64,000 nt of DNA from positions 1 through 64,000 of the forward strand of contig JAEUQK010000004.1 of assembly GCA_016789265.1 (NCBI GenBank). Reading direction: 5' to 3'. Both the position numbers and the translations under genes were made by a program. Within the stretch, counting starts at the first letter, position 1. Each line of letters starts with the position of its first letter. Positions 1 through 64,000 of the stretch are shown piece after piece. The notes beneath the pieces are model-generated. The model did not search any database. It saw nothing but the letters and a program-made list of their open reading frames with translations, and was not told where the DNA came from. This stretch comes from Blastocatellia bacterium (GTDB lineage: Bacteria; Acidobacteriota; Blastocatellia; Pyrinomonadales; Pyrinomonadaceae).

Positions 1-30
1 TGTGCTGCTCTTCTTTGTTTCTTTTGCCAT
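1..30 (-). CDS. Possible 5' end of a gene cut by the window edge
   Basis: An ATG on the minus strand at 30-28 opens a frame reading Met-Ala-Lys-Glu-Thr-Lys-Lys-Ser-Ser-Thr up to the window edge. It lies just downstream of dxs on the same strand, 36 bases after the dxs stop. The lysine-rich start is plausible for a real protein, but only ten codons are visible and there is no clear ribosome binding site. No function can be given. Confidence 0.3.
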   Translation of the reverse strand, partial: MAKETKKSST

Positions 31-66
31 TATTTGAAATAGATAATTGCGGGCCTGTTTTGATGA

Positions 67-1995
67 CTAGCCCACTACTCTCAGTCGTTTATTTTCCGAA
101 GAATGTCCTTCTGTCTTTGATATCTCGGCTATCACACGTGCCGATATGCCGTCAGCATCCAGGCCGTACTGTGCAAGCAGCTTTTTCGGGTCGCCGTGCG
201 GCACGATCTCGTCCGGCACGCCCATTCTTACGACCTTCAACTTGTCTTGCAACCCTCTAGATTCGAGCAGTTCCATCACAGCCGAACCGAACCCGCCGGC
301 AAGATAGGCTTCTTCGACGGTAACCAAGATCTTGTTCTCGTTTGCGATCGAAAGGATCAATTCTTCGTCCAGCGGCTTTACGAAACGCGCATTGACGACC
401 GTCGGCTTGACGCCGTTTGCCGCAAGCTTTTCCGCCGCATCGATCGCCGGCTGTACCATCGAACCGTAAGCGATGATGGCGACGTCCGATCCTTTTCGCA
501 GGATCTCGCCCTTGCCGAGCGCGATCTTCTGCGGAGCACCGCTGATATCAACGCCCGTCCCGTTTCCCCGCGGATAGCGAATGGCCGCCGGCCCCTGATG
601 ATCGATCGCCGTCAGCATCATGTCCCGCATTTCCGCTTCGTCCTTTGGCGCCATAAGGACGATGTTCGGGTAGCTTCTTAAGTATGCGATGTCGAGCAGG
701 CCGTGATGCGTCGGCCCGTCTGCTCCGACGATGCCGGCTCGGTCCATCGCAAACGTCACGTCGAGTTCCTGCAAACAAACGTCGTGTATTACCTGGTCGA
801 AACCGCGTTGAAGAAAAGTAGAATAGATCGCAGCGACGGGCTTCAACCCTTCGCACGCCATCCCCGCACAAAACGTGACCGCGTGCTGCTCGGCAATGCC
901 GACGTCGAAAGAGCGTTCGGGAAACTTTTCCAGCACCTTATCCACGCCCGTTCCGTCAGGCATTGCGGCCGTTAAAGCGACGATCTTTTCGTCCTTTTCC
1001 ATCAACTCGCACATGGTGCGGCCGAAAACCTCAGTGTAGGTCGGCGGAGCCGCCTTGCCGGATTTGTACGGCAGGCCCGTTTTCGGATCGAAAGGCCCGG
1101 TCGCGTGATAGGCGTAATAATTCTTCTCCGGGTTCGGAAAGCCCTTACCTTTCGTCGTCAGGGCGTGGACGATCACCGGACCGTCATCGACCTTTTTCGC
1201 TTCTTCCAGCGCGTGCACGAGCATCGGCACGTTGTGGCCGTCAACATAGCCGATGTACTTGAATCCGAGTTCGTTCACTAAGGCACCCGGCAGAACTGCC
1301 GCGGCGATCGCGTCCTTTATGCCTTTCGCCGCCCAGCGGAGCGTACCGCCGATGCCGGGAACGCTCTCCAGAGCGTCGCCGATCTCTTCCTTGAGGTGCT
1401 GGTAGCTTTGGGCTTCCTTGATGCGGTTAAGATAGCGGCTCAGTGCGCCGACCGCCGGAGCGATCGACATCTCGTTGTCATTGAGAAGAACGATCAGCCG
1501 CGATTTCAAATGCCCGGCCTGGTTGATCGCTTCCATCGCCATGCCGCCCGCAAGCGATGAATCGCCGATCAGCGCACACACGTGAAAATCTTCGCCCTTT
1601 TTATCGCGGGCGACCGCCATTCCCAAAGCAGCTGATATCGACGTCGAAGCGTGACCCGCGCCGAAGGTGTCGTACTCAGATTCGTCGCGGCGGAGGAAGC
1701 CCGAAAGCCCGCCTTCCTGCTTTATCGTGTGAAGCTGATCGCGCCGGCCTGTAAGTATCTTGTGGGCGTATGCCTGATGCCCGACGTCCCAAACGAGCCG
1801 ATCATTCGGCGTATCGAACACATAATGCATCGCCACCGCAAGCTCGACCGCGCCGAGCGACGCGCCCGTGTGGCCGCCCACGCGCGAGCAAGTGTCGATA
1901 ATGAATTGGCGAACTTCGTCCGCGACTTCCTGCAGGTCATCAACGCGAAGCTGACGCAGGTCTGCGGGCGAATTTATCTCTGACAAAAATCTCAT
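67..1995 (-). CDS. dxs: 1-deoxy-D-xylulose-5-phosphate synthase
   Basis: This cytosolic thiamine-diphosphate enzyme condenses pyruvate and glyceraldehyde 3-phosphate to 1-deoxy-D-xylulose 5-phosphate, the first step of the MEP isoprenoid pathway. At 642 residues it is the normal family length. Visible motifs include VWDVGHQAYAHK near residue 68, FGAGHAS near 111, and the transketolase central-domain motif DRAGIVGADGPTHHG. The diphosphate-binding motif reads IGDSSLAGG (residues 143-151) with GDS instead of the more common GDG; the following LLNDNEMSIAP is intact. The ATG at 1995 follows a modest GGTAG-type ribosome site. It is divergent from the Spy-like gene, and the roughly 200-base spacer probably holds both promoters. 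Confidence 0.96.
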   Translation of the reverse strand: MRFLSEINSPADLRQLRVDDLQEVADEVRQFIIDTCSRVGGHTGASLGAVELAVAMHYVFDTPNDRLVWDVGHQAYAHKILTGRRDQLHTIKQEGGLSGFLRRDESEYDTFGAGHASTSISAALGMAVARDKKGEDFHVCALIGDSSLAGGMAMEAINQAGHLKSRLIVLLNDNEMSIAPAVGALSRYLNRIKEAQSYQHLKEEIGDALESVPGIGGTLRWAAKGIKDAIAAAVLPGALVNELGFKYIGYVDGHNVPMLVHALEEAKKVDDGPVIVHALTTKGKGFPNPEKNYYAYHATGPFDPKTGLPYKSGKAAPPTYTEVFGRTMCELMEKDEKIVALTAAMPDGTGVDKVLEKFPERSFDVGIAEQHAVTFCAGMACEGLKPVAAIYSTFLQRGFDQVIHDVCLQELDVTFAMDRAGIVGADGPTHHGLLDIAYLRSYPNIVLMAPKDEAEMRDMMLTAIDHQGPAAIRYPRGNGTGVDISGAPQKIALGKGEILRKGSDVAIIAYGSMVQPAIDAAEKLAANGVKPTVVNARFVKPLDEELILSIANENKILVTVEEAYLAGGFGSAVMELLESRGLQDKLKVVRMGVPDEIVPHGDPKKLLAQYGLDADGISARVIAEISKTEGHSSENKRLRVVG

Positions 1996-2197
1996 CTACC
2001 AATGGCCTTCTCAAATAGTCCGAATCTCGCATTATAGCAATCAAACACGTAAACGCTAGGACGGACGCAATACCTTAATTCTAATCCAAAACCCTCTGTT
2101 TTACATATCTTTACAACAAAGATTCGGCTAAATACCGCGTTTCAGCGTCAAACGATGTAGAAGCGAAAAGCTTGATATTTTCAACAGAGGTACGACA

Positions 2198-2836
2198 ATG
2201 GCACTCAGATCAAAATTCTTCACATTATTCACACTCGTTTTCGCCGTAACGGCGTTTTCGGTTTTCACATCTGCGCAGGAAACGACGCCGGCACCGAAAG
2301 AAGGCGATAAAAAGGTAGAGAAACCGGACGGTAGAGGCTTCGGACGTCACGGCGGCTTTGGCCGCATGGGCGGCAAATTTGGCGGCCGGATGGGACGCAT
2401 GGGCGGAATGCACGGCGGAATGGGTATGCGCGGCGGAATGGGTATGCGCGGACTTCACGGCATAACGCTGACCGACGCTCAGAAAGAGCAGATCAAGGCG
2501 ATCCACGAGGCAAATAAGCCTAGCCAGGAAACCATGGACCAGATGAAGGCATTTATGGAAGCCCGGCGTGCAGGCACCTTGACCGACGCGCAAAAGGAAC
2601 AGATGAAACAGTTTCGCGAAGCACGGCGGACAAAGATGGAATCGGTCCACGCACAGGTGCTGGCGATCCTGACCCCGGAACAAAAGGCTCAGATCGAGAC
2701 CAGAAAGGCTGAGATGCGACAGCGTATGGAAGAGCGACGCCTGCGTATGCAGGAACGCCGCATGAATCGCCAACCCGGCGACGCCAAGAAACCCGAAGCG
2801 AAAAAGCCCGAGGTCAAACCGACCGACAACAACTAA
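2198..2836 (+). CDS. Spy/CpxP-like periplasmic protein with Gly/Met/Arg-rich segment
   Basis: A 212-residue exported protein. An N-terminal signal peptide ends around SAQE (residue about 27). A low-complexity stretch rich in Gly, Met, Arg and His follows (about residues 47-88), then a helical region carrying LTxxQ motifs (LTDAQKEQ twice and LTPEQKAQ) characteristic of the Spy/CpxP family of periplasmic chaperones and stress sensors. The C-terminus is Lys/Pro-rich. An AGAGG ribosome site lies just before the ATG. By family it may bind unfolded envelope proteins or metals; the Met/His-rich segment makes a metal role conceivable, but that is inference. A hairpin and a terminator follow it. Confidence 0.8.
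   Translation: MALRSKFFTLFTLVFAVTAFSVFTSAQETTPAPKEGDKKVEKPDGRGFGRHGGFGRMGGKFGGRMGRMGGMHGGMGMRGGMGMRGLHGITLTDAQKEQIKAIHEANKPSQETMDQMKAFMEARRAGTLTDAQKEQMKQFREARRTKMESVHAQVLAILTPEQKAQIETRKAEMRQRMEERRLRMQERRMNRQPGDAKKPEAKKPEVKPTDNN
2413..2448 (+). repeat. Perfect 18-base tandem duplication inside the Spy-like gene
   Basis: Two identical 18-base units (2413-2430 and 2431-2448) encode a repeated Gly-Gly-Met-Gly-Met-Arg-type hexapeptide. The perfect identity suggests recent slippage or duplication in the low-complexity segment. Confidence 0.85.
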
Positions 2837-2848
2837 CCCTAAACGTGC

Positions 2849-2872
2849 GATCTGAACCATGAAGTTCAGATC
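2849..2872 (+). terminator. Hairpin after the Spy-like gene
   Basis: GATCTGAAC (2849-2857) pairs perfectly with GTTCAGATC (2864-2872) across a six-base loop, a few bases after the stop codon. There is no T-tract directly after it, so it may be an RNA-stabilising hairpin rather than a terminator. Confidence 0.5.
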
Positions 2873-2904
2873 CATCTTCGGCTCTTAGCTATCCAAAACG
2901 ATCA

Positions 2905-2943
2905 GTCCGTGGCAACCCCAAGTTACCACGGACATTTTCTTTC
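2905..2943 (+). terminator. Rho-independent terminator
   Basis: GTCCGTGGCAAC (2905-2916) pairs with GTTACCACGGAC (2922-2933) with one mismatch and a five-base loop, followed by ATTTTCTTT. It ends transcription of the Spy-like gene and separates it from the restriction-modification island. Confidence 0.75.
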
Positions 2944-2990
2944 AATTCTCACTTCTCATTTCTCATCTCTCACTTTTACGCTCGTTGCCT

Positions 2991-3081
2991 ATGAATTGCC
3001 TCTTATATGAATTGCCTATGAATTGCCACTGGCTTTAGCCAGTGGTCAGGGGGCAGAGAATGGGCCACGGGGCTTAAGCCC
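2991..3081. repeat. REP-like element: short direct repeats and two palindromes
   Basis: Three ATGAATTGCC units lead into a 20-base perfect inverted repeat, CCACTGGCT TT AGCCAGTGG (3026-3045), followed 24 bases later by the 12-base palindrome GGGCTTAAGCCC (3070-3081). Two adjacent hairpins of related GGCT/AGCC core are the general build of REP/BIME elements mobilised by TnpA-REP-type transposases. No such transposase is in the window, so the assignment is inference. Confidence 0.5.
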
Positions 3082-3191
3082 AACAGCTCTCAGGACACAG
3101 CGATTCCCCTATCTAACTGCGTCCTTCCCGAGAACAACACTGATAACACCTGTCAGTAGCCCGCACGTTAGTAGGGGCTCAGCTAACCATC

Positions 3192-3228
3192 GGATAGTCG
3201 ATTTTGGACTATTCGAAATCGGACTATA
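3192..3228 (+). promoter_or_regulatory. C-box-like operator of a restriction-modification controller
   Basis: ATAGTC (3194-3199) and GACTAT (3207-3212) form an inverted repeat, and a second GACTATA lies at 3222-3228. Seen another way, two 15-base tandem units (3198-3212 and 3213-3227) match at 12 of 15 positions. GACT/AGTC half-sites around a TAT core are the hallmark of C-boxes bound by XRE-type C proteins. The site ends 25 bases before the XRE start codon, as expected for autoregulation. Confidence 0.6.
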
Positions 3229-3253
3229 CCCTCGCCCTAACGGACAATCTGCA

Positions 3254-3511
3254 ATGGAAAAATCTATCTATACGAAGGAGTACTCCCTCTTTCTCGAACA
3301 GCTCCGAAAAGCCCGCGAAGAAAAGGGATTGACGCAGACTGACGTGGCAGAACGCCTCGGCCAAACACAGAGTTTCGTGAGCAAGGTCGAACGCGGCGAA
3401 CGCCGTCTCGACATCGTCGAACTCCGCGCCTTTTGCTTGGCACTCGACACACCGTTTCGGTTATTTACCGCCCGGATGGAGAGCGCATTGAACGCGAATT
3501 TCAAGCATTGA
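3254..3511 (+). CDS. XRE-family controller (C protein) of the restriction-modification system
   Basis: An 85-residue helix-turn-helix protein, almost all of it one XRE/Cro-C1 domain: LRKAREEKGLTQTDVAERLG, then QSFVSKVERGERRLDIVEL. Size and fold match the C proteins that time expression of type II restriction-modification genes. The ATG at 3254 is chosen because the domain starts just after it and the frame upstream crosses non-coding repeats. C-box-like repeats lie immediately upstream, and the methyltransferase gene starts 26 bases downstream. It probably binds those repeats as a dimer and controls its own operon. It could instead be a simple repressor of the methyltransferase. Confidence 0.8.
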   Translation: MEKSIYTKEYSLFLEQLRKAREEKGLTQTDVAERLGQTQSFVSKVERGERRLDIVELRAFCLALDTPFRLFTARMESALNANFKH

Positions 3512-3537
3512 ATTACCAATTCCGCTAAGAAACGCTT

Positions 3538-4689
3538 ATGAAAATATCGGGGATCGAAACGGAAACCAAACTGCGGCGAACATACCGGCTGGGAGAGCTA
3601 TTTTCGGGACCTGGGGGAATCGCTCTAGGTGCGAGTCTGTCTAAAGTTTCCAATTCAGATTTTGAACTTGCAATTCGTCATGAGTGGGCAAGTGATTATG
3701 ATCGAGATACTTGTGACACTTACATCAGAAACATTTGTCCATTGGCGCCACACACCGTCATTTGTACCGATGTTCGATCGCTAGATATTGAGTGCTTAAC
3801 ACCTATCGATGGGTTTGCGTTTGGCTTCCCATGTAACGACTTTTCGATTGTCGGTGAGCAAAAAGGAATAAACGGTAAATTCGGCCCCTTGTTTAGCTAT
3901 GGCGTCAAGGTTCTTCACAAGTTTCAGCCTCAATGGTTTGTTGCTGAAAACGTCGGTGGCCTTAGACATTCAAACGATGGCGTCACCTTCAAGTACATAG
4001 TTGAAGAGCTGCGGGGTGCCGGCTATTTTGTAACCGCTCATCTGTATCGTTTCGAGGAATACGGAGTACCCCAATCTCGACATCGGATCATCATTGTCGG
4101 TTTCAGAGATGATCTTAATCTAAAGTTCCAGGTACCAGCCCCACGAAATCGGCGGCAAATTACGTGTAGGGAAGCGATAGAAGAGCCTGCGATTCCAGAG
4201 AACGCTTCAAATAATGAGCTAACCAAACAATCATCGATTGTGATCGAGAGATTAAAGCATATTAAGCCCGGTGAGAATGCATTTAACGCAGACCTACCCC
4301 CTTCCCTCAGACTTAATGTACGCGGTGCGAAGATAAGTCAAATCTACAAGCGCCTAGATCCCAATAAGCCTGCCTACACTGTAACTGGAAGTGGAGGTGG
4401 CGGTACACATATCTACCACTGGATTGAACCGAGGGCACTAACGAACCGTGAAAGGGCTCGCCTTCAGACTTTTCCGGACGACTTCGTGTTCTGCGGTTCA
4501 AAGGAAAGTGTTCGAAAGCAAATCGGAATGGCCGTACCACCAAAAGGGGCGACCGTAATATTTGAGTCCATTTTGAGGACTATTGCGGGAATCAACTACG
4601 AGTCAGTGCCCGCGAACATCGATTTGTACGACGGCCTTTTTAATCGCTGTTTTGAAAGTATCAGTGAACAGTCACGAGTCGCCGTCTGA
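3538..4689 (+). CDS. DNA (cytosine-5-)-methyltransferase
   Basis: A 383-residue type II modification enzyme that transfers methyl from S-adenosylmethionine to C5 of cytosine in DNA. Motif I is LFSGPGG (residues 21-27). Motif IV is GFPCNDFS with the catalytic Cys at 99; Asn replaces the usual Gln after Cys. Motif VI is AENVGG (136-141) and motif VIII is QSRHR (179-183). The target recognition region follows, then motif IX near RLDPNKPAYTV (272-282) and motif X at IGMAVPP (329-335). The recognition site cannot be read from sequence. It lies between the controller gene and a candidate endonuclease, with vsr further downstream, and its DNA is more A+T-rich than the flanks, consistent with acquisition by transfer. 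Confidence 0.93.
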   Translation: MKISGIETETKLRRTYRLGELFSGPGGIALGASLSKVSNSDFELAIRHEWASDYDRDTCDTYIRNICPLAPHTVICTDVRSLDIECLTPIDGFAFGFPCNDFSIVGEQKGINGKFGPLFSYGVKVLHKFQPQWFVAENVGGLRHSNDGVTFKYIVEELRGAGYFVTAHLYRFEEYGVPQSRHRIIIVGFRDDLNLKFQVPAPRNRRQITCREAIEEPAIPENASNNELTKQSSIVIERLKHIKPGENAFNADLPPSLRLNVRGAKISQIYKRLDPNKPAYTVTGSGGGGTHIYHWIEPRALTNRERARLQTFPDDFVFCGSKESVRKQIGMAVPPKGATVIFESILRTIAGINYESVPANIDLYDGLFNRCFESISEQSRVAV

Positions 4690-4708
4690 ATCACAATCCG
4701 AATTGGTT

Positions 4709-5539
4709 ATGTCCGACTACTACACATTAGTTGAAGCCTGTGAATTGCTTAAGCTATCCAAGAAATACTTGGAAAACTACGGTAAGGTCGGGAAAGAGCT
4801 AAATATTCAAAAGATCGGGAATCGAAATAAGATTGCAATCGACGAACTTAACGCGTGGAAACTCCAGCGTGAGTTTGGGCTGGTAACATTGGAAACACTT
4901 GACTATATTAGTTGCATTGAATTCGCAATTAGAAGTTTCTACAATTACAGCTCAACATCTGATTTTGGTACATCTACGCTGAGAGACGCTGGAAAATTCA
5001 TATCAAATTTTGCAATCGGAAAACTCGGAGAAATTGCAGTAAAGAAATTTCTGAAGCGAAACTTCGACATTGAAATAGCGTTAGATTTTTCTCTCAGGGA
5101 TGCGGTCGTTGGGCAAGACATTTCAGAAATGGCGCGTCCGCGGGTGGGAGGCCGTGTCTATAATCCACTTCGTCGCCGAGTTGCAATAAAGACAACCAAA
5201 ATGAAGAATGTCTGGCTAATTGTTCCCGCAAAGGAAGTCGAAGATCCGGATAGAAAATCTGACATCTACATATCCGTTCGAGCAGATTTGTTTCAAGACC
5301 ACCTTATACGGCTCTTGCGAGATCACAGTGCTCTGGAAAATATTAAAGCAATAATTCCGGCATTTGAAGACATACCTGCCGAAGTATGCGGATTCGCTTA
5401 TTACGACGACATTTCGTCAGTGCCTGCCGTTGAAGAATTACCCTTGCAGAGACAGGCTATTGGTCGTAGCTACATAATGAATACCGGGCGCTTAAACAGG
5501 ACTAAGAGTGAGTGGGATACAATGCTTGCAACTCTGTGA
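4709..5539 (+). CDS. Candidate restriction endonuclease with N-terminal helix-turn-helix
   Basis: A 276-residue protein I do not recognise by family. Residues 3-52 resemble an excisionase/MerR-like helix-turn-helix (YTLVEACELLKLSKKYLENYGK, ending in ELNAWKLQRE). Residues about 98-190 look like a PD-(D/E)XK nuclease core: a helix with GKLGEIAVKKFL (Glu108), an acidic stretch around Asp126-Asp137, and RRRVAIKTTK (Lys161) before the strand NVWLIVP. At the catalytic (D/E)XK position the sequence is Ala159-Ile-Lys161, so the usual acidic residue is missing and might be supplied elsewhere. The position 19 bases after the methyltransferase supports a role as the cognate endonuclease. The ATG at 4709 is preferred over frames running back into the methyltransferase. 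The DNA is A+T-rich. Confidence 0.6.
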   Translation: MSDYYTLVEACELLKLSKKYLENYGKVGKELNIQKIGNRNKIAIDELNAWKLQREFGLVTLETLDYISCIEFAIRSFYNYSSTSDFGTSTLRDAGKFISNFAIGKLGEIAVKKFLKRNFDIEIALDFSLRDAVVGQDISEMARPRVGGRVYNPLRRRVAIKTTKMKNVWLIVPAKEVEDPDRKSDIYISVRADLFQDHLIRLLRDHSALENIKAIIPAFEDIPAEVCGFAYYDDISSVPAVEELPLQRQAIGRSYIMNTGRLNRTKSEWDTMLATL

Positions 5540-5588
5540 ACCCAAAAAATGGCGTATTGCTTTAGGATCCTAACCCAATTGAGTACTT

Positions 5589-5999
5589 TTGCCTGACAAC
5601 CTTACAGCAGAGCAGCGTAGGCGAAACATGGCCGCCATTCGAAGCCGCCATACTAAACCGGAAATTGTTGTGCGCTCAATAATTCATCGGCTGGGGTTTC
5701 GGTTCAGGCTCCACGTCGGATCGTTACCGGGAAAGCCTGACGTTGTTCTAAACAAATACTGCTCGGTAGTTTTCGTTCATGGATGCTTTTGGCATCGACA
5801 CAAGGGTTGTCGGCGGTGTGCAACACCGAAAAGCAATCAGGAATATTGGAACGCTAAACTCGCTGGGAACGTGAAACGCGATGCGAAGCACATCAAGGAC
5901 CTTAAGAAATTAGGGTGGCGGGTGCTCGTTGTATGGGAGTGTGAGTTGAAGAATATTCCAAAACTGGAGAAGAAATTGCTCGCGTTTCTGGCATTATAA
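5589..5999 (+). CDS. vsr: Very short patch repair (Vsr) mismatch endonuclease
   Basis: A 136-residue nuclease that nicks next to T:G mismatches arising from deaminated 5-methylcytosine. It therefore protects the target sites of the C5 methyltransferase 0.9 kb upstream. The fold is recognisable end to end: RRRNMAAIRSRHTKPE, LPGKPDVVL with Asp51, FVHGCFWHRH with His64 and Phe67-Trp68-His69, and zinc-type cysteines (CRRC). These match the known Vsr active-site residues. The start must be the TTG at 5589, because an in-frame stop lies at 5580-5582 and the next ATG would remove conserved residues. Confidence 0.93.
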   Translation: MPDNLTAEQRRRNMAAIRSRHTKPEIVVRSIIHRLGFRFRLHVGSLPGKPDVVLNKYCSVVFVHGCFWHRHKGCRRCATPKSNQEYWNAKLAGNVKRDAKHIKDLKKLGWRVLVVWECELKNIPKLEKKLLAFLAL

Positions 6000-6131
6000 C
6001 TATCCTCATCCTTCGCTAACGCGACACGGACCGTTTTGTAAATCGGCGTTCCGTGACGTGAATGCCACGGCAACAGTCAGTTAATCACTACGCGATCAGA
6101 AAACCTTTACTTGCATTAAGTATTTTCCAAT

Positions 6132-6599
6132 TCAAAGATTTATCTGATATTGGATTCGTCTAGTTCGAATAATCTGCTCAAGTTCGGGAACCGAAAGTAG
6201 CGCGTGTGAAAGCGAATCGGGATTAAGGCAGACGAAGCAGAAACGGAATTTTTCGCCGAGGCGTTCGCCGAAGTCGAATTCGTTTTGGGTTGCGCCGAAG
6301 AAGAAGCCTTTCGGACTATTAGGTAGAAAAGCGCGGGTGCATTTGAGTTCGATTAGTGTGACTTCGTCGATATGAGTTTCGATAGCTTCAAGGGAAAGTT
6401 TCGCTCCCGCCAGTCTTGGAACAAGAACCATATCGAATGAACGCGAATAGTTTTTCGGTTGGTCCAGAAGTTCGAGAATCCGCCGTCGCTCATCTTTATC
6501 GACGAAGAAGAATCCTCGATTCAAGGATTCCATATACTGGATTCCTTCTTTTTCGGTCGCGTTATTTTTACGCGTTATAGTGAACGACTGGTCAGCCAT
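6132..6599 (-). CDS. Predicted PD-(D/E)XK nuclease paired with a XRE regulator
   Basis: A 155-residue protein of no family I can name. The central part has a PD-(D/E)XK pattern: SFDMVLVPR with Asp56, then, about 28 residues later, EVTLIELKCTR with Glu84-Leu-Lys86. GFFFGATQNEFDFGERLGE and a beta-strand (RFCFVCLN) follow, as in small Mrr/DUF3883-like endonucleases. The ATG at 6599 shares one base with the stop of the upstream XRE gene (TGATG), so the two are translationally coupled. That arrangement is typical of controller-endonuclease pairs in type II systems. No methyltransferase is on this strand; the C5 enzyme on the other strand may serve it. Confidence 0.6.
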   Translation of the reverse strand: MADQSFTITRKNNATEKEGIQYMESLNRGFFFVDKDERRRILELLDQPKNYSRSFDMVLVPRLAGAKLSLEAIETHIDEVTLIELKCTRAFLPNSPKGFFFGATQNEFDFGERLGEKFRFCFVCLNPDSLSHALLSVPELEQIIRTRRIQYQINL

Positions 6600-6844
6600 C
6601 AACGTCCACCTCGCGCAGGTTTAAAGTCCAATAGTTCGGAAAGGCTTGTATCAAACGTTTTCGCAAAAACGTCGACGTTGGTGAGCGAGAGGTTTCGTTC
6701 GCCGCGTTCGATCATGCCGATGTAAGTGCGGTGGAATCCGGTCAGTTCGGCGAGTTGTTCCTGAGAGAGGCCGCGGGCGAGTCGGAGTTCGCGGACGCGG
6801 GCGCCGAAGGCGTTCAGGAGTTTCTTGTTGACCTTTTGGGGCAT
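6599..6844 (-). CDS. XRE-family transcriptional regulator
   Basis: An 81-residue single-domain helix-turn-helix protein with FGARVRELRLARGLSQEQLAELTGFHRTYIG, then IERGERNLSLTNVDVFAKTF. It is the size of restriction-modification controller proteins. The ATG at 6844 puts the domain close to the N-terminus; longer frames upstream are low-complexity and cross non-coding DNA. It overlaps the downstream nuclease by one base. A 9-base perfect inverted repeat with two-turn spacing lies about 125 bases upstream and may be its operator. Confidence 0.8.
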   Translation of the reverse strand: MPQKVNKKLLNAFGARVRELRLARGLSQEQLAELTGFHRTYIGMIERGERNLSLTNVDVFAKTFDTSLSELLDFKPARGGR

Positions 6845-6896
6845 TGCGGATCGGGTCGGGTGCGGGCGGGGTCGCAGGCGGAGTGCGGAAATTAGC

Positions 6897-6923
6897 CACG
6901 AATTGCACGAATTATACGAAATA
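6897..6923. repeat. Tandem 9-base repeats
   Basis: CACGAATTG, CACGAATTA and TACGAAATA lie end to end at 6897-6905, 6906-6914 and 6915-6923. They are upstream of the minus-strand XRE gene, but their role is unknown. Confidence 0.6.
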
Positions 6924-6967
6924 GAACTTCGACCGCCCCTATCAGCCGACCACCTCGTCACTATACG

Positions 6968-6997
6968 CATTGTATGCAGGGCGATCTACATACAATG
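6968..6997 (-). promoter_or_regulatory. Inverted repeat, possible operator of the minus-strand XRE gene
   Basis: CATTGTATG (6968-6976) and CATACAATG (6989-6997) are perfect inverted copies with a 12-base spacer, giving a centre-to-centre distance of 21 bases (two helical turns). That geometry suits a dimeric helix-turn-helix regulator. The site is about 125 bases upstream of the XRE start at 6844. Confidence 0.45.
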
Positions 6998-7248
6998 GGT
7001 AGCACCGGCGCGAGTGCGGATTTGGGAATTCGGAGGGCGAAATGGATCGTGTGGAATGCGTGATATGGGAGACGGCTCCCAAATTACACAAATCACACAG
7101 ATCGGGCCCGAGATCACAGATCTGTGACAAATTGGCACACGTACATTCGGCGTTTAAGCCCCTTTTGGCGCAAAAAACGGCACTCGACGTGCCGTTCTGG
7201 TATTTGTTTGGATAGCCGCGATACCGGCCCCGATACCCGCCCCTAAGC

Positions 7249-7788
7249 TCAGCCGATGAACATATCCTCGTCCATATAGACGCGGTCGAGCTGCTTTGGC
7301 GCCGGGGCAAACAGCACTTCGAGTCCCTTTCGGACGCCCGCCATTATCGCGGCGATCTCGCGTGCAGGTTCGACTATTTTTCGCTGGACAAACTCGGTCG
7401 TGTCGACGACCTGGCCGTGCGTGCGGTCGATGGTATCGCTGACCATTTCGACCTTGTCGCGTGCGACAAGCGCCGTCGAGCTGACAAGCGAACGAAGCTC
7501 GGCAACTTCTTCCTTGATGAGCTCGGTCGATTCGGCAAGGTGCTTTGTAGCTATGGCTAGATTGGTCGCGACCTCGGTAAACTGGACCGACATTTCCTTG
7601 CCCTGAACGCTTATCGCATTAACCTGCGTTATCAGCGGATCGACGCGTTCTTCTACGCGTTGGACGGTAGCTGTAACACGGCGAACCGTCATCGCAACCG
7701 CGATCAGCGCGATCGCCATCACGATAAAGCACACGGCTATGACGATCGAGGCGATCATCATCCAAAATTGCGGGTCGCTGGCATTCAT
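7249..7788 (-). CDS. DUF948-like membrane-anchored coiled-coil protein
   Basis: A 179-residue protein with one N-terminal membrane helix (about residues 9-34), then a long charged helical region with regular heptads to about residue 150. This is the build of DUF948-type proteins of unknown function, which often sit next to YtxH proteins as here. It follows the ytxH-like gene by about 106 bases on the same strand. The C-terminus (KQLDRVYMDEDMFIG) is acidic. A scaffold or envelope-stress role is inference. Confidence 0.7.
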   Translation of the reverse strand: MNASDPQFWMMIASIVIAVCFIVMAIALIAVAMTVRRVTATVQRVEERVDPLITQVNAISVQGKEMSVQFTEVATNLAIATKHLAESTELIKEEVAELRSLVSSTALVARDKVEMVSDTIDRTHGQVVDTTEFVQRKIVEPAREIAAIMAGVRKGLEVLFAPAPKQLDRVYMDEDMFIG

Positions 7789-7894
7789 GTTCTCTTCCAG
7801 TGTTGCGTGAAAAGAGACGAGTGACGAGCCGAATGCGACAAACCAGTGTTTTTCAACCGATCATCACAATTGACCCATCACAGTCGTCATAGTT

Positions 7895-8329
7895 CTAACT
7901 GTTCTCTTCCTTTACCGGATAGCTCGGCCGGCCTTCGGTAATGGACTTTGCCTCGGTCTTTCGCTTTTCGGCAACGTAGGCTTCTTTCCCTGCCTCGACA
8001 GCCGCGGTGAACGGGTTTGCCGTGTTTGCCGCCGCAGTGCGTGCCTTTTCGGCAAACTCGCCCGCTTTTTCCTGAGCCGTCTGGTAATACTCGGCGGCCT
8101 TTTCGCGGCCGACCTCGTAATATTCGCCGGCCCGTTCCTGCAGTTGAGCAGCCGTTTCCTTGCCCTTTTCGATGCCCTTACGCGTCGCGTCGGCAATATC
8201 GCCGCGAAGCTCCACACCGGACTTCGGCGCGAAAAGAAGTGCGATTATGGCACCTATACCGCCGCCGATGAGCAAATAGGTCAGTTTCGTACTGACATTC
8301 GAATCTTCTCGTTCATACTCGTTTCGCAT
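7895..8329 (-). CDS. YtxH domain-containing protein
   Basis: A 144-residue protein with a glycine-rich membrane segment (YLLIGGGIGAIIALLFAPKSG), followed by a long Ala/Glu/Lys-rich helix with repeated EKA and QEKAGE patterns. This is the YtxH/gas-vesicle-like family, generally linked to stress and of unclear function. The ATG at 8329 is chosen because AGGAGA lies five bases upstream; an in-frame ATG 18 bases earlier lacks such a site. The DUF948-like gene follows downstream, and lepA is divergent. Confidence 0.85.
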   Translation of the reverse strand: MRNEYEREDSNVSTKLTYLLIGGGIGAIIALLFAPKSGVELRGDIADATRKGIEKGKETAAQLQERAGEYYEVGREKAAEYYQTAQEKAGEFAEKARTAAANTANPFTAAVEAGKEAYVAEKRKTEAKSITEGRPSYPVKEENS

Positions 8330-8490
8330 AAAATCTCCTGTACTCAATCAATACAAAATGATCACTCGGAATTGGTCAGGTGCTTTAACTATAACAAGAA
8401 ACAATGGTTTAGACAATAAAAATCGGCTTTGCGGCCGTATTCGTGCAGTATTTTGGGCGTTCTGCTAATGTAATAGATTGCTTTTTGTTT

Positions 8491-10293
8491 ATGGATCGCG
8501 ACCTTATCAGAAACTTTTCGATCATTGCTCATATCGACCACGGTAAATCGACCCTGGCCGATCGAATCCTGCAGTTAACCGGTGCCGTTGCCGACCGCGA
8601 CATGGAAGACCAGCTGCTGGACGACATGGACCTCGAGCGTGAACGCGGCATCACGATCAAGGCACACGCAGTGCGTCTTGATTACAAGGCAAAGGACGGA
8701 AAACAGTACGTTCTGAACCTGATCGACACCCCCGGACACGTCGATTTTTCGTATGAGGTTTCGCGTTCCCTTTCCGCATGCGAAGGCGCTCTCCTTGTGG
8801 TTGACGCTTCGCAGGGCGTCGAGGCGCAGACCCTCGCGAACACGTATCTCGCTATCGAAAACGACCTGGAGCTGATACCGGTCCTTAACAAGATCGACCT
8901 TCCGTCTGCCGAGCCCGACCGGATCAAGGAACAGATCGAGACCATCATCGGGCTGGACACGACACATACAGTTCTTGCATCTGCAAAAACGGGTGTCGGC
9001 ATCGGAGACATTCTCGAAGAGATCGTGAAAGACGTTCCCGCTCCGAAAGGCGATGAACAGGCACCCCTGAAGGCTCTGATATTTGATAGTTGGTACGACA
9101 GTTATCGCGGAGTTATAGTGCTTTTCCGCATCATCGACGGAAAGATCAAAAAGGGGACCAAGATCAAGTTTTTCAACACGGGACGTGAATATCTGGTGGA
9201 AACGCTCGGCGTCAACAAGCCGCGGCCAACTCCGATAGACGAACTTGGGCCGGGCGAAGTTGGCTTCCTTACCGCATCGATCAAGACGGTCGCAGACGTA
9301 CAGATCGGCGATACGATCACGGAAGCCGCAAACCCGACCAAAGAACCGTTTCCGGGATTTCAGGAAGTTAAGCCTATGGTCTTCGCAGGGCTTTACCCGA
9401 CCGATTCAGCGCAATACGAAGATCTTCGCGATGCAATGGAAAAGCTGCGGCTCAACGATGCTTCGTTCTTTTTCGAACCGGAAAGCTCCACCGCGCTCGG
9501 GTTTGGATTCCGCTGCGGCTTTCTCGGCCTGCTCCACATGGAGATCGTGCAGGAACGCCTTGAACGCGAGTTTGATCTTGACCTTATTACAACGGCTCCG
9601 GGTGTACGTTACCGCGTGACAACGACAGACGGCGCCGTCGCCGAGATCGATTCGCCCTCAAAGATGCCTGACACGGGCCGTATCGCCAAGATCGAAGAGC
9701 CGTTCATCGAAGCGACGATCCTGACAAACGATGAGTTTCTTGGCGGGATCTTGCCGCTGCTGGACGAGAAACGCGGCGTTCAGAAAAAGTTTGAGTACAT
9801 AACTACCAATCGCGTGATGCTCGTTTACGAACTGCCGTTAAACGAGATCGTTCTGGATTTTTACGACCGGCTCAAGAGCGTTTCGCGTGGATATGCGTCG
9901 CTGGACTACCATTTGTCCGGCTACCAGGAATCGAAACTCGTGAAGCTCGACATTCTTGTTTCGGGCGAACCGGTCGATGCACTCTCGCTGATCCTGCACA
10001 ATGACACGGCAACAGCAAAAGGCCGCCTCCTGACCGCGAAAATGAAGGAACTTATACCGCGGCAGATGTTCGAGGTCGCCATTCAAGCCGCGATCGGCAA
10101 CAAGGTCATCGCCCGCGAGACCGTGAAAGCAATGGGCAAAAACGTGATCGCCAAGTGCTACGGCGGCGACATCTCACGCAAACGGAAGTTGCTTGAGAAA
10201 CAAAAGGAAGGCAAAAAACGAATGAAAAAGGTCGGCCGCGTAGAGATACCGCAAGAAGCGTTTCTCGCGGTTTTAAAAGTCAACGAATCGTAA
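8491..10293 (+). CDS. lepA: Elongation factor 4 (LepA), ribosome back-translocating GTPase
   Basis: A 600-residue translational GTPase that acts on stalled or mistranslocated ribosomes. The G1 motif AHIDHGKST, the switch-region sequence RERGITIKA, the G3 motif DTPGHVDF and the G4 motif NKID are present. The LepA-specific C-terminal domain ends with the lysine-rich [17 protein letters not shown] and [13 protein letters not shown]. The ATG at 8491 is chosen because the conserved N-terminus [18 protein letters not shown] begins there; the frame extends 16 codons upstream without conservation. Confidence 0.97.
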
Positions 10294-10312
10294 CTGTTGT
10301 AATATTCGGAAC

Positions 10313-10891
10313 ATGTACGGCGATCCTGATGACTATTCCCCGTTCGAACGGATCTGGCAGATGATCTGGGACAGGTTCGGATTCATTATTCCGCTGCGGA
10401 TAATATGCAGGCCCGAAACCCTGACCATCATTGATTACCGACCTACGGGACTGATGTTCCTTACGACCTTGGGTTTTCTGGGTTTTGCGGCGGCATTCGG
10501 TTTTCTCTTATATAAGACATGGGCGTTCGATTCATTCGGCCTTTGGACGTTATTGATCATTGCGATCATATGCCTTGCACTTTCATTCCGCGGGACGATC
10601 CGCGAGGTCTATTTCTTTGACAAGACCGCAGACAGCTACGTTTTCGTTCGCCAGTTCATCCATCGCAAAGAGTTGATCGAGGGATCGATGAGCCAATTCA
10701 CCGGTGCTTATGTAAAGACCCAGACGAACGACGAAAGCGAGTCGTATTTTGTGATGTTAAACCAGGAAGGTATGTTCCTCACCGGCATGAGCGAACAGAC
10801 TCTACGCGAGTCTGTTCCTATCTTCAATTCGTTCGACAGAGAAAGCGATATCGCAAATGCGATATCCGCCTTTCTTCCCTCGAAACGCTGA
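10313..10891 (+). CDS. Hypothetical two-helix membrane protein
   Basis: A 192-residue protein with no family I recognise. After a hydrophilic N-terminus it has two adjacent membrane helices (about residues 46-66 and 73-92), followed by a soluble region of mixed strand and helix ending in NAISAFLPSKR. It starts 19 bases after lepA and may be co-transcribed with it. Its stop codon is one base from the stop of the convergent esterase gene. Confidence 0.7.
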   Translation: MYGDPDDYSPFERIWQMIWDRFGFIIPLRIICRPETLTIIDYRPTGLMFLTTLGFLGFAAAFGFLLYKTWAFDSFGLWTLLIIAIICLALSFRGTIREVYFFDKTADSYVFVRQFIHRKELIEGSMSQFTGAYVKTQTNDESESYFVMLNQEGMFLTGMSEQTLRESVPIFNSFDRESDIANAISAFLPSKR

Positions 10892-10892
10892 T

Positions 10893-12413
10893 CTACTTCG
10901 CGGCGGCTTTCGCCTTATAGTTTGGCCGAGCGACCTTGTACATTTCCCACTGGATCTTCTCCATCAGACCTTCGTTGTAGAGGTCGAAGTGTGTCTTGCC
11001 ATCCAGGTATTCGATCCTGGCGTCGCTGCCGAGCTTCTTGAGTTCGGCATCGAGAAGTCGGACCGATTCGTCAAGATGAAACGTGTCCGCCGTACCGACC
11101 CAAATGTGGAGCTTGCCTTTCAGTTTCGGGCCGAGCGTTTTCCAGTTCTCACGAAGCAGTTTTGAGATGTCGTACTTTTCCCAGGCCCTTGCTACGAAAG
11201 GATCGATGCGTCCGGTCTCAACATCAAAAAGCGGCATAGGCTGGCCGTCATCTCCCTTCGGCGAAAAGACCGCGTTAAACGACGCAAACTGCCCTCCGTA
11301 ATAACCGATAACAAATTCCTGCTGTGCATATTGCTTAACGGTCATCAGCTCTTTGCTCTGGTCACGTACGAGGTTATATTCCTTGCCGCTCGCGTCCGAG
11401 TAAGCACTTTTATTTGTGTAAAGGTCGGGCCCGGTGAAGTTTCGAAAATCGACCGGATCTGGCGACGTTGACCATGTACCGCCGAAAAACTCGGGATGAT
11501 TAACCATTACCCAAAGCGTAGTCCAGCCGCCTGATGAATGCCCCGTGAGAAATCGCCCGCTCGGCTTAGCATCCATCCGAAACTGCTTTTCGAGATAGGG
11601 AATAAATTCTTTAACGAGCGCCGTTCCCCAAGGACCGTTGTTTGCGGAATCCGCAAATACGCTGTGGCCAAGCGGTACGTGGGCTTCGAGAAACACATTG
11701 ATCATCTCGGGGCGTTTCCCTTCGAGCATTTCCTTTTCGCGCTGTGCCGCACCGCGAAGCGGATTCAGACGCGTTCCGCCATAACCGCTTACGTTATAGA
11801 TAACAGGATACTTCTGTGTTGACTTGTCATATCCCGGAGGCAGGATAACGGACGCGGTCATTTTGATCGGCCTACCCCAAAACGCCGAAAGCACTGGACT
11901 TTCAAATTCCACGAGGCGCGCATTGGCCGGAACCTCCACCTTTCGTTCGGGCATCGCTTTGTAGAGCGTCAGATCGGCTGAAGTAAATGGTGCCGAGGCC
12001 TTTACCACTTGGCTATAGAGATCGCCCGGTCCGGGGCCGTTGTAAGTATAGGAATGGTCGCGGTCCAGCAATGCGAATATCTGGTAATTGCCGGCCGGTA
12101 CGGATGAAAATGGAGAAGGAAATGAAAGTTCGTCCGGATCGATCTCGATGGCCCCGCCCGGTGCGAGATTCTTTATTTCCTTTCCCGAAACCCACACCGC
12201 ATTGGGATCGGTGAAATCGGTGCCAAAGCCGTCGGTCGGCTTGCCGTCGTCCTTACGCATAAAGATCAGGAGCCGGCCCGAGAACGGCGCGGTCACGCCG
12301 TCGATCTTTTCAGCGACTTGCACCCTGAACATTATCGGGGTTGCGGCCGCAAGCTGTGCGGTAAACGTGAGAACAAAAAGAACGCACGAAATTATTGCCA
12401 GTTGTTTTTTCAT
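10893..12413 (-). CDS. Secreted alpha/beta-hydrolase esterase
   Basis: A 506-residue exported protein with a signal peptide ending near AAATP (residue about 25). The N-terminal third (to about 170) is a beta-rich region. The catalytic domain follows: a strand and PVIYNVSGYGGTRL oxyanion region, the nucleophile motif GHSSGGW, and a likely catalytic His in KTHFDLYNEG near the C-terminus. The domain resembles esterase D/enterochelin-esterase-type enzymes. The substrate is unknown; a periplasmic or surface ester, peptide or polyketide-like substrate is possible. It lies next to another secreted serine hydrolase on the same strand. Confidence 0.82.
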   Translation of the reverse strand: MKKQLAIISCVLFVLTFTAQLAAATPIMFRVQVAEKIDGVTAPFSGRLLIFMRKDDGKPTDGFGTDFTDPNAVWVSGKEIKNLAPGGAIEIDPDELSFPSPFSSVPAGNYQIFALLDRDHSYTYNGPGPGDLYSQVVKASAPFTSADLTLYKAMPERKVEVPANARLVEFESPVLSAFWGRPIKMTASVILPPGYDKSTQKYPVIYNVSGYGGTRLNPLRGAAQREKEMLEGKRPEMINVFLEAHVPLGHSVFADSANNGPWGTALVKEFIPYLEKQFRMDAKPSGRFLTGHSSGGWTTLWVMVNHPEFFGGTWSTSPDPVDFRNFTGPDLYTNKSAYSDASGKEYNLVRDQSKELMTVKQYAQQEFVIGYYGGQFASFNAVFSPKGDDGQPMPLFDVETGRIDPFVARAWEKYDISKLLRENWKTLGPKLKGKLHIWVGTADTFHLDESVRLLDAELKKLGSDARIEYLDGKTHFDLYNEGLMEKIQWEMYKVARPNYKAKAAAK

Positions 12414-12505
12414 ATTGTCGTGTAACTAAACGGCAAAACAGCGCGAATGTTTCACGCTGCTGTGCAAAACTGGATACACCGCCAAACCGCGGAACGTGAC
12501 GACAA

Positions 12506-13870
12506 TTATTCTTTCCGGGCCGCTTTCGTAGTTCGGCCCGCCTGTTGAAATTCGAGGCCCGTCACTTTTCCATCAGCGTCTTTCACGAACGTGATCTGTG
12601 CATCAACCACCTTTAGGAAAAACTTTGAATCGCTTTCTGCGAACATCTCGGCCGCGTTCGGCTGTCCCGTAGGTTGAAACGTCAAACCGCTTGCCGTGCG
12701 CGCAATGGAGAGTATGAGTCCCGGAGCGACCTGGTATTGTCCAGCATACGAATCAAGCAGCTTCGCATCGACGGCGACCGTCTTGCGTTCCTGCGGAACG
12801 GCATATTTCTCGCCGAATACGATCGATTCGAGATCGCGGGAGACCAAGCTCGCTAGAACCGCATCACTGTTTAATAAAACGATGACGACGACCTTTTCGA
12901 CGGGTAAGATCGCGATGTTTGACGAAAAACCGTCGATACCTCCGGCATGAGCGATGCGCTCGCGGCCTGAAATGGCTCCTTTTCCGATTCCGTATCCATA
13001 ACCGTTTAGGTTGGGTGTAAGCATCGCTGAAAGCGAATCAGTTTTCAAAAGATCTCCGCCCAGTAATGCTTCCTGCCATTTGTAGAGGTCTCCGACGGTG
13101 GAGTACAAGGCTCCGGCGGCATACGGCACCTGCATACTGATGGCCGCCGCCGGAACGACCTCGTCACCGCGTTTCGAATACCCGAGCGCCGCATTCGGCA
13201 ACCGCTCTTTACCAAAGTCGTAGCCGGTGTCGGTGAGCTTCAGACGGTCAAAGATGCTTTCTTTGAGAAACGAATCGTATGTTTTTCCCGAAGTCTTTTC
13301 GATGATAATGCCGAGGATGGTGTAGTTCGTATTGCTGTATTCGAATTTCTCTCCCGGCGTCGACCTCAGCGGGAGAGATTTCACCATCGCGAGCACATCG
13401 TAAGGTTTCAGGTCTTCGCTCTTCTTGGAGCGGAATTCGGGCAATGCAGTAAAGTTCGTGATCCCCGATGTGTGCGAAAGCAGTTGATGGATGGTCACCT
13501 GTTTCCATGTTTCAGGGCAATCCTCAAGGTACTTACACGCTGGATCTTTGACCGAAAGCTTTCCCTTTTCCTGCAGCAAGAGGACTGCAGCGGCCGTGAA
13601 CTGTTTGGTTATCGAACCGATGCGAAACTTGGTATTAGGCGCATTCGGCACCTTGGCCTCGGCGTCGGCATAACCATAACCACGGTTGACTATCCGTTCG
13701 CCATTTCGCGAGATAAGCACGGTTCCGCCCACGCCCTTCACCTTAAGAAGTGCGTTCATGTATTCGTCGGTCTTTGCGGCTATATCCGCTGCGGACGGCT
13801 GTATCTGTGCGTGGGCACAAATAGCAACGGCTAGAAAAGCAATGATCGTCGAGAAATAGCGTGCGAACAT
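12506..13870 (-). CDS. Secreted serine hydrolase of the beta-lactamase/PBP class C fold
   Basis: A 454-residue exported enzyme. The signal peptide (FARYFSTIIAFLAVAICAHAQ) is cleaved around residue 21. The active-site motifs of the fold are all present: SITK (SxxK), YSNTNY (YxN) and HAGGIDGFSS (HxG). A C-terminal beta domain of about 110 residues follows. The family includes D-alanyl peptidases and esterases, and the substrate cannot be read here. The ATG at 13870 has an AAAGG site upstream and avoids overlap with the preceding gene. It is probably co-transcribed with the small secreted-protein gene upstream. Confidence 0.9.
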   Translation of the reverse strand: MFARYFSTIIAFLAVAICAHAQIQPSAADIAAKTDEYMNALLKVKGVGGTVLISRNGERIVNRGYGYADAEAKVPNAPNTKFRIGSITKQFTAAAVLLLQEKGKLSVKDPACKYLEDCPETWKQVTIHQLLSHTSGITNFTALPEFRSKKSEDLKPYDVLAMVKSLPLRSTPGEKFEYSNTNYTILGIIIEKTSGKTYDSFLKESIFDRLKLTDTGYDFGKERLPNAALGYSKRGDEVVPAAAISMQVPYAAGALYSTVGDLYKWQEALLGGDLLKTDSLSAMLTPNLNGYGYGIGKGAISGRERIAHAGGIDGFSSNIAILPVEKVVVIVLLNSDAVLASLVSRDLESIVFGEKYAVPQERKTVAVDAKLLDSYAGQYQVAPGLILSIARTASGLTFQPTGQPNAAEMFAESDSKFFLKVVDAQITFVKDADGKVTGLEFQQAGRTTKAARKE

Positions 13871-13877
13871 ATGATCT

Positions 13878-14378
13878 TTACCTTTCGCGGCCAAAGCAGG
13901 TCTGTGTTTCTCCCTCGGTCAGGCAAAGGACCGGCTTCCCGTAGTCGTCTTCTTTAAGTTCGTATTCGAGCGTTTTCTTTGTCGGCACTTTGTTTGTCTG
14001 TTTGTTGCCGCTCGCGGCGCAAGAATTTGTCGATTTCCAAAAGTCCTTCGCCGGGTTCAAATAGATGGTCGAACCTTCGACTGTGTATCTTCCGGTGATC
14101 TGGTTGAAAAGCGTGTTGTTGCAATTGTACATGTTCATCTCCATATAACCGATGAACTCATAATTGCCGTTTGCGAGAAAATTGTACGTGAATAGATGGC
14201 TGCGTCCGCTTTTTGTGGCTCCGGTCACCTGATTCTGATATTGGATCGAGCCGACGCTCGCGTCCTTCCATTTGCCGATGATATCGCTGTTTTGGCCAAG
14301 GGTATTGTATGCCTGAACCACAACAACGATCGTGAAGATCGCGACCCAGATAGCGGTATTTGAGACTTTGCGTAACAT
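13878..14378 (-). CDS. Hypothetical secreted protein
   Basis: A 166-residue protein not recognised. It has a hydrophobic N-terminal segment (AIWVAIFTIVVVVQAY) ending in a plausible signal cleavage site, then a beta-rich mature part with IIGKWKDASVGSIQYQ and YEFIGYMEMNMYNCN. These recall lipocalin-like proteins that report a quantity per molecule, such as those with an IxGKW start. It has several cysteines, suiting an exported location. The ATG at 14378 has GGAG six bases upstream; the longer frame does not look like a signal peptide. The serine hydrolase gene follows seven bases after its stop. Confidence 0.7.
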   Translation of the reverse strand: MLRKVSNTAIWVAIFTIVVVVQAYNTLGQNSDIIGKWKDASVGSIQYQNQVTGATKSGRSHLFTYNFLANGNYEFIGYMEMNMYNCNNTLFNQITGRYTVEGSTIYLNPAKDFWKSTNSCAASGNKQTNKVPTKKTLEYELKEDDYGKPVLCLTEGETQTCFGRER

Positions 14379-14455
14379 AATTGCTCCGTTTTTATGAATG
14401 CGTGCCGGAATTTGCCCGGCACATTCAATTACGCGGAGGAATCTGTTCGTTCGTA

Positions 14456-15805
14456 TCAACCGATAACCGTTGCCAAAAAACGATCGACATCTTTCTTTAT
14501 CGCATCGAGGTGTTCTTGAGAGACTGCTTCAAAGCGGAGGACGAGGATCGCCTGCGTGTTCGACGCCCGGACCAATCCCCAGCCGTGATCAAAGATGATA
14601 CGTGCACCGTCGATCGTGATCACCTTGTTGGTTTGCGAGAAATGTTGAGCGACTTTCGCAACAACCTCAAACTTTGTCTCGTCGGGACAATCTACGCGGA
14701 GCTCGGGCGTGGAGTAGGTCTCTGGAATACCATCGAACAATTCGGAAAGTTTCTTGTCGGTCTTTGAGAGTATTTCAAGTAGTCGGGCACCCGCATACGC
14801 CGCGTCGTCAAACCCGTAAAAGCGATCGGCAAAAAAGATATGTCCGCTCATCTCTCCTGCAAGTACAGCCCCTGTTTCCTTCATCCGTGATTTGATGATC
14901 GAATGTCCGGCGCGTTCCATGATGGCTGTGCCGCCATGCTTCTCGATATCGTTAAAAAGATTTTGCGAGCATTTGACCTCGGCGATGATCGTCGAACCGG
15001 GACGTTCCGCGAGGACCGTTCGCGAAAGCAGGATCATCAATTCATCTCCCCAGATAATGCGGCCTGTTTCGTCAATGATACCTATGCGGTCGCCATCGCC
15101 GTCGAAGGCGATCCCGACGTCAGCCTTATGTTCATGGACCGCTCTTATCGTGTCCTGTAGATTTTCGGTCACAGTCGGGTCTGGATGGTGATTTGGAAAT
15201 GTCGAATCCGGTTCCGTGAAAAGCTCTACGAGTTCGACCCCAAGGCGATTATAGATCGGAACTGCGGTCACACTGCCCATCCCGTTGCCCGCATCGACGA
15301 CTGCCTTGAGCTTACGCCGGCCAAACGAGATCTTTGAAACAATGTCCGCGACGTAATCGTCCAATACATCTATCGATCCGACAGAGCCGGAGCCTATCTC
15401 AAAAACGCCTGATAAAGCGATCTCTTTGATCTCCTGTATTTGCGAACCGAAAAGCGTAGTGTTCCCGAGACAGATCTTGAAACCATTGTGGTGCGGCGGA
15501 TTGTGCGAACCGGTGATCATTACTCCGCCGTCAACGTCTTTCGTAAACGCCGTGTGATAAAGGACCGGAGTCGGCACCATCCCGATAAGCACGACGTCGC
15601 ATCCGGATGCATTAAGTCCGTGGCTAATTATCTCGCAGAATCTCGGCGAACTTTCCCTGGCGTCGTATCCGATGGCGATCCGCGTTGCGCCATTCTTCAC
15701 AAAGAAAGTTCCGATCGCGCGTGAAAGTATCCCTACCGTTTCGTCGGTCAATTGTTCCCCGACGATACCGCGAATGTCGTATTCCCTGAAAATGTTCGTG
15801 TTCAT
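14456..15805 (-). CDS. Phosphomannomutase/phosphoglucomutase
   Basis: A 449-residue alpha-D-phosphohexomutase interconverting hexose 1- and 6-phosphates, which supplies GDP-mannose or UDP-glucose precursors for surface glycans. The four-domain family shows its motifs: FREYDIRG at the N-terminus, the phosphoserine loop GVMITGSHNPPHHNG, the metal loop FDGDGDRIG, a sugar-binding GEMSGH, and a C-terminal phosphate loop around RASNTQ. The ATG at 15805 is chosen because the conserved N-terminus starts there. It may feed the glycan cluster at 27.8-36 kb, though it is not linked to it. Confidence 0.93.
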   Translation of the reverse strand: MNTNIFREYDIRGIVGEQLTDETVGILSRAIGTFFVKNGATRIAIGYDARESSPRFCEIISHGLNASGCDVVLIGMVPTPVLYHTAFTKDVDGGVMITGSHNPPHHNGFKICLGNTTLFGSQIQEIKEIALSGVFEIGSGSVGSIDVLDDYVADIVSKISFGRRKLKAVVDAGNGMGSVTAVPIYNRLGVELVELFTEPDSTFPNHHPDPTVTENLQDTIRAVHEHKADVGIAFDGDGDRIGIIDETGRIIWGDELMILLSRTVLAERPGSTIIAEVKCSQNLFNDIEKHGGTAIMERAGHSIIKSRMKETGAVLAGEMSGHIFFADRFYGFDDAAYAGARLLEILSKTDKKLSELFDGIPETYSTPELRVDCPDETKFEVVAKVAQHFSQTNKVITIDGARIIFDHGWGLVRASNTQAILVLRFEAVSQEHLDAIKKDVDRFLATVIG

Positions 15806-15876
15806 CGAAAAAAAGGGCGCGCGGTAATTGTTGCGTAAACACGGGCTCGACGCAACAGCAGCGAACAGCCTCGAAA

Positions 15877-15905
15877 GTGTCATCACCGAACTGTTCTGTT
15901 ATACT
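15877..15905 (+). promoter_or_regulatory. Candidate sigma-70-type promoter of the first VWFA gene
   Basis: GTGTCA (15877-15882) and TATACT (15900-15905) are separated by 17 bases and lie about 76 bases before the ATG at 15982. The match to the housekeeping consensus is 4/6 and 5/6. It is read by eye only. Confidence 0.3.
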
Positions 15906-15981
15906 TTGGGTTTGGTTTTGGGCAACAGACAAACGTCTTCGAGCATCGAAAACCATTGAGTTTCACGCAAATTTCTTATCT

Positions 15982-16944
15982 ATGAAGGCCTTTCTTTTAT
16001 CCATCTGCATAGCGGTGTTTGTCCTACTATCGGGTACTGCCGTATCTGCTCAGGTACCGACATCTACGCCCGATGATTCGTTGAAGACGTTTGAGGTCAG
16101 GCTGCCGGTAACGGTAACGCAGAAAAAGGAACTTGTCGCGGGCCTGAAACGCGGCGATTTTGCCGTATTCGAGGACGGCGTTCAGCAGGAAGTGACTTTC
16201 TTTACTTCGGAGGCGACTAATCCACCGGTTTTTGTAGGCGTACTGATGGACACATCGCCGTCGACCGCGGGAAAGCTTCAGTTCTCAAAAGAGGCTGCCA
16301 AGAATTTCATTTACACCGTTACCCGCCTCCGAAAAGACAAGGCGGCATTCATGACATTCGATCACCAGATCGTTCTTCAGCAGGATTTTACCGATAAGCT
16401 AGACCTGCTTGATCGTGCTGTTGACAAGATCAAAAAGACAGGATCGCAGACTGCTCTCTATGATGCTGTTTGGCAGTTTTCCGACGAAAAGCTTCGCAAC
16501 GTTCCGGGCCGCCGCGTGATCGTGATCATCACGGACGGCGAAGACACGTTCAGCCGTGCCGAACTTCAGGACGCGATCGATATTGCCCAGCGAACGGAAA
16601 CTACGATCTTTGGCATTTCGACCAAGGCAGGATTTCTCGGCTCGGTTCCCGGCGTCGAAGCTGGAACGGTAAAGGACAAAGGCGACAAACTGCTAACTCA
16701 GTTATGTGAAGAGACAGGCGGAGAAGCGTTCTTCACCGGAGATATTCTCGAACTCGAACGTGCCTTCAAAAAGATCTCGCAGGAATTGCAGGGACAATAT
16801 ATTTTGACCTACCGTCCTGCGAATCAAAACTACGACGGCCGGCTTCGAAAGGTGGAAGTCAGGTTTATTGATAAGGCAAAATCCGACAAATACAAGATCC
16901 GCACAAAGACGAGTTATCGTGCGGTCCGCGACAGCTTGAAATAG
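15982..16944 (+). CDS. Secreted VWFA-related Acidobacterial protein (first of tandem pair)
   Basis: A 320-residue exported protein. A signal peptide ends at VSAQ (about residue 25). An N-terminal beta region (about 35-80, with KRGDFAVFEDGVQQEV) precedes a von Willebrand A domain. The metal-binding (MIDAS) motif is DTSPS, and the later strands read VIVIITDGEDTFS. The C-terminus GQYILTYRP is typical of the VWFA-related proteins that are abundant in Acidobacteria. The function is unknown; ligand or matrix binding is inferred from the fold. A paralogue follows 46 bases downstream. Confidence 0.9.
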   Translation: MKAFLLSICIAVFVLLSGTAVSAQVPTSTPDDSLKTFEVRLPVTVTQKKELVAGLKRGDFAVFEDGVQQEVTFFTSEATNPPVFVGVLMDTSPSTAGKLQFSKEAAKNFIYTVTRLRKDKAAFMTFDHQIVLQQDFTDKLDLLDRAVDKIKKTGSQTALYDAVWQFSDEKLRNVPGRRVIVIITDGEDTFSRAELQDAIDIAQRTETTIFGISTKAGFLGSVPGVEAGTVKDKGDKLLTQLCEETGGEAFFTGDILELERAFKKISQELQGQYILTYRPANQNYDGRLRKVEVRFIDKAKSDKYKIRTKTSYRAVRDSLK

Positions 16945-16990
16945 ACGCGGCGAACGAATGGGCGGCGTTGCGGCATCCGACAGATCAGTG

Positions 16991-18061
16991 ATGGCAATAG
17001 TAAGAAATTCATTGATATTGGCTTTGGCAGTGTTATTTACCGCTGCCGCTGCATTTTATTCGACCGATGTATCGGCTCAGGGCTCTACGCGCACAGTTAA
17101 GACTACACCGACACCACCGGTCAACCCGGAGGACGAAGAGATCAGAGTCGATACGGAGGTCGTAAACGTTCTTTTCACAGCACAGGACAAAGACCGCCGT
17201 CTGCTTCTCGGACTTAAAAAGGAAGATGTTCGAATACTTGAGGACGGAAAGCCGCAGGAGATCTCATCGTTTGCAAGGCAGATCGACCTGCCGATGAGCC
17301 TCGCGATCTTGATCGATACCAGCATTTCTCAGCAGCGAACCCTGCCCGAAGAAAAAGCAGCGGCGATCTCGTTCGTAGAATCATTCATACGTCCTGCTAA
17401 GGACGAAGTGGCGGTGATCTCGTTCACCGGCGAATCGACACTCGAACAGGGAATGACGAACAACCTGCAGCGGCTTCGACGGGCGATCGACAAGGTCCAG
17501 TTCGTGCCGCCGGCCGGATATATTGGCGGTGGTGTGATGGCGCCGGGAACTCCCCCAATTTCGGGAACCGGCACTCAAGTAGCAGGTTCTACTGCTATAT
17601 GGGATTCCATCTGGGTCACATCGGAAGAGATACTCGGCCTGGCACCTGAGAAAACGAGACGAGCGATCATATTGCTCTCTGATGGGTATAACACTTCGGG
17701 TAAGAAGAAACTCGAAGAGGCGATCCTTGCAGCACAGAAGTCCGAAGCCGTGATCTACTCGGTTGGCATCGGCGATAATTTTTATGACGGGGTCGATGAA
17801 GGTGCCTTAAAGAAAATATCGGAACGTACCGGCGGACGGGCATTTTTTCCGAGAGACGAGGTCGAACTAAGAAGGGCGTTCAAACAAATAGAAGAAGAGA
17901 TGCGGTCACAGTATCTGCTTGCCTATGAACCCAACAACCAGCAGGCCGACGGTTCTTATCGGAAGATCGAGATTCAACTAGTTAACCCTGAAATGGTGAA
18001 ACAAAAGGTCAAGATAACGCACAGGCAAGGTTATTTTGCCCGAAATGCAGCCAAAAAATAG
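16991..18061 (+). CDS. Secreted VWFA-related Acidobacterial protein (second of tandem pair)
   Basis: A 356-residue paralogue of the preceding gene. Its signal peptide ends at VSAQ, followed by a Thr/Pro-rich linker and a beta region with LKKEDVRILEDGKPQEI. The VWA domain has MIDAS motif DTSIS and IILLSDGYNTSG, and the protein ends in the same family pattern, SQYLLAYEPNNQ. A Gly/Pro-rich insertion (GGGVMAPGTPPISGTGT) sits within the VWA domain and is absent from the first copy. The ATG at 16991 places the signal peptide at the N-terminus; an in-frame ATG at 16958 is possible. The two genes are probably co-transcribed. Confidence 0.9.
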   Translation: MAIVRNSLILALAVLFTAAAAFYSTDVSAQGSTRTVKTTPTPPVNPEDEEIRVDTEVVNVLFTAQDKDRRLLLGLKKEDVRILEDGKPQEISSFARQIDLPMSLAILIDTSISQQRTLPEEKAAAISFVESFIRPAKDEVAVISFTGESTLEQGMTNNLQRLRRAIDKVQFVPPAGYIGGGVMAPGTPPISGTGTQVAGSTAIWDSIWVTSEEILGLAPEKTRRAIILLSDGYNTSGKKKLEEAILAAQKSEAVIYSVGIGDNFYDGVDEGALKKISERTGGRAFFPRDEVELRRAFKQIEEEMRSQYLLAYEPNNQQADGSYRKIEIQLVNPEMVKQKVKITHRQGYFARNAAKK

Positions 18062-18137
18062 ATAAAGACGAAATTTAGAAAACTGGAATGCGAAATGGAT
18101 GCACCGTTTCGCATTTTTTCGTTATAGAGTAGGCGTG

Positions 18138-18596
18138 ATGAGTGATTACGAATTTGTTTCCGTATGGACGATAGCCGCTCCTATCGATTCAGTATGGGAC
18201 GCGATCAAACGATCTGAAGATTGGCCGGCATGGTGGAAAGGCGTCCTAAGCGTGATCGAATTAAAGCCCGGTGACGTTGATGGCATCGGGGCCGTGCATA
18301 GGTCAACCTGGAAGAGCGCACTTCCCTATACGCTTGAATTTGATTCGGAGGTCGTCCGGATGGAAAAGCAAAGGCTGATCGAAGCACGGGCGTTTGGCGA
18401 ACTCGATGGGAGAGGCGTCTGGAGATTCGAACAAACGGAGACTGGAACTCGTGTTCAGTACGACTGGACCGTCAAAACCACAAAGGCCTGGATGAACCTG
18501 ATCGCCCCGATCGCCAAGCCTCTCTTTAAATGGAGCCATGACATTATCATGAATTGGGGTGAAGAGGGCTTACGCAAGCTTCTTACTTCGCGCTGA
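18138..18596 (+). CDS. SRPBCC-superfamily protein
   Basis: A 152-residue single-domain protein of the START/polyketide-cyclase fold, which binds hydrophobic ligands in a deep cavity. The N-terminal strand and helix (FVSVWTIAAPIDSVWDAIKR) and the WPAWWKGVLSV motif are typical, as is the long C-terminal helix (FKWSHDIIMNWGEEGL). No signal peptide is present, so it is cytosolic. The ATG at 18138 begins the domain. It follows the VWFA pair on the same strand, but a link in function is not evident. Confidence 0.85.
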   Translation: MSDYEFVSVWTIAAPIDSVWDAIKRSEDWPAWWKGVLSVIELKPGDVDGIGAVHRSTWKSALPYTLEFDSEVVRMEKQRLIEARAFGELDGRGVWRFEQTETGTRVQYDWTVKTTKAWMNLIAPIAKPLFKWSHDIIMNWGEEGLRKLLTSR

Positions 18597-18674
18597 GTCG
18601 TTTGCGTAATCCCCGCCGTTGAACTAAATTTCTCCTAGTAACTCCAACAACAATTCACTTACGAGGAAACCTTG

Positions 18675-21600
18675 ATGTCCGGAAAACTCCGAGCCGCATT
18701 TTGCGCGATCTGGCTGATCGCAACTGCATCCGTTTACACTTTCACCGTTTCGGCACAGGTCACAACAACAGCGACCCAAGCCGCGCCCGATCCGTTTGCA
18801 AATCTTCAATACCGAATGATCGGGCCGTTTCGCGGCGGGCGGGTAACGGCGGTCGCCGGTGTGCCTTCTCAACCGAACGTGTATTACTTCGGCGCTACGG
18901 GCGGGGGTGTGTGGAAAACAACCGACGGCGGTGTCAATTGGGAACCCGTCACGGACAAATTCGTCAAGACCGGTTCCGTGGGTGCCATTGAGGTCTCAGC
19001 TTCAGACCCCAACGTGATCTATGTCGGCATGGGCGAATCGCCCGTACGCGGAAACGTTTCCCATGGCGACGGTGTTTACAAGTCGGTTGACGCCGGCAAG
19101 ACCTGGAAACACGTCGGGCTTTCGGATTCGCGTCAAATTGGGCGTATCCGAATTCATCCCAAGAACCCGGACATCGCGTACGTCGCGGCGATGGGACATC
19201 TTTGGGGGCCGAATAAGGAACGCGGTGTGTTTCGGACGACGGACGGAGGAAAGACCTGGAAGAACATCCTGTTTCGAAGCGAGAAAGCGGGGGCGTTTGA
19301 TCTTTCGTTTGACCCGGCAAACCCGAACACGATGTTCGCGGCATTCTGGCAGGTTCAGAGAACGCCTTACAGCCTCATCTCAGGGGGCGAAGGTTCCTCG
19401 ATCTACCGATCTACCGATGGCGGCGAAACCTGGACGGACATTTCCAAGAATCGCGGCCTGCCCGAAGGGGTACTTGGGAAGATCGGTATAAGCGTGTCGC
19501 CGGTCAACCCAAACCGTGTTTGGGCGATGATCGAAGCAAAGGAAGGCGGGCTATTTCGTTCCGACGACGGGGGCGACACGTGGCAGCGGACTTCTGAAAA
19601 CGCCAACATTCGGCAGCGGCCATGGTACTACACTCGTGTTTATGCGGATACCCAGAATGTTGACATCGTTTACGTGTTGAATGTCGGCTTTCACAAGTCG
19701 ATCGATGGCGGCCGGACATTCACGAGTATCGGCACGCCGCATTCAGACAATCATGACCTTTGGATCGCTCCGGACAACAGTCAACGAATGGTCGAAGGCA
19801 ACGATGGCGGAGCAAATGTAACGACCGACGGTGGACGAAGTTGGACCGAACAGGACCAGCCAACCGCTCAGTTTTATCGTGTCGCTCTCGACAATGACTT
19901 CCCTTATAACATTTACGGTGCGCAGCAAGACAACTCGACGGTAAAGATCCCGTCCCGGACCAACGATTTTGCGATAACCGAACGCGACTGGTACGACGTA
20001 GGCGGCGGCGAATCAGGCTGGATCGCTCCGCATCCCGAGAATTCGGACATCATTTTTGCCGGAAGCTACGGCGGACTGCTGACACGTTACGATCACAAGA
20101 CGAAGCAAATGCGCGACGTAAACGTCTATCCCGACAATCCGATGGGTGCCGGAGCCGAGGCGATGAAATATCGCTTTCAATGGAACTTTCCGATCTTATT
20201 CTCACCGCATAAAACAGACGGTAAGTATGCCCTCTATACTGGAGCGAACGTGCTTTTCAGGTCGTTTGACGAGGGACAAAGCTGGCAGGCGATCTCGCCG
20301 GACCTGACGCGAAACGACAAGTTAAAGCAAGGCGATTCCGGCGGGCCGATCACGCGGGACAACACTAGCGTCGAGTATTATTCGACGATATTTACCGTTG
20401 CCGAATCCCCGATCACTGCCGGCGTCATCTGGACGGGTTCGGACGACGGCCTTGTTCATGTTACGCGCGACAATGGAAAGACGTGGACAAACGTAACGCC
20501 CAGGGAATTGCCGGAGTATGTCCAGATCAATTCGATCGAGGCCTCGCCGAATGATGCCGGGACGGCGTATTTTGCGGCAACCGGGTATAAGTCAGATGAC
20601 TACAAGCCATATCTCTTCAAGACGAGCGACTACGGGAAGACCTGGAAAAAGATCGTCACCGGAATCGAGGCGGATGCTTTCACGCGTGTGATTCGTGAGG
20701 ATCCTAATCGTAAAGGAATGCTCTATGCCGGCACGGAGACGGGCATGTATTATTCGGCCAATGACGGCGAATCCTGGCAATCTCTCCGCCTTAATCTACC
20801 CGTAGTTCCGATCACTGATCTCGCCGTTCAAAAACGCGACAAGGACCTGGTCGTTGCGACGCAGGGCAGGTCATTTTACGTGCTCGATAATTTACCAGTG
20901 CTCTATCAGTTGGCGGATGCCAGCCGAGCTGAAGCATTTCTCTTCAAACCCGAAGATGGGTACAGGCAGGCAGGCGGTGGCGGTTTTGGCGGAGGTGGAA
21001 ACGCCACGGTCGGGCCCAATCCGCCGAACGGAGCGGTGATTCATTACTGGTTGAAAACGAAGCCGAAAGAAGTGTCGCTTGAATTCCTGGATGCTAAGGG
21101 AATCGTAATTCGAAAATTCAGCGGCCGATCTCCTGCCGGTGGACAATCCGCACCGCAGCAGCAAGGCGGCGGATTTGGCGGCGGTGGCGGCGAACCTCCT
21201 CTGCCTGCAGAAGCGGGTTTGAATCGGTTCGTCTGGAACCTGCGTCTGCCGAACGCGACCGGACTTCCGGGCTTGATAATGTGGGGCGGCAGCCTCGCAG
21301 GGCCCAGGGTCGTCCCGGGCAATTATCAGGTTAGGCTTAGTGTCGATGGGAAACCTGTTGGTACAGAGAGTTTCGTATTATCGAAAGACCCTAGACTCGG
21401 AACATCACAGGAGGATTTCCAAAAACAATTCGATTTTCTCTCAAAAGCAAATTCAAAACTCTCAGAAACCCATGCGGCGATCCTTGAAATACGCGATCTC
21501 CGCAAACAGATCGAGGACCTTTCGGCAAAGCTTAAACCTGAGCAAAAAGATCTGAAGGATAAGGCGGCGGATATCGTAAAGAAGTTGACGGCCGTCGAAG

Positions 21601-21869
21601 AAGAGTTGATCCAGACAAAGATAAGGTCGTCACAGGACGCCTTAAATTTCCCGATCCGGCTTAATAATAAGCTGGCGGCGTTGAAGTCATCAGTTGACGG
21701 CGGAGATTATGCGCCCACGGCACAGGCGTACGATGTTTACAACGATCTGTCAGGTCGGATCGATGCGCAGTTGGGGGCGTTGGCAAAGATCAAATCGGAA
21801 GACATCGCCTACTTCAATAAGGTCTTTAACGAGAAGGGTTTGCCCGTAATAGTTACAAAAAGCAGGTAA
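18675..21869 (+). CDS. Large secreted BNR/sortilin-type beta-propeller protein
   Basis: A 1064-residue exported protein with a signal peptide ending near VSAQ (about residue 29). The first ~750 residues are repeated Asp-box/BNR units (TTDGGVNWEPV, SVDAGKTWKHV, TTDGGKTWKNI, STDGGETWTDI, SDDGGDTWQRT, SDYGKTWKKI and others) forming one or two propellers as in VPS10/sortilin-like proteins. Two glycine-rich linkers (GGGGFGGGG-like and GGGFGGGGG) flank a beta domain. The last ~150 residues are a helical region with charged heptads. Such proteins are common in Acidobacteria and Bacteroidota; they are sometimes called glycosyl hydrolases without proof. The ATG at 18675 follows a GAGGAAAC ribosome site. 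Confidence 0.9.
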   Translation: MSGKLRAAFCAIWLIATASVYTFTVSAQVTTTATQAAPDPFANLQYRMIGPFRGGRVTAVAGVPSQPNVYYFGATGGGVWKTTDGGVNWEPVTDKFVKTGSVGAIEVSASDPNVIYVGMGESPVRGNVSHGDGVYKSVDAGKTWKHVGLSDSRQIGRIRIHPKNPDIAYVAAMGHLWGPNKERGVFRTTDGGKTWKNILFRSEKAGAFDLSFDPANPNTMFAAFWQVQRTPYSLISGGEGSSIYRSTDGGETWTDISKNRGLPEGVLGKIGISVSPVNPNRVWAMIEAKEGGLFRSDDGGDTWQRTSENANIRQRPWYYTRVYADTQNVDIVYVLNVGFHKSIDGGRTFTSIGTPHSDNHDLWIAPDNSQRMVEGNDGGANVTTDGGRSWTEQDQPTAQFYRVALDNDFPYNIYGAQQDNSTVKIPSRTNDFAITERDWYDVGGGESGWIAPHPENSDIIFAGSYGGLLTRYDHKTKQMRDVNVYPDNPMGAGAEAMKYRFQWNFPILFSPHKTDGKYALYTGANVLFRSFDEGQSWQAISPDLTRNDKLKQGDSGGPITRDNTSVEYYSTIFTVAESPITAGVIWTGSDDGLVHVTRDNGKTWTNVTPRELPEYVQINSIEASPNDAGTAYFAATGYKSDDYKPYLFKTSDYGKTWKKIVTGIEADAFTRVIREDPNRKGMLYAGTETGMYYSANDGESWQSLRLNLPVVPITDLAVQKRDKDLVVATQGRSFYVLDNLPVLYQLADASRAEAFLFKPEDGYRQAGGGGFGGGGNATVGPNPPNGAVIHYWLKTKPKEVSLEFLDAKGIVIRKFSGRSPAGGQSAPQQQGGGFGGGGGEPPLPAEAGLNRFVWNLRLPNATGLPGLIMWGGSLAGPRVVPGNYQVRLSVDGKPVGTESFVLSKDPRLGTSQEDFQKQFDFLSKANSKLSETHAAILEIRDLRKQIEDLSAKLKPEQKDLKDKAADIVKKLTAVEEELIQTKIRSSQDALNFPIRLNNKLAALKSSVDGGDYAPTAQAYDVYNDLSGRIDAQLGALAKIKSEDIAYFNKVFNEKGLPVIVTKSR

Positions 21870-21888
21870 CGTAGGATACAGGGTACAG

Positions 21889-21925
21889 AAAAAAGGGGGA
21901 AGGCCAAGGCCTTCTCCCCTTTTTT
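21889..21925. terminator. Bidirectional terminator between convergent genes
   Basis: A-rich plus GGGGGAAGGCC (to 21905) pairs with GGCCTTCTCCCC (21908-21919) across a two-base loop, with one wobble pair, flanked by runs of A on the left and T on the right. It can stop transcription from both the BNR gene and the histidine phosphatase gene. Confidence 0.85.
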
Positions 21926-21953
21926 GACCTCTCGATCTTCAGGCCTTATAAAG

Positions 21954-22454
21954 CTAAAAAGGTAATATCTCTATCCTATCAACCTGTCCATTCTTTATCC
22001 GTACGATCCAGATCACACCGTATTCTGAATCATCAAGATTCTTGAACAGGTCTTTCTTTCCCAGTGCGTTTGCAAGGCCGGGGATCGTGTTACTGTGTCC
22101 GGTTATAAGAAAACGCTTTGTCTTGCTTTTCATTATCGCTTCGATCAATTCGTTCGGCTTTCGGGCATCGTAAGTCTCGATCGTTTTCTTTCGTTTGTCA
22201 GCGAAGGGCCTGGCGGTGTCGCGGGTGCGCTTGAAATCTGTCGAATAGAACGCACCCGGTTCATACTTCCCGAGCACTTTTACGAGCCGTTCTGCCCTCT
22301 GTTTTCCTTCAGGAGAAAGTTCGGGGTCAGTGCTTGTCGAATCGGCTTTTTCAGCATGTCGGACGAGAATTATCGTTTTTTTCTGCGCAAAAACTGAAAC
22401 TGAAGCCGATAGCAATATGCAAAAGGCGATCGAGATCAAACCTAGACACTTCAT
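21954..22454 (-). CDS. Secreted histidine phosphatase (SixA/phosphoglycerate mutase-like)
   Basis: A 166-residue exported member of the histidine phosphatase superfamily. After a signal peptide (ending VFAQ, about residue 24) comes the catalytic LVRHAEKAD, whose histidine becomes phosphorylated, then the substrate Arg in FKRTRDTA and the second catalytic His in LITGHSNT. It is short, as in SixA-like proteins, but the signal peptide suggests a periplasmic phosphatase rather than a phosphohistidine phosphatase of the Arc relay. The substrate is unknown. Confidence 0.88.
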   Translation of the reverse strand: MKCLGLISIAFCILLSASVSVFAQKKTIILVRHAEKADSTSTDPELSPEGKQRAERLVKVLGKYEPGAFYSTDFKRTRDTARPFADKRKKTIETYDARKPNELIEAIMKSKTKRFLITGHSNTIPGLANALGKKDLFKNLDDSEYGVIWIVRIKNGQVDRIEILPF

Positions 22455-22566
22455 AAAATTGACCCTTACTTACGATTTTCGATGAAAACTCTTCCAATAT
22501 TACCCGCGTGGAAATAAAATACAAAAAAGGGCCTTTGATCAACTTAGACAACCGGGCGTTATTGAG

Positions 22567-24039
22567 GTGACCGTTCATCGATTCGAACTGAATTCCGCAA
22601 ATAGGGACTTGCTGACCGAAATCCGCAACGTACTCGAAGGTACCGGCTTTAACGAGTCAAACGTTCTTGAGCGGCTTGGAGAGAATAGAATTCCGAGTCT
22701 TCGAAAACGTCGTTCGTCAAATGCCAAGTACCTGAGATCAACAAAACATCGCGGCCCGCTTGAATCACTTGTCCGGCTATTCATACTTGAGCAGACAATA
22801 AGTGCAAATGATTTTGAGTCGGCGATCGCTCCGATGAACGGAAACGATTGGGCATCAGTCGGGCTTGTTCGATTTGTGGACGCCGGCGTAAGAGCGAATG
22901 TTGAACTCTGTCTTTACGGTTCCATGATCGCCGCAGCGGATTGGACCGGCTCGAATGAGAATGAGGTTATGGGAATCGCTCCAAGTTCGCGTGCATTGCT
23001 TCAAATGACGGTGCGTCGAGCGGGCGGCTCGGTATTCGATCTCGGGACGGGCTGCGGAATCCAGTCGATCGCGGCCGCGAAACATAGCCATTCGGTATTG
23101 GGTTCGGATGTGAATCCGAGGGCCGTCCAATTTGCGAATTTCAACGCGCTTCTTAATCACAGTCCAAACATTGAATTCGCTTCGGCAGATCTTTTTGACG
23201 CAGTTTACGATCGAAAATTTGACTTGATCGTCTGCAATCCGCCCTTTGTGATCGGGCCGCGAGTTTTGCATTCGCATACCTCAACAAGTGTGCCTGCAGA
23301 CAGATTCTGCGAAGCAATAATTCGCCGCACACCTTCCTTTCTCAATGAAGATGGTTTTGCCCAGTTCGTATGTAACTGGGCGCAGATCGGTGACGGATCT
23401 GCCGAAGAACGTGTTACAAACTGGCTGGCCGACAACGGATGCGATTCATGGGTGCTGCATTCTCATTCCGAGTCAGCTGAGGACTATGCGATGGCACGGG
23501 CAGAGGAGAATGCATCAGGTCCCGACAATGTCGAATCTCTGAACAACGAATGGCTCGAGTATTTCGTAAAAGAGAACATAACCGGAGTGCATTTTGGCGT
23601 GATCACGATAAGGCGTTCCGACAAACGCAAACACTGGATGCGATTCGACGAATTGCCGGAAACGCATGGAGATTGCGGCGCAGCGATCGAACGCGATTTT
23701 CAGCTGCAAGATTTTTTGGAAAAGCATTTGGCGGAACACGACCTGCTCTCACTTCCCATGCTTTCCGCCCCGGACATCGAGATCATCGAATCATCATCGG
23801 ACCATAAACAGCAAGCTCGGTTGAGAAACGGGCTGATGTTCACGGCAAATATAAACCCTGATATCGCCGAGTTTCTGATGAGTTGCGATGGCGTACTGCC
23901 GCCGTTGCTTCATGCCCGTGAAAAAGCAAAGGCAAAAGGAACTGACCTGCAGGCAATAATACCCCGGTTTGAAGCCGTGGTAGGGCAAATGATCAAATAC
24001 GGATTCCTAATTCCTATTGTTCTAAGCGGACAGCTCTAA
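22567..24039 (+). CDS. Class I SAM-dependent methyltransferase (MTS type)
   Basis: A 490-residue protein. A helical N-terminal domain (about 1-130) precedes a Rossmann methyltransferase core: motif I VFDLGTGCGIQSI, an acidic GSDVNPRAV, and the catalytic IVCNPPF. NPPF is typical of enzymes methylating a planar nitrogen, as in RsmC/PrmC or N6-adenine types. The C-terminal ~190 residues are a further domain. The three-part layout resembles large actinobacterial methyltransferases of unknown substrate; rRNA or protein may be the target. The start is GTG at 22567, with no in-frame ATG nearby. It overlaps the convergent glcD-like gene by four bases. Confidence 0.82.
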   Translation: MTVHRFELNSANRDLLTEIRNVLEGTGFNESNVLERLGENRIPSLRKRRSSNAKYLRSTKHRGPLESLVRLFILEQTISANDFESAIAPMNGNDWASVGLVRFVDAGVRANVELCLYGSMIAAADWTGSNENEVMGIAPSSRALLQMTVRRAGGSVFDLGTGCGIQSIAAAKHSHSVLGSDVNPRAVQFANFNALLNHSPNIEFASADLFDAVYDRKFDLIVCNPPFVIGPRVLHSHTSTSVPADRFCEAIIRRTPSFLNEDGFAQFVCNWAQIGDGSAEERVTNWLADNGCDSWVLHSHSESAEDYAMARAEENASGPDNVESLNNEWLEYFVKENITGVHFGVITIRRSDKRKHWMRFDELPETHGDCGAAIERDFQLQDFLEKHLAEHDLLSLPMLSAPDIEIIESSSDHKQQARLRNGLMFTANINPDIAEFLMSCDGVLPPLLHAREKAKAKGTDLQAIIPRFEAVVGQMIKYGFLIPIVLSGQL

Positions 24040-25460
24040 ACAAACATCTTTCCCGGATTGAGGATCCCCTTCGGATCAAAGACCTTCTTGATCCCCTTCA
24101 TTATCTCCAGCGTCGGTCGGTCGACCGCATAGTGCATATATTGAGACTTTACGTATCCAATTCCGTGCTCGCCCGATATTGTTCCGCCTAGATCGACCGA
24201 AAGCTGAAACGTCTCGGAAACACATTCGCGAGCGCGGGCTATCGCAACAGGATCTTCCCGATCGACTACGAAGTTGACGTGAATGTTTCCGTCGCCGGCA
24301 TGGCCGAAGTTCGCCACAAACGTGTTGTGCTTTTTTCCGATCTTCTCAATTTTCGCAACGAGTTCCGGAACCTTTGACCGCGGGACTACCACGTCCTCGT
24401 TTATTTTCAGAGTGCCATATTTCATAAGGCTCGGTGATATAGCACGGCGAACGTCCCAGAGTTTGTCTTCTTCTTCCTTTGACCGCGCGCGGATAACGTC
24501 GAAACCGCCATTTTCGCTGATGATCCGTTCGATCGTTTCGGCATTTCGCTCGACTTCCTGCTTCGAGCCATCAACCGCTACCAGCAGGATAGCTTCAGCC
24601 TCTTTCGACAGCCCGAACGCAAAGTTCTCTTCGACCGCTGCGACACAAAATTTGTCGATGACCTCCATCGCCATCGGGAGCAATCCTTCCGGCGTGAATT
24701 TTGTCAGGACCTTGCAAGCTGCCTCCATAGATGTAAAGTTAGCGCGAACGGTCGACGTCGCTTCGGGCATAGGAAGAAGTTTCAGGGTTGCCTCGGTGAT
24801 GATCCCGAGCATGCCTTCGCTTCCGCACATCAAGCCCGTAAGGTCAAAGCCGACCACATTCTTGACCGTCTTTCCGCCCGTCCGGATAATATCTCCGGTG
24901 GCGGTGACGACCTCAAGCCCAAGAACGTGATGTTTGGTTACGCCGTATTTCGGCGTTCGCATGCCCCCGGCGTTCTCCGCTATATTTCCTCCAATGAACG
25001 AATCCTTGTAGCTCGCAGGATCGGGGGCGAACATCAGGCCTTTTTCTGCAACGGCTTGCTGCACTTCGAACGTCGTTAAACCGGGCTGGCACACGCAATA
25101 AAGATCATCCGCGTTTATCTCGATGATCTTCTTCATTCGGTCGGTACCGATCACGATCCCGCCGTCGACCGGCACTGCTCCGCCGGTATAACCGACGCCG
25201 CCGCCGCGAGCCGTGACGGGGAATACGGCCTCGTTCGCAAGTTTTAATATCTCGACCATTTCCGCGGTGGTTTCGGGAAACACGACCGCTTCTGGAGGAA
25301 ACTTTTCTTTGACGGCATCGGCTCCGTATGGTTCTACGCGTTCTGGGTCGACCAAAACGTTGTCGGAACCGACGATTGTCCTCAGCGCATCAAGGACTTC
25401 GGGTTTCGATGCAGCAGTGGTAGCCCGGCCGCCGGAATTGAAGTGGATGGACTCAAACAT
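24036..25460 (-). CDS. FAD-linked oxidase, glycolate oxidase subunit GlcD-like
   Basis: A 474-residue FAD enzyme of the vanillyl-alcohol oxidase/GlcD group that oxidises a 2-hydroxyacid such as glycolate or D-lactate. The FAD-binding half has VTARGGGVGYTGGAVP and GGNIAENAGGMRTPKYGVTKH. The C-terminal half has NFGHAGDGNIHVNF and the SGEHGIGYVK motif. Genes for GlcE and the iron-sulfur GlcF are not adjacent, so it may act alone, as D-lactate or D-2-hydroxyglutarate dehydrogenases do. It is divergent from the symporter gene, which could import its substrate; that link is inference. Confidence 0.88.
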   Translation of the reverse strand: MFESIHFNSGGRATTAASKPEVLDALRTIVGSDNVLVDPERVEPYGADAVKEKFPPEAVVFPETTAEMVEILKLANEAVFPVTARGGGVGYTGGAVPVDGGIVIGTDRMKKIIEINADDLYCVCQPGLTTFEVQQAVAEKGLMFAPDPASYKDSFIGGNIAENAGGMRTPKYGVTKHHVLGLEVVTATGDIIRTGGKTVKNVVGFDLTGLMCGSEGMLGIITEATLKLLPMPEATSTVRANFTSMEAACKVLTKFTPEGLLPMAMEVIDKFCVAAVEENFAFGLSKEAEAILLVAVDGSKQEVERNAETIERIISENGGFDVIRARSKEEEDKLWDVRRAISPSLMKYGTLKINEDVVVPRSKVPELVAKIEKIGKKHNTFVANFGHAGDGNIHVNFVVDREDPVAIARARECVSETFQLSVDLGGTISGEHGIGYVKSQYMHYAVDRPTLEIMKGIKKVFDPKGILNPGKMFV

Positions 25461-25583
25461 TTCCTTTTAATGACAATCGTATCAGAAATACCAAAATCTC
25501 AGTACTTTTGTTACACTCTCAGGAACTCTTCGAAAACGTTGCGATTTCGCCGTCAGGCGAGGTTTCTCAAGCAAAACCAATAT

Positions 25584-27101
25584 ATGAAACTGCCTAAGAT
25601 CTCTTTGACCTGGAAGATAATGATCGGCCTTGCGCTGGGAATTTTTCTCGGCTGGCTGATCCGGGAGATAGACCTTAAATCCGCCGACCACCACGTCTTC
25701 GGTATTGCGACCCAGGACCTGCTAGCGTTTATACGGTCACTCTCGACCCTTTTCCTTAATTTGATCAAATCGATCATCGCTCCATTGATATTCGCGACGC
25801 TGGTTGTAGGCATATCCGGAACGGGCGATATCAAGCAAGTAGGGCGAATAGGCGCAAAATCACTTTTGTATTTTGAGGTCGTCACTACGCTGGCGCTGTT
25901 CATCGGCCTCATCGCGGTTAACATCACGCGGCCGGGCGACGGCGTTTCGCTGGCAGGTATCCAGCGCGGTGACGATAAAGCTGTACTCGCAAAGCGTGCC
26001 CAGGATTATTCAAAGGAGGCAAACGAGGCATTTGCAAAGGCCGAGAGTCTGAGAACACAGGCCGCGACCGACCCAGCCCTACGCGCGGAGGCAGAGACAC
26101 AAGCCGGCATCGCGGTTCAGAAAGCGGCCGCTGCTGCCGATGCAGCCTCAAAAGGATTGACTGCACCGGAACCGCCGGCAAAACCACAGACCTTCGGCGA
26201 CATCATTGCCCATCTTTCGCCAACGTCGATAATCAAGGCAATGGCCGAAGGGGATGTGCTACAGATCGTGATCTTTTCAGTTATCTTCGCTCTCGCCGTG
26301 ACGGGAGTTGGGCCAAAAGCGCAGGCCGTCGTCGATTGGTGCCAGTCGCTTGCGGACATCATGTTTCGATTCACGGAATATGTGATGAAGTTTGCCCCGG
26401 TCGGCGTCGGAGCTGCCATGGCATACACTATTGCGCACAATGAACAGGGACTCGGAGTGTTAAAGAACCTGGGCGCTCTCGTTCTAACGCTCTATGGAGC
26501 ACTCATAGTATTTGCAACGGTCGTTTTGCTGCCAATTGCCCTGATCTTCAAAGTGCCGTTAAAGGATTTCTTCAATGCGGTCAAAACGCCTGCCTCAATC
26601 GCCTTTGCCACGACATCCAGCGAATCTGCGTTGCCAAAGGCAATGGAGAACCTCGCCCGTTTGGGAGTTCCGCGCAGGATCGTCGGCTTTGTGCTACCGA
26701 CCGGTTATAGCTTTAATTTGGACGGAACTACGCTTTACCTGGCATTGGCTTCGATCTTTGTCGCTCAGGCGGCAGGTGTACAGCTGTCGTGGACACAGCA
26801 GCTTCTTATGCTTGCCACACTAATGCTCACTTCAAAGGGCGTCGCGGGCGTTCCGCGTGCATCACTCGTGATACTCCTCGGTACGCTTGCGTCCTTTAAC
26901 CTGCCTGTCGAGGGTGTGATACTTATTCTCGGCGTAGATGAGTTGATGGACATGGCCCGAACGGCGACCAATGTGATCGGTAATTGCCTTGCGACGGTCG
27001 TGATCGCAAAATGGGAAAACGCATTCCGGAACGAAGAATGGGAACGCGAAGAAGCGGAACTCGAGGAAGTAACGGGTCCGGAGGCGGAAGCGGCTATCTA
27101 G
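25584..27101 (+). CDS. Dicarboxylate/amino acid:cation symporter with Ala-rich insertion
   Basis: A 505-residue inner-membrane transporter of the DAACS (SDF) family, which imports dicarboxylates or acidic amino acids with Na+ or H+. The signature features are the first re-entrant loop FATTSSESALP, the helix TGYSFNLDGTTLY (NLDGT instead of the common NMDGT), and the second loop TSKGVAGVPRAS. Residues about 126-202 form a hydrophilic, Ala/Glu-rich, probably helical stretch between membrane helices 3 and 4, ending in Pro-rich APEPPAKPQ. This is much longer than the loop found in most relatives. The ATG at 25584 starts just before the first helix. Confidence 0.92.
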   Translation: MKLPKISLTWKIMIGLALGIFLGWLIREIDLKSADHHVFGIATQDLLAFIRSLSTLFLNLIKSIIAPLIFATLVVGISGTGDIKQVGRIGAKSLLYFEVVTTLALFIGLIAVNITRPGDGVSLAGIQRGDDKAVLAKRAQDYSKEANEAFAKAESLRTQAATDPALRAEAETQAGIAVQKAAAAADAASKGLTAPEPPAKPQTFGDIIAHLSPTSIIKAMAEGDVLQIVIFSVIFALAVTGVGPKAQAVVDWCQSLADIMFRFTEYVMKFAPVGVGAAMAYTIAHNEQGLGVLKNLGALVLTLYGALIVFATVVLLPIALIFKVPLKDFFNAVKTPASIAFATTSSESALPKAMENLARLGVPRRIVGFVLPTGYSFNLDGTTLYLALASIFVAQAAGVQLSWTQQLLMLATLMLTSKGVAGVPRASLVILLGTLASFNLPVEGVILILGVDELMDMARTATNVIGNCLATVVIAKWENAFRNEEWEREEAELEEVTGPEAEAAI

Positions 27102-27116
27102 CAGGAAGTTTGCTCA

Positions 27117-27827
27117 ATGTTTCCTATCGGGGACGACAATTCGGAGATCACGATCATTCCGGTGGTCAATTACGCGTTCATCGGGCTGAACATTCTTGTG
27201 TTCTTACTGCTTCAAGGCCTGGGAAGCAATGACGCGTTTTCGTATGCTTTCTCGCTGGTTCCGCAGGAGATAACAAAGGGCATCGACATTCAGGGCTTGG
27301 TTCCAGTCACTACCGAATCCGGTCGTGTTATAGGTGAGATCCGGCATTACTCAACACCTCTGCCGGTTTACTTCAATTTCCTGACCTCTATGTTCATGCA
27401 TGGAAGCATAATGCATATTTTCGGCAATATGCTATTTCTGTTTATCTTTGGGGACAACCTTGAAAACCTACTTGGCCACATTCGTTTTGCGGTCTTTTAT
27501 ATTATCTGCGGGATCGCGGCCGCTCTTGCTCAAGTAGTAATGGATCCGAATTCAACGGTTCCTATGCTGGGCGCCTCTGGTGCGATCTCAGGCGTCTTGG
27601 GAGGTTATCTCGTCTTATTTCCGCAAAGGCAGGTCAGAGCGATCGTATTTAACTTCCTAACCACTGTTCCGGCCTTTATCGCTCTCGGCATTTGGATCGG
27701 TTATCAGATACTGCTCAGTTTCCTAACTCCCGAAGGCCAGGGCGGTGTAGCATATGCGGCACATATCGGCGGCTTCGTTGCCGGAGTCGTGCTGATCAAG
27801 ATTTTCGCGATCGGGCGTCGGGTTTGA
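27117..27827 (+). CDS. Rhomboid-family intramembrane serine protease
   Basis: A 236-residue membrane protein with six predicted helices. The catalytic serine is in MLGASGAISGVLGGY and the catalytic histidine in AYAAHIGGFVAGVVL. The motif HGSIMHIFGNMLFLFIFG, which forms the L2-L3 oxyanion region, is also intact. It cleaves membrane-embedded substrates. The gene starts 15 bases after the symporter and 16 bases before the glycan-cluster methyltransferase. It may be co-transcribed with both, but a shared function is not evident. Confidence 0.92.
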   Translation: MFPIGDDNSEITIIPVVNYAFIGLNILVFLLLQGLGSNDAFSYAFSLVPQEITKGIDIQGLVPVTTESGRVIGEIRHYSTPLPVYFNFLTSMFMHGSIMHIFGNMLFLFIFGDNLENLLGHIRFAVFYIICGIAAALAQVVMDPNSTVPMLGASGAISGVLGGYLVLFPQRQVRAIVFNFLTTVPAFIALGIWIGYQILLSFLTPEGQGGVAYAAHIGGFVAGVVLIKIFAIGRRV

Positions 27828-27843
27828 CTTGCTGCTTCGGATC

Positions 27844-28860
27844 ATGTCATTTCAATGCCGTATTTGCGGGAATTCCCAGAAGAACACAAATCATCGCGCT
27901 CGCGAGATGATGTTCGGCACCCGCGAACAGTTTGATTACGTAGAATGTGGAAATTGCGGGACGTTACAGATCGCCGAGATCCCGGACCTCACGAAGTACT
28001 ATCCGAAAGACTATTATTCTTTCGAGACCCGCAGCCCAAACGGCCCAAGAGAAAGACTCTCGCGAAGGCTCCTGTCCGCCCATCTCAAAATTCGAAACAA
28101 CCCGATGAATCGACGCCTTTCGGGAATCGCTTCAGCAGTTAAGAAGCGATTGGCGCGCATGGACTTTGATTCACGCGTGCTCGATCTTGGATCAGGTGCG
28201 CTGAGTTTGATCCGATCGGGTGTCGGGACGGGATCAAGGATTTTGGATGTCGGCTGTGGCACCGGCTCACTCCTGGCAACGCTTGAGACCCTTGGTTTCA
28301 GCTCACTATCGGGTATTGATGCGTACATAGAATGCGATCGGAGGCTTCGGGGAGGATCGAGGATATTAAAAGCAACCCTGGATCAATTGGACGAAAAGTT
28401 CGACCTGATAATGTTTCATCATTCGTTCGAACATATGCCTGATCCACTGGGTGTTTTGAGATCAGCGAATGATCGATTGAATACGAACGGCATTTGCCTC
28501 GTGCGAATACCGTTGATAAATCAAGCTTGGGAAAACTATGGCGTCAACTGGGTCGGACTCGACCCGCCGAGACATTTGTATCTTTTCCGTGAATCTAGCT
28601 TTCGAATGATCGCGGAGGAGGCCGGCTTCGAAGTCGAAAACGTAATTTACGACTCGACTAGTTTTCAATTTTCGGGCAGTGAAAGGTATTCTCAAGACAT
28701 TCCTCTGTTTGGCAGCGTTTTGGATAAAGATCTCTTTACGGCAAAACAGATCAAGGAATGGAGGCGAGCGGCGGCCGAGCTAAACGCGCAACATAAAGGA
28801 GACCAGGCTGCGTTTTACTTAAGACGCAAACAGTCAGTGACGGGAAAATGTGCAACATAG
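27844..28860 (+). CDS. Zinc-ribbon class I SAM methyltransferase (glycan cluster)
   Basis: A 338-residue methyltransferase. The N-terminus has two CxxC pairs (CRICG and CGNCG) that should bind zinc, followed by DLTKYYPKDYYSF. The Rossmann core has motif I ILDVGCGTGSLL and a post-motif FHHSFEHMPDP. The layout is like methyltransferases found in surface-polysaccharide loci, which methylate nucleotide sugars or glycans. The ATG at 27844 is preferred over an upstream TTG. Its end overlaps the next methyltransferase start by 13 bases, indicating translational coupling. Confidence 0.85.
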   Translation: MSFQCRICGNSQKNTNHRAREMMFGTREQFDYVECGNCGTLQIAEIPDLTKYYPKDYYSFETRSPNGPRERLSRRLLSAHLKIRNNPMNRRLSGIASAVKKRLARMDFDSRVLDLGSGALSLIRSGVGTGSRILDVGCGTGSLLATLETLGFSSLSGIDAYIECDRRLRGGSRILKATLDQLDEKFDLIMFHHSFEHMPDPLGVLRSANDRLNTNGICLVRIPLINQAWENYGVNWVGLDPPRHLYLFRESSFRMIAEEAGFEVENVIYDSTSFQFSGSERYSQDIPLFGSVLDKDLFTAKQIKEWRRAAAELNAQHKGDQAAFYLRRKQSVTGKCAT

Positions 28861-29513
28861 CTTGTCTCGATTTTGGCAGGAAAAGTCTGACCAAGGACGA
28901 GGTAAAAGGAAAGCGGGTAATAGAGATCGGCGCGGTGGACATAAACGGGTCGCTTCGGCCGCACGTCGAATCGCTTGAACCGGAGAAATACGTGGGTGTC
29001 GACCTTGAAGCCGGTCCTGGTGTCGATGAGATCTGCAATGTGTACGACCTTGTCGATCGATTTGGACCTGAGAGCTTCGACGTGGCCATCTCTAGCGAGA
29101 TGATCGAACACGTTCACGATTGGCGTAGGGCGTTTTCTCAGATCAAAAATATCTTGAAACCCGGCGGGGTCGTCCTGATAACGACCAGATCGATCGGATT
29201 TCCGTATCACGATTATCCGTTCGATTATTGGCGATATGAGATCGACGATATGAAGGCGATCTTTTCTGACATGGAGATCATTGCCTTAGAAACCGACGAT
29301 CAGGCGCCGGGCGTGTTGGTGAAGGCGAAAAAGCCCTCAGGACCATTTGAAGAAAACGACCTTTCAGAACACGCGCTGTATTCGATGGTAACGCTTCAGC
29401 GTTCAAGATCCATTGATTTTACCAGACTTGAATATACGCGTATGCGTCTTCGCAACTCGTTTGTCGTACGTAAGTTCGAGGCTGCAAGTAATAAACTTTT
29501 CGGGCGCTCTTAG
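28848..29513 (+). CDS. Class I SAM methyltransferase (glycan cluster)
   Basis: A 221-residue type 11-like methyltransferase. Motif I is VIEIGAVDINGS, followed by YVGVDLEAGPGVD, the acidic SSEMIEHVHDW and KPGGVVLITTR. The segment GFPYHDYPFDYWRYE is common in methyltransferases of glycan loci. The start overlaps the upstream gene by 13 bases, and the next gene begins three bases after its stop. The acceptor is unknown. Confidence 0.85.
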   Translation: MCNIACLDFGRKSLTKDEVKGKRVIEIGAVDINGSLRPHVESLEPEKYVGVDLEAGPGVDEICNVYDLVDRFGPESFDVAISSEMIEHVHDWRRAFSQIKNILKPGGVVLITTRSIGFPYHDYPFDYWRYEIDDMKAIFSDMEIIALETDDQAPGVLVKAKKPSGPFEENDLSEHALYSMVTLQRSRSIDFTRLEYTRMRLRNSFVVRKFEAASNKLFGRS

Positions 29514-29516
29514 CGT

Positions 29517-30305
29517 ATGGGAAACGACAGACTGTCACTTAAAAACCTGGCCCGAAAATTCCTACCCCGACGGATCTATGCTCCACTGCGCGTTATCGCC
29601 GATCCTGAACTTTTTGCCGATATAGAGTTTGCGACCTACAACCAGGACCGCCTGCTGACGCAGAATAATTGTGATTTCATCCGAGACGAACGATTCGCAT
29701 TGGCCTATAGCAAAGGCGAAGCGACCGACTCATGGTGGAATGTTCCGATACATTGGCGAATTCACGTTATGTTCTGGGCTGCCACAAGAGCTCTCGGTTT
29801 AGAGGGTGATTTTGTGGAATGCGGCGTGAACCGCGGTGGTTTTTCAAGAGCAATAATGGAGTACATCGGTTTCCGGGAACTGAAGGGCCGTAAATATTAT
29901 CTCCTGGACACGTTTAATGGCCTCGTCGATGAACTGATCTCCGAAGAAGAGAGAAAAAACGGCATAAGGGCCGGACAGTACGATGAATGTTTCGATGATG
30001 TCAAAGAAACATTTAGGGACTTCGAAAATGTGGTTCTCGTTCGCGGCATAGTTCCCGACACGCTTCCTATGGTCAATTCGAAAAAGGTCTGCTATCTTTC
30101 GCTCGACATGAATTGCGCGAAGCCGGAAATAGAGGCCGCCGAGTATTTCTGGGACAAGCTAGTTAGCGGAGCGGCGGTGATCATGGACGATTACGGATTT
30201 ACGGAGTACGCAATTCAAAAGCGTGAATACGACCGTTTTGCCGAACGTAAAGGCGTACCTATACTCTCTCTGCCGACCGGACAAGGACTGATGATAAAGC
30301 CGTGA
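29517..30305 (+). CDS. TylF/MycF-family sugar O-methyltransferase
   Basis: A 262-residue protein resembling the macrocin O-methyltransferase (TylF) family, which methylates hydroxyls of deoxysugars with S-adenosylmethionine and Mg2+. Key features are FVECGVNRGGFSRAI, YYLLDTFNGL, a charged insert, YLSLDMNCAKPEIEAAEYFW and the acidic VIMDDYGF that would bind metal. It lies in a run of closely spaced glycan genes with three-base gaps on both sides, so it probably methylates a surface-polysaccharide sugar. Confidence 0.85.
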   Translation: MGNDRLSLKNLARKFLPRRIYAPLRVIADPELFADIEFATYNQDRLLTQNNCDFIRDERFALAYSKGEATDSWWNVPIHWRIHVMFWAATRALGLEGDFVECGVNRGGFSRAIMEYIGFRELKGRKYYLLDTFNGLVDELISEEERKNGIRAGQYDECFDDVKETFRDFENVVLVRGIVPDTLPMVNSKKVCYLSLDMNCAKPEIEAAEYFWDKLVSGAAVIMDDYGFTEYAIQKREYDRFAERKGVPILSLPTGQGLMIKP

Positions 30306-30308
30306 ACG

Positions 30309-31841
30309 ATGGCCGAAACAAGTCTATCAAGGCTCTTAAGTAAAGAGTTCTCGCTTAAGTCGAACATTCTGGCAAACTTTGCAGGCAACGGCTTAGTGGC
30401 GATCGTCTCGATCATCGCGTTGCCGTTTTACTTGCCGCTGATCGGTATAGAGGCCTATGGCCTGATCGGTTTCTTTGCAGCGTTCCAGGCAATACTTTCG
30501 GTCTTAGATCTTGGCCTCGGGGTAACGATTACCAGGGAACTCGCCGTTCGTTCAGCGATCAGTGGCGACAGTTCAGGGCCGCGCGACCTTGTCAGGACGT
30601 CTGAAGCGATCTACTGGGGAATGGCGATAGTCATCGGATCGCTTGGGTTGGCATTTGCACCTCAGCTTGTTCGATTCGTTAATCCTGAAAACCTTACCGC
30701 TGAAACGCTTCGCGATTGTTTTCTATTGATGAGCTTTTCGCTCGCTTTACAATTCCCGATGGGCCTTTACAGCAGCGGCCTTTACGGCTTGCAGCGACAG
30801 GCAGCAGTCAGCGTTATTGGCGTATTATTCGCCTTGATGCGCAACTTTGGAGTGTTGGCCGTCTTGCTGTGGGTTTCCTCGACTCCGCGAGCATTCTTCG
30901 GCTGGCAAGTTCTGGTTTCTGCGACACATACGTTGACACTTGCAACGGTTTTATGGACAGCCCTTCCAGCGTCAAACCGAAGGGCTCGGTTCAGTAGGGA
31001 CGTTCTCAAGGAGTCGTGGCGGTTTACAGCCGGCATAGGAGCGATATCGATCGTTTCCGTACTTGTCACTCAGGTCGATAAGGTGGTTCTGGCACGGATA
31101 CTTCCTCTTGACGCATTCGGTTATTATTCCATCGCCGCTGTCATTTCAGGTGGACTGCAGCGACTGGTCCAGCCTGTCTTCCAGGCATACTTTCCCAAAC
31201 TCTCTCAATTGACAGCGATGTCTGAGACCGTGCCGTTAAAAGACGCCTATCATCAGGGTTGCCAGTTAATGGCGGTCATCGTGATGCCAATATCCGCCGT
31301 TCTCATATTCTTTTCACGAGAGATCGTGTCCCTTTGGCAGCAAAACGATGAGACGGTCGCCAACACCTATGTCCTGGTAAGCATTTTGGTGGCCGGCAGC
31401 GCACTCAATAGCCTGATATTCATACCCTACGCATTACAGCTGGCAAGTGGCTGGACAAAACTTCATCTCTTCGCGGTTTCGTCGGCCGTCATAGTTGCGG
31501 TTCCGTTGACCGTCGTTTTTGGTTTAACCTATGGTTCTGTCGGTGCGGCGTCTGTTTGGATGGTCGTAAACGCAGGATTTGTACTCCTGTACATACCCAT
31601 AATGCACCGAAGACTGCTGCTAGGCGAAATCTGGCGCTGGTATTTTGACGACGTATTGAAACCTGTGTTAGCGGCTTTCTTGGTCGCAGGTGCGGCGAGA
31701 CTAGTATTTATTGACTCCGCATCTCAGACGCTCGTTACGCTTCAGGTCTCCGTCATTCTATGTTTGGCTTTCATTTCAGCTGCCGCCGCGGCAGGAAGAA
31801 TAAGAAACCGGACTCTGAGCAAGCTCGGAATGGCCTATTGA
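30309..31841 (+). CDS. Polysaccharide flippase (Wzx-like, MOP superfamily)
   Basis: A 510-residue integral membrane protein with about 12-14 hydrophobic helices spread over the whole length. It starts with LSKEFSLKSNILANFAGNGL and has the pattern of O-antigen/oligosaccharide flippases that move lipid-linked glycan units across the inner membrane. It is flanked closely by the TylF-like and Trm112-like methyltransferases. No polymerase (Wzy) or initiating phosphoglycosyltransferase is present in this window. Confidence 0.88.
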   Translation: MAETSLSRLLSKEFSLKSNILANFAGNGLVAIVSIIALPFYLPLIGIEAYGLIGFFAAFQAILSVLDLGLGVTITRELAVRSAISGDSSGPRDLVRTSEAIYWGMAIVIGSLGLAFAPQLVRFVNPENLTAETLRDCFLLMSFSLALQFPMGLYSSGLYGLQRQAAVSVIGVLFALMRNFGVLAVLLWVSSTPRAFFGWQVLVSATHTLTLATVLWTALPASNRRARFSRDVLKESWRFTAGIGAISIVSVLVTQVDKVVLARILPLDAFGYYSIAAVISGGLQRLVQPVFQAYFPKLSQLTAMSETVPLKDAYHQGCQLMAVIVMPISAVLIFFSREIVSLWQQNDETVANTYVLVSILVAGSALNSLIFIPYALQLASGWTKLHLFAVSSAVIVAVPLTVVFGLTYGSVGAASVWMVVNAGFVLLYIPIMHRRLLLGEIWRWYFDDVLKPVLAAFLVAGAARLVFIDSASQTLVTLQVSVILCLAFISAAAAAGRIRNRTLSKLGMAY

Positions 31842-31851
31842 AGGGGGTTTA

Positions 31852-32793
31852 GTGAACGAAAGTTTGATCAAATCGATTGCAGCCTGCCCCGCGTGCAAAG
31901 GAAGCCTTGAGGTCGGTCCACAGCTCACTTGTGCAGCATGCGGCCTTGAATTTCCGGTCGTTGACGGTATCCCGATCCTTATCAATGAGGCGAACAGCAT
32001 TTTCTCGATCGAAGATTTTAAACAGGGACGCCCGACTACATATGGCTCACCTTTGAAGGGCTGGAAACGGCTTGTAAGCAAATTTATTCCGTCGATAAAC
32101 CTCAACCTTGGCTCTGACCAAAATTACAAGGACTTTTTCGAGAGGCTTCGTGCCAAACGCTCACGGCCTCGTGTCCTAATTCTGGGCGGAGCGATCGAGG
32201 GGCAGGGCCTTGATCTGGAGCCGATCGCTGACCAATTCGAATTCGTTGAAACCGACGTTTCTTTTGGACCAAGGACCGGGATCATATGCGACGCGCATGA
32301 TCTTCCGTTCAATAGTGAATCGTTTGACGGCGTGATCGCACAAGCAGTTCTCGAACACGTACTCGACCCATTTCGATGTGTCGAAGAGATGGAGAGAGTG
32401 CTTGTCAGTAACGGACTCGTTTACGCCGAAACACCGTTTATGCAGCAGGTTCATATGGGCCGGTTCGATTTTCTTCGATTTTCGCATTTAGGCCATAGGC
32501 GGCTTTTTCGACGGTTCACTGAAGTCTCTAGCGGTGCAATAGGCGGCCCTGCGATGACGCTGGCATGGACATATTCCTATTTTCTACGAGGACTGTTCGT
32601 CAACAAGACGCTGCAAAAGGCGGCGTTTGCTTTCGGAAACCTGACCTCATTCTATTTGAAATATTTGGATCCGCTTTTAAAGGAGCGGCCCGGAACTTAT
32701 GATTCGGCATCGGCTTACTATTTTATGGGAACCAAGGACGGTAAGACGCTTGACGATCGTGAATTGATAATGAATTACAAGGGGACGTTTTAG
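31852..32793 (+). CDS. Methyltransferase with Trm112-like zinc ribbon (glycan cluster)
   Basis: A 313-residue protein. Residues 11-36 form a zinc-ribbon-like start (CPAC at 12-15, CAAC at 27-30, then LEFPVVDGIPIL), as in Trm112-like domains. A methyltransferase core follows: RVLILGGAIEGQG as a degenerate motif I, the acidic VETDVSFGP and VIAQAVLEHVLDP. The C-terminal part has a further hydrophobic region (FYLKYLDPLL). The start is GTG at 31852 with an AGGGGG site. It overlaps the convergent glycosyltransferase gene by four bases. Confidence 0.82.
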   Translation: MNESLIKSIAACPACKGSLEVGPQLTCAACGLEFPVVDGIPILINEANSIFSIEDFKQGRPTTYGSPLKGWKRLVSKFIPSINLNLGSDQNYKDFFERLRAKRSRPRVLILGGAIEGQGLDLEPIADQFEFVETDVSFGPRTGIICDAHDLPFNSESFDGVIAQAVLEHVLDPFRCVEEMERVLVSNGLVYAETPFMQQVHMGRFDFLRFSHLGHRRLFRRFTEVSSGAIGGPAMTLAWTYSYFLRGLFVNKTLQKAAFAFGNLTSFYLKYLDPLLKERPGTYDSASAYYFMGTKDGKTLDDRELIMNYKGTF

Positions 32794-33761
32794 ATATTTA
32801 ACTTCACCGATCTTCGCCGTGCGCGGGAAATTTTTGTCCTTCGCTTGAATCTGTATACCGAATCCGGCATTGCGATGCGAAGTCGCATCTTGAATCTGCT
32901 TATCAATGGAAATGATTCCCCGATTTGGCGAAGCAATTCGGCCGCTTCGGTCTTATGTCCGGTTCGAGCCAGCGTTGCGATAGACTCAAATTTTACTCGC
33001 TCTCTTATTCTCGTAAGTTTCTCTTGGCTGAGTCCAAGTTGATCGGCCAGCCGCTCCTGTGCTCTAAGCCATTCTTCCATCATCAGCGGAGAATCGGCGC
33101 TTGTGTTTGAGCCATGCACTCGCCATGCAGACAACATCGGCTCTCCTAATGCGAACTCGCCCTTCATACTTAACCTGAGATAAAGGTCATAGTCCTCAAG
33201 GATCGCGTCCTCGTGCCACGGATCGTCAACAAGTGCCGATCGCCGATAAACTACCGAAGCGCTCGTCGGTATGACCGGCACAAGGAGCATTTCAGTAGCC
33301 TTTCCGTCAACATAATCGCTCCAGGAATCAGTGCGGTCAAAGATATAGTTCTCGTCGTCAATGATAAACGCATGACCATAAGCGAGCACCGCGTTCCGCC
33401 TCCGGTCTAATAATGCGGTTCTGCTCTCTAAAAAGTTTGGAAGCCACACATCGTCCGAGCTGATGTAGGCGAAATAGTCTTCCGTGGCCTCGGAAAGCCC
33501 TTCATTCAGCGTCCGACAAAGTCCTCGGTTCTCTCGCACAAGCAATTCCGAATCAAAGGGACAGTCTTTCAATGTTCGTTCGATCAAGGCGGGCGAATTA
33601 TCCCCTGACCCATCGTCTATAACAAGCAGCTTTTTGGGATGGAGTGTCTGAGCAAAGATCGAACGCAGCGTCTGTTCAACAAAGGCTTCATGGTTGTACG
33701 ACGGCACAAAGGCGAATACCTCCGGTCGCGTCGGATCTTTGGGTGCGTCTGCATTCATCAC
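32790..33761 (-). CDS. Family 2 glycosyltransferase
   Basis: A 323-residue GT-A-fold glycosyltransferase. It begins with VFAFVPSYNHEAFVEQTL, continues with LLVIDDGSGDNSPALI, and has the metal-binding SSDDVW in place of DxD. The likely acceptor-side motif is EDYDLYLRLS. The C-terminal ~80 residues are helical and basic. It transfers a sugar to a lipid-linked or polysaccharide acceptor on the cytosolic face. It is the only gene of the cluster on the minus strand, convergent with the preceding methyltransferase and divergent from the GT4 pair. Confidence 0.9.
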   Translation of the reverse strand: MMNADAPKDPTRPEVFAFVPSYNHEAFVEQTLRSIFAQTLHPKKLLVIDDGSGDNSPALIERTLKDCPFDSELLVRENRGLCRTLNEGLSEATEDYFAYISSDDVWLPNFLESRTALLDRRRNAVLAYGHAFIIDDENYIFDRTDSWSDYVDGKATEMLLVPVIPTSASVVYRRSALVDDPWHEDAILEDYDLYLRLSMKGEFALGEPMLSAWRVHGSNTSADSPLMMEEWLRAQERLADQLGLSQEKLTRIRERVKFESIATLARTGHKTEAAELLRQIGESFPLISRFKMRLRIAMPDSVYRFKRRTKISRARRRSVKLNI

Positions 33762-33819
33762 TCAAATGAAATAGAATCATATTTGTTTACGAATGTCATC
33801 GGACATCCGACGTGACTCT

Positions 33820-34935
33820 ATGCGCGTTTTGCACATTTTAGATTCATTGAATCGAGGTGGAGCAGAGACACAGGCCCTGGACGTCTGTCGAAACGCCGCG
33901 CGTTTCGGTATCGAGTTGACGGTATTTGCGTGCGATGGTGATGGCCTGGAGGACGAATTCCGAAGTACCGACGTCCGGTTTTTCCGCGTTAACCGGAAAC
34001 TTCCGATCGATCTGAATGTCGTTCAAAAGCTGAGATCGTTCATCAAGGAAAATAAGGTCGAGGTGGTCCACGGTTATCAAGCTGTTGACGGATTGCACGC
34101 ATACCTCGCGACCCGAGGGCTCGGGGGCGTTAAGACGGTATTGAGTTTCCAGGGCGGCTACGTGCCGGATATTAAAAACAAGTGGACGCTGAATTTTTTG
34201 ATCCCGAGGATGGACGCTAACATCGCGGTCAGCCAGGGACTTTTGAAGGAACTCTCAGAGGTCTCCGGACTGAAGACCGCCGGAGAATTCACGGTCATCT
34301 ATAATGGGGCCGATCCAGAGAGACTCATACCTACAGATCATTCAGTGCGAGAAGAACTTGGCATCCCGAAGCGGTCACCTGTGGTCGGCATGATCGCTAA
34401 TTTTTATCGCGATCCACGAAAAGACCAGTTGACGATCGTAAAAGCCCTTCCGCGGATCTTTGCGGAGTTTCCCGATGCACATTGCATATTTGCCGGAGTG
34501 ATCGAGCCTGGCGCTGAACCTAAATTTGAAGAATGCAAAAGGTTCTGTACAGAAGGTGAATTCGATGATAGGGTGCACTTTCTCGGCGGCAGGAATGATG
34601 TGCCGGATGTGCTTGCTTCAATGGACGTCTTCATCTTCTCTTCTCTGCAGGAGGGTCTTCCGGTTGCGCTTACGGAGGCGATGCTTGCAAAGGTGCCGGC
34701 GATTGTTTCCGATATAGACCCGCATCTTGAGGCTACAGACAACGGGAAATTTGCGGTTGTTTTCAGAACACAAGATGCTGAGGACCTCGCTGAAAAAACT
34801 CTTTCGTTAATGAAAGATGAGCAGGGTCGGACCGAGCTTGCTGAAAAGGCCCATAAATACGCTTTGGCAAACTTCAGCATTGACGCTCATATCTTAAGGC
34901 TGAAAGAACTGTACGAGAGGCTAATTAAAGTTTGA
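33820..34935 (+). CDS. Family 4 glycosyltransferase (first of pair)
   Basis: A 371-residue GT-B-fold enzyme. It starts with MRVLHILDSLNRGGAETQAL, typical of the family, and has the nucleotide-sugar region SSLQEGLPVALTEAM with the EX7E-like acidic motif, plus FLGGRNDVPDVLASMDVFIF. It adds a sugar during surface-glycan assembly. The ATG at 33820 matches the conserved N-terminus; an in-frame ATG at 33793 is possible and neither has a clear ribosome site. The next gene starts within its stop codon. Confidence 0.9.
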   Translation: MRVLHILDSLNRGGAETQALDVCRNAARFGIELTVFACDGDGLEDEFRSTDVRFFRVNRKLPIDLNVVQKLRSFIKENKVEVVHGYQAVDGLHAYLATRGLGGVKTVLSFQGGYVPDIKNKWTLNFLIPRMDANIAVSQGLLKELSEVSGLKTAGEFTVIYNGADPERLIPTDHSVREELGIPKRSPVVGMIANFYRDPRKDQLTIVKALPRIFAEFPDAHCIFAGVIEPGAEPKFEECKRFCTEGEFDDRVHFLGGRNDVPDVLASMDVFIFSSLQEGLPVALTEAMLAKVPAIVSDIDPHLEATDNGKFAVVFRTQDAEDLAEKTLSLMKDEQGRTELAEKAHKYALANFSIDAHILRLKELYERLIKV

Positions 34936-36044
34936 AGATCCTTGTTGGAATGCCTGCGCCTGATTCGTGGGGCGGCCCTATTGCCAGCGAACCGCCGTTC
35001 GTCGAAGCCTTGCGATCGCTTGGCCATGACGTGACGACCGCTGTATATGTTTATGGGGACAAGGACAGGCCGACGCCGTTTTCTGCGAGGATCATCCGCG
35101 TGCTTAAGACTGCATTTCGTTTTCGAAGGCTTGTCAAAGAAGATCATTTTGATCTGATACATCTAAACACTGCATTTGACCTTAAGACGATTCTCAGAGA
35201 TTCGATAAGTATCTTTTTAATGCGGCCTAAAAGCGGGGTTGTCTTTTTAAAGCTCCACGGATCCGAAGCGGAAAAGTTTGAAAACGCATCGTTCCTGACA
35301 AAACGGCTGATCCGATTCCTTCAGAAAAATGTGGACGCCTTCGGCTATCACACCCAAGACGAGCTCAATGCGTTTCTCCGATTGGGTTTCGACAAAGATA
35401 GATTCTACGCGGTAAAAAATGCCGTTACGATCCAGGAGTCTTTGCCGAATAGCTTTTCACGAAATCAGAAGGATCCTGACGAAGTATTTGAGATCCTTTT
35501 CGTTTCCCGTTTTATCCCGTCAAAAGGCCTTATTGAAACGATAGAAGCGTGTGAGCAGCTTCGACGGCGCGGGATCAGGTTTCGGCTAACCTGCGTCGGC
35601 GACGGGCCCTCCAGAAGAGAGGCTGACGACACGGTCGGAAGACTGGCGCTTGGACGTGTGGTGACCTTTACCGGGCACATAAGTGAAGACGAAGTCACCG
35701 AGCGTTTTATTCACTCGGATGTCTTTGTGTTTCCGACGTCTCACATCGAGGGGTTTCCCAATGTGCTTTACAAGGCGGTCGCTGCGGGTCTGCCGATTGT
35801 CACAACCAAAATACGCGCAGCAAAGGACTATCTTTCCGAACCGTCCAACTGCTTGTTTTGTAGTACCGACGCGGAAAATATTGCAGATCGGCTCGCTGAA
35901 CTAATAGGCGATCAATCGCTGCGCGCGGCAATGAGCCGGAACAACCTCGAATTTGGAAAACAACTGACACCCGTTACGATCGCGCAGGAATTTGTCGAGA
36001 TCTACGAAAAGGTTTTCGAAAAAACCTGTTCATCCCGTCGTTGA
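34932..36044 (+). CDS. Family 4 glycosyltransferase (second of pair)
   Basis: A 370-residue GT-B glycosyltransferase. The start codon is a TTG at 34932 that overlaps the upstream TGA (TTGA), so translation is coupled. The N-terminus reads KILVGMPAPDSWGGPIASEP. Later elements are EILFVSRFIPSKGL, VGDGPSRREADD, TFTGHISEDEV and the nucleotide-sugar region THIEGFPNVLYKAVAAGLP. It probably acts in the same pathway as its neighbour. The convergent serine-hydrolase gene ends two bases from its stop. Confidence 0.9.
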   Translation: MKILVGMPAPDSWGGPIASEPPFVEALRSLGHDVTTAVYVYGDKDRPTPFSARIIRVLKTAFRFRRLVKEDHFDLIHLNTAFDLKTILRDSISIFLMRPKSGVVFLKLHGSEAEKFENASFLTKRLIRFLQKNVDAFGYHTQDELNAFLRLGFDKDRFYAVKNAVTIQESLPNSFSRNQKDPDEVFEILFVSRFIPSKGLIETIEACEQLRRRGIRFRLTCVGDGPSRREADDTVGRLALGRVVTFTGHISEDEVTERFIHSDVFVFPTSHIEGFPNVLYKAVAAGLPIVTTKIRAAKDYLSEPSNCLFCSTDAENIADRLAELIGDQSLRAAMSRNNLEFGKQLTPVTIAQEFVEIYEKVFEKTCSSRR

Positions 36045-36046
36045 CC

Positions 36047-37120
36047 TTAAGGGCCGCTTCCGGATGGCCTTCCAGTAAGCAGCCTATTCAGGAATTCACG
36101 ATCATCCCAACGCGAAAACCTGCCTTGTCGAACTATCACAAGGTCCAATGAGGGAATGATATACAGCCTTTGATTCGCAGCACCGGCGGCCATGTAGAGG
36201 TCTGAGGCGATGTCCTTACCAAGTCCGTGTTTGCTCATAGCCGTTGTGCCCGTTTCGTCATCGCCCAGAAGCTCGCGTAATCTTCCTTTAGTCTCGGCGA
36301 CGTCAGCTTTACCGCTGTTCGATCGGTTGAGCCAAAACGTAATTCCATAGTTTGGATTTGCCTTCGATCCGAGAAGGAGTTCATCAAGAAGCGGTTTCTT
36401 GATCAATTGTTTGCCGTTCCATTTGCCGCCGCTCTTAAGAAACGACCCGAACTTTACCCATTCGCGAGCCGCCAAAAAGGCCCCGGACGGCAGATTTGGT
36501 TGGCCCTCCTGCGTATTCCATAGGGCGACCTTCAACCCTATCGGATCGAGGATTCTCCGCTTCAAGTAATCCAGAACTCCCTCCTTTTTGGGCGCAAGCT
36601 TCCGCCTCATCGCCTCTCCGAATACTTGAAACGGGACCGGGCCATATTCAAACTTTTCACCCGGCTCGAAATGGGAGACATACTTAACGGCTGCGGAGTA
36701 GGCGGGTGGACGGCCGTTTGGTCCTACTTCAAGTCCACTTGTGAGAGAGAGCAATTGGCGATAGGTGATCTTCGAACGTCTTGCGTCCGATTTCCACTCT
36801 GTTATCGTGTCCGAAACCCTTTCGTCGAATCCGCTGATGAGTTTGTCTTCGATAGCCGCGGCCAGCATTACGCCCGAGAACGATTTTGTCCCGCTCGCCA
36901 GCATCCATGGCGTGTCCTCGGAATGGCCATTCTGATACTCTTCGAATATTATCTTGTCCCCTTTCATCACCATGACCGAAAGGCCGCGGTTTTCACTAGA
37001 GTATTGGGCCCCTGCCTTGAAGCTGTCGCTGTTCAGATCGATCTTCGTTTGAGCACGAACACTGCATCCGGCGGCGATCATGCATAATGCGATAAGAAAC
37101 AGAAAAACTGCGGTTCTCAT
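36047..37120 (-). CDS. Serine hydrolase lipoprotein of the beta-lactamase fold
   Basis: A 357-residue exported protein. The N-terminus is a lipoprotein signal with lipobox IAAGC, so it should be anchored to a membrane. The active-site SxxK reads SGTKSFSG. The second motif, normally YxN, reads YGP in KFEYGPVPFQ, which differs from class C beta-lactamases. The third motif is unclear, near YMAAGAANQRLY. The family includes esterases and peptidases with 6-aminohexanoate or beta-lactamase-like chemistry; the substrate is unknown. The ATG at 37120 starts the lipoprotein signal. Confidence 0.82.
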   Translation of the reverse strand: MRTAVFLFLIALCMIAAGCSVRAQTKIDLNSDSFKAGAQYSSENRGLSVMVMKGDKIIFEEYQNGHSEDTPWMLASGTKSFSGVMLAAAIEDKLISGFDERVSDTITEWKSDARRSKITYRQLLSLTSGLEVGPNGRPPAYSAAVKYVSHFEPGEKFEYGPVPFQVFGEAMRRKLAPKKEGVLDYLKRRILDPIGLKVALWNTQEGQPNLPSGAFLAAREWVKFGSFLKSGGKWNGKQLIKKPLLDELLLGSKANPNYGITFWLNRSNSGKADVAETKGRLRELLGDDETGTTAMSKHGLGKDIASDLYMAAGAANQRLYIIPSLDLVIVRQGRFSRWDDREFLNRLLTGRPSGSGP

Positions 37121-37189
37121 TTTGATCACTCCATAAAAATAGCCGGTGACCCTAAACACTGATCACCGGCAAAATGTAATGCATATCAG

Positions 37190-39202
37190 CTATTGACGCT
37201 GAAACTCTGGGGTTCCCAGCACAAGACTCACGACCTTGAATACTTCAGGGTCGCCGCTTGGCTCGAGCAGCCGAGCGAGCCGGTTTCGAGCTCCACCCTG
37301 CTGGCCCGGTGCGCGCATGTTTGGAACTTCTTCCGCATCGTCGTCGATCTCGTTACCCGCTTTAACGTCCGGCAGCGGTTGTTCTATCTGCTTAACAAGA
37401 GACGCGCGGGTTGAAGTCGATATCTCGCCATCGAGGATCTCCGCGATCGCTCGATCAAGGATCTTTTCCTTGTCCTTACCCGCGTATGATCTGAGATCGA
37501 CACGCGTTCCCGGCACACGATTGCTTGCTATCGCAACCGCAAAATTGAGACGTTCGAGCAGTGCGCCGGTGTTCACCCAATCTTCAGCGGTATCGGGATA
37601 GCCTGTCGGTGCCTGATAGCCATAGGGCACCTCGCCTAGTTTATTGAGCATCGCAAGCATTGCTGGGCCGGCATTTGTGTTTCCGCCCAGAGCTCGGATC
37701 GAACTTACAGCCAGTTCGAACGGAGTCTTGATCTTTGACCGGTAATTAACCGGAGCAAAGAACTCTTTATCGTTGAAAAGCGCTCGAAGTGTAGTCTTTA
37801 TGTCGCCGCTCGACTTGCTGAATGCCTCCGCCACACGGTTTACAAGTCCCTCACTCGGATTATCGCTCACGAACTTGACCGCGAGTTTCTTTGCGATGAA
37901 CTTCGCCGTTGATGGATGCTTTACGAGAATATCAATTACCTTTAACCCGTCTTTTACACCGCCTTCATCCACCTTTTGTCCAAGTACGGTCTTAACACCT
38001 TTGTCGTGCCAGCGTTCGTTAAAGTAAAAGGCACCGCTTTCGACGTCATCCGGTATTCCGGCTTGTCTTTGCAATCGGTTCAACCTCTGTTCTTCACTTC
38101 CTTGGATCGTTGCGGCCGCCGCACGGCGGTATCCACGCGGATCGGCGATCGTCCAACCGGTAAAGGCTCGAGCGACTTCCACGATGTCCTTTTGGGTATA
38201 TCCGCCGTCAACACCGAGAGTATGAAGTTCCATCAACTCCCGGGCGTAATTTTCATTGATGCCTCGGCGAGTCCGATTCTGCGTTGTCTGTTGAGCCCGT
38301 TTGATGCGCTGGTCGAGTTCCGCATCGGTTATGCCCTGACGTCGTTTGAGCTGTTCGCGTAATCTTGGAGGTATGGTTCCGTTGCGCAGTGCTTGCTGAA
38401 GCGGCCCGTTAGCGGCATTGTTCTGCTGTGCGTTTTGTGCGACCGATTCGAAATTATCCAGGAAAAAAAGCATCGCCGGATGCTGTGCGGTCCCGATCAC
38501 CAGGTCTTTGAAATTACCAAGCGCGTTCTTCCTTAGTACATCTCGCTCGTAGCTGGGTATATACCATCTGACCGCCGCCTTTCCCGAAAAGACGTTGAAG
38601 TGGTTTTGCCAGAAATCGACCATAACTTCCTGCAGCTGACGTTCGGAATAGACCGCACGCAGGATCCGATTTGAAACTATTTGCGGCAATATCTGGTTTG
38701 CGGGCCTAAGATCGTATTCGCGATAAAGTTCCTGGATCTTCTGCTGCCGCTCTCGCCGTTCCGTTTCGGACATCTGCTGTTCTTTAGACGGATCGGGCAT
38801 CGGCGGAGCGTTGCGGTTCTGAGCGTTTGCCTGAGCATCACGGCCGCCTTCAAGCTGACGAAGTAAGGCACCGGGATTCGGATACTTTGCAAAAACTTCC
38901 GCCGTCGACATCTTGAAGACCTCAATGTTCTTTACTCTGTTTTCGGCAACTGAATCATCGATCGAGGCTGGATTCAATTGCTGATCGATGTACTTTTGAA
39001 GCCCGATCGCCTTGACCTTTTCTACGTCACCGGGACGGGCACCGAAGCCCAGCCGGTTGAGTACATGAATGATCTTCTGGTCTTCGGTTAGCGACTTCGC
39101 TGCAGGGTTTACGGTCGGCTTGATCGCCAGAACGGGCGAAGCGATCACCCAGATCAGAAAAACTGCGACGAACCTGTTTCGATATTTATGCCCTTCGTAC
39201 AT
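37190..39202 (-). CDS. DUF1800 domain-containing secreted protein
   Basis: A 670-residue exported protein of the DUF1800 family, whose biochemical role is unknown. The N-terminal signal (FVAVFLIWVIASPVLA) is followed by HVLNRLGFGARPGDVEKV, which opens the domain. The conserved core has QVMVDFWQNHFNVF, ENYARELMELHTLGVDGGYTQ and RAFTGWTI. A Gln/Asn-rich stretch (QNAQQNNAANG) lies in the middle. In many bacteria a DUF1501 gene sits next to it; none is adjacent here. The ATG at 39202 has GAGG nine bases upstream; the frame extends to a TTG at 39217. Confidence 0.9.
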   Translation of the reverse strand: MYEGHKYRNRFVAVFLIWVIASPVLAIKPTVNPAAKSLTEDQKIIHVLNRLGFGARPGDVEKVKAIGLQKYIDQQLNPASIDDSVAENRVKNIEVFKMSTAEVFAKYPNPGALLRQLEGGRDAQANAQNRNAPPMPDPSKEQQMSETERRERQQKIQELYREYDLRPANQILPQIVSNRILRAVYSERQLQEVMVDFWQNHFNVFSGKAAVRWYIPSYERDVLRKNALGNFKDLVIGTAQHPAMLFFLDNFESVAQNAQQNNAANGPLQQALRNGTIPPRLREQLKRRQGITDAELDQRIKRAQQTTQNRTRRGINENYARELMELHTLGVDGGYTQKDIVEVARAFTGWTIADPRGYRRAAAATIQGSEEQRLNRLQRQAGIPDDVESGAFYFNERWHDKGVKTVLGQKVDEGGVKDGLKVIDILVKHPSTAKFIAKKLAVKFVSDNPSEGLVNRVAEAFSKSSGDIKTTLRALFNDKEFFAPVNYRSKIKTPFELAVSSIRALGGNTNAGPAMLAMLNKLGEVPYGYQAPTGYPDTAEDWVNTGALLERLNFAVAIASNRVPGTRVDLRSYAGKDKEKILDRAIAEILDGEISTSTRASLVKQIEQPLPDVKAGNEIDDDAEEVPNMRAPGQQGGARNRLARLLEPSGDPEVFKVVSLVLGTPEFQRQ

Positions 39203-39406
39203 GGATAGATACCTCAAGAAAACAAATACATATTCCGCGAAATGCGGTGTTATCTATTGTAGTTAGACGCGGTGGAACAATGATTGGGCGAAAATTCTTT
39301 ACGCTCTCCCCCCGAAAGCGATACAACAATTAGGCAGCACTTTTCATCAAAATTTCCGGTTCTCTTTGATTTTCGGCTAGAATAACGAATTACGTTTTCG
39401 AAAAAC

Positions 39407-39916
39407 ATGATGACACGCCTTCGCAATCCGATTTTGATGATCTTAGCGTTTTTTGCGGTGTCTGCGGTAAATGCTAACGCCCAAACAACCACCTTTTCCG
39501 ACCCGCTTGTCGAATACACATTCGAGGTCCCGGACGACCGCTGGAAAGTGGTTGGAAAGACGCCGTATGTCAATTTGGTTTTTGGCACAGCTAAGGAAGG
39601 CGACCTGGAGATCCGAAAGGTATCTGCACCGGTGAATAAGTTGCTGACCGATGTCATCCGTGAGGACGAAGAAAAGCTTCAATTTCTGCCCGGCTATGTC
39701 GCGGGAAAGGAAGAGAATTTCTCCGGCGCGCTTCGCGGCTCTATCTTTAATTACGAATACGTAAAAGCCGGCCGTAACATGGCCGGAAGATTCTATTATC
39801 TTCGATCGGGAGAGAGTGTTTACGTCCTGCGTTTTACCGCCTATACGGCCAATCTTCGTTCGCTTCGTGTACAGACAGATGTGATCGCACGAACATTTCA
39901 GATCAAGAAGAACTAG
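39407..39916 (+). CDS. Hypothetical secreted protein
   Basis: A 169-residue protein with a signal peptide (ILMILAFFAVSAVNANAQ) and a mature domain of mixed alpha-beta pattern (YTFEVPDDRWKVV, FNYEYVKAGRNMAGRFYY, YVLRFTAYTANLRS). The mature part resembles DcrB/PsbP-like small exported proteins, but this is weak. Two ATGs (39407 and 39410) are both possible. Its stop overlaps the stop of the convergent larA-like gene by four bases. Confidence 0.65.
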   Translation: MMTRLRNPILMILAFFAVSAVNANAQTTTFSDPLVEYTFEVPDDRWKVVGKTPYVNLVFGTAKEGDLEIRKVSAPVNKLLTDVIREDEEKLQFLPGYVAGKEENFSGALRGSIFNYEYVKAGRNMAGRFYYLRSGESVYVLRFTAYTANLRSLRVQTDVIARTFQIKKN

Positions 39917-41172
39917 GAACAAACAACATTGATCTTTGAACCGGAAGGCAGGATATATCCCTTGCTTTCCGGTTTTGTTTTGGCGATCGTTCGTGTCAAT
40001 GATTGCATCGGCGTCAGCCTCATTGCTTCAGCCATGTCGGCCGAAAGTGTTGATATTAACCTGACGTCGAATCGTTCCGCCTTTTTCAAGAGACTCCATG
40101 CAGTTTGCCCGTTCACTTGATAGCTATTACACAGTAGTTCCGAAAGATCGCGGCTATCCGCTGATTCGAACCAGGAGAGAAAATCGCTGCGGCCAAGGCC
40201 TTCCGAACATTCTGCCAGAAGCACGATTGTCCCGCCCTCCGTGCACGCGTGCGACGCCGCCTCCAATGCCTTGTGTGCCTGGATAATATTTATGTCGTGC
40301 GGAAAGCCGCCGCAGCTTGCGATTACAATGTCGCATTTCTCGTTGACCGTGATCGTGTGTTTAGCGGCAAAATCATCACACGCTGCGCGATGAGATGCTT
40401 TCCAATCACCGCAATACAAGTCGGTAACTTCGCCCGCGTCGTTGATGATCGTGCTGATACAAAACGAGATATTGATCTTCGATGCAGCTTCGACAAAAGC
40501 CTCATGTACGGGATTACCGTCCAGACGCCCGGTCCCGACCCCTGAACGTCGATCCCGTGACTCGCAATCGAACGCGAGTTCGTGCGTAGCTGAGATCGTC
40601 TGCCGCGATGCGAGTCCCGGACAAACAAGCTTTCTTCCGCCCGTGAACCCCGCAAAATAATGAAACGAAATGCCGCCGACCAGGATCACATGATCGTGTT
40701 CGGTGAGCGCTCGGTTCAATTCGACCTTTATGCCGCCCGCAGTTTCACCGACACGAACGCGGTTCATTATGCTGTTAGCATCGTGATCGAGCACTTTTAT
40801 CCGCTGTGTGATGAAAGGCGTTAGGATATTGTCTTTTTCGGCCTTCGTCGAAGTGCGATGGATACCGGTTGCGATGATCGCGCGAATATCGTGCGGCACG
40901 GTCCCATTCGCTATAAGGCGGCGAACCAGTAAGTTCACCATCTGACCCGCCCCGGCTTGCCGTGTCGCGTCCGGAACAACGATCAAAACGGTTTGGCCCG
41001 GTCCAATTATTTCCTCTAGCTGCCGTGAGCCGATCGGTTGGTCGAGTCGTTCCCCGATCTCGACATCCGTGAGCGGACGCCTTTCGGACGCTCCTACCAG
41101 CAACTCAAACCTGTCGGGATCGTATTCAAATGGAATTATCGTGCGGCCGTATTTTAGGTCGATAACGGGCAT
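39913..41172 (-). CDS. LarA-family (lactate racemase-like) nickel-pincer racemase/epimerase
   Basis: A 419-residue member of the LarA/DUF2088 family, which racemises or epimerises 2-hydroxyacids with a nickel-pincer nucleotide cofactor. The residues corresponding to the lactate racemase active site are visible: DATRQ (Asp68, Arg71), GIHR (His105), ISFHYFAGF (His171) and TGGRKLV, with Lys181 as the likely cofactor attachment point. The true substrate may not be lactate, since the family has many specificities. The cofactor genes larB, larC and larE are not in this window. Confidence 0.88.
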   Translation of the reverse strand: MPVIDLKYGRTIIPFEYDPDRFELLVGASERRPLTDVEIGERLDQPIGSRQLEEIIGPGQTVLIVVPDATRQAGAGQMVNLLVRRLIANGTVPHDIRAIIATGIHRTSTKAEKDNILTPFITQRIKVLDHDANSIMNRVRVGETAGGIKVELNRALTEHDHVILVGGISFHYFAGFTGGRKLVCPGLASRQTISATHELAFDCESRDRRSGVGTGRLDGNPVHEAFVEAASKINISFCISTIINDAGEVTDLYCGDWKASHRAACDDFAAKHTITVNEKCDIVIASCGGFPHDINIIQAHKALEAASHACTEGGTIVLLAECSEGLGRSDFLSWFESADSRDLSELLCNSYQVNGQTAWSLLKKAERFDVRLISTLSADMAEAMRLTPMQSLTRTIAKTKPESKGYILPSGSKINVVCS

Positions 41173-41184
41173 ATGGATCGGGAA

Positions 41185-42063
41185 TTAGCCTGCTTTTGCT
41201 GCGGTCGGCGTTTTCGAACTCTTGGCGGGCTCGAAACAGCGAGTTCCGGTTTCGCAGATGTAAACCGCCTCCGTTTCTCGGGAAAGTGTTTCCATTTGAA
41301 TGGTCAGATGATCGATACCGAACCCGTCATGCAGCTTTTTTCGCACGACTGCAAGCAATTCGGAATGCGAGACGGAATCGTCATGGCTAATGTGAACGGA
41401 TAATGCCTCGATCCCTGAAGAGATCGTCCAAATATGAAGGTCGTGTACACCCGCGACGCCGTTTGTCTTGACGATCTCGCTTTCGACCGCGTCAAGATCG
41501 ATATGCGTCGGCGTTCCTTCCAGCAGAACATTCACCGAATCCGATATCAGCCTCCATGATCCGGCGATGATTATCAGGCTGATCAATATACTTCCCAATG
41601 CATCAGCCCAGAGCCAACCGAACACCACGATCAAAAGGCCGGCGATGATCGCCATTACCGAACCTAAAAGGTCACCCATCACGTGCAGAAATGCGCCGCG
41701 CATGTTCAGATCGTGTTTATGATCCGAGTGAAGCAAGTAAGCAGCAATGATGTTTACAATTAAGCCGCCGGCGGCCACGATCGTCATTTGTCCTCCGGCT
41801 ACATCCGGAGGCAATTGCCAGCGTCCAAATGCCTCGATCCCTATCCAGACGGACAGCAGAACGAGCGCGATACCATTAACGAAGGCGGCAAGGATCTCAA
41901 GTCGATAGTACCCGTACGTCTTCCGCGAAGTTGCAGCTCGCGAACCAAACCAAATAGCGGCAAGAGTTAATGAAAGAGCAGCGACATCGGTCAGCATGTG
42001 GCAGGCATCTGCTACTAACGCGAGTGAATTGGTCAGCCAGCCGCCGATCGCCTCGGCGATCAT
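41185..42063 (-). CDS. Cation diffusion facilitator (zinc/cadmium/cobalt exporter), start unresolved
   Basis: An inner-membrane metal/proton antiporter of the CDF family; 292 residues from the first ATG. Visible are SLALVADACHMLTDVAAL (metal-binding AxxxHxxxD region), LLHSDHKHDLNMRGAFLHVMGDLLGS with a second HxxxD, and a C-terminal cytosolic domain (VHDLHIWTI). The ATG at 42063 would cut the first membrane helix in half. The same frame continues upstream for 30 codons (to 42153) through conserved-looking residues GHAHNERRSQG and LIRLKIALGITFGYM, ending at a TGA. No ATG, GTG or TTG lies in that stretch, so either an ATT start or a frameshift applies. It follows the FecR-domain gene closely. 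Confidence 0.85.
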   Translation of the reverse strand: MIAEAIGGWLTNSLALVADACHMLTDVAALSLTLAAIWFGSRAATSRKTYGYYRLEILAAFVNGIALVLLSVWIGIEAFGRWQLPPDVAGGQMTIVAAGGLIVNIIAAYLLHSDHKHDLNMRGAFLHVMGDLLGSVMAIIAGLLIVVFGWLWADALGSILISLIIIAGSWRLISDSVNVLLEGTPTHIDLDAVESEIVKTNGVAGVHDLHIWTISSGIEALSVHISHDDSVSHSELLAVVRKKLHDGFGIDHLTIQMETLSRETEAVYICETGTRCFEPAKSSKTPTAAKAG

Positions 42064-42164
42064 GTAACCAAATGTAATCCCGAGTGCGATCTTCAGGCGA
42101 ATAAGGCTGCCCTGCGAACGCCGTTCGTTATGTGCGTGTCCGGCTCCCGTAATTCACCTCAAAA

Positions 42165-43430
42165 CTAGAACTTTCGCAGCACCCGTGAATTACGCAGTGA
42201 GATCACGAAACCCGCGCGATTTCCGCGGTCATCGCTCAGCTCCACCGCAACCTCGGAAAGCGGCGACGAGATCTGTAGCCGGAACGAACCGTCGGGCCCG
42301 GCAAACACCTGATTTCCCTGCGATCGGACAAGCAGGCCGGGTTGAGTTCGCCCGCTGATAAGATATACGTTTCCTCCGACCGGTTCTACGCCCCAGCTTC
42401 CAACATCGATCGCAGGGCTTGAGCCGCGACGAACCACAGTGAACTTCCAGTGCGGATTCCATTCGCTGGTCTGTCCAGACCGCGAAGAGGATTTTATACG
42501 CCAGTAATATGTTCCCGGTGCAAGGCCGGCGAGGCGAAACTCGCGGGTCGTCAGCGAACTTCTATCGACCATGATAGCGTCCGCGGCAAAAATAGGGGAA
42601 CGCGACACTTGCAGGTAATATCCTGAGATCGGAACCGTGCTGTCGTCCTGCCAGGTGAATCCGACGCTCACACCCGCCCCAGTGTTATCAACCAATTGTG
42701 CTGCATCAGCCGGCGACGTAGGTTTCGGAGGCAACAGAAGCTGTTCTTTGTTTGTAATTCGGCCATTGTTTAGAGACGCAAACTCGTTTTCGCTCAAGGT
42801 TGTCTTGGCGCCGCCAACGGTGGTATCTACACTTCCGCGAGTTATTCGGATCTCAGCTCCGCTCGTTTGCGAATCCGCATTGAAACTCGCGTCGGTTTGT
42901 GATTTCAACGCTGTCTCAGAATCAAACATCTCGACGACGTTTTGGGCGCTTTCGGGCTGCTGTTCGGTACGCACGTTCAATTGTCCGTCATCCAGCGAAA
43001 CGCGAACATTTGCACCGCCGAAAATGGAGGTGTTATTCCGGATAATAACCGTGCTGTTCGGCCGTACCGTATATACCGAGCCGTCGATCATCTGCACGAT
43101 CGCCTTGCCATCGGCCTGTGTTTGTATAGTGTCGCCGGCCGCTACATACGTTTCTTTGGTAACAATTATCGTCTCGCGCGTCGATGCCCGGGTAATGCGT
43201 ACCTCACCCTCAAATGAAAGAATGCGAGCCGCATCTTTCGGCACGTCTGTGATGGCCTCCTGAAGGAACCAGTTGTTTCGCATTGCATACCAGACGCCAA
43301 AACTTATCAGCGAGATCAACGCGACCGCAGCAATCAGCCCATAAATGGTACTGCGGCGGATTCGCCACCAGTCCAAATAGAACTTTTTATATTGCTGCTG
43401 TTGCTGATGTTGTTGATTGTGTTTATCCAT
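42165..43430 (-). CDS. FecR-domain membrane protein
   Basis: A 421-residue protein. The first ~20 residues are His/Gln-rich (QQHQQQQQ), then a membrane helix (about 29-50) leads to a FecR-type domain with ILSFEGEVRITRA, AAGDTIQTQADGKAIVQ and IRNNTSIF. The C-terminal part has a fibronectin-like region (ISGYYLQVSRSPIF, APGTYYWRIKS) and an all-beta end. Classical FecR relays iron signals to an ECF sigma factor, but no sigma factor is adjacent, so this may be a structural or sensor protein. The CDF exporter gene follows about 11 bases downstream. Confidence 0.8.
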   Translation of the reverse strand: MDKHNQQHQQQQQYKKFYLDWWRIRRSTIYGLIAAVALISLISFGVWYAMRNNWFLQEAITDVPKDAARILSFEGEVRITRASTRETIIVTKETYVAAGDTIQTQADGKAIVQMIDGSVYTVRPNSTVIIRNNTSIFGGANVRVSLDDGQLNVRTEQQPESAQNVVEMFDSETALKSQTDASFNADSQTSGAEIRITRGSVDTTVGGAKTTLSENEFASLNNGRITNKEQLLLPPKPTSPADAAQLVDNTGAGVSVGFTWQDDSTVPISGYYLQVSRSPIFAADAIMVDRSSLTTREFRLAGLAPGTYYWRIKSSSRSGQTSEWNPHWKFTVVRRGSSPAIDVGSWGVEPVGGNVYLISGRTQPGLLVRSQGNQVFAGPDGSFRLQISSPLSEVAVELSDDRGNRAGFVISLRNSRVLRKF

Positions 43431-43439
43431 CAGGACGCT

Positions 43440-44519
43440 TTAGCCGGCTTCGGGGGAATCATATTCGTCTTCTGATTCTGTAGTATCCTTCCGGTTCGGG
43501 AAGATCAGGGAAAGCACTATTGCCGACGCGATGGCAAGAACTACGATGCTGAGCGAAATATTAATGATAGCTTGCTCAAACTCATGGTTCTGATATCGGC
43601 GGATCAGATCGGCCATAGCACCGTTTCCGCCATCGCCTGTCAATAATACCAGACCTGCGACAAAAAGAGGGAGAAGCATTTTCAGCCCAATAAATGTCAA
43701 GATGAACGCGAGGCCGTACTTCAATAGATGGAAGCGGTCGGCGAGATCGGCCAATAGGAAGAAGAAGGTGCGTAACCCGAGGATCGCAAAAATGTTTGAC
43801 GTATAGATCAGAAACTTATCGGTCGTTATTCCAAAGATCGCCGGGATCGAATCCACGGCAAACACGAGATCGGTGAACTCAACCACGATCAATACAAGAA
43901 GCAGCAGAGTCCCTGACCTTACGCCGTCTTTTACAGCTACGAATTTGTCCGCGTCATAATGCTTCGAGATCCTGATGTACTTCGTGGCGAACCGTACTAT
44001 GACGCTCTCATGAGGCTCAAAATTATCATCGCTGTCCTGAAACATCTTCAGGCCTGTGTAAACAAGAAACGCTCCGAAAATATATATGATCCAGTGAAAC
44101 CGCTCAACAAGTTCCGCCCCCGCGAAGATCATGATCATTCGCATTACGAGCGCGCCCATTATTCCCCAAAAAAGAACGCGATGCTGATACTTCTTCGGGA
44201 CCTTGAAGAACGTAAATATAAGTAGAAAAACGAACAGGTTATCAACCGACAGAGAAAGTTCGATCAGATATCCGGTCAGGAACAGCTTGGCCTGAACCAA
44301 AGCCAGGTCCCAATCATTGTAATGCGTTCCGACCTGCCAATAGACAAAACCGTTAAAAGCTAGTGCCAAGGAGACCCAAACCACGCTCCACGCGACCGTT
44401 TCCTTCCGCGTCGGGGCGTGTGACTTTCTGTTCACGATGCCGATATCCACAAACAGCGCTATCAGCACTACTGAAAAGAAAAGCAGCCAAACCCAATAAG
44501 GGTGTTCGATAGGGGTCAT
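43440..44519 (-). CDS. TerC/Alx-family integral membrane protein
   Basis: A 359-residue polytopic membrane protein with about nine helices. It has FVDIGIVNRKSHAPTRKE, the acidic helix LIELSLSVDNLFVFLLIF and later VVEFTDLVFAVDSIPAIFGIT. These conserved Asp/Asn helices mark TerC proteins, linked to tellurite resistance, manganese efflux and secretion-coupled metal supply. The exact ion is not decided by sequence. It precedes the FecR-domain gene by nine bases on the same strand, so TerC, FecR and CDF may form a metal-related transcription unit. Confidence 0.92.
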   Translation of the reverse strand: MTPIEHPYWVWLLFFSVVLIALFVDIGIVNRKSHAPTRKETVAWSVVWVSLALAFNGFVYWQVGTHYNDWDLALVQAKLFLTGYLIELSLSVDNLFVFLLIFTFFKVPKKYQHRVLFWGIMGALVMRMIMIFAGAELVERFHWIIYIFGAFLVYTGLKMFQDSDDNFEPHESVIVRFATKYIRISKHYDADKFVAVKDGVRSGTLLLLVLIVVEFTDLVFAVDSIPAIFGITTDKFLIYTSNIFAILGLRTFFFLLADLADRFHLLKYGLAFILTFIGLKMLLPLFVAGLVLLTGDGGNGAMADLIRRYQNHEFEQAIINISLSIVVLAIASAIVLSLIFPNRKDTTESEDEYDSPEAG

Positions 44520-44611
44520 ACAAAAGTCGGAAATGGAGAAGCTCTGATAATTTGATTTTAGCCGAAAGGCGTCCGTGTTCCTATTGGCACACGTACGCGA
44601 AACGACATCAA

Positions 44612-45109
44612 TTAGGCGGGCGTACTGCTTAATTGCGGAGTGATAAGCGAAACGACACGTTCGAGGCCTATCGCATCGATCGTCGAAAAATCGTCCGGGA
44701 TCTCACTGTCAACATCCAAGACCCCGGCAACCGCGTCGCCGCTAATAAGAGGGACTACGATCTCAGACTTCGATGCGGAGCTGCAGGCTATGTGACCGGG
44801 AAATTCGTCAACATTGGGAACGATAACGGTTTCCCGTGTCGAATAGGCATGTCCGCATACACCACTGTCGAATTCGATACGAGTACAGGCAAGCGGTCCT
44901 TGAAATGGCCCGAGAACCAATTGGCCGCCCTTCTTTAAATAGAAACCGACCCAAAAGAAACCGAATGCTTCTTTCAGCACCGCTGCAACATTGGCGAGAT
45001 TTGCAATTAGATCCGGTTCATCCGCGATCAACGCCTCGATCTGAGGCAATAATTCGGCATAGATCTGTTCGCGTCCCGCGTCCTTCGAAAAGGCAATGCT
45101 TTCGGCCAT
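44612..45109 (-). CDS. msrC: Free methionine-R-sulfoxide reductase (GAF domain)
   Basis: A 165-residue cytosolic GAF-fold enzyme that reduces free methionine-R-sulfoxide with thioredoxin. The catalytic cysteines are in PLACTRI, SGVCGHA and HIACSSASKSEIVVPL; the last of these holds the conserved active-site region. FFWVGFYL near the middle is also typical. It is divergent from crcB, with the promoters in a short shared gap. The gene symbol follows the name used for this family; identity is based on motifs. Confidence 0.9.
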   Translation of the reverse strand: MAESIAFSKDAGREQIYAELLPQIEALIADEPDLIANLANVAAVLKEAFGFFWVGFYLKKGGQLVLGPFQGPLACTRIEFDSGVCGHAYSTRETVIVPNVDEFPGHIACSSASKSEIVVPLISGDAVAGVLDVDSEIPDDFSTIDAIGLERVVSLITPQLSSTPA

Positions 45110-45164
45110 GTTAGAAGTTTATAGCTCGAAAAGTTCGGCCGCAAATGCCAGATCAAGGGCTACC

Positions 45165-45566
45165 GTGTATAATTTGCGTGTCTTGGAAAGTGTTTCAAAG
45201 ATAATATCAATAGCGATCGGGGGTGCTTTCGGCGCGGTTGCCCGTCATTTGATCAACATATCGCCACTCGCCGGACTATTTGAGAAGTTCCCCTTCCCTA
45301 CATTCGTCATAAACATCACGGGCTCCTTCCTGATCGGATTCCTGCTGATCCTGCTGACCGACAAGGTCGACGTCGGCGACGATCTGAGGATGGCGATCAT
45401 CGTCGGCTTTTTGGGAGCATTTACGACTTTTTCCACATTCGAGATCGAGATCTACGGGCTCGTCAAAGAGCGTCTTTTTCTTACTGCTTTAACATACTTG
45501 CTGGCCAGCGTGGTGATCGGTTTTATCGGCGTTGTTTTGGGCGTTTCAGCGGCCCGGCGAATCTGA
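45165..45566 (+). CDS. crcB: Fluoride channel CrcB/Fluc
   Basis: A 133-residue inner-membrane fluoride exporter that forms a dual-topology dimer. The four-helix pattern is clear. Signature elements are GGAFGAVARHLI, INITGSFLIGF and FLGAFTTFSTFEIEI. The GTG at 45165 is chosen because AAGGG lies five bases upstream and the hydrophobic region starts soon after; ATGs further upstream lie in the divergent promoter region. A fluoride riboswitch was looked for by eye upstream and not seen. Confidence 0.92.
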   Translation: MYNLRVLESVSKIISIAIGGAFGAVARHLINISPLAGLFEKFPFPTFVINITGSFLIGFLLILLTDKVDVGDDLRMAIIVGFLGAFTTFSTFEIEIYGLVKERLFLTALTYLLASVVIGFIGVVLGVSAARRI

Positions 45567-45578
45567 TCGAAAGTGCCA

Positions 45579-46946
45579 CTAGTTCTCCGTCTCGCCATCG
45601 TCCTCTTTATCGTCGTCTTCCGCCTTTTTGCCGATAAACTTAAACTTTCCTGCGTCCGCTGCCGAGATCTTTACGCCCATAAGGTCTGCCGCGAAAGCCA
45701 TGACCGGATCAGCTCCATTTTGAAGTGCATATCCCGTCGGCCCGACCGGATGATCGGGGATCACGCCGACCTTCTCAAGCCGTTTTCCGTCCGACATTAT
45801 CAGGTCTGCGACCGTCACGTTCATCCCAAAGAACGAGACCGTCTCATATCCGGGAACGCCGCGGCTGTTCGTCATCGTGATAAAGTTACTGGTCATTACG
45901 GCTCCGGCGCTTACGTCACCTACGATCTTTCCACGCTTTTCAAGCTGGATCACTCTAGAAAAAACCTCTGATGCAGATGCTGAATCGCTGTCGATGAGCA
46001 CGATCAATTCCCCCTTGAATGCTCGGTCATCCTGCACCTTCGCGACCCTCGGTTTTGATTTTCCGCGAATGACAAAATCCGCGATCTTTATCTCGCGATC
46101 GAAGAAATGGCCTACCAGATACTCCTCGATCTTTACGTAGCCGCCGCCATTCCCGCGAAGATCGAGTATGAGTTTCTTGTACTTCGACGCCTCAGACATC
46201 ATCTTATCGATGTATTTTTTATCGACGGAAAAGGTCTCGAGCCTGCACGCTCCCGCATCCGCATTGATCGCTACGCATTTATAGGGATTCTCCCTTTTAT
46301 CACTCTTCCGCTTTTCCGTTTCCTTTCGCCTTTCGTCTATCGACTTGAATTTGGCGGTTACGAGAAATGCCCGGCTAGTCTTATCAGGCGACTCGACCGA
46401 GAGCTTTATCGATTCCTGAGGGTCTAGAGCGTAGAGTATGTAGTTCAGCTTCCATAGATTTTCGCGAGTGGGGATGTAGTCCCCGATCGCGACTATCCGA
46501 TCACCGATCTTCAGTCCCTTTGCTTCGGCATCGCTGCCCTTTTTTACATCGGTCACGAAACAATTCGCCCCGATCATCTGCATCGTGAAACCGTATTCGA
46601 CCCGATTGGCACGATTCGGCGGATAAAACAAAGTGTGCGAATCGTCAAACTCTATAAGGACCTGGGCGATCGCGCGAAAGATCTGCCAATTCGCTTCCAT
46701 CGCATTGATCCTTTCTTCCGCGGCCTTAAATCTTGAATCAAGATCAATGCCTCGAAAGTTCTTGTCGTAATAGCGCTCTTTTAGTACATCCTTGATCTCG
46801 TTGAGCATGTTGATGCCACGCTCGCGATTAAGTTTTACGTTGGATTTGCTTGCGGTTTCACTTACGATCAACTGGCCGGGAGATAACTGGACGGTGCCGA
46901 TCAGAAGAAAGAAAGAGAGAAAAGGTAAAACAGCTATCCGTTTCAT
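45579..46946 (-). CDS. S41-family peptidase with PDZ domain
   Basis: A 455-residue exported serine protease of the C-terminal-processing group. A signal peptide ends near the SPGQ region (about residue 25). A PDZ-like domain (about 110-195, GFTMQMIGANCFVTDV, GLKIGDRIVAIGD) precedes the catalytic domain with KLILDLRGNGGGYV, the nucleophile serine in IDSDSASASEVFSR and the general-base lysine in KRGKIVGDVSAGAV. The C-terminus is an acidic tail (EDDDKEDDGE). It probably degrades or trims envelope proteins. Confidence 0.88.
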   Translation of the reverse strand: MKRIAVLPFLSFFLLIGTVQLSPGQLIVSETASKSNVKLNRERGINMLNEIKDVLKERYYDKNFRGIDLDSRFKAAEERINAMEANWQIFRAIAQVLIEFDDSHTLFYPPNRANRVEYGFTMQMIGANCFVTDVKKGSDAEAKGLKIGDRIVAIGDYIPTRENLWKLNYILYALDPQESIKLSVESPDKTSRAFLVTAKFKSIDERRKETEKRKSDKRENPYKCVAINADAGACRLETFSVDKKYIDKMMSEASKYKKLILDLRGNGGGYVKIEEYLVGHFFDREIKIADFVIRGKSKPRVAKVQDDRAFKGELIVLIDSDSASASEVFSRVIQLEKRGKIVGDVSAGAVMTSNFITMTNSRGVPGYETVSFFGMNVTVADLIMSDGKRLEKVGVIPDHPVGPTGYALQNGADPVMAFAADLMGVKISAADAGKFKFIGKKAEDDDKEDDGETEN

Positions 46947-47015
46947 GAGAGATTCACTTCCTTGGGGTTTTGATCTTCGACAATTATGGGAATGGTAATA
47001 GAAACGCGAAAGGTT

Positions 47016-48158
47016 TTAAAGCATTTTTTTCAGCAATTCGCGTGAATTTCGCACGTACTGCGAGGCCGCCTCGGCCGAGGGTGCCGTGGCTGTAAGGTGA
47101 CCCATCTTTCGGCCCGGTTTTGGTTCAGCCTTTCCGTATAGATGCAGCTTGACGTTGGACTCTGTGAGTGCAGCCGCCCAATTCGGCTCGCCATCGTTCC
47201 AGATGTCCCCGGGCAGATTCGCCATCGCTGCCGGTCGATAGAATTCTGTTGAACCAAGCGGCAATCCGCATACGGCCCGAACCTGCTGTTCGAATTGCGA
47301 AGCGACGCACGGCCCGAAAGTTAGATGTCCCGAATTATGCGGCCGCGGCGCGATCTCGTTTACAAGCAGCTTCTCGTCCTTCGTTAAAAAGAACTCTACA
47401 CACATCGTTCCGACGTACTGAAACGTATCCGCGATACTTTTGGCAATATCGATCGCATCCTTAAAAACCATTTCGGATACGATGGCGGGCGCAAACGAAA
47501 CGTCGAGGATATGGTTCGCGTGTTCGTTTTCGATGACCCCGTAATGGGAAAAGTTCCCATTGGAGCCTCTTGCGCACACGACAGAAACCTCTTTCTCGAA
47601 ATCGATAAATGCTTCAAGGATCGATTCCTTTCCGTTCATTGCCTCAAAGGCCGATTCGATATCTGAACTCTCCTTTATCTTCGCCTGGCCTTTTCCGTCG
47701 TAACCGAAGCCCGCCGTTTTTAAGACAGCCGGCATTCCGAGATCGTTAGCGGCTCGATAAAGATCATCGATCAGCTTGATGTGCCGGAAAGGTGTTACCG
47801 GAAATCCGTTCTTTGAAAGGAAAGTCTTTTCACGCAAGCGGTTCTGTGTCGTATGCAGTATCTCGCCACTTGGGTGAACATCCGCAAATTCAGCAGCGGC
47901 ATTTACCGTAGCCGAAGGTACGTTCTCGAATTCGAATGTAACGACCTCGACAGATCGCGCAAACTCCCGGACAGCATCAAGGTCCTCATACACAGCCGTG
48001 GTCTCGATGTCAGCGACCTGTCCTGTGGGCGTATCGATGTCCGGGGAGAACGTATGCACGCGAAAGCCCATCTTACGGGCTTCGATCGTGAACATACGCC
48101 CAAGCTGGCCGCTCCCGAAAACACCAATAGTCGAATTTGGAAGAATTATCTTTGTCAC
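47016..48158 (-). CDS. purK: N5-carboxyaminoimidazole ribonucleotide synthase
   Basis: A 380-residue ATP-grasp enzyme of purine biosynthesis that carboxylates aminoimidazole ribonucleotide using ATP and bicarbonate. PurE, encoded in the same operon, uses its product. N-terminal IGVFGSGQLGRMFT and later GYDGKGQAKI, VNEIAPRPHNSGH are typical. The start is GTG at 48158, chosen because the conserved N-terminus TKIILPNSTIGVFG follows it; the region upstream to 48224 carries CACAGATTA-type repeats and looks non-coding. It is separated from purE by a zinc-ribbon gene and alkD. Confidence 0.93.
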   Translation of the reverse strand: MTKIILPNSTIGVFGSGQLGRMFTIEARKMGFRVHTFSPDIDTPTGQVADIETTAVYEDLDAVREFARSVEVVTFEFENVPSATVNAAAEFADVHPSGEILHTTQNRLREKTFLSKNGFPVTPFRHIKLIDDLYRAANDLGMPAVLKTAGFGYDGKGQAKIKESSDIESAFEAMNGKESILEAFIDFEKEVSVVCARGSNGNFSHYGVIENEHANHILDVSFAPAIVSEMVFKDAIDIAKSIADTFQYVGTMCVEFFLTKDEKLLVNEIAPRPHNSGHLTFGPCVASQFEQQVRAVCGLPLGSTEFYRPAAMANLPGDIWNDGEPNWAAALTESNVKLHLYGKAEPKPGRKMGHLTATAPSAEAASQYVRNSRELLKKML

Positions 48159-48227
48159 AAAATGAAGAAGCCACAGATTAGCACAGACAGGATCGCCTGC
48201 GAATCTGCGGCTGACTTTGGACAAAGA

Positions 48228-48647
48228 TCATTGCTGGCTGTTCGAAGCCTGCTGCATCGCCCTTTGCGTATCCGCGTCGTGCTGTTTCTGAGCAGCGAAC
48301 GACGGATTTTCCTTCAGTGCGTTTCCCACTTGGGAAGACCGCTGACGGTCATATTCGGTTCGCGAGAGTCCGGCTTGCTGTGGCTTTTGCGGCGGTTGGG
48401 TGCCGACACGATACGCATCGTTTGCGTTTACCTCGTTCACCGACTTGAGAAAGCTCTGATAAAGGTAATACCCGCCAATCGCAAGCGCGGCGTAAATTAC
48501 GAGCGAAATGACCGAAAACCGCCGTGCACGCTTCTCCTTTGCGGCGATCCGCCCTCCGCTCCCGTAAAGTGCGGAACCGCACCGGCGGCACTCGTTTTCG
48601 ATCGCAAAGTTGGAAAGGCCGCAATTTCTGCACTTGATAGAATTCAT
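48228..48647 (-). CDS. Zinc-ribbon single-pass membrane protein
   Basis: A 139-residue protein of unknown function. The N-terminal zinc ribbon has CRNC (Cys6, Cys9) and CRRC (Cys20, Cys23). A membrane helix follows at about residues 44-62, then a Gln/Arg/Ser-rich tail. It lies within the purine operon, between alkD and purK. A regulatory or adaptor role is possible but not shown. Confidence 0.75.
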   Translation of the reverse strand: MNSIKCRNCGLSNFAIENECRRCGSALYGSGGRIAAKEKRARRFSVISLVIYAALAIGGYYLYQSFLKSVNEVNANDAYRVGTQPPQKPQQAGLSRTEYDRQRSSQVGNALKENPSFAAQKQHDADTQRAMQQASNSQQ

Positions 48648-48748
48648 CAGGTTGGCCTCGCAAGGGGAGATAAGGGGAGAAAACGTCTATCGATCAGATT
48701 AATCGATGTCGTCGGCTGCTGTCAACAAGTTTAAACACTCCTAATGAT

Positions 48749-49441
48749 TCACTTCTTCCGAAGCCGCTCGAATACTTTTTCGCTTGTCAGTTCCCGGAGG
48801 GCATCTGCGGCGATCCAGCGGGCTGATCTGGTGCCCTGAAGTTTGATCCGATCTGCTGTTTCGATCGCGAGCCCATTAAGATTTAGGCTATGTTTGCCGA
48901 CTTGTCGCAACGCCCAGTTAACGGCTTTCTTAACAAAATTTCGGTCGTCGTCCCAGCTGCGTTCGATAATCGGTAGAAAGGCCGCAAGTTTCTCGTCACC
49001 AGCCTTCTTGTCGTGGACCGTCAAATACGCCATCAGCGAGAAACCCGCACGTTTAACGAACTCAGGCTTTCTTCCTGCCCACTCGATCGCCTTTTCATAA
49101 GCGAACGGCGTTCTACAAAAGAGATAGCAGCACGTCCCGTCAACCGTCGCCCAATTATCGAAATCTTTGGCCCACGAATCCATTTGCCTCCTGGTAACTT
49201 GTTTCGGATCGTCGATCAGGAAAGCAACAGCTCGTGCGTCATAAATACCCGTTTCCCAAAGCTCCTGCGCCAACTTATGCCGGTCTTTCGCCTGCTTCTT
49301 GACCTCTTTTGCAAATCTCTTCAAAACTGGTGTCGGGACACCAAATGCCTTCCCGGCGATGATCCCAAATCGAGCCATTCCGGCAACGTTCTCGGGTGAG
49401 CCGAGCGTTTCGAGTTCCTTAATGATCTCGGGAACTTCCAT
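48749..49441 (-). CDS. AlkD-like DNA alkylation repair protein
   Basis: A 230-residue all-helical protein of the HEAT-like AlkC/AlkD glycosylase family, which removes alkylated bases from DNA without base flipping. Features are FGIIAGKAFGVPTPVLKRFAKEVKK, WDDDRNFVKKAVNWALRQVGK and WETGIYDARAVAFLIDDP. It starts one base after the purE stop on the same strand, so it is part of the purine operon. The key residues of the glycosylase cannot all be verified by eye. Confidence 0.88.
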   Translation of the reverse strand: MEVPEIIKELETLGSPENVAGMARFGIIAGKAFGVPTPVLKRFAKEVKKQAKDRHKLAQELWETGIYDARAVAFLIDDPKQVTRRQMDSWAKDFDNWATVDGTCCYLFCRTPFAYEKAIEWAGRKPEFVKRAGFSLMAYLTVHDKKAGDEKLAAFLPIIERSWDDDRNFVKKAVNWALRQVGKHSLNLNGLAIETADRIKLQGTRSARWIAADALRELTSEKVFERLRKK

Positions 49442-49442
49442 G

Positions 49443-49931
49443 TCAGGGAATCTTTGTTTTGAGTACGGCCTTTGTTTGCTTTGACCTGAATGCGTGGAGC
49501 TTTTTCCGAAGATCAGGGCGTGAGTTTGCGAGTATCGATACTGCTAACAAAGCAGCGTTCTTTGCGCCTGCCTGGCCGATCGCAAGCGTGCCGACCGGAA
49601 CACCTGCCGGCATCTGAGCGATCGAAAGCAGCGAATCAAGTCCTTTGAGTGCCTTGCTTTCCACGGGCACGCCGAGTACAGGCAAAACCGTTTGAGAGGC
49701 GCACATTCCAGGCAGATGCGCCGCACCTCCGGCGCCCGCGATTATCACTTCAATTCCGCGTTCTTCAGCGGACTTTGCGAACTCGAAAAGCAGATCCGGT
49801 GTGCGGTGGGCAGAGACTATCTTCGACTCGTGGGGCACGCCGAATTCATCCAGCACAAGCGACGCTTGCTCCATCGTCGGCCAGTCGCTTTTGCTTCCCA
49901 TGATGATGGAAACAAGAGAGATCTTATTCAT
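49443..49931 (-). CDS. purE: 5-(carboxyamino)imidazole ribonucleotide mutase
   Basis: A 162-residue enzyme of purine synthesis that moves the carboxyl group of the PurK product. Signature elements are [41 protein letters not shown] and [15 protein letters not shown]. The ATG at 49931 is chosen over an upstream one because the conserved start [10 protein letters not shown] follows it; it overlaps the preceding zinc-ribbon gene by eight bases. PurE is separated from PurK by two genes, not fused or adjacent. Confidence 0.95.
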
Positions 49932-50214
49932 CTTTGATCGGGCTGTCATATACGCTCACCACAATACCGCCCATGTGGGCCTCGTCCGCCCAGCAAGGAA
50001 CACTGTCGACATAACAGATGTGGCTTTCGTAGGGTTCATGCGTGTCGCGATACCACGCCACATAGCCGCCGGATGCCGATTCATTCGAAAACTCAAGCGG
50101 CCGCCCCGTCTTGTCTGTCGCGCGACGTCCGCATTCCACACAGATATACTTCGGATAACGTGGCGAGCGCTGACCCGGTTTATTGCATATCGGGCAAACG
50201 TAATGATCGCTCAT
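49924..50214 (-). CDS. Small zinc-ribbon protein
   Basis: A 96-residue cytosolic protein. It starts with [10 protein letters not shown] (Cys7, Cys10) and continues with [16 protein letters not shown] (Cys25, Cys28), a four-cysteine zinc ribbon. The second half has [22 protein letters not shown], probably a small beta domain. The family is not recognised. It overlaps the upstream tlpA-like gene by four bases and the downstream purE by eight, so it is cotranslated with them. Confidence 0.7.
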
Positions 50215-50888
50215 CTAGCCAACTCGCTTCGGATCACAGACTCAAATTTATCCCACGCCTTAATGGTACTGCGCCAGTAAACGATCTCGCCCGTCTTCGA
50301 TATCACGACATTCTTCGGATATCCGCCGAATTTGAACATCGCAAGCGCCGGGTTCGCGTCCGTAGCCTGAATGTAATCGAACGGTTCTGTCTTGAGATAC
50401 TGCCTCACGTCGTTTTCACGGTCAGGTGCCATTGCAAGAAAGACAACGTCATCGTTTCCATCAAATCGAGCTTTGAACTCGTTCAGTTGCGGTTTCAAGG
50501 CACGGCAGACAGGACAGCCGATGAACCAGAAATTCAGCACGACGACCTTTCCGCGTAATGACGATAGCGTTGCATTTGGCCGGTCTATCACCGAAACCTT
50601 GAATTCCGGCGCGGTCATTCCCTCCTGAGGTATCTTTTGAAGCCTGAATTCGACGGTCCCGTCGTCAAGCGTCTTAATAACCGTAGCGTCCGGGTAATGG
50701 AAGTTCGCCATCCGGATATCTACGAATTCGTTGTTCGAGATTATGTTGCCGTCCGAATCGCGGTACACGGTCTTACCGGTCGGTCTTACCGGTTCCTTCG
50801 GTTGCGCAAATGAAACGCTCGCGGTCAGCAAGACTATTATGGCGGAGGCCATTATGCAGATCCGAGATTTATCCGTAAACGTCCGCAT
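50211..50888 (-). CDS. TlpA-like secreted thioredoxin/peroxiredoxin-family protein
   Basis: A 225-residue exported redox protein. A signal peptide ends at VSFAQ. An N-terminal extension (about 25-90) precedes a thioredoxin fold with the CPVC active site in LNFWFIGCPVCRALK and the cis-Pro loop in GGYPKNVVIS. It may reduce periplasmic disulfides. The ATG at 50888 is preferred; a TTG at 50924 is the alternative. Its stop overlaps the zinc-ribbon gene by four bases, making it the first gene of the purine-operon string. Confidence 0.85.
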   Translation of the reverse strand: MRTFTDKSRICIMASAIIVLLTASVSFAQPKEPVRPTGKTVYRDSDGNIISNNEFVDIRMANFHYPDATVIKTLDDGTVEFRLQKIPQEGMTAPEFKVSVIDRPNATLSSLRGKVVVLNFWFIGCPVCRALKPQLNEFKARFDGNDDVVFLAMAPDRENDVRQYLKTEPFDYIQATDANPALAMFKFGGYPKNVVISKTGEIVYWRSTIKAWDKFESVIRSELAR

Positions 50889-51166
50889 TTCCTTAAAAGT
50901 AAAAGAGATGTTCAATGATAACAAATTCCACGTTTAGAGGTATCAGTTTTGCCATTCAGCCAGCTTTGGTCTTAAAACGCAGTTTCGAGATCGAACTGCC
51001 CAACCCATCGCAAAGACAGAAACACACTACAGTAACGGCAGATCGTTAAGCCACGGCTATTTGAGGACGGAGCCTCCGATCACAGATTATCTTGACCGCA
51101 GATAAAGACTAAGCTACTATTCTCGCTCACCCTCGTACTCACACAAATTCGGAGAAACTTGCAACC

Positions 51167-53410
51167 GTGATCGGAACGACCATCTCGCACTATCGCATAA
51201 CGTCACAGCTCGGTGAAGGCGGAATGGGTGTTGTTTACGAGGCTGAGGACACTAAACTCGGCCGTCACGTCGCGCTCAAATTTCTTTCTCCGACGATGGC
51301 GAACGACGAAAGTCTTCTGCAGCGGTTTCAGCGCGAGGCGCGCGCGGCTTCGGCGTTAAACCACCCGAACATCTGCACGATCCATGGGATCGAACAGCAG
51401 GACACGACGCACTTCATTGTGATGGAGCTTCTCGACGGGGAATCGCTTGCCGACCGCATTCGCGGCAAAGGCCTTGATATCGAATCTGTTCTTGCACTTG
51501 GTATTCAGATAGTTGATGCTCTCGAATCGGCACACTCAAAAGGAATCGTTCACCGCGACCTAAAGCCGGCAAATATTTTTATCACGTCCCGCGGCCAGGC
51601 GAAGATCCTCGATTTCGGGCTGGCTAAGATGGATCAGGGGAAGCCGGACGCGGCTTCGAATCTTCCGACCGCGATGCACGACGGCCTTACGACGCCCGGA
51701 ACGGCGATGGGGACCGTCTCGTATATGTCGCCCGAACAGGCCCGCGGCGAGGTAACGGATGCTCGAACCGACCTGTTCTCGTTCGGGACTATCCTTTATC
51801 AGATGGCGACAGGTGTGATGCCGTTTCAGGGCGAAACGTCAGCCGTTGTTTTCGACGCGATCCTAAACAGAAATCCTACCCCGGCAAACTCGATCAACTC
51901 GGCGCTTCCGGCCGATCTTGACCGAATAATCTCGCAGGCTCTTGAGAAAGACCGCGACCTTCGGTTTCAGACAGCGACCGATCTAAAGACAGCGTTGAAA
52001 CGACTGAAACGTGACCTTAGCTCCGGCCGGCATTCGGGCGAAAATAGTGCGATCCACACAAGCCGAATGCCTTCCTCGCCCGCGCAGGAACACTCGATCG
52101 CCGTGCTGTACTTTGAGAATCTCAGCGGCATTAAGGAAGACGAATACCTTCGCGACGGCATCACTGAAGACATTACGACCGAGCTTTCCAAGATCGGCCG
52201 GCTCAAAACCTTTTCGCGAGCTGTTGTGATGCCCTATCGCGATAAACTCGTCACAGCAGGTCAGGTCGGCAAAGAGCTCGGCGCGTCTTATGTCTTGACG
52301 GGCAGCCTTCGACGGGCCGGAAATCGCCTTCGTATCAACGCACAGCTAGTTGATGCTTCTACCGATTTTCCTGTCTGGTCGGAACGATACGACCGCGAGA
52401 TGGAGGACGTCTTTGCCGTTCAGGACGAGATCGCTTCCAAGATCGCGGCGGCGTTGCGCATCACGCTTTCTCCGCAAGAGCAGGAAGCCCTGGCTGAAAA
52501 ACCGACCGAGAACCTTCACGCTTACGATCTGTATCTTCGCGGAAGAAACTTCGCCCGCCGTGTCGGAAGGCAGGACATGCAGTTTGCCCTGCAGATGTAT
52601 GAAAACGCCGTCGCTCTCGATCCGAATTTTGCGATCGCCCACGCGGCTATCGCAAACGTCTGCGCCCAGTACTATTACTATTTCGAACGCAAACAGGACT
52701 GGATCGACCGTGTGAACGTAGCGGCGCAAAAGGCGATCGCGACCGGCCGTGACGAACCGGAGATCCGCTGCGCCGAGGCTTGGCTCGATTTTGCACAGGG
52801 AAGGTATGCATCAGCGGTAGACAAGATCCGCGCGGCTCTCAATCGCGATCCCGATATCGACGGCGGATATCATCTCTACGGCCGGGCCCTTTTCGAATCA
52901 GGCCGCTATCAGGAAGTGCTCGACATCATGGAAGACGCACTCGCGCACGCCGGCGAGAACTACAACACAACGATCCCTATCCACAACGCACTTGGTGCTC
53001 TGGGCAAGGCTGACGCTCTCAAGAACTATACTTTTCGCGAGATCGCCATCTTTGAGAACCAGCTAAAGAAAACACCTGAGGACGCTCGCGTTCGCATCCT
53101 TCTCGCCGGAAACTATGCCTATCAGGGGCGTTTTGACGATGCGCAGCGGGAACTCGATCTTGCCATGGCGCTTCGGCCCGACGACACGATGATCCTCTAC
53201 AACAGCGCGTGCACGCTTTGTGAAATGGATCGCCTTCCGGAGGCGATGATCGCACTTAAGAAGGCATGGGAAGCTGGGTACCGCAATCCGACGTGGACGC
53301 GGCAAGACCCGGATCTTGCCAAGCTCCATGGCGACCCGGAGTTTGAAAGGCTCTACCCAGAGGGAGCGGAGCCGCTGCCGAATCAGCCGAGCCTTGCCTC
53401 AACTAACTAA
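51167..53410 (+). CDS. Soluble Ser/Thr protein kinase with TolB-like and TPR regions
   Basis: A 747-residue protein. Residues about 9-275 are a Hanks-type kinase: glycine loop GEGGMGVV (16-23), Lys38 in VALKFL, catalytic loop HRDLKPANI, metal-binding ILDFGLAK and GTVSYMSPEQARG. A short Ser-rich linker leads to a TolB/FlgO-like region with IAVLYFENLSGIKEDEYL and LRRAGNRLRINAQLVD (about 305-435), then TPR-like helices to the C-terminus. Unlike many relatives, no membrane helix is seen between kinase and TPR parts, so it is probably cytosolic. The GTG at 51167 follows GGAGAAA. A terminator ends the gene. Confidence 0.9.
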   Translation: MIGTTISHYRITSQLGEGGMGVVYEAEDTKLGRHVALKFLSPTMANDESLLQRFQREARAASALNHPNICTIHGIEQQDTTHFIVMELLDGESLADRIRGKGLDIESVLALGIQIVDALESAHSKGIVHRDLKPANIFITSRGQAKILDFGLAKMDQGKPDAASNLPTAMHDGLTTPGTAMGTVSYMSPEQARGEVTDARTDLFSFGTILYQMATGVMPFQGETSAVVFDAILNRNPTPANSINSALPADLDRIISQALEKDRDLRFQTATDLKTALKRLKRDLSSGRHSGENSAIHTSRMPSSPAQEHSIAVLYFENLSGIKEDEYLRDGITEDITTELSKIGRLKTFSRAVVMPYRDKLVTAGQVGKELGASYVLTGSLRRAGNRLRINAQLVDASTDFPVWSERYDREMEDVFAVQDEIASKIAAALRITLSPQEQEALAEKPTENLHAYDLYLRGRNFARRVGRQDMQFALQMYENAVALDPNFAIAHAAIANVCAQYYYYFERKQDWIDRVNVAAQKAIATGRDEPEIRCAEAWLDFAQGRYASAVDKIRAALNRDPDIDGGYHLYGRALFESGRYQEVLDIMEDALAHAGENYNTTIPIHNALGALGKADALKNYTFREIAIFENQLKKTPEDARVRILLAGNYAYQGRFDDAQRELDLAMALRPDDTMILYNSACTLCEMDRLPEAMIALKKAWEAGYRNPTWTRQDPDLAKLHGDPEFERLYPEGAEPLPNQPSLASTN

Positions 53411-53436
53411 CTCAAGTTGTAACGGCGGATCGAATG

Positions 53437-53464
53437 GGCGAAGCTGCAATGCTTCGTCTTTTTT
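53437..53464 (+). terminator. Rho-independent terminator after the kinase gene
   Basis: GGCGAAGC (53437-53444) pairs with GCTTCGTC (53451-53458) across a six-base loop with one wobble pair, followed by six T residues. Confidence 0.8.
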
Positions 53465-53559
53465 GCTTACCGCCGAGCGCCCGAGGTTCCGGACTGTCTG
53501 ATTTACGTTTTGAGTCAAAGCGACCTAAAATAAAAAGTTGATCCTAAACAGGTCAATAA

Positions 53560-55785
<2,226 letters not shown>

Positions 55786-55848
55786 GAAGTTGGCTTAGTT
55801 GGGCGTTCCGGTCTCAACGACTGAGTCATCGACTTTCGAAAGCACCGC

Positions 55849-56133
55849 TCACGAGATCGCATCGATCTTCCGGGTCAGTTCGATATCGAGATCGGTGACG
55901 CCGTCGCGGTCGTGGGTGGTGGTTTCGATCTTGGCGTAACCCCAGCCGAACTTGATGTCGGGATGATGATCGGCGGCTTCAGCGATCTCGCCGACCTTGT
56001 TGACGAAGGCGAGCGCCTCGGCAAAGTTATCGAAGGTGAACTTCCTTTCGAGCCTGTCGTCGTCGAATTTCCAGCCGCTCGACTCGGGCAACAGGTTCTC
56101 CACCTCGGCTTCGTTCAGTTTTCGCCTTTCCAT
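55849..56133 (-). CDS. phhB: Pterin-4-alpha-carbinolamine dehydratase
   Basis: A 94-residue protein that dehydrates 4a-hydroxytetrahydropterin, recycling the cofactor of aromatic amino acid hydroxylases, or acts in pterin metabolism. The key motif is ADHHPDIKFGWGYAKIETT followed by HDRDGVTDLDIELTRKI, with the two catalytic histidines present. FTFDNFAEALAFVNKV precedes it. No aromatic amino acid hydroxylase is adjacent. Confidence 0.93.
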   Translation of the reverse strand: MERRKLNEAEVENLLPESSGWKFDDDRLERKFTFDNFAEALAFVNKVGEIAEAADHHPDIKFGWGYAKIETTTHDRDGVTDLDIELTRKIDAIS

Positions 56134-56213
56134 AGCGTTTTTTGCTCCTTACCGCTTTAGGTTATACTTTTTGTTTTGCAGTCATTATACGAAAGTCATA
56201 CTGGTTAACCTAG

Positions 56214-56693
56214 ATGCGTTTACTTCGCAAGTTTCTGATCATTTCTATCGCTGCTGCCGCCTTATCCTGCGGCAGTACAGAGCCCGCATCGCCGCTGAAG
56301 ACGCTTCAAACGTTTCAAAAGGCATTGAAGCAGAAAGATACGACGACGATGAAAATGCTGCTTTCTGCCGAGTCGATGAAGATGCTCGAGCAGGAGGCCA
56401 AATCGCAGGGCGTGACGGTGGACGATGTTGTAAAGCGCGAGACGTTGTTCAGCGAATCGCAAAAGACGGTCGAGTTTCGAAATGAGAAGATAGAGGGAAC
56501 GAAGGCCACCCTCGAGATCAAGAATTCGTTTGGATCGTGGGAGACCATTCCGTTCGTTCTCGAAGACGAGCAGTGGAAGATCGACAAGAAAGGCTACGCT
56601 GATCGCCTCATGCTGGACATCCAAAAACAACAGGACGCCGCCTTCGATGATCTTATGAAACAAGGTGTACCGTCTTCGCCGCAGAATCCTTAG
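56214..56693 (+). CDS. Hypothetical lipoprotein
   Basis: A 159-residue protein with a lipoprotein signal (LLRKFLIISIAAAALSC, lipobox Cys at about 19). The mature part begins with TLQTFQKALKQKDTTTMKMLLSAESMK, a helix pair seen in NTF2-like/DUF4878-type lipoproteins, and ends in a beta-rich segment (TIPFVLEDEQWKIDKKGYADRL). The substrate or partner is unknown. The DUF1015 gene follows nine bases after its stop, so the two are probably co-transcribed. Confidence 0.75.
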   Translation: MRLLRKFLIISIAAAALSCGSTEPASPLKTLQTFQKALKQKDTTTMKMLLSAESMKMLEQEAKSQGVTVDDVVKRETLFSESQKTVEFRNEKIEGTKATLEIKNSFGSWETIPFVLEDEQWKIDKKGYADRLMLDIQKQQDAAFDDLMKQGVPSSPQNP

Positions 56694-56702
56694 GAGAAAT
56701 TA

Positions 56703-57932
56703 GTGTCTGTCATTAAACCTTTCAGCGCATTGCGTCCCCATCCTGAGAACGCGGCAAAGCTAGCTTGCGTTCCGTATGACGTTCCCTACGAATCTGAAGT
56801 TCGGGCGGCGATCGCGATGAATCCGATGAGTTTTCTCCGCGTCACTCGTCCGGAGGCCGAGTTTCCTGCAGGCTCGAACCCAGGTGAACAAGAGACCCTT
56901 GCGAGATCGATCGAGAACCTCGAATTGTTTATCCGAGAAGGATATTTGGTGCAGGACGACGAACCCGCTATCTATATTTACCGTCTTTCTGTAGGTGAGC
57001 ACACGCAGACCGGGATAGTTGCAGGTTGTTCGATCGACGAATACGACTCCGGCCTTATCAAAAAACATGAGAAGACACGACCCGATAAGGTCAAGGACCG
57101 GACCGATCACATGATCGCGCTTCGCGCGCAGACCGGTTTAATTTTCCTGGCCTTTCGAGGAACCGATGAAACGCGAAAGCTGATAAGCGAGGAGACGGCA
57201 AAACCTGCTTTATTTGATATCGGTGCCGATGAAGGCGGGGTTTCGCAGCAGATCTGGCGGGTGACCGATTCTGCTGCGTTAGAGAAAGCGTTTGCCCATG
57301 TCCCTGCGTTGTACGTCGCTGACGGCCATCATCGTGCCGAAAGTGCATCGCTTGCGCGAAGGCTCCTCAGGGAGGCAAACCCTGACCATAACGGCAGCGA
57401 GAGTTACAACTACGTAATGGCCGGCGTTTTCCCGGCGGAAGATCTTGCGATCATGCCGTACAACCGTGCGGTGAAGGATCTGAATGGTCTCGGAAAAGAC
57501 GAATTCCTTACATCGCTTCAAGGGACATTTATCGTGACGAGGACCAGCGAGAAGCGGCCGCCCCAACACGGCACTGTCTGTATGTATCTCGACGGCGATT
57601 GGTATTCGCTGCGTTACAATGTCGAGAACGTCCGCGAACCCGACCCGATCGAGCGGCTTGACGTCAGCATTTTGCAGCAGAACATATTGGATCCGATACT
57701 CGGTATTGACGACCCGCGTACGAACGACCGGGTCTCTTTTGTTGGCGGCATTCGCGGGACCGATGAGCTGGAAAGATTGGTTAAATCGGGTGATTTCGCG
57801 GTTGCATTTTCGATGTTCCCGACATCAATGGACGATCTGTTTGCCGTATCGGACATGGGCGAGATCATGCCGCCGAAATCGACCTGGTTCGAACCAAAAC
57901 TCAAAGACGGACTGTTTGTTCACCGTATCTAG
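56703..57932 (+). CDS. DUF1015 domain-containing protein
   Basis: A 409-residue cytosolic protein of the DUF1015 family of unknown function, often seen near serine or amino-acid metabolism genes. Characteristic parts are IKPFSALRPHP at the N-terminus, AKLACVPYDVPYESEVR, SGLIKKHEKTRPDKVKDR and YVADGHHRAESASLA. The start is GTG at 56703 with AGGAGA eight bases upstream. pdxH follows eight bases downstream. Confidence 0.92.
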   Translation: MSVIKPFSALRPHPENAAKLACVPYDVPYESEVRAAIAMNPMSFLRVTRPEAEFPAGSNPGEQETLARSIENLELFIREGYLVQDDEPAIYIYRLSVGEHTQTGIVAGCSIDEYDSGLIKKHEKTRPDKVKDRTDHMIALRAQTGLIFLAFRGTDETRKLISEETAKPALFDIGADEGGVSQQIWRVTDSAALEKAFAHVPALYVADGHHRAESASLARRLLREANPDHNGSESYNYVMAGVFPAEDLAIMPYNRAVKDLNGLGKDEFLTSLQGTFIVTRTSEKRPPQHGTVCMYLDGDWYSLRYNVENVREPDPIERLDVSILQQNILDPILGIDDPRTNDRVSFVGGIRGTDELERLVKSGDFAVAFSMFPTSMDDLFAVSDMGEIMPPKSTWFEPKLKDGLFVHRI

Positions 57933-57940
57933 CTAAAAGA

Positions 57941-58585
57941 ATGAAGAACAACGAGCTCGCACATCTCAGGCTTGAATATTCCCGCGAGGAGCTCTCAGAG
58001 GAACAGGTAGATCGAGATCCGTTTGTTCAGTTCGGCCGCTGGATGGACGAAGCCATCGCGGCAGAGACGCCCGAGCCGACTGCCGTGTGTCTTTCGACCG
58101 CAAGCGCCGACGGGAGGCCGTCTTCGCGTATGGTACTGCTAAAGGGTTACGATCACGATGGGTTCGTCTTCTATACAAACTACAACAGCCGCAAGGGCCG
58201 CGAATTGGCAGAAAATCCGTACGCCGCACTTACATTCTTCTGGCCCGAACTCGAAAGGCAGGTCAGGATCACCGGCCTCACCCACAAAGTGACCTCCGAG
58301 GAGTCGGACGAGTATTTCAAGTCGCGGCCATACACAAGCCGCCTCGGAGCATGGGCGTCGAAACAGAGTGAGACGGTCGAGTCGAAAATGGTCGTGATGG
58401 CTGAGGCGGCAAAGCTTGCGATAAGATACCCAACGGGCAATGTACCGCGGCCTCCGCACTGGGGCGGCTATCGTGTCGTTCCCGATACGTTCGAATTCTG
58501 GCAAGGACGCCCAAGCCGGCTGCACGATCGAATACGATTTTTGAAAACCGATGACGATTGGCAGATCTCGCGGCTTTCTCCCTAA
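57941..58585 (+). CDS. pdxH: Pyridoxamine 5'-phosphate oxidase
   Basis: A 214-residue FMN enzyme that oxidises pyridoxine or pyridoxamine 5'-phosphate to pyridoxal 5'-phosphate. Motifs include GRPSSRMVLLKGYDHDGFVFYTNYNS, ENPYAALTFFWPELERQVRI, SRPYTSRLGAWASKQS and the C-terminal WQGRPSRLHDRIRF with RLSP end. It is the last gene of the lipoprotein-DUF1015 string. Its stop overlaps the stop of the convergent anti-sigma gene by four bases. Confidence 0.95.
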   Translation: MKNNELAHLRLEYSREELSEEQVDRDPFVQFGRWMDEAIAAETPEPTAVCLSTASADGRPSSRMVLLKGYDHDGFVFYTNYNSRKGRELAENPYAALTFFWPELERQVRITGLTHKVTSEESDEYFKSRPYTSRLGAWASKQSETVESKMVVMAEAAKLAIRYPTGNVPRPPHWGGYRVVPDTFEFWQGRPSRLHDRIRFLKTDDDWQISRLSP

Positions 58586-59829
58586 CTGAACCAGGCTGCC
58601 TCGACCGCCTCTCGCCACACCTCGAGCATCTTCTTGTCGAGCCCAATTATCCCTTCGCGTGTTACACCGGTTGGCGGACCTACGAATTTCGAAAGCTCGT
58701 CGAAGACTGCGCCGCGATCAGTCTTTGAAACGCGAGAGAGAAGATGCCATAAAGTCACCATGTCATAGAGGTCGGCTTCTGCGAGAACCTCCGATATTGA
58801 GGAACTTCCCCCACCAGAGAAATCAAACCGTTCGAGTGCATTGCGGAACTTCGCCGTCGAAGCGGCAGAGAATGGAGTGCCGACACCTTTACGCTTTCGC
58901 ATGCGGCACATCATTCCGGCGGGGACGATCGATTCGCGGCCGCCGCGTTCCAAGGCTACGAACCCGCTGGTCACGTCAAGGATGCTGTCACCCTTTGCAT
59001 CTACCTCGAGCGTATATTCGCAACCAAGATCGACCGCCTTTCCCGCCGGCGTATCGACCACAAATAGCCGGGGCGGTGCAAATATCTTTGCGTACAGCTT
59101 TCCTTTCTCCAGCGACAGTCGGTGTTCATCCTTGCCTGTTCCGATGAGTTTTACACGCGAACCAGGTGCGACATCAACAGTGCCTATGTCTGCGACCGAA
59201 ATACGCGCGCTTGACGCTGCGTCGGTCTCGAGAAGTTCTCCAACCGTTATCTTTGCAGTTGCCGATCCGTCGCCGACCCTTGGCGTTCCAGCGATGGTCT
59301 CCACCTGCCAACCTTCCCTCGTCGCCAGTAACGGTTGTTGGTTTGTGCTCGAAGTGTTTACGTTCGTTTCAGTTTGGGGAGCAGGTATATTGACCTCATT
59401 TGCGGTATTCTGCGAAATGGTCAGCGAACTATTGACATCGGTCACACGGATTCTGTCTCCTTGTGCCGCATATGGAGATTCGCCACTAAACAAACCCACC
59501 CAAACGAGCACAACCAAAGCGGATACGGCGATCAGGGCAAAGGCAAATGAAAAGCCCTTACGCAAGTTGAAGAACGACGCTTCCGGTATCAAACCCATCT
59601 GCGGTGCCGTCTTCGCGTCGAGCGTATCGGCGATATTTGCCCACGCTGCATCCGGCGCCTCCGCCTGTCTTAGCTCGGATGCGAAAGCTGCTCCCATCTT
59701 GATCACATCGAGTTCACAACGGCATTCATTGCAAGTCATCAAGTGATCGGCGACAGCTAGCTGTTCGACGTCCGTCAGCTCATCATGAACAAACGCCGAA
59801 AGCTCCTCTTTGTAATGCTTCACTTCCAT
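58582..59829 (-). CDS. ZAS-type anti-sigma factor fused to FecR domain
   Basis: A 415-residue single-pass membrane protein. The cytosolic N-terminus has a zinc-binding anti-sigma motif HxxxCxxC (His29, Cys33, Cys36) that binds the ECF sigma factor. A membrane helix at about residues 90-112 leads to a FecR-like region (about 205-300, GELLETDAASSARISVADIGTV and KGKLYAKIFAPP) and a helical C-terminal part (about 325-415). This fuses cytosolic inhibition and periplasmic sensing in one chain. Its start codon shares one base with the sigma gene stop (TGATG). Confidence 0.88.
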   Translation of the reverse strand: MEVKHYKEELSAFVHDELTDVEQLAVADHLMTCNECRCELDVIKMGAAFASELRQAEAPDAAWANIADTLDAKTAPQMGLIPEASFFNLRKGFSFAFALIAVSALVVLVWVGLFSGESPYAAQGDRIRVTDVNSSLTISQNTANEVNIPAPQTETNVNTSSTNQQPLLATREGWQVETIAGTPRVGDGSATAKITVGELLETDAASSARISVADIGTVDVAPGSRVKLIGTGKDEHRLSLEKGKLYAKIFAPPRLFVVDTPAGKAVDLGCEYTLEVDAKGDSILDVTSGFVALERGGRESIVPAGMMCRMRKRKGVGTPFSAASTAKFRNALERFDFSGGGSSSISEVLAEADLYDMVTLWHLLSRVSKTDRGAVFDELSKFVGPPTGVTREGIIGLDKKMLEVWREAVEAAWFS

Positions 59830-60434
59830 CAGAACCCCTTGACCTCTTCGCGCAGATGTTCCAGTTTCGCCGCGAGCAATTTATGCCCGCGGTTTAGCCG
59901 GGATGAAATGGTGCCGACAGAACACTCCAAGACTCTCGCGATCTCCTGATATGACAACCCTTCAACGTATTTCAACAGCAGCGGGAGCCGGTACTTCGGT
60001 TTCAAACTGCCTATTACCGCTTGCACTTCGACAGAGATCTCACGCGATCGGATCTTATCATCCAGTGCAAGTTTTACTTCGGGCTCCGCCCCGAAAAACC
60101 ATTCTCCGAATCCGAAGAGGCGGCGTGTCTTTCGCGTTTCATCGATGCAGGCATTGACCGTCGTTCTGTATAACCAAGTCGTAAGATCAGAATCGCCGCG
60201 AAAACTCATTTTGGTGAATATCTTCAGAAAGACTTGTTGTGTTATATCTTCTGCCTTACTCTCATCCCCGCCGAAAAAGTTCAAGGCGATCGAGTACACG
60301 CGTCGCTGATGAAGAACGAAGATAGAGTGCATCGCCTCACGGTTTCCTCGCGCTATCTCGGCGATCAGATCTGTCTGCGGTACCTCATCCGGCACTAGGG
60401 CGGCAAGCTCCATGTTCAGCGAAAGTTCCGTCAA
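59829..60434 (-). CDS. ECF-family RNA polymerase sigma factor
   Basis: A 201-residue sigma-70-type ECF factor. Region 2 has FLKIFTKMSFRGDSDLTTWLYRTTVNACIDETRK and region 4 has LLLKYVEGLSYQEIARVLECSVGTISSRLNRGH. The start is probably the TTG at 60434: GGAG sits five bases upstream and the upstream kelch gene ends two bases before it. An ATG at 60413 is possible, while the longer frame to 60464 overlaps the kelch gene by 28 bases. It likely transcribes its own operon and others, with activity held by the downstream anti-sigma factor. Confidence 0.92.
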   Translation of the reverse strand: MTELSLNMELAALVPDEVPQTDLIAEIARGNREAMHSIFVLHQRRVYSIALNFFGGDESKAEDITQQVFLKIFTKMSFRGDSDLTTWLYRTTVNACIDETRKTRRLFGFGEWFFGAEPEVKLALDDKIRSREISVEVQAVIGSLKPKYRLPLLLKYVEGLSYQEIARVLECSVGTISSRLNRGHKLLAAKLEHLREEVKGF

Positions 60435-60436
60435 GT

Positions 60437-61408
60437 TTACTCCGATTTTCGTGTCATCGCCCAAACATCATTGCTGTAAACAAACTTTATCTCGCCGTTC
60501 TCGGTATGCGACGATTTGCCGCCGGTGATGAAAAGCCGTCCGTCAAATACCCATGCGGCGACCGCTCCGCGCGGTGACCACGGCGCCATCTGTTCGCTCC
60601 ATTTGATCCCATCGTCGGTTACCCAGACTGCACTCGCAAAGCCGTCGCCTCGGTTCATTCCAACCAGCCAAAGCTTATCGTCAAAGACAACGGGAGTTCC
60701 GCCCCACTTTTTGTCAAAGTTCGGTCGTTCCTGTTTCCATGTAACTCCGTCCAGAGTGGTCCAGATCTCTTTCGTTGAGTTGCGGTTGTTCTCTGTCTGT
60801 CCGTCAATAACACTGCCGCCAAGCATCCAGATCTTGTCTTGAAAGACCGTTACAACACCGGCATTTCTGGGTGACCATGGGGCGTTCGCAACCTTCTTCC
60901 AAACGACGCCGTCCGCAGAGTTCCACACGTCGTTCTGATAAGACTTACCATCATACCCGCCTATCATCCAGATCTTGTTGTTAAAGACGGTCGCTCCGTA
61001 AAAGATCCGCTTTGGCAAATTGGATGATTCCGCGACGGTCTCCCAATTCAGAAGATCTCGTGTTCGCACGATCTTGGTCGAGATGGCGAAGCTCTCGTAA
61101 TTCCCTGTCATCGATCCAAGTGCATAGATCGCTCCGTTGAACTGAACGTATTTCAGGTATGCGGCATTCAGACCGCTGTCTCGAAGCGATGTCCGTTTCC
61201 AATTGCGGCCGTCTTTCGAAAGCCACGCGCCGTTATTCAGTGCGACCATCCATTCTCCGACTACGAAGACCGGATAATTGTAGCTTTGTGGGAAATCAGC
61301 TGCCGGCGTAATGTTTTTCCAGTCGTATGATCTGGCATCAAAAGGACCTAAGACCGGACCAAGGCAAAAGGCAAAGATCATCGGAACAAACAGTATCGAC
61401 TGCAACAT
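60437..61408 (-). CDS. Secreted kelch-like beta-propeller protein
   Basis: A 323-residue exported protein with a signal peptide (SILFVPMIFAFCLGPVLG). Six or so repeats have the form VWNSADGVVWKKV, IWTTLDGVTWKQE, VWVTDDGIKWSEQ, with GG and W positions as in kelch propellers. It probably binds a partner outside the cytosolic membrane and may be the sensor or target of the adjacent sigma factor; that is inference. The ATG at 61408 has an AGGAGAGG site. It ends two bases before the sigma start. Confidence 0.85.
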   Translation of the reverse strand: MLQSILFVPMIFAFCLGPVLGPFDARSYDWKNITPAADFPQSYNYPVFVVGEWMVALNNGAWLSKDGRNWKRTSLRDSGLNAAYLKYVQFNGAIYALGSMTGNYESFAISTKIVRTRDLLNWETVAESSNLPKRIFYGATVFNNKIWMIGGYDGKSYQNDVWNSADGVVWKKVANAPWSPRNAGVVTVFQDKIWMLGGSVIDGQTENNRNSTKEIWTTLDGVTWKQERPNFDKKWGGTPVVFDDKLWLVGMNRGDGFASAVWVTDDGIKWSEQMAPWSPRGAVAAWVFDGRLFITGGKSSHTENGEIKFVYSNDVWAMTRKSE

Positions 61409-61424
61409 TATTTCCTCTCCTTTT

Positions 61425-61913
61425 CTACAACCGCGACGCAAGCGACGACGCGATCGTCTTCACATCCGCCATCGAAACTCCCTTCGCTGGATTAACCTTT
61501 AACCGGATCGTCTTGAGCCCTTTCCGAATCATTAGAAACTGGAAGTTTGATCCATCAGTATGCGTGATAGCTTCGTCTCCGACCCCGGGCCATTCTTCGA
61601 AACCGGTGTGGTTCTTGTTTGACTGACGTATCTCTTCAAACAGTCTCTTTGCTGCGTCTTCTGAGCTATTTCGCATAAGCATGAAGAAGACCTTCGGTCC
61701 ATCCTCGCTCGACACGGCGGTAAATGTGCATGTCCATTTACGGCCGCCATCCGGAGTGGCCTCGTCGCCATCGACGCCGCGAACGTCCTCACCGATGATC
61801 TTCTTTGCGTTATCGTTAGTGAAGAACTGACAAGCCACCGGCTTCATCGAAACGGTTTCGGTGCCGACCGTGAACGTTCCTAATAGAACGAATAAGATAA
61901 CCAAGGATCTCAT
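61425..61913 (-). CDS. Small secreted protein, DUF3558-like
   Basis: A 162-residue exported protein with a signal peptide ending near GTETVSM. The mature part has ACQFFTNDNAKKIIGEDVRG and FEEWPGVGDEAITHTDG; the C-then-helix start and GVGDEA motif recall DUF3558-type lipoproteins, but this is weak. No lipobox is clear. It sits 16 bases upstream of the kelch gene in the same operon. Confidence 0.65.
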   Translation of the reverse strand: MRSLVILFVLLGTFTVGTETVSMKPVACQFFTNDNAKKIIGEDVRGVDGDEATPDGGRKWTCTFTAVSSEDGPKVFFMLMRNSSEDAAKRLFEEIRQSNKNHTGFEEWPGVGDEAITHTDGSNFQFLMIRKGLKTIRLKVNPAKGVSMADVKTIASSLASRL

Positions 61914-61931
61914 CTGAACACCTCCGTTTTT

Positions 61932-62585
61932 TTAGGCCATCAATTGAATGTTTCGGGTCGCTTTGAGTATTCCGTCCTCTCCTTTTTCCAGTGAAAGGAT
62001 AGGGTTAAACCCGCCCCGCTTTCCCGCTTCGCTTCGCTCTCGCGGCGAGATCAAGCGGTCACCCTCGAACAAGATCGAATCTATCCAGTCTTCGCGTTTT
62101 AATTCGGTTGTTACTGTCATATGAATATGAGCCGCCCACCGGTTTTCCGGATAAGGCGCAGGCTTTATGGTTTTGAATGAATACCTTCCATTTCTATCGG
62201 TCAACAACCAACCGCGATAACGACCGTGCCTGTGTTCATCCTTGCGGCGGCCATAATATCCCTCAAGATCTGTGTGATATAAATAGAGAAGAGTGCCTGC
62301 GGCTGCGGTCTTGCCGTCTTTCTGAAATACGGTTCCTGAGATCTCGATCGAGTCGCCTTTGTCGGTTCCGTTTGAAAGGACCGTACTATTCGAAACGGTT
62401 TCAGGTACGTCGCTCGCGCCGGTCCAGTTATCAGAAACTCCGTTTCTCCGTAAGCGGGCAAGCAGAGTGTCGCCTGCGATTTGTGCGACGGTCTCAGCCC
62501 GACAGCTTGTAAGCAGCGGCAATGCTGTCATAGCGACCGCCGCATTCCTTAAGAAATCTCGCCGGTTTTCATTTATGATGTTCAT
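61932..62585 (-). CDS. Tat-exported lipoprotein of the intradiol dioxygenase fold
   Basis: A 217-residue protein. The N-terminus carries a twin-arginine signal NRRDFLRNAA and a lipobox LLTSC (Cys28), so it is a folded, exported lipoprotein. The mature part has the intradiol ring-cleavage dioxygenase fold: LYHTDLEGYYGRR, RGWLLTDRNGRYSFKTIKP and AAHIHMTV, with Tyr and two His residues that match iron ligands of protocatechuate 3,4-dioxygenase-like enzymes. The substrate is unknown; an exported location is unusual for catechol cleavage. It is first in the operon with the sigma factor. Confidence 0.8.
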   Translation of the reverse strand: MNIINENRRDFLRNAAVAMTALPLLTSCRAETVAQIAGDTLLARLRRNGVSDNWTGASDVPETVSNSTVLSNGTDKGDSIEISGTVFQKDGKTAAAGTLLYLYHTDLEGYYGRRKDEHRHGRYRGWLLTDRNGRYSFKTIKPAPYPENRWAAHIHMTVTTELKREDWIDSILFEGDRLISPRERSEAGKRGGFNPILSLEKGEDGILKATRNIQLMA

Positions 62586-62652
62586 CGATTTGCCTCTCGT
62601 TTCACGATTTGTCGATAATTAGACGGAACGCCCCGGCGTCTTCTTCCAAAAA

Positions 62653-63171
62653 ATGATCGAGACCGAACGGCTGAAATTCAGAAGATTGACATTCGACGAT
62701 CTTCCTTTGCTGATCGAGCAAAGGTCTGATCCGGAGGTGAATAAGTATCTCGGCGGGACGCGGCTTCAAAATCCTGAAGCGATCGAAAAGCGGCTTAAAT
62801 TCTATATATCATGCTATGAAAAATTCGGGTTCGGCAATTGTGTGATGATCTGGAAAGAGGACGGCCGTGTCATCGGCACTGCCGGCCTTCAGCCGCTCGA
62901 AGATTCGGGAGAGATCGAGGTCGGCTACAGCATGATAAAAGAGTTTTGGGGACGCGGGATCGGCACCGAGGCCGCACGCGGATGGCTGGAATACGGATTT
63001 AATGTAGCGGGACTGGAACGGATCGTGGCGGTCGCAATGGTGGGTAACGCGGCCTCTCGGCGGATAATGGAAAAACTCGGAATGAGGTTTGAAAAAGACG
63101 AGATGCACTATGATGAACTTTGTGCGTATTACGGCGTCTCAAAGCAAGAGTTTTTTGCGAGGCAATATTAA
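62653..63171 (+). CDS. GNAT-family N-acetyltransferase (RimJ/RimL-like)
   Basis: A 172-residue acetyltransferase that uses acetyl-CoA. The start IETERLKFRRLTFDDLPLL and the acetyl-CoA-binding EFWGRGIGTEAARGWLEYGF are typical of the RimJ/RimL group that modifies ribosomal or small-molecule amines. The later ASRRIMEKLGMRFE motif also fits. The acceptor is unknown. The hydrolase gene begins immediately after its stop. Confidence 0.9.
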   Translation: MIETERLKFRRLTFDDLPLLIEQRSDPEVNKYLGGTRLQNPEAIEKRLKFYISCYEKFGFGNCVMIWKEDGRVIGTAGLQPLEDSGEIEVGYSMIKEFWGRGIGTEAARGWLEYGFNVAGLERIVAVAMVGNAASRRIMEKLGMRFEKDEMHYDELCAYYGVSKQEFFARQY

Positions 63172-64000
63172 ATGACGAAGTTTCTAAAGCTGGTGTTCGC
63201 CGTTCTGTTGTTCACTCTCGCGACTTTTTCCCAAGTACCCGAAAGCCGGTGGGCGACACTGGACGGCAGCAAGATCCACTATTACGACACGGGCAATGCT
63301 GTGGCGAAAAATGCGATCGTCTTTATTCACGGATGGTCGTGCAACGCCGATTTCTGGAAGGAGAGTTACAGCGCCTTTCCGAATTATCGCGTTATCTCGA
63401 TCGATCTCTTGGGCCACGGAAAAAGCGACAAACCGTATGTGGCCTATTCGATGGAAGTTTTCGCGAGGTCGGTGGAAGCGGTCTTGACCCAAGCTAAGGT
63501 CAAGAAAGCGGTTCTTGTAGGGCACAGCATGGGCACGGTTGTCGCTCGACAGTTTTATAAGCTCTTTCCCGCAAAGACCCTTGCGATCGTGATCGTTGAT
63601 ATGCCCGTGAAGCCCTTCGGGACAGCCGAGGAAATGGAGAAATTTGCCGAATCGGTAACTTCAAACTATCCGGAAAGCACCGAGAAGTTTGTTGATGGAA
63701 TGGTGGCTCCGATCGGCGATAAGGAAATGCGGGCTTATGTCCGAAGGACGATGCTTTCTACTCCGAAGCATGTTGCCGTAAGTGCAATGAATGAGATCTT
63801 CGATATGAAGAATTGGGACAGCGGGACAATTGACGTACCTGTGCTCGCAATTGCATCAAAGTCGGAGATGTGGCAGCCGACCAAGGACGATTTCACAAAG
63901 GTCGCTCCAAAGGTCGAGTTTCAGCTTTGGACGGATGTAAGTCATTTTCTTATGATGGAACGCCCCGCTCTATTTAACGGACAGTTAAAGGGCTTTGTTA
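63172..64000 (+). CDS. Secreted alpha/beta hydrolase, cut by the window end
   Basis: At least 276 residues are visible; the frame runs off the window without a stop. A signal peptide (KLVFAVLLFTLATFSQ) precedes an alpha/beta-hydrolase domain with oxyanion region VFIHGWSCNADFW, DLLGHGKSD, the nucleophile motif VGHSMGTVVARQ, and the likely catalytic His near DVSHFLMMERP. It begins with the base after the GNAT stop, so both genes are co-transcribed. The substrate is unknown. Confidence 0.88.
   Translation, partial: MTKFLKLVFAVLLFTLATFSQVPESRWATLDGSKIHYYDTGNAVAKNAIVFIHGWSCNADFWKESYSAFPNYRVISIDLLGHGKSDKPYVAYSMEVFARSVEAVLTQAKVKKAVLVGHSMGTVVARQFYKLFPAKTLAIVIVDMPVKPFGTAEEMEKFAESVTSNYPESTEKFVDGMVAPIGDKEMRAYVRRTMLSTPKHVAVSAMNEIFDMKNWDSGTIDVPVLAIASKSEMWQPTKDDFTKVAPKVEFQLWTDVSHFLMMERPALFNGQLKGFV

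Follow-up and report, generated by a model that had tools for sequence, protein, structure and literature searches.

The window, by which we mean the whole stretch of 64,000 nucleotides that was analysed, contains an operon with the gene order C-M-R-Vsr, headed by the controller gene P0001 (Table 1). The methyltransferase gene P0002 begins 26 bp past the controller gene. The AlphaFold model of P0001 (mean pLDDT 94.3) has five helices, with residues 39-47 forming the recognition helix. Its best PDB relatives by sequence are the XRE proteins 3f6w and 3eus, which come ahead of the C protein C.BclI in third place, so that closeness does not put P0001 among the known C-protein families. PADLOC Control_protein models matched P0001 at 2.7e-7 or weaker, below HTH_VI with 6.9e-11, and the match to HipB was weak. 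For the probable endonuclease P0003, a PDB relative was sought and none was found. The ortholog search of P0003 among 396 genomes returned its own genome only, viral contigs contained no ortholog and plasmids gave distant Thermus plasmid matches only.

Table 1. Coordinates of the operon genes and of the predicted control elements in the leader of P0001.
Feature	Position	Strand	Basis
O1, 19-bp operator palindrome ATAGTC-GATTTTG-GACTAT (ATAGTCGATTTTGGACTAT)	3194..3212	+	sequence and recurrence across homologs
O2, weaker overlapping operator copy (CTATTCGAAATCGGACTAT)	3209..3227	+	12/15 tandem match; GACT conserved
Predicted -35 element TTGGAC, in the right half of O1	3204..3209	+	fixed 17-bp distance to the conserved -10
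Predicted -10 element TACCCT (family consensus TAnCnT)	3227..3232	+	family alignment
P0001, controller gene, 85-aa XRE/Cro-C1 HTH protein	3254..3511	+	Pfam HTH_3 3.8e-14
P0002, C5-cytosine DNA methyltransferase	3538..4689	+	Pfam DNA_methylase 1.4e-69; PADLOC MTase_II 2.1e-113
P0003, probable type II restriction endonuclease	4709..5539	+	PADLOC REase_II PDLC03411 5.6e-17
P0004, Vsr very-short-patch endonuclease	5589..5999	+	NCBIfam vsr 2.7e-43

The minus strand of the window carries, within 6132-6844, a second XRE gene, P0005 (6599-6844), followed by P0006, which encodes 156 aa. P0005 is much closer than P0001 to the PADLOC control-protein models (3.7e-21). Relatives of P0006 (32-34%) directly follow GGGTTAT-class XRE genes in Verrucomicrobia (L046 and L084-L086).

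The leader of P0001 harbours the half-site ATAGTC at 3194-3199 and the half-site GGACTAT at 3206-3212 and again at 3221-3227. The arms of O1 are separated by 7 nt (ATAGTC-N7-GACTAT). The centre of O2 is located 15 bp downstream of that of O1, and this offset is the source of two 15-base tandem units (3198-3212 and 3213-3227) that are identical at 12 of 15 positions. An earlier note on this DNA had described the inverted repeat with its further GACTAT copy, the tandem units and a controller gene for an 85-residue protein directly downstream of them, and all of this agrees with our analysis. The same intergenic region also contains a perfect 11-bp tandem repeat at 3006-3027 (TATGAATTGCC) and an adjoining perfect 9-bp inverted repeat at 3026-3045 (CCACTGGCT/AGCCAGTGG).

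The 74-bp leader was compared with 5,000 dinucleotide-shuffled versions of itself: a hexamer occurred three times in 81 of them, a 19-bp inverted repeat as good as O1 was present in 320, and 13 showed repeat count and palindrome together. In the single sequence the leader repeats are thus only moderately unusual; a chance origin is ruled out by their conservation across species. The palindrome core TAGTCNNTTTTGGACTA has one exact match in the 3.88-Mb genome of the organism. Two further matches with 2 mismatches each were found, fewer than from a reversed control pattern. Since the genome holds a single such site, the regulon of P0001 is probably its own operon.

Conservation of the operator and promoter geometry

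Homologs of P0001 were gathered from the same phylum, GTDB species genomes, viral contigs, genomes of other groups and plasmids. Upstream of the orthologs in L004, L005, L035 and L036 (proteins 65-77% identical), O1 and O2 are found nearly base for base, as can be seen in the blocks of L005 (GGGAATAGTCGATTTTGGACTATGCGAAATCGGACTATAGG) and L004 (AAATAGTCTGTTTTGGACTATTCGAAATCGGACTATACC). The block is also present upstream of homologs in Cyanobacteria, Planctomycetes, Betaproteobacteria, Armatimonadota and others. When leaders were scanned for palindromes irrespective of sequence, 128 of 187 contained a 19-bp inverted repeat in which no fewer than 6 of the 7 pairs matched, compared to about 31 in shuffles. 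With a mask that leaves out the variable bases, 125 of the 187 homologous genes reached a score of at least 8 (about 1.7 in shuffles); this half-site-blind mask was designed after the first loci had been viewed, and the later-fetched set is therefore the fairer test. The earlier note had read the repeats as an operator placed for autoregulation, a reading to be dropped if orthologous controllers were without them. The repeats turned out to be conserved upstream of the orthologs and of homologs in many phyla, directly in front of the controller gene and at its own promoter, and to all appearance the site is functional.

Viral contigs were in addition searched with the operator alone. Among the sites with enough sequence downstream, 3 of 78 of the GGACTAT type and 2 of 11 of the GGGATAT type had an XRE start within 200 bp, and we regard these matches as mostly chance. 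Upstream of the XRE gene of L008, three overlapping operators with 15-bp spacing were observed (GTATTCGATTTTGGAGTATTCCGTTTTGGGATATTCCGTTTTGGGATAT).

The 64 GGACTAT-class leaders were aligned on the palindrome centre, and the promoter was predicted from this family alignment and not from a generic sigma-70 scan, which called no promoter in the leader. The consensus AATAGTCgATTTTGGACTATTC.AaaatgGACT.tA.c.T corresponds to TTGGAC-17-TAnCnT. In the predicted -10 element, the A at position 2 carries 1.9 bits and the T at position 6 carries 1.7 bits, and the GACT of O2 carries 1.1-1.8 bits per position across the class. As the -35 element overlaps the operator, the conservation of TTGGAC cannot be ascribed solely to its role in the promoter. 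The predicted transcription start lies near 3239, about 36 bp from the centre of O1, and O1/O2 end 26 bp ahead of the controller ATG. The distance from the operator centre to the start of the controller ORF is 42-80 bp in all 64 loci. With TTGGAC inside O1 and a 17-bp spacer to the -10 element, O1 would cover the -35 element while O2 would take up the spacer. This is the layout expected of a repressor site and suggests autorepression.

In the GGACTAT class, the predicted 5'UTR comprises roughly 25 nt from the transcription start to the ATG. About half of the 64 loci, for instance L038, L043, L056, L061, L062, L072, L091 and L155, show a hairpin fold there. A z below -1.5 was obtained in 53% of these loci, compared to 6% of 303 control ORF starts. 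The stems have sequences unrelated between loci. The hairpin is absent from the close clade of the window itself, and an Rfam search with eight loci gave no match.

Recognition helices and half-sites

Residues 38-47 of P0001, which we take to align with the recognition helix in 434-repressor numbering, were compared with the half-sites of the homologous loci. Helices with T/S-Q from residue 38 together with K44 and R47 go with GG.AC.TA in 56 of 59 discovery loci and in all 8 later-fetched ones (64/67). Helices with P-Q and K44 but without R47 go with GG.GA in 25 of 30 discovery and 12 of 17 later-fetched loci (37/47), and in none of these 47 with GG.AC. Further pairings are those of D-Q helices with GCATAT, of PQSY..YERGERR helices with GGGTTTA, and of S-D at residues 43-44 with AGATAT. 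The mutual information with the variable dinucleotide, as a fraction of entropy, was 0.58 for residue 38 and 0.48 for residue 47, with 0.24 for the next best; these two residues are the best predictors among the scanned protein columns, all of which share one phylogeny.

The protein tree was made without the helix residues 36-48, and with its 67 columns it is poorly resolved. On this tree the half-site class switches once on supported branches and seven times on the unsupported best tree. With a single supported switch, the correlation in 64 of 67 loci does not represent 67 independent events. The resolution of the tree does not suffice for a count of independent switches, so the half-site appears to follow the recognition helix in the sense of a strong correlation and not of a proven code.

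In the P-Q class (loci such as L010, L067, L087, L090, L107, L178 and L221), 14 of 40 leaders have the centre of the GGGATAT operator about 36 bp away from the start codon, a distance equal to that between O1 and the predicted transcription start in the GGACTAT class. Judging from this spacing, these P-Q class genes may be leaderless.

Proposed autorepression and comparison with known controllers

The site itself, its conservation across phyla, the fixed promoter geometry, the correlation of helix and half-site and the R-M neighbourhood are direct results of the analysis. On this basis we favour, with a probability of about 0.7, the reading that O1/O2 form an autoregulatory operator-promoter at which P0001 dimers exert autorepression. 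One dimer would bind the 19-bp palindrome of O1, with each recognition helix reading one GGACTAT half-site, and a second dimer would bind the weaker, overlapping O2. Bound P0001 would cover the -35 hexamer at O1 and, at O2, the spacer as far as the -10 element, and would thereby shut off transcription of the C-M-R-Vsr operon. In a newly entered cell, the operon would at first be unrepressed and then be held at a low level as the controller accumulates. We infer binding of P0001 to O1/O2, repression instead of activation and this temporal role alike from the results above.

PvuII- and AhdI-type C proteins activate and then repress, and in an analogous scheme O1 would activate and O2 would repress at high controller level. 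The tandem sites of unequal quality, the R-M context and the C-protein-like fold of P0001 would suit such a scheme. However, we consider it unlikely, because O1 has its centre some 36 bp from the predicted start and covers the -35 element itself, whereas lambda-type activators are centred near -42. Moreover, a -35/-10 pair with 17-bp spacing is already recognisable, so that activation is not needed. It could also be asked whether O1 belongs to another regulator and lies near P0001 incidentally, given that we infer its binding by P0001 and that a second XRE gene, P0005, is found nearby. This is very improbable: the site accompanies P0001-type genes across phyla despite differing neighbours, its half-site varies with the recognition helix of the P0001-type protein, and no such site is present upstream of the second XRE gene. 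A classical GACT/AGTC C-box bound by a classical C protein is a shade less credible still, for although both tetramers occur in the leader and C.BclI is the third-best PDB relative of P0001, their order is reversed with no GACT-N(0-8)-AGTC, the conserved unit has TTTTGG and an outer TAT that are absent from the C-box, and P-Q relatives retain the 19-bp frame with GGGATAT and no GACT whatever.

Classical C-boxes are paired GACTtatAGTC operators with GT between them, about 35 bp in total (PMC3115060). GACT-N(0-8)-AGTC was not found in 2837-3253, where only AGTC-N7-GACT is present. The description of the site as C-box-like in the earlier note therefore had to be abandoned, as the order is reversed and the conserved unit is a single 19-bp palindrome with a T-rich centre. 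On sequence grounds, the leader site is a conserved operator, apparently of the regulator itself, outside the classical C-box type. Like C.PvuII, C.AhdI, C.Esp1396I and C.BclI, P0001 is encoded by a small HTH_3 controller gene beside a type II R-M system, with two operators at its own promoter and the same fold. In contrast to classical C-boxes, O1 is a single 19-bp palindrome with an overlapping copy, and the polarity of the half-sites is opposite.

In the C.Csp231I/C.EcoO109I class, the half-sites are CTAAG-N5-CTTAG, the two operators are spaced by about 18 bp and the protein has two extra C-terminal helices; correlations between recognition-helix residues and bases have been reported for this class as well (PMC3115060). 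This class is closest in layout to O1, with a long inverted repeat, an A/T-rich spacer and a location in an R-M control region, but its half-sites differ from GGACTAT, and CTAAG-N5-CTTAG is absent from the leader. The XRE-like controller C.Kpn2I has a site that extends into the coding region, acts as an elongation roadblock and has an outer repeat of only three bases (PMC6237814). Controllers likened to it by description are, as is P0001, nearer to XRE than to classical C proteins, and their motif, in which an outer inverted repeat flanks an A/T-rich core, resembles O1 (PMC6237814). At our locus, O1/O2 stop 26 bp before the ATG and neither enter nor cross the start of the controller ORF.

HipB operators have the sequence TATCC-N8-GGATA. 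Operators of the P-Q class read TATCC-N7-GGATA, with a spacer one base different, and both regulators have the XRE fold, whereas HipB belongs to a toxin-antitoxin context. RptR is an autorepressor of a defence operon with a Type I R-M system, and its TAGCTA binding site is conserved upstream of homologs (PMC12255303). P0001 is similar in the proposed autorepression of a defence operon and in the site being kept upstream of homologs. As members of the same family or motif, RptR (a different protein with no close PDB relative and a TAGCTA site) and LfsT (AAC...GTT motif) were both rejected. Sorokin et al. reportedly listed ten C-protein motifs in 2009, of which motif 8 is that of the C.Csp231I/C.EcoO109I class. 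In the literature searched, which did not include these ten motifs, no account of a GGACTAT/GGGATAT operator class was found.

Restriction-modification neighbourhoods of the homologs

Among the genes directly downstream of homologous regulators, at least 16 of 26 tested encode MTases or REases. The R-M types found there are mutually unrelated and include the ScaI, BamHI, TaqI and LlaMI families, the REase family PDLC03583, HsdR-like proteins and C5 MTases. In third place, an REase of the MutH type was found in one operon and one of the FokI type in another. The order C-M-R-V is found in the window and in L036. The cyanobacterial loci L037, L050 and L083 have the order C-R with an N6/N4 MTase gene divergent across the operator, and in L114 and L123 the gene after C-R lies on the other strand. 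Many homologs of P0001 are without a recognised adjacent R-M gene; the family is therefore not defined by R-M control, which is one of its uses. For P0001 itself, the location of the gene in the C-M-R-Vsr operon and the conserved operator O1/O2 at its own promoter argue that it has the role of an R-M controller and that its operator belongs to a class other than the C-box.

We see about an even chance that this widespread XRE family represents an alternative, exchangeable class of R-M control proteins with its own 19-bp operator class, whose specificity could be read from helix positions 38 and 47 and whose GGACTAT-class members would have a further layer of control in a conserved 5'UTR hairpin. 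The comparison shows that a second, non-C-box controller type is shared across phyla by R-M systems whose restriction enzymes are unrelated. Over a hundred protein-operator pairs form a natural data set in which changes in the recognition helix can be matched to changes in bases, and a swap of two residues and two bases would test this matching directly. In annotation, the operator could mark small XRE genes that are likely autoregulated R-M controllers.

At L036 (5001-8416), the C-M-R-V order of the window is found with M and Vsr 65% identical and a different REase of 519 aa whose C-terminal part is FokI-like, an arrangement that looks like an exchange of the endonuclease gene. In L043 and L107, the gene after the regulator encodes a candidate defence protein that does not belong to an R-M system (PDC-S31/DUF2971 and PDC-M30A, respectively).
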